Source: Bolinopsis microptera
Taxonomy: Eukaryota > Ctenophora > Tentaculata > Lobata > Bolinopsidae
Direction: 5' to 3'
Assembly (NCBI RefSeq): GCF_026151205.1
Contig: NC_087078.1
Location: 3,737,675-3,801,674 of the forward strand
Length of the DNA: 64,000 nt
Shown here: positions 1 to 64,000 of the stretch, piece after piece
How the letters are laid out: every line of letters starts with the position of its first letter
How positions within the stretch are numbered: the stretch's first letter is position 1
The notes under the pieces: generated by a model
The model's database searches: none
What the model was told of the DNA's origin: nothing
Seen by the model: only the letters and a program-made list of their open reading frames with translations
Position numbers and translations under genes: made by a program

Positions 1-278
1 ATTGTAACAGCATTGTAACAGCATTGTAACAGCATTGTAACAGCATTGTAACAGCATTGTAACAGAATTGTAACAGCATTGTAACAGCATTGTAACAGTA
101 TTGTAACAGCATTGTAACAGTATTGTAACAGCATTGTAACAGTATTGTAACAGTATTGTAACAGCATTGTAACAGCATTGTAACAGCATTGTAACAGCAT
201 TGTAACAGCATTGTAACAGCATTGTAACAGCATTGTAACAGCATTGTAACTGCATTGTAACTGCATTGTAACAGTATT
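1..278. repeat. 11-bp tandem repeat (ATTGTAACAGC)
   Basis: About 25 head-to-tail copies of an 11-bp unit with a few substitutions (GTATTG, GAATTG, AACTGC variants), open at the left window edge. It ends about 12 bases before the splice acceptor of the cyclase exon at 291, so it forms the end of that gene's intron and must sit next to, or overlap, its branch-point and polypyrimidine region. Confidence 0.97.
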
Positions 279-290
279 TAATAACTGCAG

Positions 291-548
291 GGTAAAGGGA
301 TGATGAGGACGTACTTCCTGCTAGGTACTAAAACAACTCCCCAGCAGCCCACTAACCCAGCGTTACTGACCCCGCCCACTCGACCCCGGACTCTGGCTCC
401 ACTTCACCACAAACCAGCCGAGGTGCTGACTGTAGAGCACTCCCACAATCCCACACTGGTCGTTACCCCAGTTAACACTGGTAAACAGACTGGTACTGTC
501 AGTATTAACAACACTGCTGGCACCCACCCAACACCAATCTGTGCATGA
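291..548 (+). CDS. Terminal exon of a class III adenylyl/guanylyl cyclase (partial, 3' end)
   Basis: After a TGCAG acceptor (286-290) the exon opens in phase 0 and reads GKGMMRTYFLLG, which matches the end of the class III nucleotide cyclase catalytic domain (KGKG...TYxLLG, last beta strand). About 74 low-complexity residues rich in Pro and Thr follow to the stop at 546-548. Known of the family: these enzymes make cAMP or cGMP from ATP or GTP as membrane receptors, transmembrane adenylyl cyclases or soluble heterodimers. The catalytic residues are in upstream exons outside the window, so adenylyl and guanylyl types cannot be told apart. AATAAA hexamers at 987 and 995 are possible polyadenylation signals. 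The gene converges with the minus-strand gene ending at 1396. Confidence 0.7.
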   Translation, partial: GKGMMRTYFLLGTKTTPQQPTNPALLTPPTRPRTLAPLHHKPAEVLTVEHSHNPTLVVTPVNTGKQTGTVSINNTAGTHPTPICA

Positions 549-1395
549 TAAACACCACCTGAGTGTATACTGTGGCTAGATTGTAGCAAGTACTATTCAG
601 AAACAACTAAGTCACTTCAAGTCACTTAAATATGGGTTAATTCAGACTAAGAATTAGACCAATAAGCAACTGAGCTCCATTTCTTCTAAACTGATCTGCA
701 AATTTGTAAAGAATCTGGTTCGGCCCCGAAATGAGGTGTGTTTCAGTTCTGACCCAACAGTGGCGTTACGAAGTGCCTTGCTGACCAGGACTGTAGAAGT
801 TTTGTTCTGATGTTTTCAGGATGGCAATGGTAGAGAAGGAAAGTGTAGCCAGCATACTTATACGCAGTCTAAAGAAACAATGACTGAATGACCGATATTT
901 ATTGATATAATAATAATATGCAACATATTTTTGTTTATTTCCGCAATTTTTCCCGGCCCCAGTATCAATAAGAGGCATGATGATTAAATAAAACAATAAA
1001 TTATGATTCTATAGTCACATGCATTGTATATACCTGTTACTGCTTTTTAGTCTAACAAATGTCAATATAAAATGATGAATCTAAATTTAATAAAATATAA
1101 TCAACATTTTATCGGGCCAAGAACTGTGGGTTTTTAGATTTCTAGCTGACAAGACTGAGTTGATCCTTCAATTTTCATTCTTCGGATTTTACCTGAAAAA
1201 TTAATGTTTTCAGTGCTTCAAGATAGGGGGCGCATTTTAAAAAATGTTAAAAAATGCAACATGACCTTTAAATTGATATTCCGGTGACAAAAGATAAGTC
1301 ATTACTTGCCAGTCCTTCCAATTCACTTCAGCTGAAAAAGAGTTAATAACTATTGATCGTGACTTAGAATAACATTAACCGGTTAATATAAAATA
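549..1395. other. Convergent 3' intergenic stretch
   Basis: AT-rich sequence between two converging genes. Apart from the plus-strand AATAAA signals near 987-1000 I see no exon, repeat or RNA gene. The open frame at 766-996 (-) lacks coding character. Confidence 0.5.
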
Positions 1396-4300
1396 CTAAA
1401 GAATAAAGAGAAGATAAAATGATGAAAACAGACCGTTTTGTACAGCGTACACTAGCGGTCCTACATCATCCACAGCCACTTTGATAGTAGGCCCCACTTC
1501 ATCATCCCAGCAATTAGCACGAGTATTAGCCCTCCCTCTCAGTGACACCTTCCCACTCCTCTTCCTCGGATAGATATCCCTCATGTTGATCCTGTACTGG
1601 GGAGGCGGAGGTCTGGGGCCCGTGTGGAATGTGAGTGGGGTTTTGCGGGGTCTTCTCGGTTTTGAAGGTTGGTATAGACAATCTGGGTTAACCTGAAAGT
1701 TTTTATGACGAGGAATATAAATTATTATGCTAACCTTGTGTTATAACAGATAATTTGAACTATGCTAAGTTGAACTCATTAACAGATAATGTGAACCTGC
1801 TGGTACTACCCCTGACCTACGTTGGGTATGACGAATTTCTTTTTCTTGATCTTGTTCTGCTTTGCATTGTTATATTTTTGAACAAGACTGAAGGATCTGG
1901 GACCAGCTGGTTTTGCAAGACTGCTTGGTGGTGAGTACGCTTTCTCCGCTAGAGTTTTTGATTTGTCTTTCAGTCGTGTCATTCTGTTTCGAGCATGCTC
2001 TGAGAGGGGATTGGTTCACTGCTTCAGGGGACAAAACAATATCATTGACAGGTGAAAGTTAGCCAGTTCCACTAGAAATAAGGGCACTTGAAACCCAAAA
2101 GCTTTGAGATACAGCTGTCAGCTGTAACAGAACTATCTTATCTTATCTTTACTTACGATAATAGCATGAGGGGAGAAGTATCTGTTCAGAAGTATCACAA
2201 TCTTTATCTTTATCAGTATCCCTTTTACAAATTCTATTAGTATCAGCAGTTCCACAAGTAGCTTTCTTAGGAGGCGGCCTCTCCTTCTGAGGCACCAGGG
2301 ATATCATTTCTCTTGCACTTTTCGTTTGCGATGTTTCACTTTCACTTTCACAACTCTCTCCTGAACTTTATAATTAGCTGAATTGTTGTTTTCTCTCTCG
2401 AATGGAAACTTCTCTCCGGTTATTTTTGATTTGAAGCAGTTCAATTTATAAAAATTTAGAAACAGTTGAATTTATAAACAATCTCAAAAACACTTACCCA
2501 AAATAGAGGTCCTTCCGCAGTTTGGGTTGACACATTTAACCTTTATATTATCAGAAAACGTCACTTGCTTCTTCAGCCCTTTTCTTTTCTTAACTTGGTC
2601 TCCATAAGTAGTTAACTTGGCAGAACTAAGTTTAGCATCTGGTGTCCTAGCAACTACAATCTGTTTGTCAATGTTTTGTTTGGTGTCAGGAGTGTAGGCT
2701 AGAGCAGCTGGAGATAGAGAAGGGGTGGTGGTGGTTGTGGTCCGTGGTGTGGTGATCCGTGTTTGAGTGGTGGCAGGAGTTCCGTGAGTACCACAATCAC
2801 CTGAAAAGGAGCAAGTTTAACTGAAACCTTGACTACTTTTTAGAAGTCAGCTGTTATGATGAATGTGGATTGTGGGGTTAATATCCCAAGGATTTGTTAA
2901 ATTTATTATAAACCATAATATAACCACTACATTATTACAGACCATGATATAACCACTATAATAAGAATACATTTAAAGAATTTAAGATTTTACCGTTGCA
3001 GTTACTGTGAGCCTCACATTTGTCTCCATATTCATTGTGACTGTACCTGAAACACTCTCGTATTTAGTAAAACTGCTGAGTTATTGTTGCGTTACAACTA
3101 CACACGGGTTATCTGAGTAAAACAAGGATATCTCTGACAGGAATTATCACGTACCTTTGATTGGTGGCATCTCTAGAGACACTCTGTTCAGCATTAATAA
3201 CTCCACCCATTACACCCTGCAAATATCCCCGTAAACAATACCCGCCACAATTTGTTCAAATTCTAAAGCTAGTAAAACCATACGATGTACCTGCAGCATG
3301 AAGCTGAATTAATAATTCTAACAGATAATAACCTGCTCGTAAAGGTCGATCACAGTGCGACATTGGTCCAGCTTTGAGACTTCAAATGCGGACGGTTTCG
3401 TCAGCTTATGGATACTGAAATGCGACTTTAATTGAAATCATATTGTAATATGGGACATCGAGCTTCATATCTACAAATGAAGAAACAGTGCTGTGGGTAA
3501 ATTTTGGCTTAGTGGTGTTACCTGGTGGAGCTCACTAAATTATTGCAGCTCTGCATCTATCTACTAAACTAACTAACTAATTTAACTTACTAATCTAACT
3601 AACTAAACTAACTAACTAATCTAACTAACTAACTTAATTAACTAATATAACTTACTAATCTAACTAACTAAACTAACTAACTAATCTAATTAACTAATTT
3701 AACTTACTAATCTAACTAACTAAACTAACTAACTAATCTAACTAACTAACTTAATTAACTAATATAACTTACTAAACTAACTAACTAATCTAACTAACTA
3801 ATCTAACTAACTAATCTAACTAACTAACTTAATTAACTAATATAACTTACTAAACTAACTAACTAATCTAACTAACTAACTTAATTAACTAATATAACTT
3901 ACTAAACTAACTAACTAATCTAACTAACTAACTTAATTAACTAATCTAACTAACTTGCATTTTCCGGGGTGTTCGCACGTTATGTGCCCGCTCTTGTCAG
4001 TTGCGTGATGACACAGAAGAGTTCTCGGAGTGGGAGGAAGAGAGTCAGGGAACAACGTCTTGGTTTCTCTGTAGGGAGATTATTAGGTGGTAACCAGGTG
4101 GTAACTAGTTGGTTGCTGAGTGGTAACTAAGTGGTAACTAAGTGGTAACTAGTTGGCAACTAAGTGGTAAATAAGTGATTACTAGGTGGTAACTAGGTGG
4201 TTATTAAGTGATAATTAGGTGGTAACTAGATGGTTACTAATTGATAACTAGGTGGTAACTAGGTGGTTACTAATTGATAACTAGGTGGTAACTAGGTGGT

Positions 4301-6813
4301 TACTAAGTGATAACTAGGTGGTAACTAGGTGGTTACTAAGTGATAACTAGGTGGTTACTAAGTGATAACTAGGTGGTTACTAAGTGATAACTAGGTGGTA
4401 ACTAAGTGGTAACTACCAGTGGAAATCTAGTCAATTCAAATATCTGCTTGCTTGGTACTCATGGTCGATACAATCACAGCCCAACCAACTATACTTGATC
4501 AGACCGATTCACCTACATGTGCATACGCCATCTGGGAGCCGTCAGTTGAGCTTGCTCTCTGACTCGTGGGTTGAAAACATCGTGTACAATACTTCGTGAG
4601 TAGTACAGTACTTCACAACGATAACCCGCCTCCCCAACCAAATCTCTTAAATTAATAACATTACACACAGTATGCACACTCACAAATATGGCAGTGAGTA
4701 TCCCAGCTGCATATAATGCAGTGTACTAATAGCAGCAGATATGAGATAACAACACGATTGCTTACTGATAGGCGTGCAAGAAATTCCTGAGCTGAATAGG
4801 GCCGGTAGCTCAATTGGTAGAGCACCAGGCATGTAACTCGGAGGTTGGCGGATCATACCCGCCCCGGCACTATGCCGGCCCATGATTTTCCGAATCGCTT
4901 ACCAGTGGAAATCTAGTCAATTCAAATATCTGCTTGCTTGGTACTCATGGTCGATACAATCACAGCCCAACCAACTATACTTGATCAGACCGATTCACCT
5001 ACATGTGCATACGCCATCTGGGAGCCGTCAGTTGAGCTTGCTCTCTGACTCGTGGGTTGAAAACATCGTGTACAATACTTCGTGAGTAGTACAGTACTTC
5101 ACAACGATAACCCGCCTCCCCAACCAAATCTCTTAAATTAATAACATTACACACAGTATGCACACTCACAAATATGGCAGTGAGTATCCCAGCTGCATAT
5201 AATGCAGTGTACTAATAGCAGCAGATATGAGATAACAACACGATTGCTTACTGATAGGCGTGCAAGAAATTCCTGAGCTGAATAGGGCCGGTAGCTCAAT
5301 TGGTAGAGCACCAGGCATGTAACTCGGAGGTTGGCGGATCATACCCGCCCCGGCACTATGCCGGCCCATGATTTTCCGAATCGCTTACCAGTGGAAATCT
5401 AGTCAATTCAAATATCTGCTTGCTTGGTACTCATGGTCGATACAATCACAGCCCAACCAACTATACTTGATCAGACCGATTCACCTACATGTGCATACGC
5501 CATCTGGGAGCCGTCAGTTGAGCTTGCTCTCTGACTCGTGGGTTGAAAACATCGTGTACAATACTTCGTGAGTAGTACAGTACTTCACAACGATAACCCG
5601 CCTCCCCAACCAAATCTCTTAAATTAATAACATTACACACAGTATGCACACTCACAAATATGGCAGTGAGTATCCCAGCTGCATATAATGCAGTGTACTA
5701 ATAGCAGCAGATATGAGATAACAACACGATTGCTTACTGATAGGCGTGCAAGAAATTCCTGAGCTGAATAGGGCCGGTAGCTCAATTGGTAGAGCACCAG
5801 GCATGTAACTCGGAGGTTGGCGGATCATACCCGCCCCGGCACTATGCCGGCCCATGATTTTCCGAATCGCTTACCAGTGGAAATCTAGTCAATTCAAATA
5901 TCTGCTTGCTTGGTACTCATGGTCGATACAATCACAGCCCAACCAACTATACTTGATCAGACCGATTCACCTACATGTGCATACGCCATCTGGGAGCCGT
6001 CAGTTGAGCTTGCTCTCTGACTCGTGGGTTGAAAACATCGTGTACAATACTTCGTGAGTAGTACAGTACTTCACAACGATAACCCGCCTCCCCAACCAAA
6101 TCTCTTAAGTGGTAACTAGGTGGTGTTGTAGTAAGAGAGTCAGGAAACAATGTCTAGGCTTCTCTGTAGGTAATAATTCCAAATAGTTGATGGTTCTAAG
6201 TCCACATAGTCACACTGGGATAATAAAATAAATTAACGTTAAGAAAGTTATTTTACGTACGCGATTTCATCTTTTGGGTCTGCATACTTTTTAATTATCG
6301 TTATTTTAGGTTTAGGTGATATGAAGTTGTCGTAATTCCCTCTCCATACGTCTACTGTACTCGATCTTTTGGGCTGTGCTGCCTAAGAAAGGGACAATAT
6401 TGTGTTTCAGAATAAAATAAAACCAATTTTGTAATTGCTCATTCTATTCTGGATATTTTGATGATTACGAGATGCTTATTTTGTTAATTAATGATAATAT
6501 TCTTTATTCCCCAGTTTTATTCTGGGTTTCATAGTGTAATGAAGGTTTAAAAATGTTAACTGCGGACGAAATTAACATTAGAAGAATGTTGGCTACATCT
6601 TGGTTGCAGTTATCATATTGATAAGCTGTGAAAATGTACCTAATGTGATCAAAATTATCTAATATCTGGAAGTTCTGCTGGAAAGAAACAGAAAGCACCA
6701 ACCTGCTTGCCTCCGAGGTTTCTCAAAAGGAGGGCCAAATTGTCAGGATCATTGTTTCTAAAGGGGTTCTCGAACCACATCACAAATTCACATGCTATAT
6801 TTACATATACCGG
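1396..6813 (-). CDS. Multi-exon gene of unknown function with PP1-docking-like KQVTF motif (about 470 aa)
   Basis: Nine exons on the minus strand join with matching phases: 6813-6703, 6382-6261, 3414-3333, 3216-3155, 3046-2994, 2800-2498, 2360-2157, 1999-1821, 1692-1396 (stop). Every junction is GT-AG and the summed coding length stays in frame, which is strong support. The protein begins with a stretch around MWFENPFRNNDPDNLALL, has a Cys/His-containing segment (DKCEAHSNCNGDCG), a Thr-rich run, then KKQVTFSDN, which fits the RVxF consensus for protein phosphatase 1 docking, then an acidic/Lys region and a basic Pro-rich C-terminus. I recognise no domain. The first exon may start at ATG 6780 or be internal (TTTTTAG acceptor at 6814-6820 with an open frame), so the 5' end is uncertain. 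The 2.85-kb intron 3415-6260 holds the satellite and tRNA-like arrays. Confidence 0.75.
3557..3955. repeat. CTAACTAA-type short tandem repeat
   Basis: Nearly 400 bp built from TAAC/CTAA tetramers with higher-order units of 30-60 bp (for example TCTAACTAACTAACTTAATT) repeated several times. It lies in the large intron of the minus-strand gene, close to the acceptor of exon 3414-3333. Confidence 0.95.
4031..4414. repeat. GGTAACTA minisatellite, left part
   Basis: Variable 10-13-bp units based on GGTGGTAACTA and GGTGGTTACTAAGTGATAACTA run from about 4082 to 4414. A 40-bp leader at 4031 (AGAGTCAGGGAACAACGTCT) recurs in diverged form at 6134 beyond the tRNA-like array. The last few units of the minisatellite (GTGGTAACTAGGTGGT) resume at 6108, so the 486-bp array interrupts this minisatellite. 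Confidence 0.9.
4801..4869 (+). tRNA. tRNA-Thr(TGT)-like sequence, probably degenerate (unit 1)
   Basis: The 69-nt stretch has a good A box (TAGCTCAATTGG), a D arm GCTC...GAGC, an anticodon loop CATGTAA reading TGT, and a T arm with GGCGG/CCGCC pairing. Against it: position 33 is A instead of T, the anticodon stem has a mismatch, the T loop ATCATAC departs from TTCRA, and the acceptor pairs only GCCGG with CCGGC. It is probably a tRNA pseudogene or tRNA-derived element head. The outer GGGCCGG...CCGGCCC bases can also pair. Confidence 0.45.
5287..5355 (+). tRNA. tRNA-Thr(TGT)-like sequence, probably degenerate (unit 2)
   Basis: Same sequence as the copy at 4801, displaced by exactly 486 bp, with the same A33, the same anticodon-stem mismatch and the same weak B box. 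Confidence 0.45.
5773..5841 (+). tRNA. tRNA-Thr(TGT)-like sequence, probably degenerate (unit 3)
   Basis: Third copy of the same tRNA-like sequence. The fourth unit is truncated before this position. Confidence 0.45.
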
Positions 6814-7914
6814 CTAAAAATACAAGTTTTTAGTCCGATAGAACTAAAATCAAAGCGCCGAGAATAACAAGCAAATGAGAAAAGTAATCGTGAATGACAA
6901 GTCTTGTTGTACAGATCACGTGACCACGTGTATAACGGTAGCTGTTGTCTTGCTTAACAGGCAATTGATTTTAGTTATAGCTTCCAATCAATAGCAGTGC
7001 TCCATTTCATATACAAAACGCTCTAGTTTTTATATACGAGACAAAAGCAGCGGTGTATACAGTTTAGCGCTGCAAATGCTAAGTTGCAAAAAACAAACAA
7101 AGGATGCTCCTGAAAATGAATGGAACAATTTAACAATGACAAATTGTACGCAATCAGTTTATTTACTGCTGAATGAGCTATTGAGTGAATACAGTGGTCT
7201 CTATGACTAGTAGCCACATTATGGTTCATTGTAGTCAGAAATCCAATCCAGACTCTCTAGACTCTAGTCTTTAGGTTTTTAAAATTATCCACAATTCTAA
7301 TAATATATATTACTCACGGAATGGTTGATGACCTGGCTAGCTAAGTGTACTAATTAAAGGCGTTACATGTTAGTTGCATGATTGTACTACTCTAATATGG
7401 TACTAATATCTACTACAGCAGTCTGCTTATCTCAACAATTAGTTCACAGCTGATATATTCTGAATAAGTTAAAAGGGGTTTAAAGCTCGAAAGATACTAA
7501 CATCCGTGGTTTAACCGCAGAACTGTGTAGTTGATGTACAACAATCACAGAGGACAGAAAGAAGCTGGGTTTACAGAGCGCTATAAGTCAGCTTGTGGTA
7601 TTACCTGCATGTTATTTGTTGTAGGACTAACTATCAATAACTTCTGGTAATATCATCAATCATCATGAGGGACCCGCGCGCTAGGAATTACTTCTCACGC
7701 ATCAGCTGCTTTTGGTCCCATGGAAAAATATTGTTCCTAGCCGATATTATCAGCGCTCAAAAGTCAGTGGCTAAATATAATTGTATATAGTATTGCGGTA
7801 GTGATTTTCAATCGCCCGCTCTGAAAATCGAGTCTAAAAATCTATCTTCTCTTACATTTTTTGAGCAATAACCCTCAAACTTTTAGGATATGTTCTTAGG
7901 ATCAATATTGATAT
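6814..7914. other. Gene-free stretch
   Basis: Between the 5' side of the minus-strand gene and the inverted-repeat element at 7916. ATCACGTGACCACGTG near 6916 is a short E-box-rich stretch that could belong to a promoter if the gene starts at 6780. No convincing exon; the open frame 7023-7229 (-) has no coding character. Confidence 0.4.
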
Positions 7915-7915
7915 A

Positions 7916-8753
7916 CCTTATCGGACCTTATTTGGACGGACATTACTTGAACGCTGGAGGCCCTAGCGTTCATCTTAATGTCCGTTCAAATAAAGTCCGT
8001 TCAATTAATGTCCGTCCATGTTAAAGTCCGTTGAATTTTTTTCAAAATTTGTTTCATTTCGAACTTTTTGTCCAGAATATTACAACAACTATTATATGAC
8101 AGCTTTTTAATTTCAGTCAATTTCAATAGCTATCATAAAAGTTAAACTAAACTATATCGTTGGATTAATAAAAACAAGGTATCATAAAATTTTAACAATC
8201 TGAATTGTAAATATCACATTATTGCATGATCACTATCTTGAAGTTGATCTTTGGCTTCTTCTACCTCCACATTTTCTATTACAACTGGTTGTCTGTCCAA
8301 CTCGTAGTCGTACCGGGCAATGGACGATCCCAACTGCTCTACTAGAGAGATACTTGAATGCCTAAAGTACAGCTTAAGCTTTATCTCTAGCCCCCCACTT
8401 GGTATAGGCGACCTTCGGTGGCTTAGCCTTATGTAAGCTACGATACCTTCTACCATACCACCCATCTCGATAAAGTAGAAGACAAACCGGGATATCTCCC
8501 TATAAGGTATGTGACCGACGGTATCTAATTTAGTCCTGTAGGTACCTTCGTACCTTATCTGCACAGCGCAAGATAGGCTTATTGTATGAAAAACATGGAT
8601 TTAAAATCATTTGCTAAAATTAAAAAAGCGTCAAAAAATGATGAAAAAAAATCGGATTTTTGATGGTTTTGATTGCCTTCTAGCGTTCATATTAATGTCC
8701 GTTCATAATTATGTCCGTTCAAGTAATGTCCGTCCAAATAAGGTCCGATAAGG
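7916..8753. mobile_element. TA-flanked TIR transposon with a conserved internal ORF (copy 1)
   Basis: The ends are CCTTATCGGACCTTATTTGG and its exact inverse, flanked by TA on both sides (7914-7915 and 8754-8755), so the target-site duplication is TA. The terminal regions contain several inverted and direct copies of ATGTCCGT and TCCGTTCAA, a subterminal repeat pattern typical of transposase binding sites. One minus-strand ORF lies inside (8564-8214). TA target choice is shared by Tc1/mariner and some other superfamilies; I cannot assign one. It lies just upstream of the first recognised zinc-finger exon. Confidence 0.9.
8214..8564 (-). CDS. Element-encoded ORF, 116 aa, unknown function
   Basis: It contains the stretches SRFVFYFIEMGGMVEGIV and HRRSPIPSGGLEIKLKLYF and ends with the acidic tail DQLQDSDHAIM. 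The second element copy (17627-17385) encodes a related product whose indels are in multiples of three. That suggests protein-level constraint in the family, although no DDE/D catalytic triad is visible and 116 aa is far below transposase length. It may be a remnant or an accessory product of a larger autonomous element. Confidence 0.45.
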   Translation of the reverse strand: MQIRYEGTYRTKLDTVGHIPYREISRFVFYFIEMGGMVEGIVAYIRLSHRRSPIPSGGLEIKLKLYFRHSSISLVEQLGSSIARYDYELDRQPVVIENVEVEEAKDQLQDSDHAIM

Positions 8754-8797
8754 TAATAGTATATTTAACAGCTTATATCTACTACTGTATATTTCAG

Positions 8798-11441
8798 ATC
8801 GTGACATAATTGATGTATGTGGAGGAATCCTGAAGGAGGGACAAGAAGTGATGAAAGTTCCTGGCCAGAGGAACCATAGCATAGCAAACCGTAAGGGAAA
8901 ATGTCCAGTCGTTAATGATTTACCCTTGCTAATTTAGATTTGGTAATCATGGTTTTTTTTAATTTTGAGATGATAAAACATAAAGAGCGAAAAATTTACG
9001 ATCGTTATTTTACCGCAATAATCATTAAGGTTGATTTTCTACTCATTTCAGTGATTGCCCAGTTATCACGACTAAAAAAAGAGCTGGCACCCTGTCCAGG
9101 GCTCTTCCCAAGTCCCGTCTCCTTCTTCACCACACCACTGCAGATGCCCCTCCCTCATTCAATCTCCCTCCATGATCGCTCCACCCCCCTTCCTAACATA
9201 TCTCTTCCATTAACTTACCCTAGACTTCCTGTTATCATCAGTACATCTAGTCTATCTCCGGCCTCGTGGCTCCAAACTGAAACACGGAACACAAAGGAAG
9301 CTGCTGAAAAATATGTTCAAGATGTTCAAGATGTTCAAGACAGTAATTCATTAAGCAACTCAACGAAGACCAATATCGAGGACAACCAAGTTGGATTTCG
9401 AAGTTTGTGCCCTGGTTTGCGCTCGCGTTATGGTACGTTCACTATTGATAACATGAAAGGTCTCCACATTTTGAAATTAAGTTTTCTCCGGTTTAACTGG
9501 TTTAAATCATGAATATCAGATTATCATACTGGTGCTCATACAAATCAGGATCTCTTTGAAGAACATAAATATTCCCTAAACATTATTTGAATCTGTTTCT
9601 CATTATTGCAGGGTCCCTCTCCCCTATAAATACGACTGCGTCCTCCTCCACAGCAACCACTGTTCTCTCTGACCAGACACCGGTATTTCTCACCACCCCA
9701 ACTGCAACCACAACTCTAAAGACCTCTTCAGGAACCGCTGTGGCGCCTCTAGCGACGGCCCCTCTGGGAACCATTGTGGCGCCTCTAGCGACAGCCCCTC
9801 TGGGAACCATTGTGGCGCCTCTAGCGACGGCCCCTCTGGAAACCATTGTGGCGCCTCTAGCGACGGCCCCTCTGGAAACCATTGTGGCGCCTCTAGCGAC
9901 GGCCCCTCTGGGAACCACTACAACAACACCCCAACAAGGAGCCACTCCTCACATTAACAAGATGATTGGTAGAACTCTGATAAGTAGTAACTCAGTCTGG
10001 TCACCCTATTTGAAAGAGAAGGAGACTAGGCATATTACAAAATCATGGGATGTTAGAATGACAGAAGGTAAGTAAGTTAGAACTAGGAAGTTATATAGTA
10101 TGAGCCTGGGATTCTAATGGTGAACCTGCAATTATTCAAGCTGTACACGTGACAAGTTACACGTGACAAGGTACACGTGACAAAATACACGTGACAAGGT
10201 ACACGTGACAAGGTACACGTGACAAGGTACACGTGACAAGGTACACGTGACAAGGTACACGTGACAAAATACACGTGACAAGGTACACGTGACAAGGTAC
10301 ACGTGACAAAATACACGTGACAAAATACACGTGACAAAATACACGTGACATTGATAACGGTGCTCCTGGCTCCAGTGCATGCATGTGTCACTGAGGATCA
10401 GGATATGCTGGATCTGTTTGTTGCCTCTTGACCTTCATCGCCCGGTATTTTCAGAATATCGTCCAAAATCAGAATCTCCTAGATACAACTACAATCTAAA
10501 AGACGAGAAATCGTTTGAGTGCAAATACTGCGACTACCAAGCTAAGCAGTACAATCAGTTAGGAGAAACAATAAGGGCTGGACACTATAGTTATAAATCA
10601 TAATTTACATGCCCCTGAATCCTTGAAGAAGACAAAACATTTGAAATAAGTGGTTATAATAACGCTTTAATCATTTAAATTGGTTACCTTATTTTCAATG
10701 TACAAACTGTGGTACCCCAGCTCGCCACTGTAGTATATTATTATTGGTAACATGTAACCATAGTAACATGTAACCAATAACCATGGTAACGATTAACCCC
10801 AGCTCGCCACTGGAAGACACACAGTGGAGAAAGACCCTACCAGTGCGGTATGTGCGACTATAGTGCGGCTCTTAAACACAATCTGGTTCAACATATGTGG
10901 AGCATACTGCCCGGAAGAAATACCAGGTTATTAAGCTGTTATTAATATTAGTTGACTTATTGATTGTAGGAAGTAGGAACATTGCTATATTTTACCACAA
11001 ACTGTAACTACTATTACTGACATCTTGATTCAAGAATTAGAAGTGATTATAACTGATTAACGCGGCTGGTGATGCACATTTCAGAAATCATGATAACTTC
11101 TTTGTCTGTTGATCGAAAGAACGAATTCACTTTTAATTTATTAACCGACTCATTATACCTCTCCTCCTACTGAACTACTTAAAAATTAGACAATTAACCG
11201 CTTATTTAATTAGAAACTAATTATTTAATTAGAAACCAATTAACAGTAACCACGGTGACCACCCCAGTGCTCAGAATGCGACTACTCCGCGACAAGACGA
11301 GACTACCTAGCAGCACACCGGACCCAGCACACCGGCTACAAGCCCTTCACTTGTCCACACTGCAGCTGGGAGACTGGACTGAAGAGCAATATGACACAGC
11401 ACATGAAACGGAAACACTCTGCTAAATCTGATGATGTGTGA
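8798..11441 (+). CDS. C2H2 zinc-finger protein gene, with a frameshift in one finger exon
   Basis: Exons with consistent phases: 8798-8890, 9052-9432, 9612-10067, 10455-about 10589 (end uncertain), 10803-10926, 11268-11441 (stop). The N-terminal part has a short helix-like stretch (VCGGILKEGQEVMKV ... AQLSRLKKELAP), then Pro/Ser/Thr-rich sequence with a ten-residue repeat (TIVAPLATAP). Finger 1 (ECKYCDYQAKQYNQ) has Thr where the first zinc-binding His belongs. Exon 10803 reads THSGERPYQCGMCDYSA and then needs one extra base near 10903 to continue H-MWS-HTARKKYQ into the last exon, which carries two good fingers (QCSECDYSA..., FTCPHCSWETG...). Likely a nuclear DNA-binding protein. The 1-bp lesion may be a sequencing error or mark a pseudogene. 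The start codon is upstream of 8798 and not identified. Confidence 0.75.
9744..9917 (+). repeat. 30-bp coding minisatellite in the zinc-finger gene
   Basis: About five to six copies of a 30-bp unit (GTGGCGCCTCTAGCGACGGC...) translate to TIVAPLATAPLG-type decapeptides. The unit length is a multiple of three, so copy-number change keeps the frame. Confidence 0.95.
10146..10350. repeat. 14-bp minisatellite GTACACGTGACAAG in an intron
   Basis: About 15 copies alternate GGTACACGTGACAA and AATACACGTGACAA. Every unit contains the palindrome CACGTG, the E-box bound by bHLH-zip factors such as the Myc/Max or USF families, so the intron holds a dense regular E-box array. The open frames across it are products of the repeat. 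Confidence 0.95.
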
Positions 11442-11958
11442 TTTTAGTTCCACTTTATGTGTGTGGCCACGTGTTTGATCACGCGCCACGTGTTTGATGG
11501 TTATCACGTGCCGGAAAGATCACGGGATACAATGATCATATTCAGTTATATCCAGCATTGGTGGACTAAAAGTGGAACATGTTAAATCATTTTATTAGTA
11601 AATAATTATTGATTTAAATTTAATGTCAGCCTTTTGTGTTTACTTATTTCGTGTTTAACATTTGATTTAAGGGTTATTGTTTAAGACCTCTTGATTATAA
11701 TACATCATGACTTTATGAATGATTTGTATCGATATTCTCCGTTAAATCGATCATAATGTTAAGTTAGTAAGTTAATGGAAATCTTTAGTATTAGACTTTA
11801 GTATTATACTATTAGTATTACTGAGTTACTGATTAATCACAGATTTTTTAGTTAGTTACATTTTTTATTCTTTATAGGTATTATAATTATATTTTTTTTG
11901 GGTAATCTTGTTTTAGACCTGTTGGAACTTCAGAATTTTTATTATTTTACTTTGTATT
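11442..11958. other. 3' flank of the zinc-finger gene
   Basis: Begins with three CACGTG/CGCCACGTG-type words (11467-11512), then AT-rich sequence with many short runs. No exon seen. Confidence 0.4.
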
Positions 11959-12605
11959 TAAATAGGTGAATTTTTGATAAGTTCAGCAATATGAGTTCAT
12001 TTATTTTGACTTACGAAATTTTAGAAACCCATGGTAGTAAACTTAATTTTGCGAAAAACTTATAAAAAGTAAAGCTTCCAAAAGTCTGATCTCAAAGTGG
12101 CCCTGAAAGTTTACACAATATAAGCAACATAATGCGTGGGTTAAATCTGAAAGTAAAACCTAATTGATTTGATTAATTGATTTAATCAATTGATTTGATT
12201 AATTGATTTAATTGATTGAATTATTTAATTGATTAATTACTCTCGTGTCTCGTAGCTCATTTCAATATTTCTTATCATATTGGCTAAGGAATTTTTATGT
12301 TATAAAACCTCATAAACCCTAGCGATTTTGCAAATTATTAATGAACTTAGAACTAACAGTTTTCTTCTGATTATGATTTAAAGTTTAAAAAGTAAGTAAA
12401 ATTTAGTCACTGGAGGAGCAAAGTGCAAAGAAACTGCCACAAACGTACACTGGTACTAACTGCTACAAACTAGCACTAACTGCTACAAACTGGCACTAAT
12501 TTTGGATTTCCAACTATATAATTGCATTGTTACCGTAACTTTGAATGAGTGGATGCGGTGGAATAATATACATCTCCCTCTATATACTTATATAGTAGAC
12601 ATTAC
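11959..12605. repeat. Dispersed repeat, uninterrupted copy A
   Basis: From TAAATAGGTGAATTTTTG to CATCTCCCTCTATAT, this stretch matches two blocks elsewhere: 15142-15346 (about 90% identical by eye) and 16851-17105. The junction at 12161/12162 (AAAACCT|AATTGATTT) is where copy B carries about 1.5 kb of sulfotransferase exons. An ATTGATTTAATC microsatellite lies at 12162-12235. Confidence 0.85.
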
Positions 12606-13398
12606 ATAATATGATGCCGTTGATGGTTGATGCGATATGCACCGATCATTATATAATAGAAGATATGGACTTCTTATAAGATATCTGTGTTAAATCTGAA
12701 ATATAATCTGTAAATGAAACCAAAACAGTAGTAGTTATAATTATTTGACGATGTCAATTCATCGCAGCTCGGCGCGGCATGAGTAACGCATCTCGCCGAT
12801 CTAGCGAGAAGCATAATTGAGTGCGCGGCGCGGCACAGTAACGCATCATGCCGACAGTAAGCCGCGCGTGCCGACTGGTAGGATGGTTTTTAGCGCTAAT
12901 TTCGCGGGCCAGCACAAAATTCTTGAAACAAATGCGTATTGCAAGTAACCTTCCCTTGGTCTAATTTTAACAAAAATTGGTAAGCTTACTAATATACTTA
13001 CAAGGAAAGTGTCCGAAAAATTTAAAGCATATCCAACCATTACACATTATGTTACAGCTAAAAGCAGCGTATTTTTTCCATTTCCCCCATTTTGATCACT
13101 ATATTAACTAGAACTCCAATATCCACCAAATTTTTCGGACAGTTGTAAAAGCCCTAAGCTATTGGAAGGTCTTCATCAATTTTCAGAATGATCTCATTCA
13201 AGGAACCGAAGATATGACAGGATAATACGACAAAAATCAATGAATTTCGTCAAATTACGCAACTTTTACACCTACTTTTGCTCCAAAATCCGCGCACCAT
13301 CAAAAATTAATTTTTTGATGGATGAAAATATTGTACACATCCAATCATTGATGATCTTAAAATGAAATATTAACTGAAAATATTAATTGTTAACATAC
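12606..13398. other. Gene-free stretch with a GC-rich direct repeat
   Basis: Two copies of a GGCGCGGCA...AGTAACGCATC segment (about 12772 and 12828) stand out in AT-rich surroundings. The open frame 12846-13040 (-) shows no family resemblance. Confidence 0.4.
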
Positions 13399-14056
13399 CT
13401 GCACCAAATGTCATTATTTCTTTCATGTGAATGCATGCTTTGACGGCGTAGCTGCCAGGGTCATGTCTCACCGTCAGCTTCACTTCATTGCCACACTTCA
13501 GATGACAAGGAATTCTATACGTTTGGCCCTCTATAGTCAAAACAGAACTGATTTCGAGAACTCCGCAGAGATTCTCAATTCCTGTATCTGTGTTGACTAC
13601 AAATACTTTCGTATCTTGCATACGAGTAGCACTAGCACTCAAGGTGAGATGACCCTAGATAATCACCACTCCAAAGAAGCAGAAGACTTCATCAAACTCA
13701 TTTGAACCAAAAATCAGTGTTCCATCCACACTGAGTGTGAGATTTTGTTTCCAGATCACCGTCAGTAGCATGCTCTGCCTTATTTGCATTGAAAGTGCTG
13801 CTTTGGGAAACTGATGCAGGTTCAACTTTCCCTGAAACATTTTAGAGTGTTAACTTGCGCTATAAAGGACTTTTATCTTAGGGAGCAGTTGTTAAATTCA
13901 GGATTATATTACCACTTCTATAACGAATCCTTCAGTGAAACGTATCAACAGTGAAATAATATAAGGTTCTCTCAAACGTTTACCTGCGATAGTAACATCA
14001 TTTTCCACCATCAAGATAATCAGAAGATGAAGGAGGATGTTCCGATTTGTCCCCAT
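13399..14056 (-). pseudogene. Secreted F-type-lectin / F5-8C (discoidin)-like domain gene, disrupted
   Basis: Exon 1 (14056-13984) encodes a start Met and a hydrophobic signal peptide (MGTNRNILLHLLIILMVEND) and ends in phase 1. Exon 2 (13831-13399) joins in phase and reads VEPASVSQSSTFNANK, ATDGDLETKSHTQCGWNTDFWFK, then breaks. After a net +1 shift near 13700 it continues EFDEVFCFFGVVII, meets TAG at 13655-13657, and reads on in the same frame as RMQDTKVFVVNTDTG and CGNEVKLTVRHDPGSY...CIHMKEI. These blocks follow the order of a fucolectin/discoidin beta-sandwich (SQSST...DG...WW...R...C..V). Family role: extracellular sugar or surface binding. The 3' exons were not found. Two lesions in one domain favour a pseudogene. 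Confidence 0.75.
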
Positions 14057-15141
14057 TATAGGTCGAATAATTCGATTGAACATCAAGGATGTTCAGAAGC
14101 ATGCAAAATAAAACGTAGATAGGTTGTATTATGCCCGCCTACAACTAGAGCACCCTCTTCCCTGACCAAGTGACCACGTGACCAAGTGACCACGTGACCA
14201 ATTGTAACCTATGCTACCTGGGTCACGTGACCAAGTGTAACCAATGTTACGTGGGTCACGTGTTAAGCCCAATTTAACTCTTTAAAGACAGTCTTGAGCA
14301 TTGAGCTATCCTTAGTAAGGTCTATTGTCGATTAGATGAATAATGCAATAGAAACTAGGTTAGTCGCTGGGTTAGCCGTCCGACAGTCTTATAGAACTGT
14401 AAAGTTCCGTAAGACCGTTTGACGATAAACTACCTATTTCAATTTGGGGCATCTCTTTATTCATTAGGTAGCTTGCGGAAGCCGGGGGATCGCGGTCTTT
14501 AGCCTTGACAAAATGACTTTTTACTGCATCATGACTTATACTGCAAGCATGATACTGCCTACCGCATAAGTAAGGCAGCCGTAGAGAGCGCATAATCGAC
14601 ACGAATCTACACACCAAAAGACAGTACTGTATAATGGAAAATAACTCTTTTTTTGCACGAGTTAATATGGAGAAGAGGTATGGAATCACTTGATCTGATA
14701 CTGAGGATATCAAACTTTACTGTATGATACTGTATATCGTAGACTCAACTCGAATCTTCCCTCACCACTGCTTTCGTCTCCCTAGTGCTGACTGTTTTAG
14801 CTGCAGTGGTCTGATCTTCTAGGTCAGCTTATTACAAGACGTGCGAGTAGCTCGTTGTTTAGGGGTCGTACACATATTATTACGTTATCACTTTTTGAAT
14901 TTTTACCCCCCCCCCCCCCGACCCCTCTGTAATCAGTTTTACACATAGCTATTGTGCCAAAATTACACTAGCGTTATCATTTGAAAACCCCCCCCCCCTC
15001 CTATTGTATTTAGGTACGTACGTACGAACGTTTTGGAATTTGGTACGTTTTGGTGAGTTTGGCAGGGCATGCTCAGGACAACTGCATCGAGTGTTTCCTC
15101 CTCCAGCTCAGCATTGAGTTATCGTTTGTTGGAGTGGTGGA
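14057..15141. other. Gene-free stretch with E-box cluster and poly-C runs
   Basis: 14160-14262 repeats GTGACCACGTGACCAAGTG words with several CACGTG or near-CACGTG sites, possibly the upstream region of the lectin-like gene. Homopolymer C runs are at 14906-14919 and near 14989. The open frame 14372-14713 (-) gives no recognisable protein. Confidence 0.4.
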
Positions 15142-15346
15142 TTAAATAGGTGAATTTATAATAAGTTCAGCAATATGTGTTCATTTATTTTGACATACGA
15201 AATTTTAGAAACTCGTGGTAGTAAACTTAATTGTGCGAAAAACTTGTAAACAGTAAAGCTTCCAAAAATCTGATTTCAAATTGGTACCTGAAAGTTTACA
15301 CAATATATGCAATAAAATGCGTGGGTTAAATCTGAAAGTAAAACCT
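15142..15346. repeat. Dispersed repeat, copy B left block
   Basis: About 205 bp matching 11959-12161, from TAAATAGGTGAATTT to GAAAGTAAAACCT. The match stops at 15346, just before the sulfotransferase segment. Confidence 0.85.
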
Positions 15347-15427
15347 TGGCCCACTACACTTTTAACACTAGCTTATTTATTGTCTATTTCTCTTTGTTTC
15401 CAGTAACCACCTGCATTTTAACTCGAC

Positions 15428-16839
15428 ATGGATTGGAATATGCCCATAAAAAGGTTGTTCCCTCCTCTCAACCTGCCATTCAGACACAACTTTCTGTGTG
15501 GACAGATATACCCACCGGTACGTTAAATGTCAGCTTACTAACCGTGCACTAGATTTAGTGTATACCTAAAAGTAATAATATTAAATCTGTGCTGGGCTGG
15601 TTCTCATAAATCCAAACTAAATCCAAATAATTGTGAGTCAATGCTTGTCTGTCGTTGTGTTAGGAGCTTTGAATATGCTTTACTCTAATATAAATAGTGG
15701 AAAAGGTTAACTTTAGTCGAGGTTTCAAGTCTCTAGTAAACTAGTGATATGACGCTTCATATTAACAGTTGATAGACGGCAACGAGATACACAGAACATC
15801 AAACTACGAGCTGAGAGATGACGATGTTATTTTGGTAACCTATCCTAAGTCAGGTTAGCAACCTGTTTGGAGCCATCTACTTAGGACGTCCGCCAAAATC
15901 CCAGATTTTCAGACCACCCCCGGACCCCCTCCCCCTGTCCGGGTGTGTCCGAATTTTCAAAACCATCTCCCCCCAACTCAATTATTCATTGTTAATAAAA
16001 TTCAAAGAGTTGAAATAAAATTTAAAAATTTAAAATAAATGGGACTTTTTTGTTAATTCTGCCAAAATTCCGGACTTCCAGATTTTTAGAAACCACACCC
16101 TCTCCCTGTCCGGATTTTTCGGAAATTACAAAACCGACCTCTTCCTATTTGCTGGACGTCCTAACTCCTAAGTAGTTGGCCCCTTTGGTTATTTTTATTT
16201 ATTATTTAAATTTTCAATGGCCTTCCTTAAATTACCTCACAAAAATCATTTCCAGTCGAACACCATCAACCAGATAATATTAATAATTTGTAACTAATTA
16301 ATACTTAGTTATTAATTAACTTATAAACAGGGACTCTATGGGTACAGCAAATACTGAAATGTTTATACGAGAAGAACGGTGTGAACAAGGACAGCAGGAT
16401 TTCACTCAGAAACAACCTTTCCCAGGCAGTGCCCTGGATTGAGCTGTTAGATATTGAGGTACTGTAAACAGTTACTTAACCTCCATATATAATGAAGGCA
16501 CAGTTTTTAACCTCGATATGATTGAGGCACAAAAACTTGTGTGATAGTTACTAGCACAAGTCACTTTATCGTGGGTTTTTTCCTTCCGCATATTTGAAAT
16601 GTTTGAAATTTAATGCAAGCGCTATCATATAATGCACCTGCTTTGTCATTTATGATGAAATCTATTGATCCCTTGTTTAAACAGGAATTTAACGCTATGA
16701 CATCGCCCCGAGTTATGACAACACACGAAACATACAATAACTTAGCCTGGAGACCCGGTACTAAGACTAAGTACATCTACCTAACCAGAAACCCTAAAGA
16801 TGTTCTGGTCTCTTACTTTCATCACATGTCCGGCTATAG
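15428..16839 (+). CDS. Cytosolic sulfotransferase, 5' half (four exons; 3' part not found)
   Basis: Exons 15428-15517, 15769-15853, 16331-16458 and 16685-16839 join in phase. ATG at 15428 gives MDWNMPIKRLFPP. Exon 2 carries DDDVILVTYPKSG, the 5'-phosphosulfate-binding loop that holds the PAPS cofactor; exon 3 opens with TLWVQQIL. Exon 4 holds the THET stretch and YIYLTRNPKDVLVSYFHH, the 3'-phosphate-binding motif. The catalytic His expected after the central PR-TH motif is plausibly the THE His. Family role: transfer of sulfonate from PAPS to hydroxyls or amines of small molecules. The C-terminal part (GxWFxHV, RKGxxGDWK region) should follow but I find none before or after the MITE at 17110; the dispersed repeat starts 12 bases after the last donor. 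Either a long intron leads out of view or the gene is truncated. Confidence 0.88.
15884..16155. repeat. Imperfect direct repeat in the sulfotransferase intron
   Basis: Two diverged segments of about 90-100 bp (near 15884-15975 and 16061-16155) share CCAAAATYCC, CCAGATTTT, CCCCTCYCCCTGTCCGG and TTTTC. GC-rich for the neighbourhood; origin unknown. Confidence 0.6.
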
Positions 16840-16850
16840 GTACTCATTCA

Positions 16851-17105
16851 ATTAATTGTTTGATTTAATTAATTGATTTATTTGATTGATTTGATTGATT
16901 AATTGATTTAATGTTATAAAAGTTAAAACCTCATAAACCAGCGATTTTGCAAATTTTTAATGAACTAACAGTTTTCTTCTGATTGTGATTTAAAGTTTAA
17001 AATGTAAGTAAAAGTTAGTTTAATTTCGGATTTCCAACTAATTGTTACCGTATCTTTGAATACGTGGATGTGGTGGAATAATATACATCTCCCTCTATAT
17101 CATTA
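16851..17105. repeat. Dispersed repeat, copy B right block
   Basis: Matches 12162-12600, including ATAAACCAGCGATTTTGC, CAGTTTTCTTCTGATT and ATACATCTCCCTCTATAT, with a deletion relative to copy A near 17020. It is cut off by the TA-element at 17110. Confidence 0.85.
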
Positions 17106-17109
17106 TATA

Positions 17110-17936
17110 CCTTATCGGACCTTATTTGGACGGACATTACTTGAACGCTGGAGGCCCTAGCGTTCGCGTTGATGTCCGTTCAAATAAAGTCCGTTCAATT
17201 AATGTCCGTCCAAGGTAAAGTCCGTTGAATTTTTTTCAAAAATTTTTCCATTTCGAACTTTTTGTCCAGAATATGACAACTTTTTAATTTCAGTCAATTT
17301 CAATTGCTATCATTAGATTAAACTATATCGTTGAATCAATAAAAACAAGGTATCATAAAATTTTAACAATCTGAATTGTAAATATCACATTATTGCATGA
17401 TCACTATCTTGAAGTTGATCTTCGGCTTCTTCTACCTCATTTTGTCTTACAACTGGTTGTCTGTCCAACTCGTAGTCGTACCGGGCAATAAACGATCCCA
17501 ACTGCTCTACTAGAGAGATACTTGAATGCCTAAAGTACAGCTTAAGCTTTATCTCTAGCTCCCCACTTGGTATAGGCGACCTTCGGTGGCTTATGTCAGC
17601 TACCATACCTTCTACCATACCACCCATCTCGATAAAGTAGAAGACAAACCGGGATATCTCCCTGCACGAAAACCCATTTGATGAAGATGATATGTGATAT
17701 TAGATAATGATCATGTACACATATTTTAACATTTTTACTTATTATAGACTGCTTTTCTTGCTTAGTGTATGAAAAATGGATTTAAAAATAATTTGCTAAA
17801 ATTAATAAAACGTCAGAAAAAAAGTTGAAAAAATTCGGATTTTTGATGGTTTTGATTGCCTTTTAGCGTTCATATTAATGTCCGTTCATAATTATGTCCG
17901 TTCAAGTAATGTCCGTCCAAATAAGGTCCGATAAGG
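17110..17936. mobile_element. TA-flanked TIR transposon (copy 2)
   Basis: Same terminal sequence as 7916-8753 with TA at 17108-17109 and 17937-17938. It differs from copy 1 by scattered substitutions and by a replaced segment near 17665-17760. It lies inside the dispersed repeat, so it arrived after that repeat. Confidence 0.9.
17385..17627 (-). CDS. Element-encoded ORF, truncated relative (80 aa)
   Basis: Shares SHRRSPIPSG, LEIKLKLYFRHSSISLVEQLG and the DQLQDSDHAIM tail with the ORF at 8564-8214. Relative to that copy it lacks two codons at one place and one codon at another, both in frame. The N-terminal third is lost where the element sequence changes near 17665. Confidence 0.4.
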   Translation of the reverse strand: MGGMVEGMVADISHRRSPIPSGELEIKLKLYFRHSSISLVEQLGSFIARYDYELDRQPVVRQNEVEEAEDQLQDSDHAIM

Positions 17937-17938
17937 TA

Positions 17939-20189
17939 CGCCTTTAATAATAAAGATTTTTCATTCGAATTTGAAAAATTTGGACCTCGCTGATAGGTGA
18001 CCTGGTGACTCTAGCGCTGCATGGAATGGCACTATTGTACTTGTAGCACTTTCTTAGTCATGATAATAACGTTCGACTTATCTCGTGCGGAAGATTTAGT
18101 CAACTATGTGAGGGGGGGGGGGGGGGGGGGGGGTTATGTGGTAAAAATTACTTGGTCAGTGAATCTTCGAGGAACTCATGCTCAACATTTCATTGAGCTT
18201 AAAAATTATGGTATAATGGCAGAGGCTGCAGTACCACAACCGTCGAAGATGTTAGCCAATAATCACTGAGCCCCCCCCCCCCCCCCTCTCTCTCTCTCGG
18301 AGCGTTTGCTAAGTTACCCCCCCCCCCTCTCGGAGCGTTTGCTAAGTGACCCCCTCTTTCATACCAACAACAATACAGTGTGTAGTACATACACGCCTCA
18401 CACAAAATAGTTTCGCTGTAGCTCTTGGTTCAGCTAATTAGTGCTGTTAACCTCACGTAATTGGAATTATTCTCGTCAAATGTTTTGACTGAGCTTATAT
18501 TTCCTTTAGGTTCATGTTGAATACAGCGTTACTGTATTGTTACCTGTAATGATACCAGTTACCTGTTGAGTTGAGTCATTTAACACGTTTTGTTTACTGT
18601 CGCATTCTTGAGAGCATGACCATTGTACACTAAATCAATTTGAGATGCCTGACATTGTTTAGCGGCTAATTGTTGATTGTAATGTAGCTGCTCCTCGCAA
18701 GCACCGAACATACTGGCAAATTGTACAATTTCTAATCCTACACAAGAACATATGTTTTGTTAAACGTCGATGATAAATATATTTTTTCCCGATCCATGAC
18801 TCAAAGTGCCGAAGGCACAAAAGAGTCAAGGACAAGGGTTAGCGAACGAGGTTTTTTTTGTATATGGTAGCTTTGCGACCGTACCTGCGAGCGACCGTAC
18901 CTGCCTGCACACACTGTAATCGCCCACGTGACTACCTGCGCAAAGTTATTTTGCGGAATAATCCGAATTAGCTAATTGTTGGCGCGCGGCGCTGAACTGA
19001 CCAAGTACATTGTTAATTTCACCATGTACATATCCCACTAGGCACTAATTGATAGCATACTATTATTATTTTGAGTTACTTATACTATTTTGCACACATC
19101 CGTGTCGGGTGTCAGGTTGCATAAACAATAAGCATATGGTTTTTTAAAATATACACGATTTTCAAATTCAATATGGAATTAGATTAACTTGGTGGCGCTC
19201 GGCCTGTCACTTCGCCATATCTGCATACTTATAAACAGTAAAAACTGGGGTCCCCAGGTTGTATAGAAAATGATAAAATACGCCATCACGGATCGGGAAA
19301 TTGAGCGGCCATGCACAAAAAAAGCGGCCGCATTTCTTGTTTATTTTATATATTTTCAGTAAAATTTAATGAAGTGTTACTGAACGTTTTGTCATCAGGG
19401 AGCTAGAAAGAAATGAGCTTATCATTATAATAAGTGATTTATAAGTGGTTGATACACTGTACTCCACACCGTCCGTATCAGTGGTATAGGTGGAGTATAC
19501 GTGGTAACAATAAGCTGTAAAGCTGACTCAGACTGAAGTAATGTATCCTGGCAATTATCACGTATTCTAGTTCCTAGGCAACCCGTATCTTATATCAACC
19601 CGCTAATATTTCTCTTTGTGTTACTTTCATTTCGCTGTACTCAGTATTGTTTGTGTTAGCTTACCTCTATCTCGCTGTGTCAACAGCTTGTATACTAGTA
19701 TTTAGGGTGTTAACTTTAACTGAACCTTAGTGTTCAAATAGTATAGAAGCTTGTAATTGGTGCGGTCATTTGATCACATATTTACGTTCATAATTGAAAT
19801 ATTTGTTTGATCATATTAGGTCGATTGGTTCGTGCTTCTTAACATGCAACAAATATTATACTCCATTTGTCCATCTTATTGTGTTCTTGCTTCGTTTCAT
19901 TCACCACAATACCATAACACACTACAGTACATTGGCAAAGCTTTACAAGTAGAGAGAGGGTAGGTAGCTTCTAAAAAGCTAACTAACATACTAGAGTTTA
20001 ATTAATTAATTAATTAACATACTATATTAGTCAAACTAAAGAATTACAGTGAAGACATGACAAACCTGAAGTTGACAAAGTTTTCAATGCACATCTTGTT
20101 TCAATACATAACACTAGTTTTGTTATACTGAGACTGCTGACATTTTATACAAAACACGTCTCCGAACTGTTACAGTATTGTATTGAGCA
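17939..20189. other. Gene-free stretch with long poly-G and poly-C runs
   Basis: 22 G at 18112-18133, 16 C at 18271-18286 and about 10 C near 18318, the last two next to repeated CTCTCGGAGCGTTTGCTAAGT words. The remainder is unremarkable AT-rich sequence. I looked for the missing sulfotransferase exons here and did not find them. Confidence 0.5.
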
Positions 20190-20205
20190 GACCGAGTACA
20201 AGGCG

Positions 20206-20310
20206 GCCAGTACAGCGGCCAGTACAGCGGCCAGTACAGCGGCCAGTACAGCGGCCAGTACAGCGGCCAGTACAGCGGCCAGTACAGCGGCCAGTACAGC
20301 GGCCAGTACT
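20206..20310. repeat. 12-bp tandem repeat CCAGTACAGCGG
   Basis: About nine perfect copies. Open in several frames on both strands because the unit length is a multiple of three (VQRP or PLYW repeats); no splice sites or family support a gene. Confidence 0.95.
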
Positions 20311-20466
20311 CCTCCCTCACAACGCTCAGAGTATGCTTCTGAAATACAGTCACGTTGTTTACATGCTCACAATTATATAATCAGTTTAATTGTAAATACT
20401 TTCACTGCACTTTTTACTGATTTTATCAATGTTGGAGTAGTTCGCTGTTTATTAGTCTCATGATTG

Positions 20467-20664
20467 AAATACTGATGGTTGGATAATATCCGGTTGAAAG
20501 AGACAAGGACAAATGAAACAGGAAGTTAGGAATGTAGGCAAATTTTCGGCGTCAACGCCATCTTCAGGCTCAAATCATTTGTTATATAGTAGTGTTGAAG
20601 GTATTAAAACTGTTTCATTTGTCCTTGTCTCTTTCAACCGGATATTATCCAACTATCAGTATTT
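20467..20664. mobile_element. 198-bp hairpin MITE with 55-bp arms
   Basis: Arms 20467-20521 and 20610-20664 are inverted copies with one mismatch, starting AAATACTGAT. The spacer contains TTCGGCGTCAACGCCATCTTC. No certain target-site duplication. Confidence 0.9.
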
Positions 20665-20906
20665 TTACTGATTTGTTTTCTGTTTTGATTATTGTCGTGA
20701 TACTCTTCACTTTATGGCTGTTTGCCAATCCCCAGGGCTGCATGAGGGGTTTTTGAATATAGCCAGGGCTGTACTGGACTGTTCGTTAACAATTATTAAT
20801 ACGAAGGACTTTAGTTTTTAAACAAAAGCAATGTTGAAGAAATAAACACGATACAAATTGTGTTATCGTTTATAAAGTTATAAGTTATTCAGAAACCGAG
20901 TAAGGA

Positions 20907-20974
20907 GGTGCGGCTACTGATGAGAAGCCTCATTAAAGTTTATTTGGGTTAGAAACGATATCTGGGTCGACACC
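20907..20974 (+). ncRNA. Candidate degenerate hammerhead ribozyme
   Basis: In order: GGTG (20907-20910), CTGATGA (20917-20923), a weak stem AAGCC/GGGTT, GAAA (20952-20955), GTC (20966-20968) and CACC (20971-20974) able to pair with the first GGTG. This is the element order of a type I hammerhead with cleavage after GTC. Weak points: six unpaired bases before CTGATGA, an A instead of C closing stem II before GAAA, and a long stem II loop. An additional GTGCGG/CTCGCAC pairing is possible. Hammerheads of this kind occur in Penelope-like and SINE-like retroelements. Confidence 0.35.
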
Positions 20975-21093
20975 CTCGCACAAGATTATTTTCAATTTTC
21001 TTGTTGTGTTCCACAACAGTTCCACAACTGTTATCGTTTATAAAGTTATAAAGTTATTAATCCCGCTATAATATTATCGTGCATTACTATTAG

Positions 21094-23598
21094 ATATGGA
21101 CACGTTCATTTGAGTTTGAGGATATTGGTAAATATAAGTGACCCTATTAAAAGGCACAGTGTAGTTGACTTTGTCACACTATGAAATTACACAAACCCTT
21201 GATGGTTAGGATAATCGTCTCATCCTCTAGGCTAACTTTGTCACTTAACGATATCTTAATCAGCTGATAAGATATCGCTTAAATACGGCCGGCACGGAAA
21301 TGGTTACATTGTCACACTATAAACATGTGACGGAGTAAATATGGACCCCTTACTGCCGTTTTTGACCAAATTTTTGAGTGTCCAGTTGATTGGATGGGTA
21401 CATATGACCATTACCTACATATTTGACGAGTTTTTTCGTTAGATGGTGCACTCAGGTTTACTCTGTCACACATTTAAGAAAACATGTGAAGAATGTTTAG
21501 GGCACCCTGATAAGCAATGCTGAGTAGTGTAGGTTTATTTGATGGCCTGGAAGTGCTAGGAATTGTTATTATATCATATAGTCGTAAGGAATTAAAACAC
21601 AGAAGGCACAAACAAGTTTACTTTGTCACATAATCTTGATGATATCTGAACATGTGTGAAATTGAACAAATAATGATATACCAGCTTAAACCCCTTATAT
21701 TACGTACTATGGATCAAACAAAACTGCTAGTACCACGCACCAGTCACATAAATCATTATCGGGTGGTAATATGTTAATAGTGTCACAATTAAACTACCGC
21801 AACATGGTCAAAAATAGGGTAATTTCGTCACAAAAAATTATTATAACTCTGTTAGCTCCTTGCTGGCAAAATAACTAGTTCATTGATGATAAAGTTACAT
21901 AGTATTCTAATAGAGGTATAGCTCTTCAAAATAGGGGCAAGACATGTTTACTTTGTCACATCAGTTATTATACGAGTTAGGTAATCGTCATCAGATTAAC
22001 AGATCTTTTTCGTAGTTTGGATCGATTAATATAGGCAATAAAGCATCATATGCCAATTTTAACACACTATCTTGATATTGTTGGGGCAGGGAAAGTTAAT
22101 TTTGTCACATTTTCAGCGTTTTTGACAAATTAATCTAAAATTGTTAAACTTGAGCTCTGATGTTCTGGACAATATTCGACCAATCGTTTCTGAAAGAATG
22201 CTGAATTCTTATAGAGTTATAGATCTTCAAAATAGAGGCAAGACATGTTTACTTTGTCACATCAGTTATTATAAGAGTTAGGTAATCGTCATCAGATTAA
22301 CAGATCTTTTTCGTAGTTTGGATCGATTAATATAGGCAATAAAGCATCCTATGCCAATTTTAACACACTATCTTGATATTGTTGGGGCAGGGAAAGTTAA
22401 TTTTGTCACATTTTCAGCGTCTTTGACAAATTAATCTAAAATTGTTAAACTTGAGCTCTGATGTTCTAGACAATATTCTACCAATCATTTCTGAAAGAAT
22501 GCTGAATTCTAATAGAGTTATAGATCTTCAAAATTGGGGCAAGACATGTTTACTTTGTCACATCAGTTATTATTAGAGTTAGGTAATCGTCATCAGATTA
22601 ACAGATCTTTTTCGTAGTTTGGATTGATTTATATAGGTAATAAGGCAGCCTATGCTAATTTTTACACACTATCTTGAAATTTTTGGGGCAGGAAAAGTTA
22701 ATTTTGTCACATTTTTGGTGACTTTAACAAATTTAATCTAAAATTGTTAAACTTGAGCTCTGATGTTCTGGACAATATTCTACCGATTTTTTTCTGAAAG
22801 AATGTTGAATTCTAATAGAGTCATAGAATATATAGATCTTCAAAATAGGGGCAAGACATGTTTACTTTGTCACATCAGTCATTATAAGAGTTATTATAAG
22901 AGACTATTTCATTCTATAATCATTGTTTTTAACCTATTTACGATTTCGTATCATTTTTTGTGACAATGTAAACATCAACTGATCTTAACTTGCATCAACT
23001 ACATTGTCATCATGTAAAGTTTTCCCGCCTTTCAAACCAAAATCGGATATAAATAATTCGCCCAAAATTTAAAATTCCATATATTGTGACAGAATTAACC
23101 TCATTTCCCAATAACCAAGTGCCTGTATTAGCTAACTATTCGAAACAACATATGTTAGGGCTATGATTGGTAGATCAACCATCAAATAATGAGTTAAAAG
23201 GTTTTTGAGGACACCTCACAGTAGAATAGAGGTTTGGTATTCTGAGTGTGACAAAGTTACCCAAATATTGCCTTGTAACCGTTTGATCCGTGCCCTTTAA
23301 CCAATGTTGTATCATAATTGTTAGATTGACCTAATCTACTATATTTTAGGCCAAGTAATTATAATTAGACAACTGCAGTTAACTAAGTCACACAAAATGT
23401 GACATTTGAACCATTATAGTGCCTAACAACAATAGATTTTCTTTCTGAGCAGTGCATATGGGAGTATGGGTTACGTGGCTAATGTTCAGAACTTCTGAAC
23501 GTGCTAAGTTAATAGATGTCAAAATTAAGCCACTATCGTTGAAAACGCTATCATTTTTGTTTACCAATATCCTCAAACTCAAATGAACGTGTCCATAT
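21094..23598. mobile_element. 2.5-kb TIR element with arrayed TTTGTCACA motifs
   Basis: Ends are 39-bp perfect inverted repeats (21094-21132 and 23560-23598; ATATGGACACGTTCATTTGA...). No ORF of useful length lies inside. The left two thirds hold about 14 TTTGTCACA-like motifs in one orientation at 60-160-bp intervals; the right third holds the motif mostly inverted (TGTGACAAAGT). The middle is a 3.2-copy tandem array of about 302 bp. It appears to be non-autonomous; the spaced motifs may be binding sites for a transposase or host factor. It ends only 52 bases before the ATG of the ankyrin gene. Confidence 0.85.
21895..22870. repeat. About 302-bp tandem repeat inside the 2.5-kb element
   Basis: The block CAAGACATGTTTACTTTGTC recurs near 21940, 22240, 22540 and 22852, each followed by the same 300 bases with small changes. 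Each unit contains two TTTGTCACA motifs about 150 bp apart. Confidence 0.9.
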
Positions 23599-23649
23599 AC
23601 ACAGCTGACAATCTTTTGGTTTATCTAGAAAGGGAAGTGGCCGAATAAA

Positions 23650-26405
23650 ATGACAGGACGCCTCCGGGCGTTTATGGGATTAGATCAGAAAGCCTCGAGC
23701 TCCAAGCAGCATCAGTCACCTAGCAACCAGCACCAGTTACCTAGCAATCAGCACCAGTTACCTAGCAACCAGCACCAGTTACCTAGCAACCAGCATCAGT
23801 TACCTAGCAATCCCCTACAAATAGAGATCAGTTCAGATAAACCTGACACACTACAAGTGCCTTGTGCAGACTCAGCGGGCGAGTCGGGAGAGGAAAGTGT
23901 AACTCCAACTTCTAGATCTGAACTGGACTTTAACGTTCCAGCTGTGACGCCCACTACTGGTGAGTATATTTCAATATCTGGTTAGTTTTAAGTGTAGTTT
24001 TATTCGCAGCTTATTTGGAATGTGAGGTGATAATTTGATTCGAACATTTTGAAGTTAAGCGAACTCTTATATCAGAAAAGAAACAGCTACGGAGAAAAGT
24101 AACAGCAAAGAACCTGGATGCACCAGAGAATGGCACACTGAAGAAAAGAGGCAGCAAAAGCAGACTCAGTCCTAGAGTTCCTCGCAAGGTCAGTTGTTAC
24201 AAAATAATAATTAATACATAATTTCATAATTAATTATCATTAGGATACCCAGCCACAGTGTGTGAAGCCTAATGTATGCACGTGGCAGAGTTACCAAATA
24301 GCTGCTGGGCATAATTGGCTACAATTAAAAGATAATTAAGAGATTAAGAGAAATGTTTACAGCTGCCATGCAGAATTTACGTCATATCAATCCTTTTTAA
24401 AATATTGCTTTCTCTTTGGTAGTGTTTTGGTAATGTTTAGAAACTCTCTTGCTACTCCAAGTCCCCTAAGATATCTGGTATAAAGGTTCTGCTAATTATA
24501 TATAAAATATATTTTTGTTTGCTTTAATTGATACTAAATAAAATTGTTGTTTTCTTGAAATTGTTGTTTTCTTGATACCGCTCCTCCCCGGGGTGTTGTA
24601 GGAGTAGAAGTAGGATTGCACATTCTGCCTGGCAGGAGAATGGAGATAACCGTGCTCAATCCATCCGTTAAGTTGTGAACTTAGCTCATTGGTATAAGTT
24701 ATAACCTTCAATAACTGTACATTAATATAAATAACTTGCTTTGTTTGTTTTCAGTTATACCAGTCTAACGTTTTCCGGAATAAATACATTTTCAGTCAAT
24801 AAATTTTCAACAAGCCTTCGTTTATAAATAATGACCGTTATACTTATAATTTTGGTTAAATTTACAATTTGCTGACGCTCTCAAGTCTACTCGTTACAAC
24901 CCGAAGTACTGTTATTTGTTGATATTATGGCGAGGACCTGAACAAGTGGTCAGAATCAGATAATTAAATTTAAATGTCTGTCTCAGAAGGCTTATATCGG
25001 GCACCCTTAGATCAAATGACTAAATATGGAAGACTATCGAGAATCAAGGTACATTTTGTTCACAAGTCATCACTACTTATTAGCAGCGACAAGGGACATT
25101 TATAGCCTGTCATAGAAGAAACCTTTGCAATGAGCAGAAGTACAATAAATACTTTGTATCAACATTCAACAAGTCCATTATTGATTATAAGCCATCAACA
25201 AGTATGTTAATGTTTCTAAAATAGGTGTATATTTCCACAGTAAACGAGTTGTCTGTAACAAACGCTAATAGAGATATTATAATACTTCAGGAGGCAGAGG
25301 ACGCAGAAGAAACACTCAGTGAAAGTTCAGAAGACGACGACTTTGACGATGAAGTAGGTCTATTTCCGATCATGTGATCAAATAATGGAGATCATGCTTA
25401 TTGCTTATCTGAAAATTTATTTTCACGAGATGTGTTTACTAGTAGTGCCCAACAACACAAATAAAATAAGATTCACTATTTGATCGTTCATTTCAGCAAA
25501 TAATCAAGGCTGCAATCCAAGCGCAGGACTACGAAGCATTAGAAGACTTTCTGAGTGTGGACGATGCTATCGTGAACGAGTTCACCTCTGAAGTTCGTAT
25601 ACGTGGGGGGGGGGGGGGGGGGTATACGGTATAATAGGGGACTTTATATTAATACGACCAATATTAGAACAATAATATGCTAAATATTACCTAAATAATA
25701 TGCTAAATATTACCTATAGAGTACGAGGAGTCCTAACTCTCCTCGCGTCCTAAGATGACGTTTCTCTTGTCTCATATATTCAAGAATACCTGGTCACTAT
25801 CTTACGCGACAGTTACAGCAAGCCAGCCGCCCTGGTCACTATCCCTGGTCACTATCTAACCCACACCTGTTCAGGGAAGAAGGTATCTACACGAGTGTGT
25901 AGTGTATGATGACCAGGACGCTTGTGATATAGTCATGGAAGCTGGGGGACTGATCAACTCTAGAGACCTACAGGGCTGGACAGCGCTACACTACGCAGCT
26001 GCCTTCGATCTTACAGAGATGACTCAGTACCTCCTGGACAGAGGAGCTGATCCGAGGAAGAAGTCTAAGGAAGGTTTGTTTTTAAAATGAGAGTCTCCAC
26101 TCACTGTTTATTTGTTTTAAAAATAAGAAGACAGAAATCTATTGTGATTTCAAATGAAAGATTTAGTTAATTGGACGGTACCTGATTGGTAGCACTCTGA
26201 ACTATAAGGTCCCTCACCCCCGTCAGGAGAAACCCCGGAGGACGTGGCAGATGACCCGGATATTATCCAGAAGCTGCAGGTAGCCAGAGCTAGACGGGGG
26301 CTCCGCTCCATCTCCACTGTCAGTACTAGCGAAATAGAGGCTGCTCAGGAGGAGTTTAAGCGGAGGACCGCCGAGAGACGGAAAACCAGTGTTCAAGCCA
26401 GCTAG
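23650..26405 (+). CDS. Ankyrin-repeat protein, complete (319 aa), PP1-regulatory-subunit-like
   Basis: Six exons join in phase: 23650-23959, 24076-24188, 25291-25353, 25497-25592, 25875-26073, 26227-26405 (TAG). Residues 1-103 are a low-complexity head with a PSNQHQL repeat; then a basic segment (KKQLRRKVTAK), an acidic segment (SESSEDDDFDDE), and about three ankyrin repeats (IIKAAIQAQDYEALEDFL, LHECVVYDDQDACDIVMEAG, DLQGWTALHYAAAFDLTEMT ... RGADPRKK), closing with EGETPEDVADD and a charged helix (AAQEEFKRRTAERRK). The arrangement resembles small PP1-regulatory ankyrin proteins (PPP1R27/MYPT head), but the RVxF equivalent (RKVTA) lacks the aromatic residue, so function is inferred. The donor after 25592 (GTTCGT) is weak and an 18-G run follows 12 bases later. 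Confidence 0.9.
23714..23813 (+). repeat. 21-bp coding repeat (PSNQHQL)
   Basis: About five copies of a 21-bp unit (CCTAGCAACCAGCACCAGTTA) in exon 1 of the ankyrin gene, in frame. Confidence 0.95.
26089..26115. mobile_element. Solo end fragment of the 60.7-kb TIR element family
   Basis: GAGAGTCTCCACTCACTGTT in the last ankyrin intron matches the terminus of the element at 60694-61611. The rest of the element is absent. Confidence 0.45.
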
Positions 26406-26700
26406 CTTCGTGAATACAAGTTCAGGAGTTACCAGATAGCTTCGTAAATACAAGTTCAGCAGTCACCGAAATTCCCAGATTTGATGAGGAATACAAGACT
26501 GACGACTAGTACACTTTCCGTCTATTAAAGCTGTTAAGGGAATTTTCTTTGAGAGCAAAATAGACGATCATTCGCGATTTTTGGCTATTCAAAGTAAACC
26601 AGTTTTTAAAGTTTGTATGTAGTTTGGATTTTGTTTATCATTTCAGTTTCAGAGATACGTTTATCCGAGGTCAGTTTCGGACCGTTTGTTCTGCATTTAG
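26406..26700. other. 3' flank of the ankyrin gene
   Basis: Two direct copies of TAGCTTCGTRAATACAAGTT (26403 and 26438). ATTAAA at 26524 is a possible polyadenylation signal variant. Nothing else seen. Confidence 0.4.
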
Positions 26701-26704
26701 TGTG

Positions 26705-26996
26705 GTAAACTACCACAGTTAGAGAGATATTAGAGGTTACCACGACAGTTAGAGATATTAGAGGTTACCACGACAGTTAGAGATATTAGAGGTTACCACG
26801 ACAGTTAGAGATATTAGAGGTTACCACGACAGTTAGAGATATTAGAGGTTACCATGACAGTTAGAGATATTAGAGGTTACCACGACAGTTAGAGATATTA
26901 GAGGTTACCACGACAGTTAGAGATATTAGAGGTTACCACGACAGTTAGAGATATTAGAGGTTACCACGACAGTTAGAGATATTAGAGGTTACCAGG
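26705..26996. repeat. 28-bp minisatellite, left part
   Basis: About ten copies of GAGGTTACCACGACAGTTAG + AGATATTA, nearly identical. The array is interrupted at about 26996 by an inverted-repeat element and continues at 27538. Confidence 0.95.
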
Positions 26997-27000
26997 CCAG

Positions 27001-27536
27001 TTGGTAGATCACCGACCGGCTATTAGCCGGTTATAAGCCGGCTATTAGCCGTTTAGGTATCGAAAGTGGTTATAAGCCGGTTATAAGATATTAACTCAGT
27101 TCAGTACGATGAAGTTAAGTTAATATCTTATAGCCGGCTTATAGCCGGCTTATAACCACTTTCGATACCTAAACGGCTAATAGCCGGCTTATAACCGGCT
27201 AATAGCCGTTTTCGCTGAATTTCTTATAGCCGGCTCCTGACTATCGTTCAGTACGATGAAGTTGAGTTAATATCTTATAACCGGCTTATAACCACTTTCG
27301 ATACCTAAACGGCTAATAGCCGGCTTATAACCGGCTAATAGCCGTTTTCACTGAATTTCTTATAGCCGATACCTAAACGGCTAATAGCCGGCTTATAACC
27401 GGCTAATAGCCGTCGCTCAACAACAAATGTAAGCGGCTACTAACCGGCTATAAGCCGGCTTATAGCCGGCTATAAAAATTGTAGCCGGCTATAAGCCGGT
27501 TTATAGCCGGCTTATAGCCGGTCGGTGATCTACCAA
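27001..27536. mobile_element. Foldback element of CCGGCTTATA/CCGGCTAATAG repeats inside the minisatellite
   Basis: Ends TTGGTAGATCACCGACCGGC and GCCGGTCGGTGATCTACCAA are exact inverses. The interior consists almost entirely of direct and inverted copies of AGCCGGCTTATAACCGGCTA plus two longer repeated blocks (CACTTTCGATACCTAAACGG). GGTTACCA occurs on both sides of the insertion and could be an 8-bp target duplication, but that word is also part of the host minisatellite. Confidence 0.85.
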
Positions 27537-27537
27537 T

Positions 27538-27625
27538 TTCCCGGTTACCACGACAGTTAGAGATATTAGAGGTTACCACGACAGTTAGAGATATTAGAGG
27601 TTACCATGACAGTTAGAGAGATAGT
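27538..27625. repeat. 28-bp minisatellite, right part
   Basis: Three further copies of the unit at 26705-26996, including one with the CATGACAG variant also seen in the left part. Confidence 0.9.
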
Positions 27626-28265
27626 AAAGGTAGAGATAGCAGAGGAGCTATTAGTACGTCACTTTATATTAGCGCCTTGTTTGTCAGTATTGAAACTGTT
27701 ATTGTGGCCTATTTGAGCAGGTGGTGCGGTCCTATCTATAGGAGGGGCCTCTTTGACGTAGAACATGTGTTACAATAATATGCGGAACATGTGTTACATA
27801 GGCTCACTATTTTGTATATTACGTTGACAGAGTTTAGTGCTGTAAGATAGTTTGATACCACACTGGCGATACAATAACAGATAAAATTTAAAAGATTGTG
27901 AAGTTTAATTTGACATCAGTAAAGTAGCGTGAGAAAGAACTGTATGTGGAGTGTACTTTTAACAGTCTGTTTTATCCGATATACTTTTATAACACAACCG
28001 AAGTTTACTTTTGTATTTCTTGTTTTTGATATCCATACTTTTATCTATCAGTCAACTTAAAACGATGAGTTGTTACTGAGTTGTGAGGAAAGTGGAACAG
28101 AAAGTGAATACACAATTCATTGAAGGAACCGAATGAACTTCTAGACTAGACTGTTAAAAGTTCGTTTTTTGACAAAACATTTAAAACCTCTTTAATTTTA
28201 TTTCTGTTTTAGTTACGCATTTGATTTTTGGTATGCGTATAGAAAATCGATACGGCTTTTAAATG
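27626..28265. other. Gene-free stretch
   Basis: AT-rich; a 20-bp direct repeat GCGGAACATGTGTTACA at 27757 and 27781. No exon seen. Confidence 0.4.
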
Positions 28266-29290
28266 ATATGTTCGGCAACCTCCTAGCTTACTCACTAGAC
28301 TCAGTAGGAGTGATTGAACTGCGAGCGACAATTGAGGCTAACGAATTAGCCTCATCACTTTCAAAAAAGAACTTTCTCATGTTACGTCCATGATATCCAA
28401 GTTGCAAGTATAATCAATAGTGATTATACTTGATCGAGATCTAAGCTTTAAATATCCGTGGTGAAAATGAGGCTAACCACCTTTTGAGGGGGTGAAATGA
28501 GGCTAACAAGTAATAGTATACTTTTGTGTATATTTTCGAGTAGGTTCAGTATTGTGACTATCTAATGTGTCAACAATAAAGATTGATTCATCCTCTTCAA
28601 GCTCAAAATTTCAGAAATCGCCGAGTCTACTTGTAGGAGGCCAAAATAAGGCTAATAAAGAATTCGAGTTTTGACCCTCTCTTCGGGAATCGGGAGGCGA
28701 AATTGGGACTAACGTCTAACAGATATTGTTGATCTTCAGTCCCTAGATATTGTACTGTCACAACTCACAAGTTACTTGAAACTCCTTGGGATTATACTTA
28801 ATGTCTTAATCGATATCTAAGCTTCAAATATTCAAGGTGAACATTACGCTAACCATCTTTTGAGATGGTGAATTGAGGCTTTCAAACAATTTGAAGGGCT
28901 AGTCCGAAGAAGCAGTAGAACAAGTAATGAACAAAAACCTTAAACCTTGATAGTTAGCTTTATTTTATCCTCCATCAAAAAGACAGAAAGGGTAGGTGGA
29001 GTCTACCATCGACCTAAAGTATCCATATAATATATACCAGGTCAAAGGATAGTTTAAAGAACGTTATTGTTCAAACATAATTCAAAAATTAGAAATGATC
29101 TGTTAGCCTCATTTTTCCCTCAATAAGCGAAAAAATTTCCCTCTTCGCTCCGGATTCTGAAATAGTTCGATCTGATGAATCGATTAAACACGTTTAAACT
29201 TTTATTGCATGCTTGAAAGCTGTCATTAGAAAACAAAGTGTAAAATGACTCGTTAGCCTCAATTTGTCCTCAACTAAATGCTTCAAAAAT
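28266..29290. repeat. Stretch with spaced GAGGCTAAC motifs, orientation switching halfway
   Basis: GAGGCTAAC or close variants occur near 28332, 28468, 28499, 28652, 28852 and 28874, and the inverse GTTAGCCTCA near 28344, 29102 and 29254. The design recalls the TTTGTCACA element at 21094-23598, but I found no terminal inverted repeats, so the boundaries are unknown. Confidence 0.5.
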
Positions 29291-30790
29291 TTTATTAATC
29301 GAAACTCAATTAGTTGAACTATAAACTTGTGAAATATCATATGCCTATCTTAAAATTTCTTCCTGTGACAATCTTCTAAAATTAATTAATTGGGAAAAAC
29401 GTGGTGCATCTCGTGCGAACTTTGCCATTTCCTAATGACTATAAAAAACTTATACTTATAGGGTCAGCAGCTTCCTTAGTTTTCGATGCAACTACATTTT
29501 CTTACAGTTCAACAAATCAACATGTCTCGGTCAGTTTCAAAACTTAGGATGGGAAATGTGTTGATTTGTTAACTACAGAGATGTTAAAAGTGTTGTAATT
29601 GTATCCTTCAGGCGATATTGTAAGGTAACGTCTTGCTGTCTTTTGAGTATGAGCTATTAGTCATAATAAAAGTTATGGGCGTACAAAGTACAAACATAAA
29701 TAAAAAATAAATTAAAGATGCAAAATGCCTCTTATTTTGAAATTTTTTCGCTTCCTCGTGTTATATTATTATTATGAAATTTAATAATTATAAACAGTTT
29801 GTTAAAAAGCAACAAAAAGAAAAATAGACATGCACTTATGCACAGGACCAAGATTTTGTTACAAAGGTGTTTTGCGTGGTGTTATGCACGGTGTTATGCA
29901 GTACCGGTAAACCTCACGACGCTTTAAAGTATGGTGACGAAAAGTAAAAGTATATCGAACAAAATCTGTTGATTAAATAATGCAGTTCCCAGCTCGTTTT
30001 ATTTAAGGCGTGAAATTTCTTTTCATTTCCTCGGAACGATTTATACCTCTGCTAAGCCTACAAATGTTCGTTTCTTATAAGTTATAACTTTATAGTTTAT
30101 ATTGTGTGGAGGATGATGCAGTACTAATAGCTCAGTGTGGAGATTTTGCAGGAAGTAGTAACTAATTATTGGGTGAACTATTGCAGCCATTAGGTGACAG
30201 TCATGTCAAGCTGTGGGAAAGCAACCTGGAGCATATCAGGCAGGATTTGCGGCATATTGATCTGTAGATTGATAGTTTTAATCGATGGTAATGATATTTC
30301 TCATTTTTAACAACTTCCAGCAACTTTTGAATCCAGAGTTCCAGTTGAATTTGCTAAGTTGCTAGAATAACTTTTCATCTTTCATTTCTTCATTCTCAGT
30401 GATCCAACCAAAAATAAAACCAAACTAAGCGGTTATGGCTAACCACAGGCAGTATAATAAAGTAATGAATCCACAGTTTACATTAAAACTTTAAAAGCTC
30501 ATTTTTAGTTCAGCGCCAGCATGTCTTAGTGAATCTATACTATTTAAGAATATAATATAGTAAACCTCCACTAAAATTATTATAACTAATATGGAACTAT
30601 CCTATTGAATAGTACCTATAAAACTACTACTAGTAATAGTTTACCTGTGCAATATAGACTAAACAGTAAACACGCCCTCTCTACAACCCACTATGTTTTC
30701 TGTATAATTCCATGTGCTATTCTCCTCTATCTCTGTGTAATTAAGCTAAGGGGAACAGCTTGGTAGCCTAATGAGCGTATACTAGTCTTA
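29291..30790. other. Gene-free stretch
   Basis: AT-rich without clear repeats. A short inverted pair CAACAAATCAACATGT/TGTTGATTTGTTA lies near 29510-29572. A possible small start exon at about 30203 (MSSCGKATWS...) is too short to support. Confidence 0.35.
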
Positions 30791-30859
30791 ACTAGTGTTA
30801 ACACAGCTTACATGTAGTCTTAATGAGCAGGGTGGTTATCTTTGGAAACGGTCATTTGT

Positions 30860-30945
30860 GGCACTAGCAATCCTCCTCTCTTCATTTGTGGCATTAGTAA
30901 TCCTCCTCTCTTCATTTGTGGCATCAGTAATCCTCCTCTGTGTTC
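30860..30945. repeat. 27-bp tandem repeat
   Basis: Three copies of TTCATTTGTGGCATTAGTAA + TCCTCCTC. A diverged copy (GGCATTAGCAATCCTCCT) follows at 30972. Confidence 0.8.
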
Positions 30946-31129
30946 TTAGTTGGGGTTCTAGAGACAGTATTAGGCATTAGCAATCCTCCTAGAGGACCTG
31001 GGGGTGTTGTAATCAGGATTTAGCAAATCGTTATGTTTTTATAGAGATGGTGAGTAAAGTTCTACTATCTATTGGGAAGACTGGAAGAGAAAGATTAGCT
31101 TTCTTAACTATGAATATCGAAATTAGGAG

Positions 31130-31710
31130 CAGTAAACTATACTACTATACTAGTAGTAGTATAACTACTATATATATATACGCGCTAAATTAAGTCGCTC
31201 ACAGAGACCTTTATATGACCATTACTTTATTGTAAATACCCATATTGGTAGCTCCTGATTGAAATTAGCCTCTAATGATAATGTAAATGATAAGGTACAG
31301 GTGGTTACACAAGGGGGGGGGGGGTACACCTATACTAAGGAGCAGTACCCATATTTCAGTTTCACCTGCTTACATTTCCATGTATTCTCACTATAGTACT
31401 AATACTACTATTAGTACTAGTAGTATAAGTAGTAGTAGTAATACTACTATTAGTACTAGCAGTATAAGTAGTTAGTAGTAGTTACATGTAATAAAGTTAT
31501 AACCGTTTCTTTTGATAGCTATCATGTTGATTTGTCCACATTAATCTTATCGGCTACTTTTCGATTTAAAATCTGCAGTTTGTGACGCGGTCTTACGTTC
31601 TTATGTTGTCTGTTACTCTAAAGCTCTAATATGATGAAATCTAATGTATACTGTTTCTTAGTTTGGATAAGTAAGTAGTGCTACTAGTAGTAGTAATAGT
31701 ATGAGTAGTA
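31130..31710. repeat. TAG/CTA trinucleotide-rich tracts and a G run
   Basis: ACTAGTAGTAGTATA-type tracts at 31136-31172, 31396-31490 and 31677-31712, plus a 12-G run at 31313-31324. No coding evidence. Confidence 0.8.
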
Positions 31711-32347
31711 GTAAGGATAAGTCAGGAGGAGCAAATGTTCAATTTTGGGAAATTTCCACTGATAGTTGTGTTAGATGACAAGCCATTTAACATCAGGGAA
31801 CAGGTTTCAGAATGCCTAGCGTGAATATACGCAATCTTAGCAAATGAAAATTTTTGGGGTTAACTGCCGACTATCGCAGCAACCATATTTCCCGTAGTCA
31901 GAGAGTACCCCTCCATAACGCGGTCTCTATTTATCTTGACCTGACAACTCAGACACCCACAGAGGCAATATTTAATACCCATCCAGTGATAATAGGCTCT
32001 GACAAAAATAATACTTTGAACAACGGTATCATAGTATTGTTATATTCCATAAACGAAATCTTATCATTGACAGGTTTTACCGACAATTAATAGTCTCGTT
32101 AATTGTTGACAACAGCATGCCACGTAATTGTCTAGACTGTAACGCTTATCATAAACAAGGTTTATAAGCACTGGAAGTATTCGAGAGTAGTATATACTGC
32201 AGTGAGTGCAGCTGTAGTGTTGTTGTTCAATATTGCTCTTCAATAAAACCCCGAGTTTGGGGGAAAGGAAAGTGGAAACATCGGGGTTTGCGGTAAATCG
32301 GGGGTTTGTTTGTTTACATTATGTATTTAATACCCATCCAGTGATAA

Positions 32348-32531
32348 TGTAAAGCCCTATTTGGGGGAAAGGACTAATATATAACAATGTACAAGGAGAT
32401 GCCGGGATGGCCGCGGTAGTAGTATATACTGTAAAACCCCGACCTTACTGCGCCCCGATCTGCCGCTGCCATCCCGGCATCTCCTTATACATTGTTATAT
32501 ATTAGTCCTTTCCCCCAAATAGGGCTTTACA
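32348..32531. mobile_element. 184-bp hairpin MITE
   Basis: Arms 32348-32411 and 32468-32531 are inverted copies of 64 bp with one mismatch (TGTAAAGCCCTATTTGGGGG...). The spacer is about 56 bp. Confidence 0.9.
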
Positions 32532-32635
32532 TATTTTTTTTATCAATAAACTTTCAAATTGTTACACAAATACATCATTTTATTTCAAAGAAAATATCGC
32601 CGAATAACCTTACAATTACATGCCTTGATAGTCAG

Positions 32636-33293
32636 TGTAATAAGCGCCAAGCGCGAGCACAGAACTTTTTTTCTCCGATTTCGATAAATTTGGTACCAAA
32701 AGTTGTCTAAAAATGTGAATAAAATAAATCCACCGTGTAGCAATTTTCGCTAAAAATGCTACACGGCGCTTGTTCGCCGCGCTCGCTTTTTTCGCGCAAA
32801 TTTTTAGTTTTTGGCCTATAACTTTCACATTTTCAATTATTATCACATAGTTATTATGGTATCGTAATCAACTCATCGAGACGAAACTTTTAGTACTAAT
32901 ACTTTAAGATTTAAATTTTTTTTTTTTCAAAAGTTTTTAATCTGAACACCTTGTGTAAAATTTTGAACAAATTTTCGAAAACTTTTGTGCTTAAAATATT
33001 ATAATTTTGGTACCAAAAGTTGCGTCTGATTAAGTTTATTACGATCCTGTAAGATTTATTTCAAAATATTCAATATTTTAGGAGTTATAGGCATTTTAAG
33101 CAATAAATTAACCATTTTTCGTCCTTTGTACACTTTTGCAATGCACAGGAGGCCCACATACATCTCGACGTTATCGTGCTACACGGTGAATTTTCATTAT
33201 TCACAGTTAAAGGCAACTTTTGGTACCAAATTTATCAAAATCAGAGACAAAAAATTCTGTGCCAACTCATGGCGCTTATTACATAGACTATGA
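32636..33293. mobile_element. 658-bp inverted-repeat element
   Basis: Termini TGTAATAAGCGCC and GGCGCTTATTACA, with imperfect arms of roughly 110 bp that include TTTGGTACCAAAAGTTG and CACCGTGTAGCA. No ORF longer than about 75 codons; those present show no family. Confidence 0.85.
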
Positions 33294-33351
33294 CGAGTGA
33301 CCGAGTGTAAACAAAATTAGGGACACCGAAACACCAGTTGACCAGTAAACT

Positions 33352-33472
33352 GATCATAGCAATTACATCGGGCCCTAAAATAGCAATTACATCGGGCCCT
33401 GTAATGTAAACAAACAAACAAACTGTAATGTAAACAAACAAACAAACTGTAATGTAAACAAACAAACAAACC
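33352..33472. repeat. Two short tandem repeats
   Basis: Two copies of ATAGCAATTACATCGGGCCC, then three copies of a 24-bp unit GTAATGTAAACAAACAAACA + AACT. Confidence 0.9.
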
Positions 33473-33522
33473 CCCGATTTACCGCAAACCTGTCGTTGTT
33501 CAATATTGCTGTTCAATAAAGT

Positions 33523-34317
33523 GGGTGCTCTATATCGTTATATGATGATATAGCGAAGAGTGAAATTATTATAAATCTGTGGCACCGCGCCTATCGTACC
33601 TTCATTTGCTTTTCGAGTTTTGAATTTCGGATATGACCAGATTTAGCCGGATATAGCAAAACATAAAAATGTTTATTTTTCTTAAACCGACCATTTAACC
33701 GATAGTTATCTTCCATTGTGTTTACATTCTATGTGTTTTCAGCTTACACAATCCGGATTTAAACAGATTTAACTATTACGATACATGTAGATTTGTCTGG
33801 TACTGCCACATGAAACTTGTCAATACTCTTTAAATTGTTTAAACTGTTGCTATAACAGTTGATAGAGTATCTATCAGTTCTCATGCATCCTGCTTACGTT
33901 ATTGCTTAAGCTTAATAAGAAACACGCTGTCTAACATTTGTTGGTATTCAGCCTAATCTGAGAGAGTGAGAGGGTAGCATGAAACATCAGTAATACTGAG
34001 TCAGTATTGACAAACATGCAATGTTACGCCACTCTTTATTTGTCAAATCCTCCTCAATCTGAGGACCGTGGTAATATTTTGCTTGCTCAGTGTATAGTTG
34101 AAACCAGCTGTTCTATGGAGCCCATATTTGATTGATATACATTTGATTGATATACATAATACATTATACAAGTGCAATTTTAATTGGTTGATCAAATTTT
34201 TGCTCTGCTAAATTGGTACACTTTATCTAACGTGATTCAAAACATCAAAATACCTAATCACAGTGCTGGCAAGCACGACCGTTGCATTTATTGTGGGTAT
34301 ACTATGTTCCCCATTTA
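33523..34317. other. Gene-free stretch
   Basis: AT-rich. GATTTAGCCGGATATAGC resembles no known exon. Nothing else seen. Confidence 0.35.
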
Positions 34318-34367
34318 CTATTATACCCCCTTTACTATTATACCCCCTTTACTATTATACCCCCTTT
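34318..34367. repeat. 17-bp tandem repeat
   Basis: Three copies of ACTATTATACCCCCTTT, directly left of the GC-rich hairpins. Confidence 0.85.
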
Positions 34368-34390
34368 GGTACACGTTACAAGCCTCTTTT

Positions 34391-34452
34391 GTGCACGCGA
34401 AGCGTGCACTCCGGCCGGAGGCGGCGGCCGAAGGCCGCCGCCTCCGGCAGGA
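34391..34452. other. GC-rich double hairpin with GAA loops
   Basis: GTGCACG-CGAAG-CGTGCAC (34391-34409) is followed by a 13-bp perfect stem GGAGGCGGCGGCC/GGCCGCCGCCTCC around a GAA loop (34417-34445), with an outer CTCCGG...CCGG overlap. The composition is over 75% GC in a genome of about one third GC. Such stable GAA-looped palindromes are known from organelle and some bacterial repeats; here its source is unknown. Confidence 0.8.
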
Positions 34453-35855
34453 GTTTTTCAGGCATTAAGACTCATCGGAAGTCGTTCAGCAGATTTATTT
34501 TTAGTTCAAAACATTCTAATTTGATGTCAAAGATGACAGGAATAAAAAATAGTTATGTTGAGATTTTTAAGAAATTTGCATAAAATACTCGCCAGCACTG
34601 TTATACGAAATTCGGTAAAAAACCCAAAATCGCCATATTCAGGTGCCTTAAAAACCATCTTAAAATTGAGTTAGAGATCTGAAATTTTTCAGGGCGTCTA
34701 GACGTTGACCAAATCGACTGCAAAAAAAGTTTCAGGTTTCAGGAGCATCGGGAAATGGGTTTTCTAGAACCCCTGTTTTACGATAGATTGTCGTGATACA
34801 TACATACATACATATATATACATATACATATATTCAGGGATAGACGCTTTGCCAGTCAATTGTAGCCTGTATTTAGGTGTCCATAGATTTAAAAGTATAA
34901 AAGATACAGCCATTTCCGACCACAGGTCTTGCAAATAATTGTTTACACTTTAGTTTACATTGTATAAAAAAATTATTTGACGTCATAAACACCCCTTGAT
35001 GACGTCATCAAGTTAACCGTTTTTAAAACTTGATTTTTGACAAAGTAATAACTTTTAAAATTAATTTTAAACCATTAAGGAGTAATTGTATTCAAAATCT
35101 GAGGAAATTTTCATCTTAGATAATTGTTCAAGCATTCTGAAAATCTGCCGGAAAGTTTTTCTAGCTTGCTCCTTCATAAAGATATTCGTCATTGAAGTTT
35201 GTGCTTTTTTGAAGAATTATTTTATAAAAACGTCAATTTTGCGATTTAGTATTCTCTGGTGTTGGGCCATGCCTTGGGTTGTGGAGCTCAGTTCAGCTTC
35301 CTATAGGTATAAATTGTGCATTAGGCTAGTTTTAAAGTTGAAAATCGAAAAGTTGCACACGTGGGGACACGCCCAAATTGATAGAAAATTGCTAAAATCA
35401 CTGAAAATTGCTGTTTTCGTCATTTTCTGTCTACTTTAGAGTGCCGTTGTGATTACAGTTCTTCTTGAAATAATTTGAAACTTTGCATGCCTATTAAACT
35501 ATATATAATACAATTACATGCAAAAATTTACGGCGATTCAATATTGGATGCGCACGCAACGTCCGCTCAAAGTTTGCACGTGCGAAAGGTGAGAATTTTG
35601 CTCATTCGTGATTTCCAACAAATTCTGCTTTGCCACGACAGTTTAATGTCATTATATATGAATTTAATGCCAACTTGAATGAGTATTAAGTGGCATATTC
35701 AGTCAGTGATCGACCGATATGCTTCCCTAAACACAAGGAAATGTTTTTTAAAGGAAAAATTTCGAAATCGTTGAAACTTCCTCCTTATTAATGAATATAT
35801 CAGTTTATGTTTCGACTTTATAAAGTACCCTGACATTATAATCAAAAAGAGATGA
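34453..35855. other. Gene-free stretch
   Basis: AT-rich; an ACATACATATATATACATATAC microsatellite near 34800. The open frames at 35086 and 35475 show no homology I recognise. Confidence 0.35.
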
Positions 35856-36378
35856 TATTTTACCAAAACCCATAATCATGGGTAGAGTGGACCGCTGCCA
35901 GTGTCTCTCTTTCCCAAACAAAAGGAAATGATATTAATTTGATTGACCGTTCTCAAATGCAAAATGATACCGAGAATGAAATCGGTCGCTCGCTTTTCCC
36001 ATTCATTTACAATTGTAATACTAATAGATTAAGAAGAACTACCCCAAGGCAGCTGTACTCGGCAATGAAGATTCAATAAACTTCAGCTTGTTCAATAAGT
36101 AATAACTACCACCCTTGTCCCTTACCCCGAAATACTAGGTATCGACCCGAACGCAACCCAAAGAGATTTTTACAGCATCTGATTGACATGTAATCAATCG
36201 AAAATTATTACAATTCGTAAGCCGTGAATGAATGGGAAAAGCGAGCGACCGATTTCATTCTCGGTATCATTTTGCATTTGAGAACGGTCAATCAAATTAA
36301 TATCATTTCCTTTTGTTTGGGAAAGAGAGACACTGGCAGCGGTCCACTCTACCCATGATTATGGGTTTTGGTAAAATA
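35856..36378. mobile_element. 523-bp element with 155-bp near-perfect inverted arms
   Basis: Arms 35856-36010 and 36224-36378 begin TATTTTACCAAAACCCATAA and are inverse copies with about one mismatch over 155 bp. The spacer is 213 bp and non-coding. The lack of divergence suggests recent insertion or arm conversion. Target duplication not clear. Confidence 0.92.
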
Positions 36379-39300
36379 CAGTAATATAGTCGTATTCAAG
36401 ACTTTTAATAGAACGAAACACTAATGTAGTACTAGTAGGTCACGTTTGTCCAGTTTGCTGTTTTATGATTGCTAATTAAGATATCAGAACATGACTTTAC
36501 ACCTAATTCTAACTAATTTAGTCATTTCATTTCATCAGATCAGGACAGCCAATTATTTTCTAAATGACTCCACATATTAGTTAATTCCGTTTTACCGGAG
36601 CCCCTGCAGGAACAGTACCATATCTTTAGTTATAGTCTGTTATATGTGACATACTGTTTCAACGTTAAACTGTGTTTACTGTATATAAACACACTTTAGC
36701 AACACCCTGATAATCAAATATGGGTTGTAAAGAAATAATAATGCAATTTAAGCAATTAAGAGGAAAAACATATTCCTATAGTTAGATGTAGTAATCTAAA
36801 TTTCCATTTTAATGTTGTGAAATTTACTGTAACTGTAACATAGGAGACACGGTATTGTATCATCCTCTAAATCAAAAGTTAGTCTATGTTGTACTTGTAG
36901 TGAAATAATGTTGAAGTACATAATTAATCATCTAGATGAACAATATGGGCGATGAATTGAGCTACTTAACTGTATTTAAATTTTAGTTGGAAGAAGCAGT
37001 CAGCCACTCGGCCACTGGACTTGTAGATGAATCTTTCGAGCATCCTTAATTTTCAGTAAATACTTAAACTCTTGGTACGTTGTTGCTCTCAATTACATTT
37101 GAAACCATTGCAATGCTGTTCACAATTATGTATTTGTAGGGAAACGAGCCACTAAAAGGCCACCCTGGTTTTATTTTGCTTCCAGTTTGGGTCTTTAAGA
37201 ATTTGGAACAACGTGAAAATACTTTCTAGTATTCCTGTAATTTGTCCGTGCCACATATCTTTAAGTTCGTGGTAGTGTTTAGGGTAGAGACCACAGTTTA
37301 TATTAGTATATTAGACGTATGGGAGAGGGAGCCAGTTGTATCTAAGTATCTATTCTACATTCTTTCATACCACATATGGATACAATTCACAGCTATAACA
37401 CCCATTAATAAGTCTGATTTCCACTGTCAGCAGCATTGTGACATGTTCTTATAATGAAATATTATTCACTGAATCTACATGAATAAGCGAAGAAGGATCC
37501 CGTCTAGACCTCATGGTATCATTGGTTAGAAGTTACTTTACAGTCTACTCTGTAATCTGTTAGACACTGTTAGACTCGTGTGACTAAATCTGCTTTTTCC
37601 AACACACTATTAGGTGCTTCTTCTCCTGTCTTGTATCGTCAGTTTCTCTTTCAGTTTCTCTTTCTATACTTCAGCAAGTTTGGCAAGGTCGGTGATCTAT
37701 CATATAAAGGGGTATAGCTGGAGCACAGAGAAGGTGAACTAATGAATAAGATCCTTGACAGGTTATAAAGCCCCTCATACAACAGGTCAAACTTGTGGTC
37801 TATTATTAGTCTATTCCTGCTTTATTGTCGGGTGGTTCACATCAGTAAGAATACCGTACAGTGAGACTCCAGTTAAAGATACAAAGTCCAACAAATCTAA
37901 CTTTTGACAGGACTCGGGGACTTTAAATTTGGTTTGGTATTAGTTAGCCTGGAGTTATGTTTCATTGTAACCAGGGCCAGCATAATGCATTTTATTTACA
38001 TGTTCCATACCCCTATTTTGGACGGAACGTATTAACTAAGGGTAGCGGGCTGACTCTTTTAATCGACCTAAATATCGAGTCTGAAGGTTGGATTGTTTTA
38101 TAAGTTGGCTAAATTCCGGCTTTAAACGGGCTATTAGCTGGTTTGCATTTTCACAGAAACTATTAACCGGCTAACGGCTTCAACACCACTCTGACAACGT
38201 GGGGATCAGATATTTTGAACATTTTTGTAAATGTGACTCACCAATAATATTCCTATTCGGAGATTGCGAACACATCAGAATTCCGAATCAGGTCGATTAT
38301 CAAAATTGGGCAAGCAAACTCAGTCGTTTTAAACGAATAAACATTCCCTAGCATCTTAAATTCTCTGTTTTTTTGTTATATAATTTCTCGTTTTCCTTTG
38401 TTATTCCTGATAAAACGCATCATTCCAGAATAGATGCTCTGCTACAATGACATAACTCTTGTAATGGTGATAGCTGGACTGTAGAATGTAGGTGGAGGTG
38501 ACCGTGAAGTGCAACTTGTAATTGCAGATTCATGTCAGAGTAATAACACGGTAATAACGTATTGTCGTATTGCTTGTCTGAGTCGTCTCATCGTCCAGCA
38601 TGCAGCTTACAAATGTGTAGTAACATTACTTGTAATGTCAGTCCTTGTGGGATACTTTATTGTAGGTCATAATTAACGCTGCTTTGTTCTGGCATTATAT
38701 GATTATAAACGAGAGCTAAAGATTCAATTGCTGGATTCTTTGAATACTTCACGCACTTAGGTCTGATATATATTAAGACGCAATGAAACTATCGGACCAC
38801 GATGTATGGGGACTTGCCACCGCATGGCAACATTAAGATATATCGACTCTGTTACATCGTTTCCTGTTTATAATAATATAAAACTGTTAATAAAAAAATA
38901 TAGTATCAATGTTGCAATTCATATCTTTTTATCGTCGCTTTGTGTTGTTAAAGTTGCACACGTACTTTGAGCTGATTGCTTTTGTAAGTAAAATTTCCTA
39001 GCCTCAATCCTCATCCATCACTGTAAATAATCACTGAAGGAAATTTAACTTGAGAGAGATTAATTTAACTTGTTTGGAAGTCCCAGAGTGCAATCAATTT
39101 GATCATTTTGCTCAAAATGTTCGGCGTGCGGCCAGCATTGCTATCCGGTGATGCCTTACCACCTAGTGATCATCTCCAGAGGTAATTCGGACTTCCCAGT
39201 CAGTCCCTCGTAGAGGTTTTATTCAAAAGTCCGGGTGATCGTTATTTGGGTGGATACCTTGCCCCTTTGCTCCAGACTCATGACGGGCCGACTGCGCCCT

Positions 39301-40435
39301 GATCATCTTGTCTCAGCTGGAATATGGAGAAACCCCTAGAGAGTTGCGGAACATCATTTTAAAATTCAGGGACTACCCTAGCCACAAAGGTAAATATTTC
39401 TCCAAAAAAGCCACCTATGGCCTTACCACTCAACTGTGAAGCAAATTTCGTCACTTTTAAACAAATTATTTATTATCAGCTCAATTTCTTCAAACTGTGT
39501 CGCCTCAACACGGCTCCCCAACATTTACAGTAGACAAATTCACTAGACATACCCACACAGTGGATCACACCAGTCACTTGGGGAAGCCAGCACAGTTTCA
39601 ACTCTAACTCCCTATAGACTCTAACTCCCAGTAGACATATACCTATAGGGGGTCTCAATACACCATATACCCACAATAGTTGAAGAGCGGCATTAGTAGC
39701 GGCATTCTTACCTTCTCCATTGGTTTAATTAAATCAAACTTAGTTATCATATTTATATGATTTATATGATTTATATAATTAAAGTTTTACTGTATTTTGT
39801 TACTTTGTAGAGATGAACGGTAATCTTCTGTGAGACATTGAAAACACCCTCAACAAGGATTGATAAACAGTGTGCCACCTGTCGTAATAACGACAAGGAG
39901 ATCATCTGTTTAAGTGGAGTTAAAATCTACTGTCATAATTTTTTAACATTTGTTGACATTTGTAAACTGATTTTTGAATGTTTAACAATTCAAAAATAAC
40001 AACCTTTAAACACCTATTCAAATTTTGAATAATTCATTGTATTGACATTCTTCGGCTATTTTCGTATGTTATTTTCGTATGTGATGCAGCGGTTTAAAGA
40101 TTTGATCAATAATCAATATTACTATGTCATGCTTGATGCTACATGTTGCGAGTTGTACGGATAACGGAAAAGTCAGGCAATATCAGCAACTTTTATAAGA
40201 AATTCCACGACATTGCCCTGTGACATTGTGACATTACCACAAGCAATAGTAAGCACTTTACTCATATCTTGACATTGTCCAAGTACTCTCTGCTCTGATC
40301 ACTAAAAGATATTACTCATCAGACACAGCTTGCATGCACCACCTCCTAGTCAGTGCGCTTATTCAGCTACTGGTAATTGGTGGGCAGTTCTGTGACGTCG
40401 TGCAGCAATTGATATAGCTTAGAAAGCATGCACTG
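36379..40435. other. 4-kb stretch without a recognised gene
   Basis: Mostly AT-rich non-coding sequence. A moderately GC-rich patch at 39110-39330 could be an old element or exon, but neither strand gives a recognised protein or sound splice sites. GGCTAAATTCCGGC/ACCGGCTAACGGC at 38105-38180 is a faint relative of the 27-kb CCGGC repeats. Confidence 0.4.
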
Positions 40436-40446
40436 GTACTCACAAA

Positions 40447-40846
40447 GGCACATGTTACGGGTGTTACACTGCTGGTGTTACGGGTGTTACACTGCTGATG
40501 TTACGGGTGTTACACTGCTGGTGTTACGGGTGTTACACTGCTGATGTTACATTCGTTACACTGTTGGTGTTATGGGTGTTACACTGCTGATGTTACGGGT
40601 GTTACACTGCTGATGTTACGGGTGTTACACTGCTGATGTTATGGGTGTTACACTGCTTATGTTACGGGTGTTACACTGATGGTGTTACGGGTGTTACACT
40701 GCTGATGTTACGGGTGTTACACTGCTGGTGTTACGAGTGTCACACTGCTGGTGTTACGGGTGTTACACTGCTGGTGTTACGGGTGTTACACTGCTGGTGT
40801 TACGGGTGTCACACTGCTGATGTTACGGGTGTTACACTGCTGGTGT
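40447..40846. repeat. 21-bp minisatellite GTTACGGGTGTTACACTGCTG
   Basis: About 19 copies with few substitutions (GCTGATG, GCTTATG). It reads through as an ORF because 21 is a multiple of three; there is no sign of coding use. Confidence 0.97.
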
Positions 40847-41760
40847 TCATGCAAGCTTTTCAACTATCGTAGACGTATCTCCAAAGTATTGTGTTCAAAT
40901 AGTCGAACTCTTGTCTTGTCGTGATGGACCATTTCTCAATATTCGTATGATTTATGCTGTGATGATTGAACACGTATTGTTTATGCTTAGCTTTTATGTG
41001 ATGCATATTTACATATTTAATTTTATATGCTGAAAAGTCACCACACCGCGTATAACCACATTCAACATTGTTAAACTGTTCTTTTTGTGGCTGAGAAGAA
41101 TCCGCATCAAAAATGCCGCCAACCTATAAGGCAGGAATTTGTGGATAATTCTGACTCCGAGCCATATGACAATTAAGAAAAGGTTTGGATTAAATACCTC
41201 AATTTATCGTGGGTATCGTTTGGTTATAATAATGAGATGTGAGATGTGGAGGAGGGTTTCTTTCCTTATCTTAAGATATCATTATTGAATTATTTTCAGT
41301 GTTTGATATTTGTCCGTATTTTTCACTAACCGTAGCAGTGTATTGTAAAACGCTTGTTTCTTGTTTTGCAGAACTGAGGACTTCAGGAGTTACAAACATT
41401 AGTGGAAATTTAAGTTTTATGAGTAAATATTACCCTAGTCCTTTGAAAATTCCTTTACGATATAGATATTGATAAAAAGTTATGTCATGCAGCCCGAAGA
41501 AAATAAATTGAAATCGTTTAACTATGTTAGGAGATGAATCCTGTGTGCTGAAAGTTGAACAATATCTAGAATAAAGTTGAATAATATCTAGAATAAAGTT
41601 GAATAATATCTAGAATACTGACATGCATCTGATTCATCCAAGAATTGCATATTATTCCTTACAGCATACATAAGAACGTCGCAATTAAAATTACACCATA
41701 GTATAGTGGGCTCGTTCGTTTCAATATTTTACAGTTAGATTTAAATTTCTATCCTCTTAG
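40847..41760. other. Gene-free stretch
   Basis: Three direct copies of AATAAAGTTGAATAATATCTAG at 41570-41615. No exon that joins the gene beginning at 41761 was found. Confidence 0.35.
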
Positions 41761-42257
41761 AAAGTAGATGGAAGTGATGTTGGTACTAAAAGAGAAGGGA
41801 GGATGATTTGTACTGATGGTGCAAGAGAAAAGTAACACTATTCTTGTCTCCCCCCTTGTTATTTCCCCTTTAGGCAGAAAGGATGCCAAGTAAGTGACAA
41901 ATCTAAGCAACTTTCTTTAGCATTAGCAGATCATAGATTATAACTACTTTATCTTTAGTTAATAGATCCTATACTAGGTTATAATCAATTTCTAGCTTTA
42001 TATCGTGAATTATCCTAAAGTGTTCATGGCTGAAGCGAATGACTAGGAGTTTCAGCTCACTATTTTAATAGAACCACTCCGTCAACACTACATATTTGCA
42101 GGGAGCCTGATTTAGCGACAATAGACGAGGAAAAGGAGATGCCTCCTTCTTTCAACACACCTGAGAGAGGAGACAATCCCACGGAGGAAACTTCACAGGG
42201 TACACAAGCTCCACCTCCTAAGAAGATGAGGGATCTGTGGATCAAAGCAGCTATCAA
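41761..42257 (+). CDS. Internal exons of an acidic protein of unknown function
   Basis: Three exons join in phase: 41761-41818 (KVDGSDVGTKREGRMICTD), a 16-bp micro-exon 41874-41889 (GRKDAK) and 42102-42257 (EPDLATIDEEKEMPPSFNTP ... PPPKKMRDLWIKAAI), the last ending in phase 2. The micro-exon has CCCCTTTAG and AAGTAAGT splice signals. Pro/Glu/Lys-rich, probably disordered; no family recognised. It may belong with the exon at 43041 or be a separate gene. First and last exons are missing. Confidence 0.5.
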
Positions 42258-43040
42258 GTGAGCACCTTTATCAGTGGTACTGTTTATATAGAGCACCTTT
42301 ATCAGTGGTACTGTTTATATATAGAGTTCCCTGCTGTCAGATGTGGAACTGAGAAGGCTATTTAATAAGTTCCTCTAGCTCTGTACTGATAAAAGTTCCT
42401 CTGTACAGATAACAGTTTCATTTTTTATGTGTTTATAGAAAAAACGGAATTTTTATAAAAAATACTTATTTTCTTCCTCCCCTCTAGTAAAATTTTTATT
42501 ATAATAACGTTTATGATCCATTTTCTAACATCAAAGGTAGATTTAAATTCAGAGCTGTGTTATGTGCACTGTGCATTGTGCATTAGCATATCTTTGAACA
42601 TGCCAATAAATGAAAGGGTAATCACAAAAGGTGATCTATCCACAAATTATTGAAATTTGTCCAGAAATCGGAGCTTAAATAGTAAAAAACGGCGCTACCG
42701 ATAATTATTTAGAAAGATGTTTAAATTCAAATTACGTCGCCTCCATTACACGTGAGGACAACTCATCCTGAAACGATAATAACTTCAAATTATACAATAA
42801 TTACAATGAACAAAGGTTATGAAGTAAAACATAGCTTAAATCTGTCCGAGACACAGTTTCTATTAAAGGAACAAAGTGGGAACATGTTACCAAATTAGAA
42901 GACTAGACTTTAAGACCAGACTTGCAATTTATCCTGAACAATCCGTGTCATCAAGTTCCAGTTAGAATGATTGTTAGCTGAAACCTAATTTGTAGTTCTG
43001 AAGTTCATTTTCCTTGCTCTGATTGTTTGCTTTGTTTGGG

Positions 43041-43315
43041 ATGGGAAACAAGCCATCTGTCACCACACGTGGAGTAGAATCCACGTTCAGAGTTACCATG
43101 CTGCCAGTAATCGTGCACTTTGAGTCCTCTCCACAATCTTACAAAGGGAGGGATGTGGAGGCCAGGAGGATCTCCCCACTGGATGGGGGGTTGCAGGAGT
43201 TCATGGGGACTGTGGAGGAGTTTACTAGAACAATAGAGCAAGAAAACAGAGTTAATTTGGAGACAACCTGGGATGATGGGACGATAGACTATACCTGCAG
43301 CCAATTCTGTGATCA
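43041..43315 (+). CDS. Exon of an unknown protein, possible N-myristoylated start (MGNKPS)
   Basis: ATG at 43041 gives MGNKPSVTTRGVESTF, then VIVHFESSPQSYKG, RRISPLDGGLQEFMGTVEEF and TTWDDGTIDYTCSQFCDQ; GTGAGT donor after 43315 (phase 2). An MGNxxS/T start fits the N-myristoyltransferase consensus, so membrane attachment is a reasonable inference if this is the true start. No acceptor is visible just upstream. Codon use looks coding, unlike the flanks. Downstream exons not identified; a fragment at 45266-45310 (GPGGYDNEGIFFYNQ) is a weak candidate whose phase does not match directly. Confidence 0.55.
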
Positions 43316-44171
43316 GTGAGTACTAGAAGTCAACTTTATTAATAATAATGATATCACCTACTTTAGTCGCACTTGTCACTACAGAGGTGACACTAATAAT
43401 GGTGACACTTGTCACTAGTAGTGACACTTGTCACTAATAGTGGCGTGTAGTCACTCACTACACCTAGTATTCTCTAATAAACTCCTTGTCAAAACATTAT
43501 TAAACAAGACCCAGGGGGCTACAACATATCATGGATCGAACAACACTCTTATTAGATTTATTATTCGAGAACTTTGTTTAATTTTGAAATTTGAAATGCT
43601 GAGTATGAAAACGCATATTGTTTTCATTCGGAGTCTTCATGGAGGGGAGTCGTATATTTTAACTATTTTTCTTGGGTAAGATCCAAATGGTAAAAATGAG
43701 TCATGGTAACTGGATAGTGGTTTGAGGGTGACAATTTTGCTTGCTTATCAGAGTTTTCTTGTTTTTCTACCGACAGCAACATGTCTGTCTGCAAATAATC
43801 GCAACCCCTTCAAACTTAGATACAAGATAATCGCGATTAGTAATTATTTTGTATAATTACTAAATAATTTAGTATAAATAATAATGACGCAGGCATCTTA
43901 TTATGTTCATCTGTTGTGGAGGGATCGCGGCTACATTCAAATCAAGGGGGTCTAGCGTCATCGCGGCAGAGGTAGGAAATTACTCACGGCTTCGGTTCAC
44001 GAAATTTCGAAACCTGTTCATATGTTCCACTATGTACCGTTCATATGTTCCACTATGTATTCGGCCAGTTTTCTTGCCCTCGCGTGAGTGCATATACTCG
44101 TCTTGTATGTAAAATAAAAATTGCGATGTTTTCAATTTTAATTGATAGGAAAGGATAAACTTTTTGTAACA
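43316..44171. other. Intron or intergenic sequence
   Basis: A short run of GTGACACTTGTCACTA repeats at 43373-43440, forming imperfect palindromes. No exon supported. Confidence 0.35.
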
Positions 44172-44664
44172 TACCTTAAGAACGACAAATTTAGTCTACC
44201 ATAAATTTAGTCAAACTTTTGACTAAAAGTAAAATTATTGTAAACCAAATTCCATGAGACTAAATGTTTCAGTAGAGCAAATATGACATGAATATTATTA
44301 AGCTAACATTGTTTATAATTAATATATGACATCACCGCTCCTACTGCACAAAACCGTACCAAATTCCTATTGCATTTAAAGGGTTAGAGCTCCTCTTGGA
44401 CATTACATTTTTAATCGATCCATCCCAATGCATGCTCTGTTGAAACAGCTGAAGGATCATATCGACATAAACTACGTCATTCCGACAAAAATGGTAAATT
44501 CGAAAAAGGGTGAAAAAGAAACTGAACAGTGTACTGAAGAACTTAATGATACAGAGTCACAAACTCTGGATCTGATGTTATTGAAATTCCTGAGTAACGC
44601 ATTGCAGCTTAATTTGTAATGCTCAGACGGCGCGGGGTAGACTAAATTTGTCGTTCTTAAGGTA
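44172..44664. mobile_element. 493-bp inverted-repeat element with internal ORF (copy 1)
   Basis: Termini TACCTTAAGAACGACAAATT and its inverse. A 63-codon plus-strand ORF lies at 44428-44619. Sequence just right of it (44665-44815) holds further GACTAAAATT words and a second CCTTAAGGTA end at 44804, so a related element may be abutting. Confidence 0.88.
44428..44619 (+). CDS. Element ORF (HIDINYV family), unknown function
   Basis: Reads LLKQLKDHIDINYVIPTKM, KKGEKETEQCTEELNDTES and ends FLSNALQLNL. The copy at 53614-53375 shares the HIDINY and KETEQxTEEL core with only substitutions. Too short for a transposase; it may be a remnant of a longer coding region. Confidence 0.35.
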   Translation: MHALLKQLKDHIDINYVIPTKMVNSKKGEKETEQCTEELNDTESQTLDLMLLKFLSNALQLNL

Positions 44665-44815
44665 AGTGGAATGGAAAATGGTCTCGAAAAGTCGGAAAAT
44701 GGGACTAAAATTGTTGTAGACTAAAAATTTGCGAAATTTGTGACTAAAATTATGGTAACCAAAATTATGGAAACCTAATTTATTGTGAACCCAATTTATT
44801 GGCCTTAAGGTATTC

Positions 44816-46548
44816 TTAAGTCACAGTATATAGCAGGATATTCAGTACTATTGAAGAGCCTGGTCCAGGTTTGGTGTATGCTTGTTAACTTGAAGCGGTG
44901 GCTGATTTCCATCACAATTTCCATCACAATACTACCGGCTATCTCATCGGATATTACCGGCGCGATGTTAGCCTGTATTTACTCCGCAAACCATAATAAC
45001 ATGTGGCGGTATATTATACTAACATGTGTTCTCACAGTCACTGTGTTGGGACCTAGTAATACGTCCTATTTGCCACTCCTCGAAATTTGATTTGATGACC
45101 AGAGTTTTCTGTAGTTCAATACGAGCGAATATTGTCCTGGTAGTTACATGTCAATCAGTCACATCTATCAGAATACCTTCTCCTAATTAAATGTTTGTCC
45201 CATGCAGGCCCTGTAGTGGTAAATGTTGTGTTTTTCATCGTTGTATAAAACTTGTTCTGTTTAGACGGTCCGGGAGGTTATGACAATGAGGGTATCTTCT
45301 TTTATAATCAGTGGTAAAAGCAGAGAGATGGTGACAGCTGATGGAGGAGGTGTTATTCTTGCTACTGTGTTCACTATCATAAATATGTCTTACAAGTGGG
45401 TTTCAACTTAATTTCAGTAGCGAGATTCAGCAACAATGCGCGGAATGAGCTTGATTAGAACTGTAGTAATGAGTGATAGTAAGCTGTATATAACCCCCTA
45501 GCCTGCTTGAGACTTGTTACAAAATGAATTGAACAAGCAAACATAATTACCGAACGTAATTTACCGTACTCTAGTATTAGCTGGTCTCAAACAAGACAAT
45601 GATGACGATCATAGTTGAAGTTCAATCGTCTGTACCCAACAATACAACCCCTAAACAGTAAACAACGATTCATTAAATCACCACCTAAATAACCTGCTCC
45701 AGAAGCAGTCAGTATTGGTGTGGTATATAGTAGGAATCACTACTATAACTAGCAGGAATCCCTGTAAGTCCCACACAATATCATACACACCACCCCACAC
45801 AACCTGAACACAATGGAGCAGGTAATAGCCGTTATATGTATTGTGGGGGGTTGTTGGAGAGTCCTCCCTCAACCCTCCCTTCTAGCGGGGGTCATGAGTA
45901 GTAAAGTTTTTTACACCTTGTCGGAAATTACTCAGTAGTACGTGGTTTCAACAAGCTTGTTGTATTATGAGCTTGTTCTCTGCTTTACAGGACCTAGTGA
46001 CACCTCATACAGTACCTGTTATGGTTATTTAATAGACGGAATGTGCACAGTAGGATACAGCCACCTGAATAAATATGAGACATTGAGCCTTTGTGAGGTT
46101 CACATTGTGAGCTGTTCACATTCAGGGCTGAATTAACTTGTTCATTCATATAACGTAATGTATAGTGTGGTTATTTGGCTCTCGTTTGAACTGTTCTAGT
46201 TCATTGCAACTGTGTATATAATGCGGTTGTTTGGCTCTTGTTTGGATAGTGTTAGTTTATATCGCCGATTATCATACTTTGATAATTGATTGACATTTGC
46301 ATTTTAGCTGTGCTTATATTTCATTAGAGCTCGGTAGTCCGATAAACAACAATATTTTAGCGGTCTTTTTTCAAGTTCCCCCTGCACGGTATTCTCTTTT
46401 CAAGTTCCTCCTGCACGGTGTATGTTTATTTGGGGACTGGTTTATTAGCCAGTCAATGTTTACGAAAATGATATCTTTATTACATAATTACAAATGTATA
46501 TCATAAATAGATCAAATCTTAAACCGAAATTTGCACGCGATTGATAAA
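44816..46548. other. Gene-free stretch
   Basis: Short direct repeats only: GACCTAGTRAYAC near 45050 and 45990, and TTTCAAGTTCCYCCTGCACGG at 46370 and 46398. No convincing exon. Confidence 0.35.
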
Positions 46549-46576
46549 TTAAAAAAAAGAAAATGAAAAGAATGGT

Positions 46577-47215
46577 TTATTGATTAAAACAAAATAATTG
46601 AGTATATATACCATTGTCATCGAAAAATTGTTTTGTGTGCTCTGACAGTCGACCTTTTTTGTAAAAATAATTAATGTAACCTGGCAGTACTGCCCTGATA
46701 CCCTGTTTTTGTCGTGAGAAGAGTGATTCAATGTGATTTGCAGTTGCTGCAAACCCCCTTACAATTGAACAGAAGTTTAAATGCGATTGAACAAAACTTT
46801 GATATATCTTTAGCCTTATTTGTATCGATAGGCGACGTTTTATTTTATACATAATTCCTACATACCGCATCATTTTTGATCTAACAGCTGCGATATGCTT
46901 AGACCATGTTAATGTATCATCCATTATAACGCCTAGAAACCGTGCTTCCCTTTTACTTTCTAATTGGGAGTCTGCAATACGAATATTTGGAGTATTATCA
47001 GTATTTCTAACACCGAAAAGCATATAGCAGGTCTTTTTTTAGATTAAGTGCAAGTCCATTACAGTCAACCCAACGTACAAACTCGTTGGAGAATTGGTTG
47101 AATTTGTGTATAACATCGTGTGCATTAGGTAGGATTTAAACCATTACATAGCTTGCCCACGGATTCCATAGTGCTGGAGTTTGTCAATCAGTATATGAAT
47201 ACTGTTTAGGTCGAT
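46577..47215 (-). pseudogene. Non-LTR retrotransposon reverse transcriptase, decayed and internally deleted
   Basis: On the minus strand from 47215: SIHILIDKLQHYGIRGQAM, a stop, WFKSYL, then a jump to VDCNGLALNLKK, a one-base shift in an A run near 47031, YMLFGVRN, EARFLGVIMDDTLTWSKHI, and thumb-like sequence to 46577. These are the blocks before and after the catalytic YxDD motif of Jockey/CR1-like reverse transcriptases, but the segment that should hold YxDD between WFKSYL and LNLKK is missing. No poly-A or target duplication identified. Confidence 0.85.
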
Positions 47216-47486
47216 ATATATATAACTGCTCCTCAAAATCTCATATTAAGACTCCAATTAAGAGTCCAGACAAGATACTCCGAGTTTTGTTCGAATCAGT
47301 TTGTTTAAAGTTTGCCTTGATTTCAGATAAGATAACCTTTAGATAACCTGATTAAATAACCTTTTGTATTTCCGGTAGCTGGTAGTACCCATGATCGGAC
47401 AGGGTACGTGAAAGAAGACAGCTGGTTAGCTGCTGAGCGGACAGTAGGTGTGAACTAAGTAACTACTGAACTAAGCAGACAGTAAA

Positions 47487-48653
47487 ATGAAGATGACAGC
47501 TCTAGGAGAAGAGAGTCAAGTGGTCGTCCCAGACATCCAGACTGAACACAAAGAAACATGGGAAGTAGAGCTGAAGAAGAAGACGTCCTCAGAGGTGCTG
47601 GACGATAAAGACAATACAGACACCGGGGAGAAGAGATGGGAGACTCCTTCTCGTCAGCACATATACGTGACAATTCATAACGAGGAGAACGAGGGAGCCT
47701 GGTATGATCCCTCTCTCCTAGAGCAGGATTCAGAGAGCACTTGGCTCGACTTCAAGTCTAACGATCTGGAGGTGTGCGATCTAACACGTGACCTAACACG
47801 TGATCTAACACGTGATCTGTCGCTTGAACTGCCACGTGATCTAACCTGGGAAGAAGTGGAGAACTGGGAGGAGGAGGAGAAGGAGGAGGAGAGTTTGTTG
47901 GAGGGGGAGATCAAACACCTGAAAATGGACCTGCCTGTCATCCAGTGTCAGTTAGTGTTTTATCTGTTTTTATCTTTCTCGGGGATTGTTTCAATTCGTG
48001 GTGATATCAGTAGACTTGAATAATTTCCGAATGGAAATCGGCCTGAAGTTGTAAATAAGAGCCGTGGTGTGGTGGAAATGACCCGCACCTACACTAAGAC
48101 ACTCTATCAGTGACTATATACTGAGTGATACGACCAGTAATAAGATAGATCAGGTACACTTGTTACACCTTCTAATAAGAGAGACTGATAATTTGACAGG
48201 TCCCCCCCGAATCGTGATTGCTTGAGGGGTGATGGGTCCATGTACCCTTTGCTTCTCAACTGATATTTGTACAATTATCTCCGGTGTTGTTACCCTGACA
48301 ACCCCTGTTACTGCTGCTTGTAGTTCTGCTTGTTTTGTAAAGATATCAATAGCAGTGTCCAATGAGGGAGGATGAGCCTGTATGAGCCGAGCACATGTAG
48401 TATTAGGTAAACTATTATCTCTTCTAGATCCTGGGTAATCCCGGGTGATCCTAGGTGATCCTGGGTGATCCTGGGTAATTCTGTGTAATCCTGGATAAAC
48501 TATTCCCCATACCAGGATTACACAGGATTACACAGGATTACACAGGTAAACATTCCCCGACTGTCTGCTAACCATTTTCTAACCCTATGCTCTGTGTTGC
48601 AGTGAGAGTCTACACGGATTGCCGCTGTCCGAAAGCAGATGGGATCTCGTTAG
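47487..48653 (+). CDS. Acidic, Glu-rich protein of unknown function, first two exons
   Basis: Exon 47487-47950 starts at ATG with MKMTALGEESQVVVPDIQ, includes RQHIYVTIHNEENEGAWYD and SLLEQDSESTWLDF, a DLTR repeat (DLTRDLTRDLTRDLSLELPR) and a poly-Glu segment (ENWEEEEKEEES), and ends in phase 2 at a GTTAGT donor. Exon 48603-48653 (HESLHGLPLSESRWDLV) follows a TTGCAG acceptor and ends in phase 2 at GTAAAG. The DLTR repeat is encoded by CACGTGAYCTAA units, again CACGTG-rich. Soluble and probably disordered; no domain recognised. Later exons not found. Confidence 0.65.
48424..48546. repeat. GGGTGATCCT / GGATTACACA inverted tandem repeats
   Basis: Direct repeats of CCTGGGTGATCC (48428-48495) are followed by inverse-type ATTACACAGG repeats (48513-48546); the two halves can fold on each other. 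Lies in the intron between the two exons of the acidic protein. Confidence 0.8.
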
Positions 48654-49160
48654 GTAAAGCTTGTGTTCGTTAGCTGAGAATGCTGACAGTGAATAGCTAC
48701 CATTTATTTTACTTACTGATTTGAATGCTGCTAAAATACTAGATATATATCCCGCGTTGGTTGAGTACATGACGGTGCACTACAAGCACTCAACCTGCGA
48801 GTGTACATAATGAGTTAAGTGTTAAGTGTACTCTTCCCACAACTGTTTTCACAAAGTACCAACCTTTAAGTTTGTACATGAGACTTCACATCTCTGATCT
48901 GGGAAATACCAACAGCTGTGTTTTATCCGGGAGATGTTTTACAAGCATAACATCACAAAGCTTGCTTGTTTCAGCGTTATTAGTATTTTACAGCGGCAAT
49001 CGCTGAGAGCTACCAAGATCAATCCCAATCTTTGAGTTCCAGTCGGTGCTGTTTATTAATTTAGTAACTTGTGAGTTGTAGTCGTTGTTTAGAGCTAATG
49101 ATGTATGATGAAGACGTTAACTGGTTTATACGGTAAACAATTTTCTTTGATCCAACATAC

Positions 49161-49519
49161 GGCCAGGTAGCGCAGTTGGTTAGAACGCCTGTCTTACAAT
49201 CGTTAGGTTGCGAGTTCGAAACCCACTGACTGCCTGGTCGTGGGGTGAGCGTCGTCGACGTTCAGCTAAGGATCATGAGTGGTCTATGCAGCCCCCCGGT
49301 CTACTCAGCCGAATACTCGAGAAATCGGGTGTGAGGGTTAAATGAGGAGCTGCACATTGCAGCAAAGTCTCGGACGAAGAAAGTATGGTACACACTACCT
49401 TAACCGTCACTGGCCAAAAAAGATCCTTCGGCTTCCTATAATTGGCTGGTTGCACTTGTGTAACATTGTGGCTGTTGGAATACACCGAAGTAAAATAAGT
49501 GTCTAGATAAAAAAAAAAA
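49161..49519 (+). mobile_element. tRNA-derived SINE with poly-A tail
   Basis: The head (49161-49236) is tRNA-like: A box TAGCGCAGTTGG, anticodon loop CTTACAA (TAC, Val-type) and B box GAGTTCGAAACC. A body of about 280 bp follows and ends in an 11-A tail. The anticodon stem and acceptor are imperfect, as expected for a SINE rather than a working tRNA gene. No target duplication confirmed. Single copy in the window. Confidence 0.8.
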
Positions 49520-52500
49520 CACTGAAAACCCTCAAGTCTTAAATAAAACTTCATATTGAACTACTGTATAAAGTTACAACTATTAATTTATTAATTGAAT
49601 ACTTCACTTGCGCAGTATGAAAACCAACAAAGACGCGAGCTTCATTTGATACATTGTTTTCATTTCCCCAAATCCAAAAATGGAGAAAATATTTGATTGT
49701 GTATTGTCGCGTAGGTGAATCTGATTTTCCTAACTTTACATTCTAATAGTTAGCTATAATTAAAGAATTAAGAACGCGACAGCTGAATTATTGTAACCTC
49801 CCGTGCCAATCGCATACAATGGTACCCATGGAAACTCCCCCCCCCCCCCCAGACTCCGTTCTATGGGATGATGGGGAAGTTGGAATTGTTAATATATTAA
49901 ATTACTTTATAAACAAGGGTTGTGAGAGACGTGATTCTAAACTTAATGTGTCTCTCCTCCTACCAAGGTATAGTATAGTATACTTTATTTAGAACTTTAT
50001 TTAGAACCTTATTTAGAATATTTACTGTATAGTTATAAACTCATAGCTACGTACTCGTTCTGGTAAGGGTTCGTAAATAAATGCATCTTAACTATGCCAT
50101 GCAAAATAGATCGGTCTTGTTTTTATACGTGAACAATGAACATCACAATACTGTGACTGCGATTGTATATGATGTGTCAAAGCATTTAGACAATCGTAAG
50201 ATGCCAATAGACGATAAATTTGCATAAAGATCTTTCTTTATAATTATTTTACCGATGGAATCCCGGGAATGCCCAATTTAACACACCTGTGATTATTGGA
50301 TATGGCACGTGGGCACTGGGCAGTGGGAACGTGGGCATGTATGTACGTGGTGTCTTCTAAAATGAACACAATCACTGTAGAATTATGATGAATGTTAGGC
50401 TTATCATTCATCTTCTCATTTTGATTATTGTGTTGTATCAGTTTACGATGAATAACCCATCAAATGTTGCTCGGAAAAAATGCAGTGATCGTCGATCGAG
50501 CTGGACGGACTAATTTTCTTGTATTTGATGCTTTGTGATTTCTTATAAGAAAACCAAAAATATAACAAATGATTACGAATGAGCGGGTGCTATCATCGCT
50601 TCCTGTCACGCCCACAATAGAAAGTTTACGATTATGTTATAACGATTGCATAATTATTGTAAAGGAATGAGCAGGTTCCCAGTTTACCAGGAGGTTACCA
50701 GGTTACCACCCACCAGGCAGCAGGTCCCATGATAAGTTCCCACTCATCACCTTACCACACACCCACTGTCTAACACTGTAGCAGGTAGCTGTGGTTTATC
50801 ACACAGATACGCGGTATCTCAGTCCTTCAAGACAAGAGGTGGTCTTCAAGACTGGCGGTGCCCAGCCTTAAAGCAACAGTTTCCTCATATTTCATCGTCA
50901 CTTATCGTTCATTAACTGGAGAATATGTGCAAAGTGCTGTCCATACTTTCGTCTCTGGTAGCATCTTGTTTTAACACTCCCATAACCTACCATTATTTTG
51001 TGCATAACTGGCGGTTCTTTAATTTAATTTCGTTAAAAACTCAAAAAGTTACAATTTGAAAAAATTAGATCACAATTTGACACTCACAAAATGAGTGATA
51101 ATCGAATCTTCTTATTCAAGAATAGTCTTATTAAAGTTATTTTATCACGACAATAAGTGACATGTGCTTGTACACGACAAGTGGCCGCTGGAAAATAAGC
51201 AGAACAATCTGAATGAGTATTCAAATAATGAGTATTCAAATGATTACACATCACTGAAGTGATGGATCTATTTAAAAACATAATTTTTATTGGCCAGTAA
51301 AAAAGAGAATGCTGATATACTAAGATACTGAATCTTGTTTCGTACCTGTACTTTACTTGCTCTTTTGTTTAACGAATGTAACAGTGATTGTCTTGTGGCA
51401 ACTAAGAGGGCTGTTATTATAGGGCCGGGTCGGAGTATTACAAGGTTTACAAGGTTTAGTATTATGACATCACCATCATTAGCTTTGAGCAGCTCATTTT
51501 AACGATATAATCTTGATGTTTCCGAGCAAAGCGAGCCCTTCTATTTGTCTATATCCTCTAATAGAGGACCTCACAGTGGCTGTACGAGTAGAGGCACGAG
51601 TTTACTATTAGAATCAATGCTAAAAGGGGCTGTTAGAAGCTTTCTTTTTTACGTATGTTGATAAGATCTTCATTATAATTGAGCTGTACAGTGTAAATGG
51701 ATTATTTAGAGCAGGTTTTGGAAATCAAGGTTCCACAATTTGCTTTTCCGAATTAACTGGTGATGATCATCATCCGCACATTTGAGCTATTTTGATCTAA
51801 TCCAACTATAGGCACGGCTGGCACATATTGATACTCTTTATTCTTCATGGACAGTGGCCACTAGTTACTGAATATATACTACAGAGCCACTCACAGCGCA
51901 AATCCTGTGGAGTCAGATAGACTCTTAAAACCACACTGCATTCCCTCCACCACATCTCTGGAATGCTACTTTCAAAGATCTTGTTAATTTGAAACGGCTG
52001 CAGTTGAGTTAGTTTCCTGCAAGCCATTACTTTAACTTATGTACTTATAAACGGAACAAGTAATGTAGTTATGATTCATGATTTTTATGAGCCATGATAC
52101 GATGTAACTATCCAAATGTTTAGTTATGACGTTTAAAAAAAGAATTAGAGGATTTGATCGGGTTTAACTATTTCCGTGATGCAAAATATTTAATTTGTTG
52201 AGCTCTCTTATGTTATGAGATACTAGATCATACAATTTTAACATCAAATTTACAAGATACAAAATAATTGTGAATTGCGCACCTAAGTCCTAAGGCATTG
52301 ATATGCTTTCTCAAGTGATCTTCTTTATACACGGTGATATGACTTCATATTCGCTCCGTCTAAGCTGCTGTTTTCCAGCTTTCTTATCTATTTTTATAGG
52401 GTTCTATTTCTAAAATTTGGTCAATACTATTAATAGTAGGGGGTTTAAAGGTCTTGTTCTGCCTTTCATTAGATTTAACGTTGAAATCTTTCGTTAGTTC

Positions 52501-52700
52501 CGTGATTCAGATTGTCTTCTTATGTCGTATTTTTTATGACCACTTCTTACCAATACGTACTACGTATGCCATAACTTAATTCACTGTTGAGTGAAATTTG
52601 AATAAAAATAGCTAAAAGGGTGTGCTTTATGGAACAAAGTCATTATTTACGCACCGACGCACAGTTCGGCAATTAGCTAACAGTCAAAGGCGTCCAACTC
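49520..52700. other. 3.2-kb stretch without a recognised gene
   Basis: Contains a 14-C run (49837-49850), GTGGGCA/ACGTGGG words at 50305-50350 and many short AT repeats. No coding exon supported on either strand. Confidence 0.4.
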
Positions 52701-52705
52701 AGCTA

Positions 52706-52785
52706 TAAGAGTATACGTAAGTATACGTAAGTATACTCTTATACGTAAGTATACTCTTATACGTAAGTATACGTAAGTGTACGTA
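52706..52785. repeat. TATACGTAAG tandem repeat
   Basis: About seven copies of GTATACGTAA with CTCTTATACGTAA spacers. Confidence 0.9.
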
Positions 52786-53330
52786 AGTAATCGGTTTACC
52801 CTCTCTCCAACATGAGGCTCTCACAAGTGCAGAGTTTCTTAACAATTGTCAAGAAACTTTTAAGAAAACAATTTTACAGTACCTTGTGTCTACAGTTAAC
52901 AGTAGCTTATGCCTTGCATCTAGAGTTAAAAGTAGCTTGTACGGTGTACCTTACATCTAGAGTTAATGATAATAATCAATCGAAGTTAGCAAGGACTTGT
53001 GAGATAATAATAAGATTTTGAATGCAATCCTTTTCTTTATATAGTTATATCCAACCAGTGAATATTGGTCAGGTCATCCTCAAGATGGTCGTGTTTATAT
53101 TTCCCAGCAGTACTTTGTAGTAACTTTAGCTGATGCAGAAGCTTCTCGCCAATTCCAAAGTATAACTACCTTTAGCTGTTTTTTTTCCGATTTCGCATAT
53201 AAAGTCATACTTTATAGTTTAACGTTAGGCATGTTGATTAAATGATTTGTTGCAATAAAGAAATAAAACAAATAAGTTGTAAAATAAAATGCTATCTATC
53301 AATTCAGCAATGAGCACCCTTCTGAGCATT

Positions 53331-53828
53331 ACAGATTAAGCTGCAAAGCATTAATCGATCCAGAGTCTGTGACTCTAAGTATCACTAAGTTCTTCAGTAT
53401 GCTGTTCGGTTTCTTTTTCACTCTTTTTCGACTTTACCATTTCTGTTGGTACGACGTAGTTTATGTCGATATGATCCTTCAGACGTTTCAACAGAACATG
53501 TTGGGATGGATCGATTAAAAATGTAATGTCCAAGAGGAGCTCTAACCCTTTAAATGCAATAGGAATTTGGTACAGTTTTGTCATTCGTAGTTTCACAACG
53601 GTGATTCCTCCCAATAAAGTAGTTCAGCAGTAGGAACGGTGATGTCATTATATTAATTATAAACAATGTAAGCTCAATAATATTCATGTCATATATGCTC
53701 TACTGAAATTTTGGTCTCCTTTAAAATTAGTCGCCGAAAAATTTAGTCTCATGAAATTTGGTTTACAACAATTTTAGTCAAAAGTTTGACTAAATTTATG
53801 GTAGACTAAATTTGTCGTTCTTAAGGTA
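53331..53828. mobile_element. Inverted-repeat element (copy 2, one end lost)
   Basis: Inverse orientation to 44172-44664. The right end TTTGTCGTTCTTAAGGTA is intact; the left terminus is cut at TCTGAGCATTACA, about 35 bases short. The minus-strand ORF lies at 53614-53375. Confidence 0.85.
53375..53614 (-). CDS. Element ORF (HIDINYV family), 79 aa
   Basis: Longer upstream than the 44428 copy: LYQIPIAFKGLELLLDITFL precedes DPSQHVLLKRLKDHIDINYV. In the 44-kb copy the same bases are present but interrupted. Function unknown. Confidence 0.35.
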   Translation of the reverse strand: MGGITVVKLRMTKLYQIPIAFKGLELLLDITFLIDPSQHVLLKRLKDHIDINYVVPTEMVKSKKSEKETEQHTEELSDT

Positions 53829-54645
53829 TAAGCCTTTACAGTAATCTAGATATGCCACAACTAAACTGTTAAGGGCGACCTTCATCTGTTTGGGACTCAC
53901 TAGGAATCGGATTTTCTTATATTGCGTAAATGGGAAAGTGTGGAAACATCTATTTTTGAGACTTACTATCTCTTTATCGAATACCAGCTGATTGACCATA
54001 ACAACCCTAAGGTTCTTAAGAGTAGGCACTAATATTACCTACGTATTAGAGTCAATTTCAACCCCATGAAGTTTTATCTCATTGAGCTAGGTCCAAAGAC
54101 TATAAGTTGAGTTTCAGAATCATTTAGCTGCAGAGAGTATCGAGACATCTAATTCTTTATTCTCAAGAAGCAATTTCTCAGTTGGTTAGCTAAGGCTGGT
54201 GAGCCAGTATAAAGCAGTTCCTCTGATTCCTATTTCTTGCAGAGTAATAAATTATTGTCCAAAGTATCTTATATGAGGCAACACTCAGGTTTAAAAGAAT
54301 CACCACTGTAGCTGTGAAGTGTCTATGTACTAAGATGTTTTCTATTCCGACTTAATTAAGTCTTTTTAAGTTTTTAGTACTACTCTTCAGTTAGCTTTCC
54401 CAAGAATGTGAGGTTTGAGATTAACATTACCTTGTGCCCTGCCTCTAGAGTTAACATTACCTTGTGCCTTGCAGTTTGCATCTAGAGTTAACATTGCCTT
54501 GTGCATTACATCTGCAGTACTGTGTGTTCCACTATATCCAGAGACCTACATCCTAATACCCACTTTGGGAGATACGCTACTGCCCTACTGGTTCAGTAAA
54601 ATTTGCGTTCTCATTATCATCCAATAATGAGCTATTGAAGTGGAT
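53829..54645. other. Gene-free stretch with a short direct repeat
   Basis: Three copies of TCTAGAGTTAACATTRCCTT (54442-54500); the related word CTAGAGTTAA occurs at 52920 and 52960. No exon supported. Confidence 0.45.
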
Positions 54646-54649
54646 AAAA

Positions 54650-55395
54650 AGTACGATAGGGTGAATAGTCACTGAAGACTCATGATCTGTTAGATACGTC
54701 ATACGATAGGATAAAGCCTCATGATCTGTTAGGTACGATAGGATAAAGACTCGTGATCTGTTAGGTACGATAGGATGAAGACTCATGATCTGTTAGATAC
54801 GATAGGATGAAGACTCATGATCTGTTAGATACGATAGGATGAAGACTCATGATCTGTTAGGTGCGATAGGATGAAGACTCATGATCTGTTAGGTGCGATA
54901 GGATGAAGACTCATGATCTGTTAGATACGATAGGATGAAGACTCATGATCTGTTAAGTACGATAGGATGAAGACTCATGATCTGTTAGGTGCGATAGGAT
55001 GAAGACTCATGATCTGTTAGATAGGATAGGATGAAGACTCATGATCTGTTAGGTGCGATAGGATGAAGACTCATGATCTGTTAGATACGATAGGATGAAG
55101 ACTCACGATCTGTTAGATACGATAGGATGAAGACTCACGATCTGTTAGATACGATAGGATGAAGACTCATGATCTGTTAGGTGCGATAGGATGAAGACTC
55201 ATGATCTGTTAGATACGATAGGATGAAGACTCATGATCTGTTAGGTACGATAGGATGAACACTCATGATCTGTTAGATACGATAGGATGAAGACTCATGA
55301 TCTGTTAGGTGCGATAGGATGAAGACTCATGATCTGTTAGATACGATAGGATGAAGACTCATGATCTGTTAGATACGATAGGATGAAGACTCATA
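54650..55395. repeat. 32-bp minisatellite (GATCTGTTAGATACGATAGG...)
   Basis: About 23 copies of a 32-bp unit ending GATGAAGACTCAT. Positions 11-13 alternate ATA, GTA and GTG between units. Confidence 0.97.
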
Positions 55396-57868
55396 TGATC
55401 TGTCGATCTGTAAAATACCCATCGTTCACTTAAAATGGACTGAGAGTTAAAAACACAGCGAATCGGTTACTTTTAGATTTCATAACCTGTCCAATCTCCG
55501 ATACACTGGCAATGCGAGGGGTTTAATCAGTAGCTTCACTTTTCGCTGAACACGATTGTGATACACTTCTAAACGCTTCTTAGGCGCTTTCAAAAAATAT
55601 GATCGCTTTCCCGTATAAAAAAGCGATTATAAATGTTTATAAGCGATTATTTTCGAACCGCTTATAATCGATCCAGGAGCAATTTTAAGCGGAGTTTTTT
55701 TTTCTTCTAAAGAGCGCTCTAAAAGCGCTCAATAAGTGATTACAAGCTTCGATCAGACAATTTCATTTGTGCTAACCTGCCCACTTTTCTATCGAACTGT
55801 TAAAGGAAGTTTGGTTATGTGAATTATGTCCTAAACTATCGCTCTCTCTTTGATTTTCATCTCCGGTAACCTCGCTGAATTGACCGGTGGAATAGTTAGT
55901 GTTACTGAATGGCCGGCTGTTGGACAGCCTAAGTAAAGTGAACTAAGTTTACAATTTACATGGGTAATTTCATGAAAGTATCGAAGTCTTAGAGTTCCTA
56001 GTTACAGTTTCACGCTAAGTAGCCTTCCTTTGACTTGTCACTGCGACTGTAACGCAAGGTAATTAGGTAAGAAGTTGTTTTTTACTCGACTGTATCATTC
56101 TTAAGCAGTTATACGGTTTCCCCGCAATCGTGTTATTTATCTTTAAAGTTGTTAAACTAAAATTTCCCTTAATTCATAACTTGACGCTAACGTTTTTTGA
56201 CGCACAGTTTTTAAACTTCAAGCATGATTCAGATTATAGCGCTAAAAGAATTGTCCATTCTTTCCGAGATTTTTGATGGGTTTTCCAATGAGGAAACTCA
56301 CCTCATCCATTTCTAAATTTATCACTAATACATCATATAAATGATTTATAGTATATACCGATACTGCTATCAATTAATAAGAAGTTAAGGAAAAATTGGG
56401 TATGGAATAATATGGAGTATATCGAAATTGGAAGTCGAATAAATGCAGTTAAAGTTAACGCTTTCTGCAGAATCAGAATCAACATTCAACATGATTTAAT
56501 TGATGGATAGAATGCTATAACCTTTTCATAACAATAATAGTAATCTTTCGTAATGAGTTGTGAAGCTATTCTCCTAACACCCTCCAGCAATTTCCGTATT
56601 CTCTAGTTCTTTAGACCCTCTTATTGGTGCATACTTAGATAATAAATACTTGGCCTTAGTCTTAGGTCGAATACTTGTCCACACTTCTCAAATATAAATT
56701 CTCCAAGACATAAGTCGACACAATCGACTCAGTGACAGCACAATTTTCTTGTGACTTAGTGTCAGGGACCTTTTTATTGACCAGTTTCACCTTTTCGAGC
56801 AAGTTCTCTGGTATGCAGTCAAATTAAACACCGTTTTAACTTGCCGGTAAAGTTTTTCACATAATCAGGATTGCTCGTTCCTCTATTCTTTTCGACGGTG
56901 TACTCTGTGTAAATTAATATCCCTATATTATACGGCTATAGCTTTAGCTATCTTTCTTCACTAAATCGATCTCTATACATGTCGTGATATTGTCGAGTAT
57001 CCTATCATGCGCTCAAATATTCATCATATGAGCGTATAAATTATAACTGAGTGGTAAAGTGGACACAGTGTATTTAAATCCTTAAATAAACTTTATTCCC
57101 GTCTTTGAAACCAAGGAAAGTGGTTATTAGCAGCTTATTTATCCTTCAAAATATGTTAATTGGATTACAGAATTAATACAGTATTTGTGGAGATATATGT
57201 ATATATTCGTCACTTCTGGTCGCCACAATCACTGAGCCATAACTCCGCTTCCCAACAACTATTTTAAGTATTCAGAAAGGATCATACAGGGAAAATTCTG
57301 AATATTTGTTGCCCGGAAAAGGTTTTGCCAACTTTAGCCCTTTGAAATAGATGAGCAAATCAGAGGTTTTATCTTAAAACCCTGGTAGATTGCCCAGTGG
57401 CCAGTATGTACAGATTTTATTTTTCTGTATATAAATGCATTCCTCATCAAAAGTTTATTCTATTTATTTATCCGCCCAAAAGTAATTCTGGAAACTGCGC
57501 AGAAGTGTAAACAGTTTCCAGTGCACTTAACGCTGTTAATTGGCAGAGCATTACATCACGCACTTCACATCTGGTCGCAGTGCATATCTGGTATCGGTCT
57601 ATGTATAACAGTATATAAAGCATCATCTGATATATATCCATAAATTTCAACTTGTTAATATTGATCACTTTTGAAATTAGTACAATATCATGAATCAAGA
57701 TTAAAAGCGGAATCATTTCTTTGAACATTCTCCTCTTATTTTTACCTCATTTCAAATGCAATTTAGCTTTCACAAATTAGTTTGATAAAGCTAATTAGGT
57801 CCACCGTGGAAGTGTGAAAGCGTGAGATCTGTTGTTTGCTTGCGGAGGTTTGCTTGTTGTTTTGTATA
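55396..57868. other. 2.5-kb stretch without a recognised gene
   Basis: AAGCGATTATAA/AAGCGCT words cluster at 55575-55745. Otherwise unremarkable AT-rich sequence leading to the gene at 57869. Confidence 0.4.
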
Positions 57869-59114
57869 ATGTCGCGGTTAAAGCAACGTCTAACATTACC
57901 TCTAGTAGATGAAGATGTGATTTTAGACCAGGGTCCTGGTTCAGCTAACTCAACATCTCTCCTCATACCACCCGACTTTGGAACTGTCTACTACTCGGGA
58001 GATCAGATAACAAACAACTACATCAACAGTATTACTACTAGTTCTAGCAGAGACACTACTAGTAGAGACACTACTAGTAGAGACACTACTAGTAGAGACA
58101 CTACTAGAGACACCACTAGTAGAGACATGTTCCCTCCACCCCGAGGTAGTCTGTTGCCAGTGTTAGCTGACGGAGCCGGCACCAGGAAGAACCTCATGTA
58201 CAACGAGTACGAGAACTTCATGAAAAACTCAGTCCCTATGTCAGAGTAAGTCAACTAGATTAGTTACTAATAATGTAAGTAATGACTACTACTATAATGG
58301 CGTCGTGTTTAGTGTTGGTTTAACAAGTGGGACTCAGTATTTTATAAGGCTTCCTTAATGTCACTTAATGTCACTTAATGTCACTGTAGGAAAAGTTTAT
58401 CATTATTATTATTTGCTCGTTTTGCAATCTAGTTTGGCACAGCATGTCCATTGTCCATACAGTTTAACCACAGTTTGAAGAAACTAAGAACCAATGTCCG
58501 CCACGGTTCGAGTCACCCTCGGACCTGACCACGTACACAGCTCATAGTAATTATTAACTAATGATATTTTAATTAAATATGGTCTAACTCTAAATCTTGT
58601 TAAAGTAGGGCGGAAGATGGTATTAAAACTATGTTAATCCTACCCATAGTGATAATTTGATTATAGAATAATGCTAATATATGAGCACATTTTATCCAAA
58701 AGAGACACCTGACAGATACACTTAGTTTAGTGCACTAGTTACTGAGTTAGTGAAGTTCTGAACTGCTTTTGATTTAACCTTTTCACAAATTAATCATTTG
58801 CGTCTGTCACATCTGATTTTGTGTGTCCACTTTCCAACCGTGTCCACTCTCAGTACAGTAGAGATACGAAGGGAAACCTCTCCTATAAACGGGCACAGTA
58901 AGGAGAAGAAGAAGAGAAAAGGAGAAGACAGTAAGCAACAACAGAAAACTAAGAACAAGTACAAGGAGCAGCATGTAGCTTTACTAGACTCCCCTGTTAG
59001 TCAGATACAGGAGCAGAGCAGTATGGGCAAGGAACCGGAGTCGGAGCCAGAAGAGGAGACAAAAGCAAAGAAAGATTTCAAGAGGATGGTTTTAAAAACA
59101 ATCGTAGCTGAGCA
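57869..59114 (+). CDS. Unknown protein with RDTTS repeat and basic Lys-rich segment, first two exons
   Basis: Exon 57869-58245 starts MSRLKQRLTLPLVDEDVILD and contains FGTVYYSGDQITNNY, a SRDTT repeat (about six copies of a 15-bp unit), FPPPRGSLLPVLADGAGTR and NLMYNEYENFMKN, ending in phase 2 at GTAAGT. Exon 58854-59114 joins in phase with VEIRRETSPINGHSKEKKKR, QQQKTKNKYKEQHVALLDS, an acidic EPESEPEEETK run and FKRMVLKTIVAEQ, ending in phase 2 at GTGAGT. The KEKKKRK cluster could be a nuclear localisation signal. No domain recognised; 3' exons not identified. Confidence 0.68.
58048..58128 (+). repeat. 15-bp coding repeat (SRDTT)
   Basis: AGTAGAGACACTACT repeated about five times in frame within exon 57869-58245, one copy being shorter by six bases. 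Confidence 0.93.
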
Positions 59115-60693
59115 GTGAGTAATTATCACCTTATTATGCCATCGCAGCATTTTTATAGTTACCTAACATTTACCGATATCTAGCTACTTATTAAAATTTT
59201 GGTAAAATCATGTTATTAAATAAAAAATTTGGTGTCCCCTCACAATTGTCACAAACAGTGGAGAAGGGTGGTAGTGAGGATACTATATGACTTCAGGTAT
59301 AGTGATCTATTTAACGACAATCCTATGGTAAAAAGTTCGTCTACATAACAAACCTGAATACGTGGTACCCAGGTGTCTTCATCCATCCAGCACCGATTAA
59401 GGATTGATATCCTTCATTCCGGAATCCTGTCGGAGAATGGTTGGCAATTTGTCTAATTCCAGGCAGCACTACAGTATGCAGCTGAGTAACACTACCTGCA
59501 TGTTGTTCAGCTGTAACAGTGAGCTTTAGGAACCTGGTTCACTTCAACAGTAGTAAATCAGAAACCTGGAGCGTTGTGAATACTCATACCCACACGGAGA
59601 TATTAATTAGCTTTCTTTATCTGTTTTTAATCAGTAGTCAGCTTCTTGTCAGGTTCTAGTCTCGAGGCTGAGTGCTCGGTCTGTGCTCAGGGAGCAGTAA
59701 GATAAGTGTGCGGGCCCATTAGGGTGGGGCTGGGGAGCTATTCTATAGGGGGATCTGGTAGATATTAGATAGGTCTAGACACTAGCTGCTATAAACAATG
59801 TTTGGTAAGTAAGGATCACTTCACTAAGTTGTACATGTTATTAACTTATTAATCTTATGCTCGCGTCAACGCGTGGCCGAATATCATCAGATATTGGCCG
59901 GTGGTCACTATTTTGCGGTGGTCACTGTTTTGCGGTGGTCACTGTTGGACGGCCACTCTGCAGTTGGAGCCCCGCGTCATACGAAATCAAATTATTTGTG
60001 TTCAAAGTACTGTGAACAAACTTTGTTCTTCAATCGTTTTCTTGCATTCAAATCTTTACCAGTTGTTTACACTACTTTTAAGCAACAGTGAACAGTAAAG
60101 CAAAAATAAAATCAGCTGCAGACAACATTTTATATTAATTACCACAGCAAAAGCACAGTTGAAGCAATGCTGGAGGGCTAGCCAACCTCCAGAGGCAACA
60201 GAGCCGTTAATACTTTAATACAAACAATGCGATGCGTCTATAGTTTTAGTTGTATCTTGGTTTTCACTGCGAAAATATGTGTTTAGACCAAGTTAGATTT
60301 CAGCTATTATTCAGCTTCCAAACGTCCAGTATTTTTTGTTCCAACAATTTACACGTCTAGTTCATCTGAAAAATGCCTAATCGATACAGAAGATACAACA
60401 GAACAAATACAGAGAATAAATACCCCTGTGCTTCTTTGTTCTAATGTCTGTATTCTATGAATTGCTTGCAACCACAAGAAAGCTTAGATTGGTAGAAAAT
60501 AATTGTTTAATTCCCAGTAGCCGCAAGCAAATTCCTTAAAATTAGTCGTGATAATGAAAAAGATAATCACTTTGCTGTTTAGGCTTTTTACTTGTCACAA
60601 CTTGGTTGGTTCATCGCTTTTCTTTTCTTACAATTTGTTTCGTGTTTCGCTCTCTTGAGTGGGTCGATCATGATAGATTACTGGGGAGGAAAT
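59115..60693. other. Gene-free stretch
   Basis: Three GCGGTGGTCACTGTT direct repeats near 59916-59945 and a GGCCGAATATCATCAGATATTGGCC palindrome-like patch at 59875. No exon seen. Confidence 0.4.
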
Positions 60694-61611
60694 GAGAGTC
60701 CCCACTCACTGTAAAACAAAATACATCAATATGTATTGTCGACGTTTCGGCTACATACCTTTGCCATAGACATATTTAACAAAAATCAATACAATCGAAA
60801 AAATTACAAGCAATAATTATGTGAAATATCTTCAAATTATACAAAATTCTATATAATTGAAGTATAACTAGCAATTATATCATATATGAAATAACAACTA
60901 CAAATTATAAAATAAACAAAAGTAAGGCTAATAAGTAGGTTTATAAAATCTACAACGTAAATAAGTATAAACGTAACTAGTAACTAAGTATAAACTAATA
61001 ACTAGATCGGCTACATAAATAAAAGTTCCTTACATTAATTTATATTTTAAGTGTATTTTATCCAATCTCCCACACTTATAAACTCGGATGACTGTGTGTA
61101 AATTAATAATTTCCGGAATTTCGTGATTGATAAGTACTGACTGCCACAGGCACAACTGTCGATCCACATAGTCTGTGTCTCACGCTGTGGAACAGCCAGG
61201 AAGAGATGTTTCAATAAAAGGGCTGATTTAACAACAAGCTTGATCTCGGAGATCAATGATCTCCCGACGTGAGACATCTTTTGCGTGCAATGTACTGAAA
61301 AGGTTGTACAATGTAAGTTGTAAGGGCGTGGAATGTCTGAAATTTCCTCTTATCTAGGTAATGTTTTCTGACGGCTGTTCATTTGTGGCCGTCCCTCACT
61401 GATTTGTAGTGTTCATAGGCTATATTTCTTTTGAACCTTTTGTAGGTTTTTCACGTTATTGCTAGTTATATTTTATTTTAATAGATATATTTTAACAACT
61501 GCTTGTTGCAACTATGTAAAGAGTAATCTGGACGTTTCGTCTATGATAAAGGCATGTTAGCCGAATGGTCGATGATACATGATATTTTGTTTTGAAGTGA
61601 GTGGAGACTCT
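60694..61611. mobile_element. 0.9-kb TIR element with GACGTTTCGGC-type ends
   Basis: Ends GAGAGTCCCCACTCACTGTA and the imperfect inverse GAAGTGAGTGGAGACTC. Just inside both ends, roughly 75-bp arms share AACAAAATA, ATACAT, TCGACGTTTCGGCTA-type and ATGCCTTTATCATAGAC-type blocks. The AT-rich interior has no coding evidence; the open frame 61277-61047 is not recognised. Confidence 0.75.
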
Positions 61612-61968
61612 TATTTCGTCGTCAGTATAATATATCTCTTACAAAAACAATTTGTTTCAAAAATTTTGAACTATAAAGACTTTTACGACATCAAGGGAAA
61701 ATTTGAACGTTCAGGTTGCTTTTAAGCTTCAGAGTTTTGACCCAACTAAATATCTGATTAATTATATAGCCGGAGCGTGGCCAGGATATTAACACCTGTT
61801 ATAGTGGAGTAGTGGTTAGCTGCTGGATATTATCACTTGCCAGTTGCTAATGGTGCCTTGTTGTTTGCCACTTAATTCGTTAATTAAACAGCTACCTTGT
61901 TCTACACGAAATAATTTAAATTGTCTCCTTTGAGAAGTTCACCCTTTAACAGGAAGTGAGAGAGAGAG

Positions 61969-62656
61969 ATGATGACAACAGACAGACTACACCCCCTCTG
62001 TCCACAGCGGTCTCCAGAGCCACATTACCTCCCCACTATAAAAACACCCGACCCTCAAGCTGGTCTCAGGACCCCATTCAGAACAACAGACCCACTTGAC
62101 TGTAACCCTGGTAATCCTGGTAACCCTGGTAACCCTGGTAACTCTGGTAACCCTGGTAACCCCCTGGTATCCTCAGCTTGTGTCACCAGGAGCCCAACAC
62201 CTGCTAGTCTTGTCTTACGGAGGATCAGTGCTACCAGCAACAGCCCAGCTCTAAACAGCACTATAACCGGTCTGAGTCCAGTGGTGGAGGAGCAGCTCTC
62301 CAGACAGAAGAGTGAAACGTTCGAGGTGGTGGACTCGGATAACACAAAGTTTACCTTCAGTATTATATCAGAGATAGCAGCAGCTGGACAGGACGCCCTG
62401 GGTAATTGCGTGGAACCTAATGGTCCTATCCAGAAAACATGCAGAGCTATCTCAGAGTGCATCAGGTACGACTTTTTAATCAATATATATCAGGTACCTA
62501 CTTCACTTTAATCAATATTCAATTGTGGCTTTGATTAATTGCGATTGTTTGTCAGGTCTGCAAAGAAAGGGGACACATTTACCCGTTTTGTTTTTTTATA
62601 AAATTTATTCCTCTTGCAGGTGTATCACTATATGTATCGGGTCGGGCTCACGCTAA
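61969..62656 (+). CDS. Small gene of unknown function, two exons (about 177 aa)
   Basis: Exon 61969-62465 starts MMTTDRLHPLCPQRSPEPHY, has Pro/Thr-rich sequence, a GNP repeat (NPGNPGNPGNPGNSGNPG), then a more ordered part: SPVVEEQLSRQKSETFEVVD, NTKFTFSIISEIAAAG and CRAISECI. It ends in phase 2 at GTACGA. A second exon after CTCTTGCAG (62620) joins in phase and stops at 62654-62656 (CITICIGSGSR). The donor is weak, so the 3' end is tentative. AGGAAG with an in-frame stop upstream supports the ATG. No domain recognised. Confidence 0.55.
62106..62163 (+). repeat. 9-bp coding repeat (GNP)
   Basis: About six copies of AACCCTGGT in frame, giving a collagen-like NPG tripeptide run; too short to be a collagen helix. 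Confidence 0.92.
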
Positions 62657-63898
62657 CTGATACTACCTGTGTATATGTATGGGTAGAATCACGTGGGGGT
62701 CTGGAGGGGGGGGGTCTGGGGCTGTTTCGTAATAGTGAGTAATAATGCCGGAATGGTCACGGTATAAAGAGTTTCGCGGTATGAAGAAGCACAATTTACA
62801 AGGCTTTTATTGTGTCGCCGACTAGGGATTACCGATTGTCGACTGGTGCCACCCGAGTTGCAAGATAGCGCAGAAAATGATAACCTCATTCGCGTTTTGT
62901 TTATCTTCGGAAGAATGGTTCAATCTCACAATCAACACCAAAGTCTAGGTTCCCACTTAGAGACGCAACTTGTTCAATGGCAAAATTTTACTCTTCAAAA
63001 TTTTACTCTTCAAGCATTAGTGACTTATCCATAAATTCAAAGAGTTAGGTGTTGAGTATTGTGCTCTCAAGTGTGAGACGTGAGACACACACCATGTCAC
63101 AACTGCTACTACTACAAATCTACAACTCTCCCTGGCCCTTGTTCAAGTACATCGTTACACTGCGTTACTTTTTGTTGCCTTCAACTCGGTGGAGCCCTTA
63201 TTTAAGTTATATATTAAGCCATTCTGGTGACATCAAAATACAGAGTAATGGACTTTCTAAAACCCATTAGTGGCTATTTTCATTTATAATATCTTGAATG
63301 CTATTTATCGAAGAAGAATTCACTTTTCGTTACTGTATCAGAATGTTTCAACCAATTTGTTCTCTCTAACGAAAAGAATTAAAGACCTTTAGGACATTTA
63401 AAATATTTTAAGGCCTTTCAGATTGAACTTTGTTGCAGAGCGTGAATATATCAATAAATTTGTAACGCCTGCGAGTTTGTTCTCCTTTAGTCCACGGAGC
63501 AAGGACCTGCTTGTTTTGATGCGCCCGATAAAGAGCTTGCAATTTATATGTCTCCAATTTTAATGGGAAAATGACAGGACCGTAAATAAAAGAGTTGTAA
63601 AGATGTAGTAAAGTAGTAAACTGTAGGAAGCCATTAAACAGATTTTTTAGATACTCCGACGGTTAGCATTTATTTGCATTTTGTTAAGATAATCAGAACT
63701 CGGATAATTTCATTAAAAATTAAGCTACATTTTAAAAAGTAAATTTCTTGTAAGTTTCAGTCAGGAAAAAGATTACTCTCGTATTGTAGTATTGTAGTAT
63801 TGTAGTGTTGTAGTATTATGTTGTGTGTTTCACTGTTCAGCTCCTAATCTCAAACCAATCTCGGTACACTGTACCGGGCATTATTAACAGCCATATCC
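62657..63898. other. Gene-free stretch
   Basis: A G run at 62705-62713, two AAAATTTTACTCTTC repeats at 62982-63010 and a TAGTATTGTAGTATTG repeat at 63784-63815. No exon supported. Confidence 0.4.
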
Positions 63899-64000
63899 AA
63901 GAGACACAGTTTGGTGCCTCAAGTAACAGAGACACAGTCTGGTGCCTCAAGTAACAGAGACACAGTCTGGTCCCTCAAGTAACAGAGACACAGTCTGGTG
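63899..64000. repeat. 28-bp tandem repeat, open at the window end
   Basis: Units of GAGACACAGTCTGGTGCCTC + AAGTAACA: 3.5 copies before the sequence stops. Confidence 0.95.

Follow-up and report, generated by a model that had tools for sequence, protein, structure and literature searches.

A probable non-autonomous DNA transposon family of Bolinopsis microptera with an oriented array of motif sites through its interior

The defining feature of plant CACTA/Spm elements is a subterminal array of protein-binding motifs in direct and inverted orientation (PMC2613891). The motifs diverge between families and are bound by TnpA-like proteins that are themselves non-homologous (PMC2613891). Kolobok and KolobokP transposons have RR..YY termini and target site duplications (TSDs) of TTAA or of 3-5 bp (PMC9587614), whilst the TSDs of Sola2 are AT-rich, 4 bp long and of the form AWWT (PMC3627910). 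The Acropora CMITEs, from a cnidarian, are about 100 bp long, with a TTAA TSD and piggyBac CCYT ends (PMC2872659).

The element described here, family A, lies in a 64,000-nucleotide stretch of the Bolinopsis microptera genome (the window, C7:3737675-3801674; the genome examined comprises 264.65 Mb in 232 contigs). It is a non-coding sequence of 2,497 bp bounded by terminal inverted repeats (TIRs) at window 21098-23594, and is probably a non-autonomous DNA transposon of the cut-and-paste type, whose sites are presumably read by an element-encoded protein supplied in trans. The initial annotation had held that few described elements devote their interior to spaced sites. CACTA/Spm elements do carry subterminal arrays (PMC2613891), so this is true only in part; what is unusual is an array that runs through the whole interior and a motif that has been re-specified in concert.

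Ends, target sites and genomic copies

The inverted ends of the window copy (21094-21141 and 23551-23598) match over 48 nt at 94% identity, the first 39 positions perfectly, and had been annotated as perfect TIRs of 39 bp. The 39 perfect bases are present, but the outer four are the TSD of this copy, the palindromic ATAT. Since these four bases vary among copies yet match on both sides, the perfect TIRs are 35 bp long and the element has the limits given above. The TIR starts with GGACACGTTCA (11 bp), giving GG..CC termini, and GGACACG termini are present in all copies. Amongst 36 end pairs read genome-wide, an exact 4-bp TSD was found in 32 and an extension to 5 bp in none. The exact TSDs are ATAT (22), ATAA (3), TTAT (2), GTAT (2), TTAA (2) and ACAT (1), a WTAW-like pattern in which a central TA is usual, and the flanking bases are duplicated in all 10 of the exact pairs other than ATAT. 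The interior is free of genes, as first described: no open reading frame (ORF) of more than 68 aa lies between the TIRs, except for a 78-aa frame that crosses the right end.

A genome-wide search with the 35-bp TIR, allowing up to one mismatch, found 289 forward and 287 reverse ends (576 together), and the reversed-pattern control gave no matches. Family A has about 290 copies. For most pairs among the matches listed, the end-to-end distance is 1.8-2.6 kb. Copies are mostly 92-98% identical over their aligned parts and vary in length partly through the number of 301-bp tandem units and also by deletion, the longer copies holding inserted DNA. TIRs with a TSD of fixed length, a high copy number and a lack of coding capacity are the features of a non-autonomous TIR DNA transposon; since the typical size is well beyond the limit of about 500 bp for a strict MITE, 'long non-autonomous element' is the better description. 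The suggestion in the initial annotation of a non-autonomous element amplified with its binding sites thus gains support from the TSDs, the copy number, the missing coding capacity, the orientation of the sites and the coherent difference in motif from one sister family to the next.

A unique segmental inversion is rejected by the roughly 290 copies with TSDs. It is also extremely improbable that recombination has spread the element as a segmental or satellite-type repeat. Some copies do stand in head-to-tail tandem arrays (L028, at C1:12.31 Mb) and the flank CAATGTATAT recurs at several solo ends, but the flanks of copies are unrelated and the TSD is exact in 32 of the 36 pairs. In L028 (C1:12307788-12315480), the left 0.8 kb of the element and about 1.5 kb of other DNA are repeated twice and followed by a full copy, all of them with the flank TAGGGTATAA. 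The flank CAATGTATAT is common to at least six solo ends on C1, C2 and C3, which suggests that a truncated element end has been carried along by another repeat.

Minisatellites are very abundant in the window as a whole (105 rows from TRF); at 4414-6108, for instance, 3.5 copies of a 486-bp unit match at 100%. An open frame with several QHQLPSN-type repeats (23629-23985) starts about 35 bp to the right of the element. Because this frame is a possible exon, the window copy may be located immediately upstream of a host gene.

The array and its counterparts in sister families

The sites of the window copy (Table 1) have the 15-bp consensus GTTWACTTTGTCACA, derived from the extended sites. At up to one mismatch, TTTGTCACA occurs 19 times in the element (14 on the + strand, 5 on the - strand), whereas 500 dinucleotide shuffles gave 1.5 on average and 7 at most; for exact copies the figures are 10 and 0.07. 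Part of the count stems from the 301-bp unit, repeated 3.3 times, but the excess remains when the tandem units are collapsed to one (14 sites, against 1.1). Shuffled sequence therefore does not give similar counts, and the initial impression of about 14 copies in one direction followed by the inverse motif in the right third is borne out: the full set consists of 14 + sites (21164 to 22874) and then 4 - sites (22959 to 23412), or 13 and then 4 if only TGTCAC is counted, the + site at 21818 having the core CGTCACA. Two extra sites, 21326 (-) and 23378 (+), create one inverted pair near each end. Most distances between neighbouring sites are 149-163 bp; a few are shorter.

Table 1. Positions of the ends, sites and tandem unit of the element in the window
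Feature	Position	Strand	Basis
TSD ATAT, left	21094..21097	.	4-bp TSD in 32/36 end pairs genome-wide
Left TIR, 35 bp, GGACACGTTCATTTGAGTTTGAGGATATTGGTAAA	21098..21132	+	Inverted-end comparison, genome-wide TIR search
Motif site GTTGACTTTGTCACA	21164..21178	+	Motif enumeration
Motif site GCTAACTTTGTCACT	21231..21245	+	Motif enumeration
Motif site GGTTACATTGTCACA, left arm of inverted pair	21302..21316	+	Motif enumeration
Inverted partner site ATTTACTCCGTCACA	21326..21340	-	A/F site comparison
Motif site GTTTACTCTGTCACA	21456..21470	+	Motif enumeration
Motif site GTTTACTTTGTCACA	21616..21630	+	Motif enumeration
Motif site GTTAATAGTGTCACA	21773..21787	+	Motif enumeration
Motif site GGTAATTTCGTCACA	21818..21832	+	Full site listing
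Tandem repeat of a 301-bp unit (3.3 copies here, the number varying between element copies), each unit with two motif sites 149/152 bp apart	21904..22893	+	
Motif site, tandem unit 1	21946..21960	+	Motif enumeration
Motif site, tandem unit 1	22095..22109	+	Motif enumeration
Motif site, tandem unit 2	22247..22261	+	Motif enumeration
Motif site, tandem unit 2	22396..22410	+	Motif enumeration
Motif site, tandem unit 3	22548..22562	+	Motif enumeration
Motif site, tandem unit 3	22697..22711	+	Motif enumeration
Motif site, partial unit 4	22860..22874	+	Motif enumeration
Inverted motif site GTTTACATTGTCACA	22959..22973	-	Motif enumeration
Inverted motif site GTTAATTCTGTCACA	23085..23099	-	Motif enumeration
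Inverted motif site GGTAACTTTGTCACA	23247..23261	-	Motif enumeration
Partner site GTTAACTAAGTCACA of right-end inverted pair	23378..23392	+	Full site listing
Inverted motif site GGTTCAAATGTCACA	23398..23412	-	Motif enumeration
Right TIR, 35 bp	23560..23594	-	Inverted-end comparison, genome-wide TIR search
TSD ATAT, right	23595..23598	.	Same 4-bp TSD analysis (32/36 pairs)

Relatives were sought through ends that start with GGACACGTTCA but diverge beyond it, and several further families were found. Families A, F, B and G have in common this 11-bp terminus, a 4-bp TSD and inward-pointing arrays, + sites prevailing on the left and - sites on the right, each of its own 15-bp motif: GTTWACTTTGTCACA in A, GTAAAYTTYGTCACA in F, GAKTCAAAAATCACA in B, and GACACAAAAATCACA and variants in G. 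The 3' part, TCACA, is constant in all four families, whilst the 5' half is family-specific. Family F, with 397 ends starting GGACACGTTCATTGAAGTTTGAGG, matches A at 74-88% identity over the greater part of its length. It follows the plan of A, with the + then - order, the inverted pair near each end and a site spacing of about 152 bp, and its sites are at homologous places. One locus (L072) combines an F-type TIR with an A-like body (91% to A) and, as expected, has A-type sites. B and G agree with A in the 4-bp TSD and the eleven terminal bases, and BLAST shows little further likeness; B is 1.6 kb long with 12 sites of GAKTCAAAAATCACA (+ spacings 151, 139, 188 and 112), and G (L077) is 3.4 kb long with sites about 150-160 bp, or multiples of this, apart.

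Family A and three copies of F (L064, L060 and L061) were aligned site by site in the single-copy arms, the sites being picked by the core GTCACA/T only. Motif column 3 has changed from T to A in 11/13, 12/13 and 11/13, respectively, of the A sites with T, against a T>A background of 5% outside sites and TIRs in the same alignments (binomial p of 4e-13, 3e-15 and 6e-13; the F copies are related, so that the replicate is the site and not the copy). Where columns 1-2 are GG in A, they are GT in F, and columns 2-4 are conserved in 12/30 cases, against 79% elsewhere (p 5e-6). Copies of A have 8-16 GKTWA and 0-1 GTAAA sites; five full copies of F have 14-17 GTAAA sites and no GKTWA. The 5' half of the dispersed sites has thus changed in concert between the two families. 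Position by position between A and F, the expected conservation of the whole motif above its surroundings was not found, and conservation of the TGTCACA core (87%) is slightly but not significantly above the background of 79%. The case for a function of the sites therefore rests on their coordinated change. Since GTTTAC, as in A, reads GTAAAC, as in F, on the opposite strand, the switch may have been the flipping of a half-site.

Candidate readers of the array

The same change at all sites of shared descent needs either homogenisation or a common reader. Homogenisation could readily act within the 301-bp tandem units, but not so at single-copy sites with diverged flanks. A common reader that differs between families would most simply be a protein of each family's own autonomous element. 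As judged from these alignments, the concerted change favours an element-encoded transposase or accessory DNA-binding protein as the putative reader, over a host platform or passive repeats.

The array could in principle be a passive by-product, in which a unit of about 150 bp with a chance motif was duplicated and then decayed, leaving sites that no protein reads. The 301-bp tandem repeat of varying copy number, the recurrence of the 150-bp spacing with repeated flanks in B and G, and motif positions no more conserved than their flanks between A and F are all in keeping with this, as is a 66-bp satellite on C5, at 5.2 and 5.3 Mb, that holds the same inverted pair. However, after decay the dispersed, single-copy 15-bp sites of an element should resemble one another no more than their flanks do; the passive reading is already strained by the common substitution at 11-12 of 13 sites, and the orientation plan with its inverted pairs recurs in F. 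It is accordingly regarded as unlikely. The C5 satellite belongs to two repeats (L053+L051 and L054+L052; C5:5.197-5.211 Mb and 5.312-5.327 Mb) that lie 115 kb apart, are about 95% identical over 9 kb and are built of 31-, 40-, 61-, 25- and 65/66-bp satellites. The 66-bp unit shares homology (about 80%) with positions 191-265 of A, where the inverted motif pair lies; the 25-bp unit contains CTGTCACAGTGACA.

The initial annotation had also proposed a platform for a host DNA-binding protein. This could be a transcription factor or a silencing protein, which the element exploits or which represses it. Spaced, clustered sites do resemble transcription factor arrays, and GTAAAC/GTTTAC resembles a forkhead half-site. 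A single host protein would, though, predict a single motif, whereas four families in one genome use four versions of the 5' half, which such a protein would have to ignore. Escape from a repressor, in turn, would scramble the sites rather than convert them coherently. A host platform is thus not favoured, and is considered very unlikely.

With an element-encoded reader, family A would move by means of a protein that a partner element supplies in trans, and the transposase or an accessory protein would bind the array sites, in the way that TnpA binds the subterminal repeats of Spm. Inward-pointing sites, with an inverted pair close to each end, could help to join the ends or to load protein along the element. 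The array would grow by tandem duplication of units of about 150 and 301 bp, a larger array providing more binding capacity and more competition for the shared protein. If the specificity of the protein then changed, copies with all sites matching the new specificity would spread, and the array would therefore change in concert. More tentatively, these families may belong to a lineage of DNA transposons in which a non-autonomous member is little more than a long array of inward-pointing bipartite sites (a variable 5' half and the constant TCACA), set about one nucleosome length apart. The entire array would be re-specified as the transposase or accessory protein changes, leaving a record of specificity evolution in at least four motif versions.

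An autonomous relative with the same TIR, suggested at the outset as a check, was not found: no transposase linked to these ends was seen among the enlarged copies of A, F and B that were sampled, with ORFs judged by eye and pairing covering the end pairs among the matches listed. Every sampled copy of 4-12 kb was enlarged by inserted DNA, namely non-LTR retrotransposons, an element with GIY-YIG plus reverse transcriptase, a Kolobok-like TIR element with TTAA-GGGGG, a TACAGTCAAATCCG TIR element and repeat-rich stretches. Family G (L077) has no ORF of more than 84 aa, and a search for TIRs followed by different sequence (negated patterns) gave mutated or rearranged ends only. A consensus motif absent from A, GTTAACTTTGTCACA, led to the two satellite-rich C5 repeats (L051-L054), in which neither TIR nor transposase was found, and a direct literature search for the terminus GGACACGTTCA gave nothing on transposons among the titles listed.

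Some of the loci seen in this search have features of their own. Nested in one element copy (L022, 2278-8067) is a 5.8-kb TIR transposon (GGGGGCAWACACC) flanked by TTAA, with an exonuclease-like ORF, which is Kolobok-like by its TSD and termini. About 0.9-8.5 kb from the left end of another copy (L011+L012, C2:12650677-12663771) lies a nested retroelement in partial tandem copies, with an N-terminal GIY-YIG-like region upstream of the reverse transcriptase in one ORF; by eye, it resembles permuted Penelope-like elements. On C6 (1622855-1642296; L055, L068-L070), six same-strand ends GGACACGTTCAGTGAAG form a cluster, and the loci read there hold a repeated ORF of 165-172 aa, by its look a host gene duplicated in tandem.

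Co-evolution of a transposase and its binding sites is usually inferred from a single TIR per element. Here there are 14-20 dispersed sites per element, and sister families with shared sites but coherently different letters form a natural replicate set. This set bears on how a protein shifts its specificity when dozens of targets must follow, and on whether the non-autonomous elements are ahead of such a shift or behind it. It would also be of use in identifying the missing transposase, for which a DNA-binding domain that reads TCACA and the variable half-site is predicted. Should Repbase already list the families as unclassified, their classification would lose its novelty, though the concerted motif switch would remain of value.

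Comparison with described transposons

Strict TTAA Kolobok, piggyBac and Tc1/mariner were considered and rejected: TTAA is seen in only 2/32 TSDs, the CCYT ends of piggyBac are not those of the element, and a 4-bp TSD is not the TA dinucleotide of Tc1/mariner. A Sola2 or Kolobok relative is possible. The 4-bp AT-rich TSD is like that of Sola2 (PMC3627910), with ATAT in both; 22/32 are ATAT here, but TTAT, GTAT, TTAA, ATAA and ACAT also occur, and the comparison with Sola2 covered the TSD. With Kolobok and KolobokP it shares GG..CC termini, which fit 5'-RR..YY-3', and a 4-bp TSD usually with a central TA, but TTAA is rare and there are no long terminal direct repeats. Like the Acropora CMITEs, family A is non-autonomous, can form tandem arrays and has a conserved internal region (PMC2872659); it differs from them in size, TSD and ends. 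Tetris and satellite-carrying Helentrons are likewise related to or carry tandem satellite-like repeats (PMC4079207, PMC7492417), whereas the array here is oriented, family-specific and present in both single-copy arms as well as in a tandem unit.

The closest likeness in plan is to deletion derivatives of CACTA/Spm (EnSpm), in which a short motif is repeated many times, direct and inverted, inside the TIRs, differs between families and is kept in non-autonomous copies (PMC2613891). The Spm array is bound by an element-encoded DNA-binding protein (PMC2613891); in the sampled copies here, no transposase or TnpA-like gene was found. Membership of CACTA/EnSpm is rejected, the termini being GGACACG and not CACTA/CACTR, and the TSD being 4 bp and not 3; the array also differs in filling the interior. 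Thus the kind is already known, that of TIR transposons with subterminal repeats, and what is new is an array that fills the element and its concerted re-specification between sister families.
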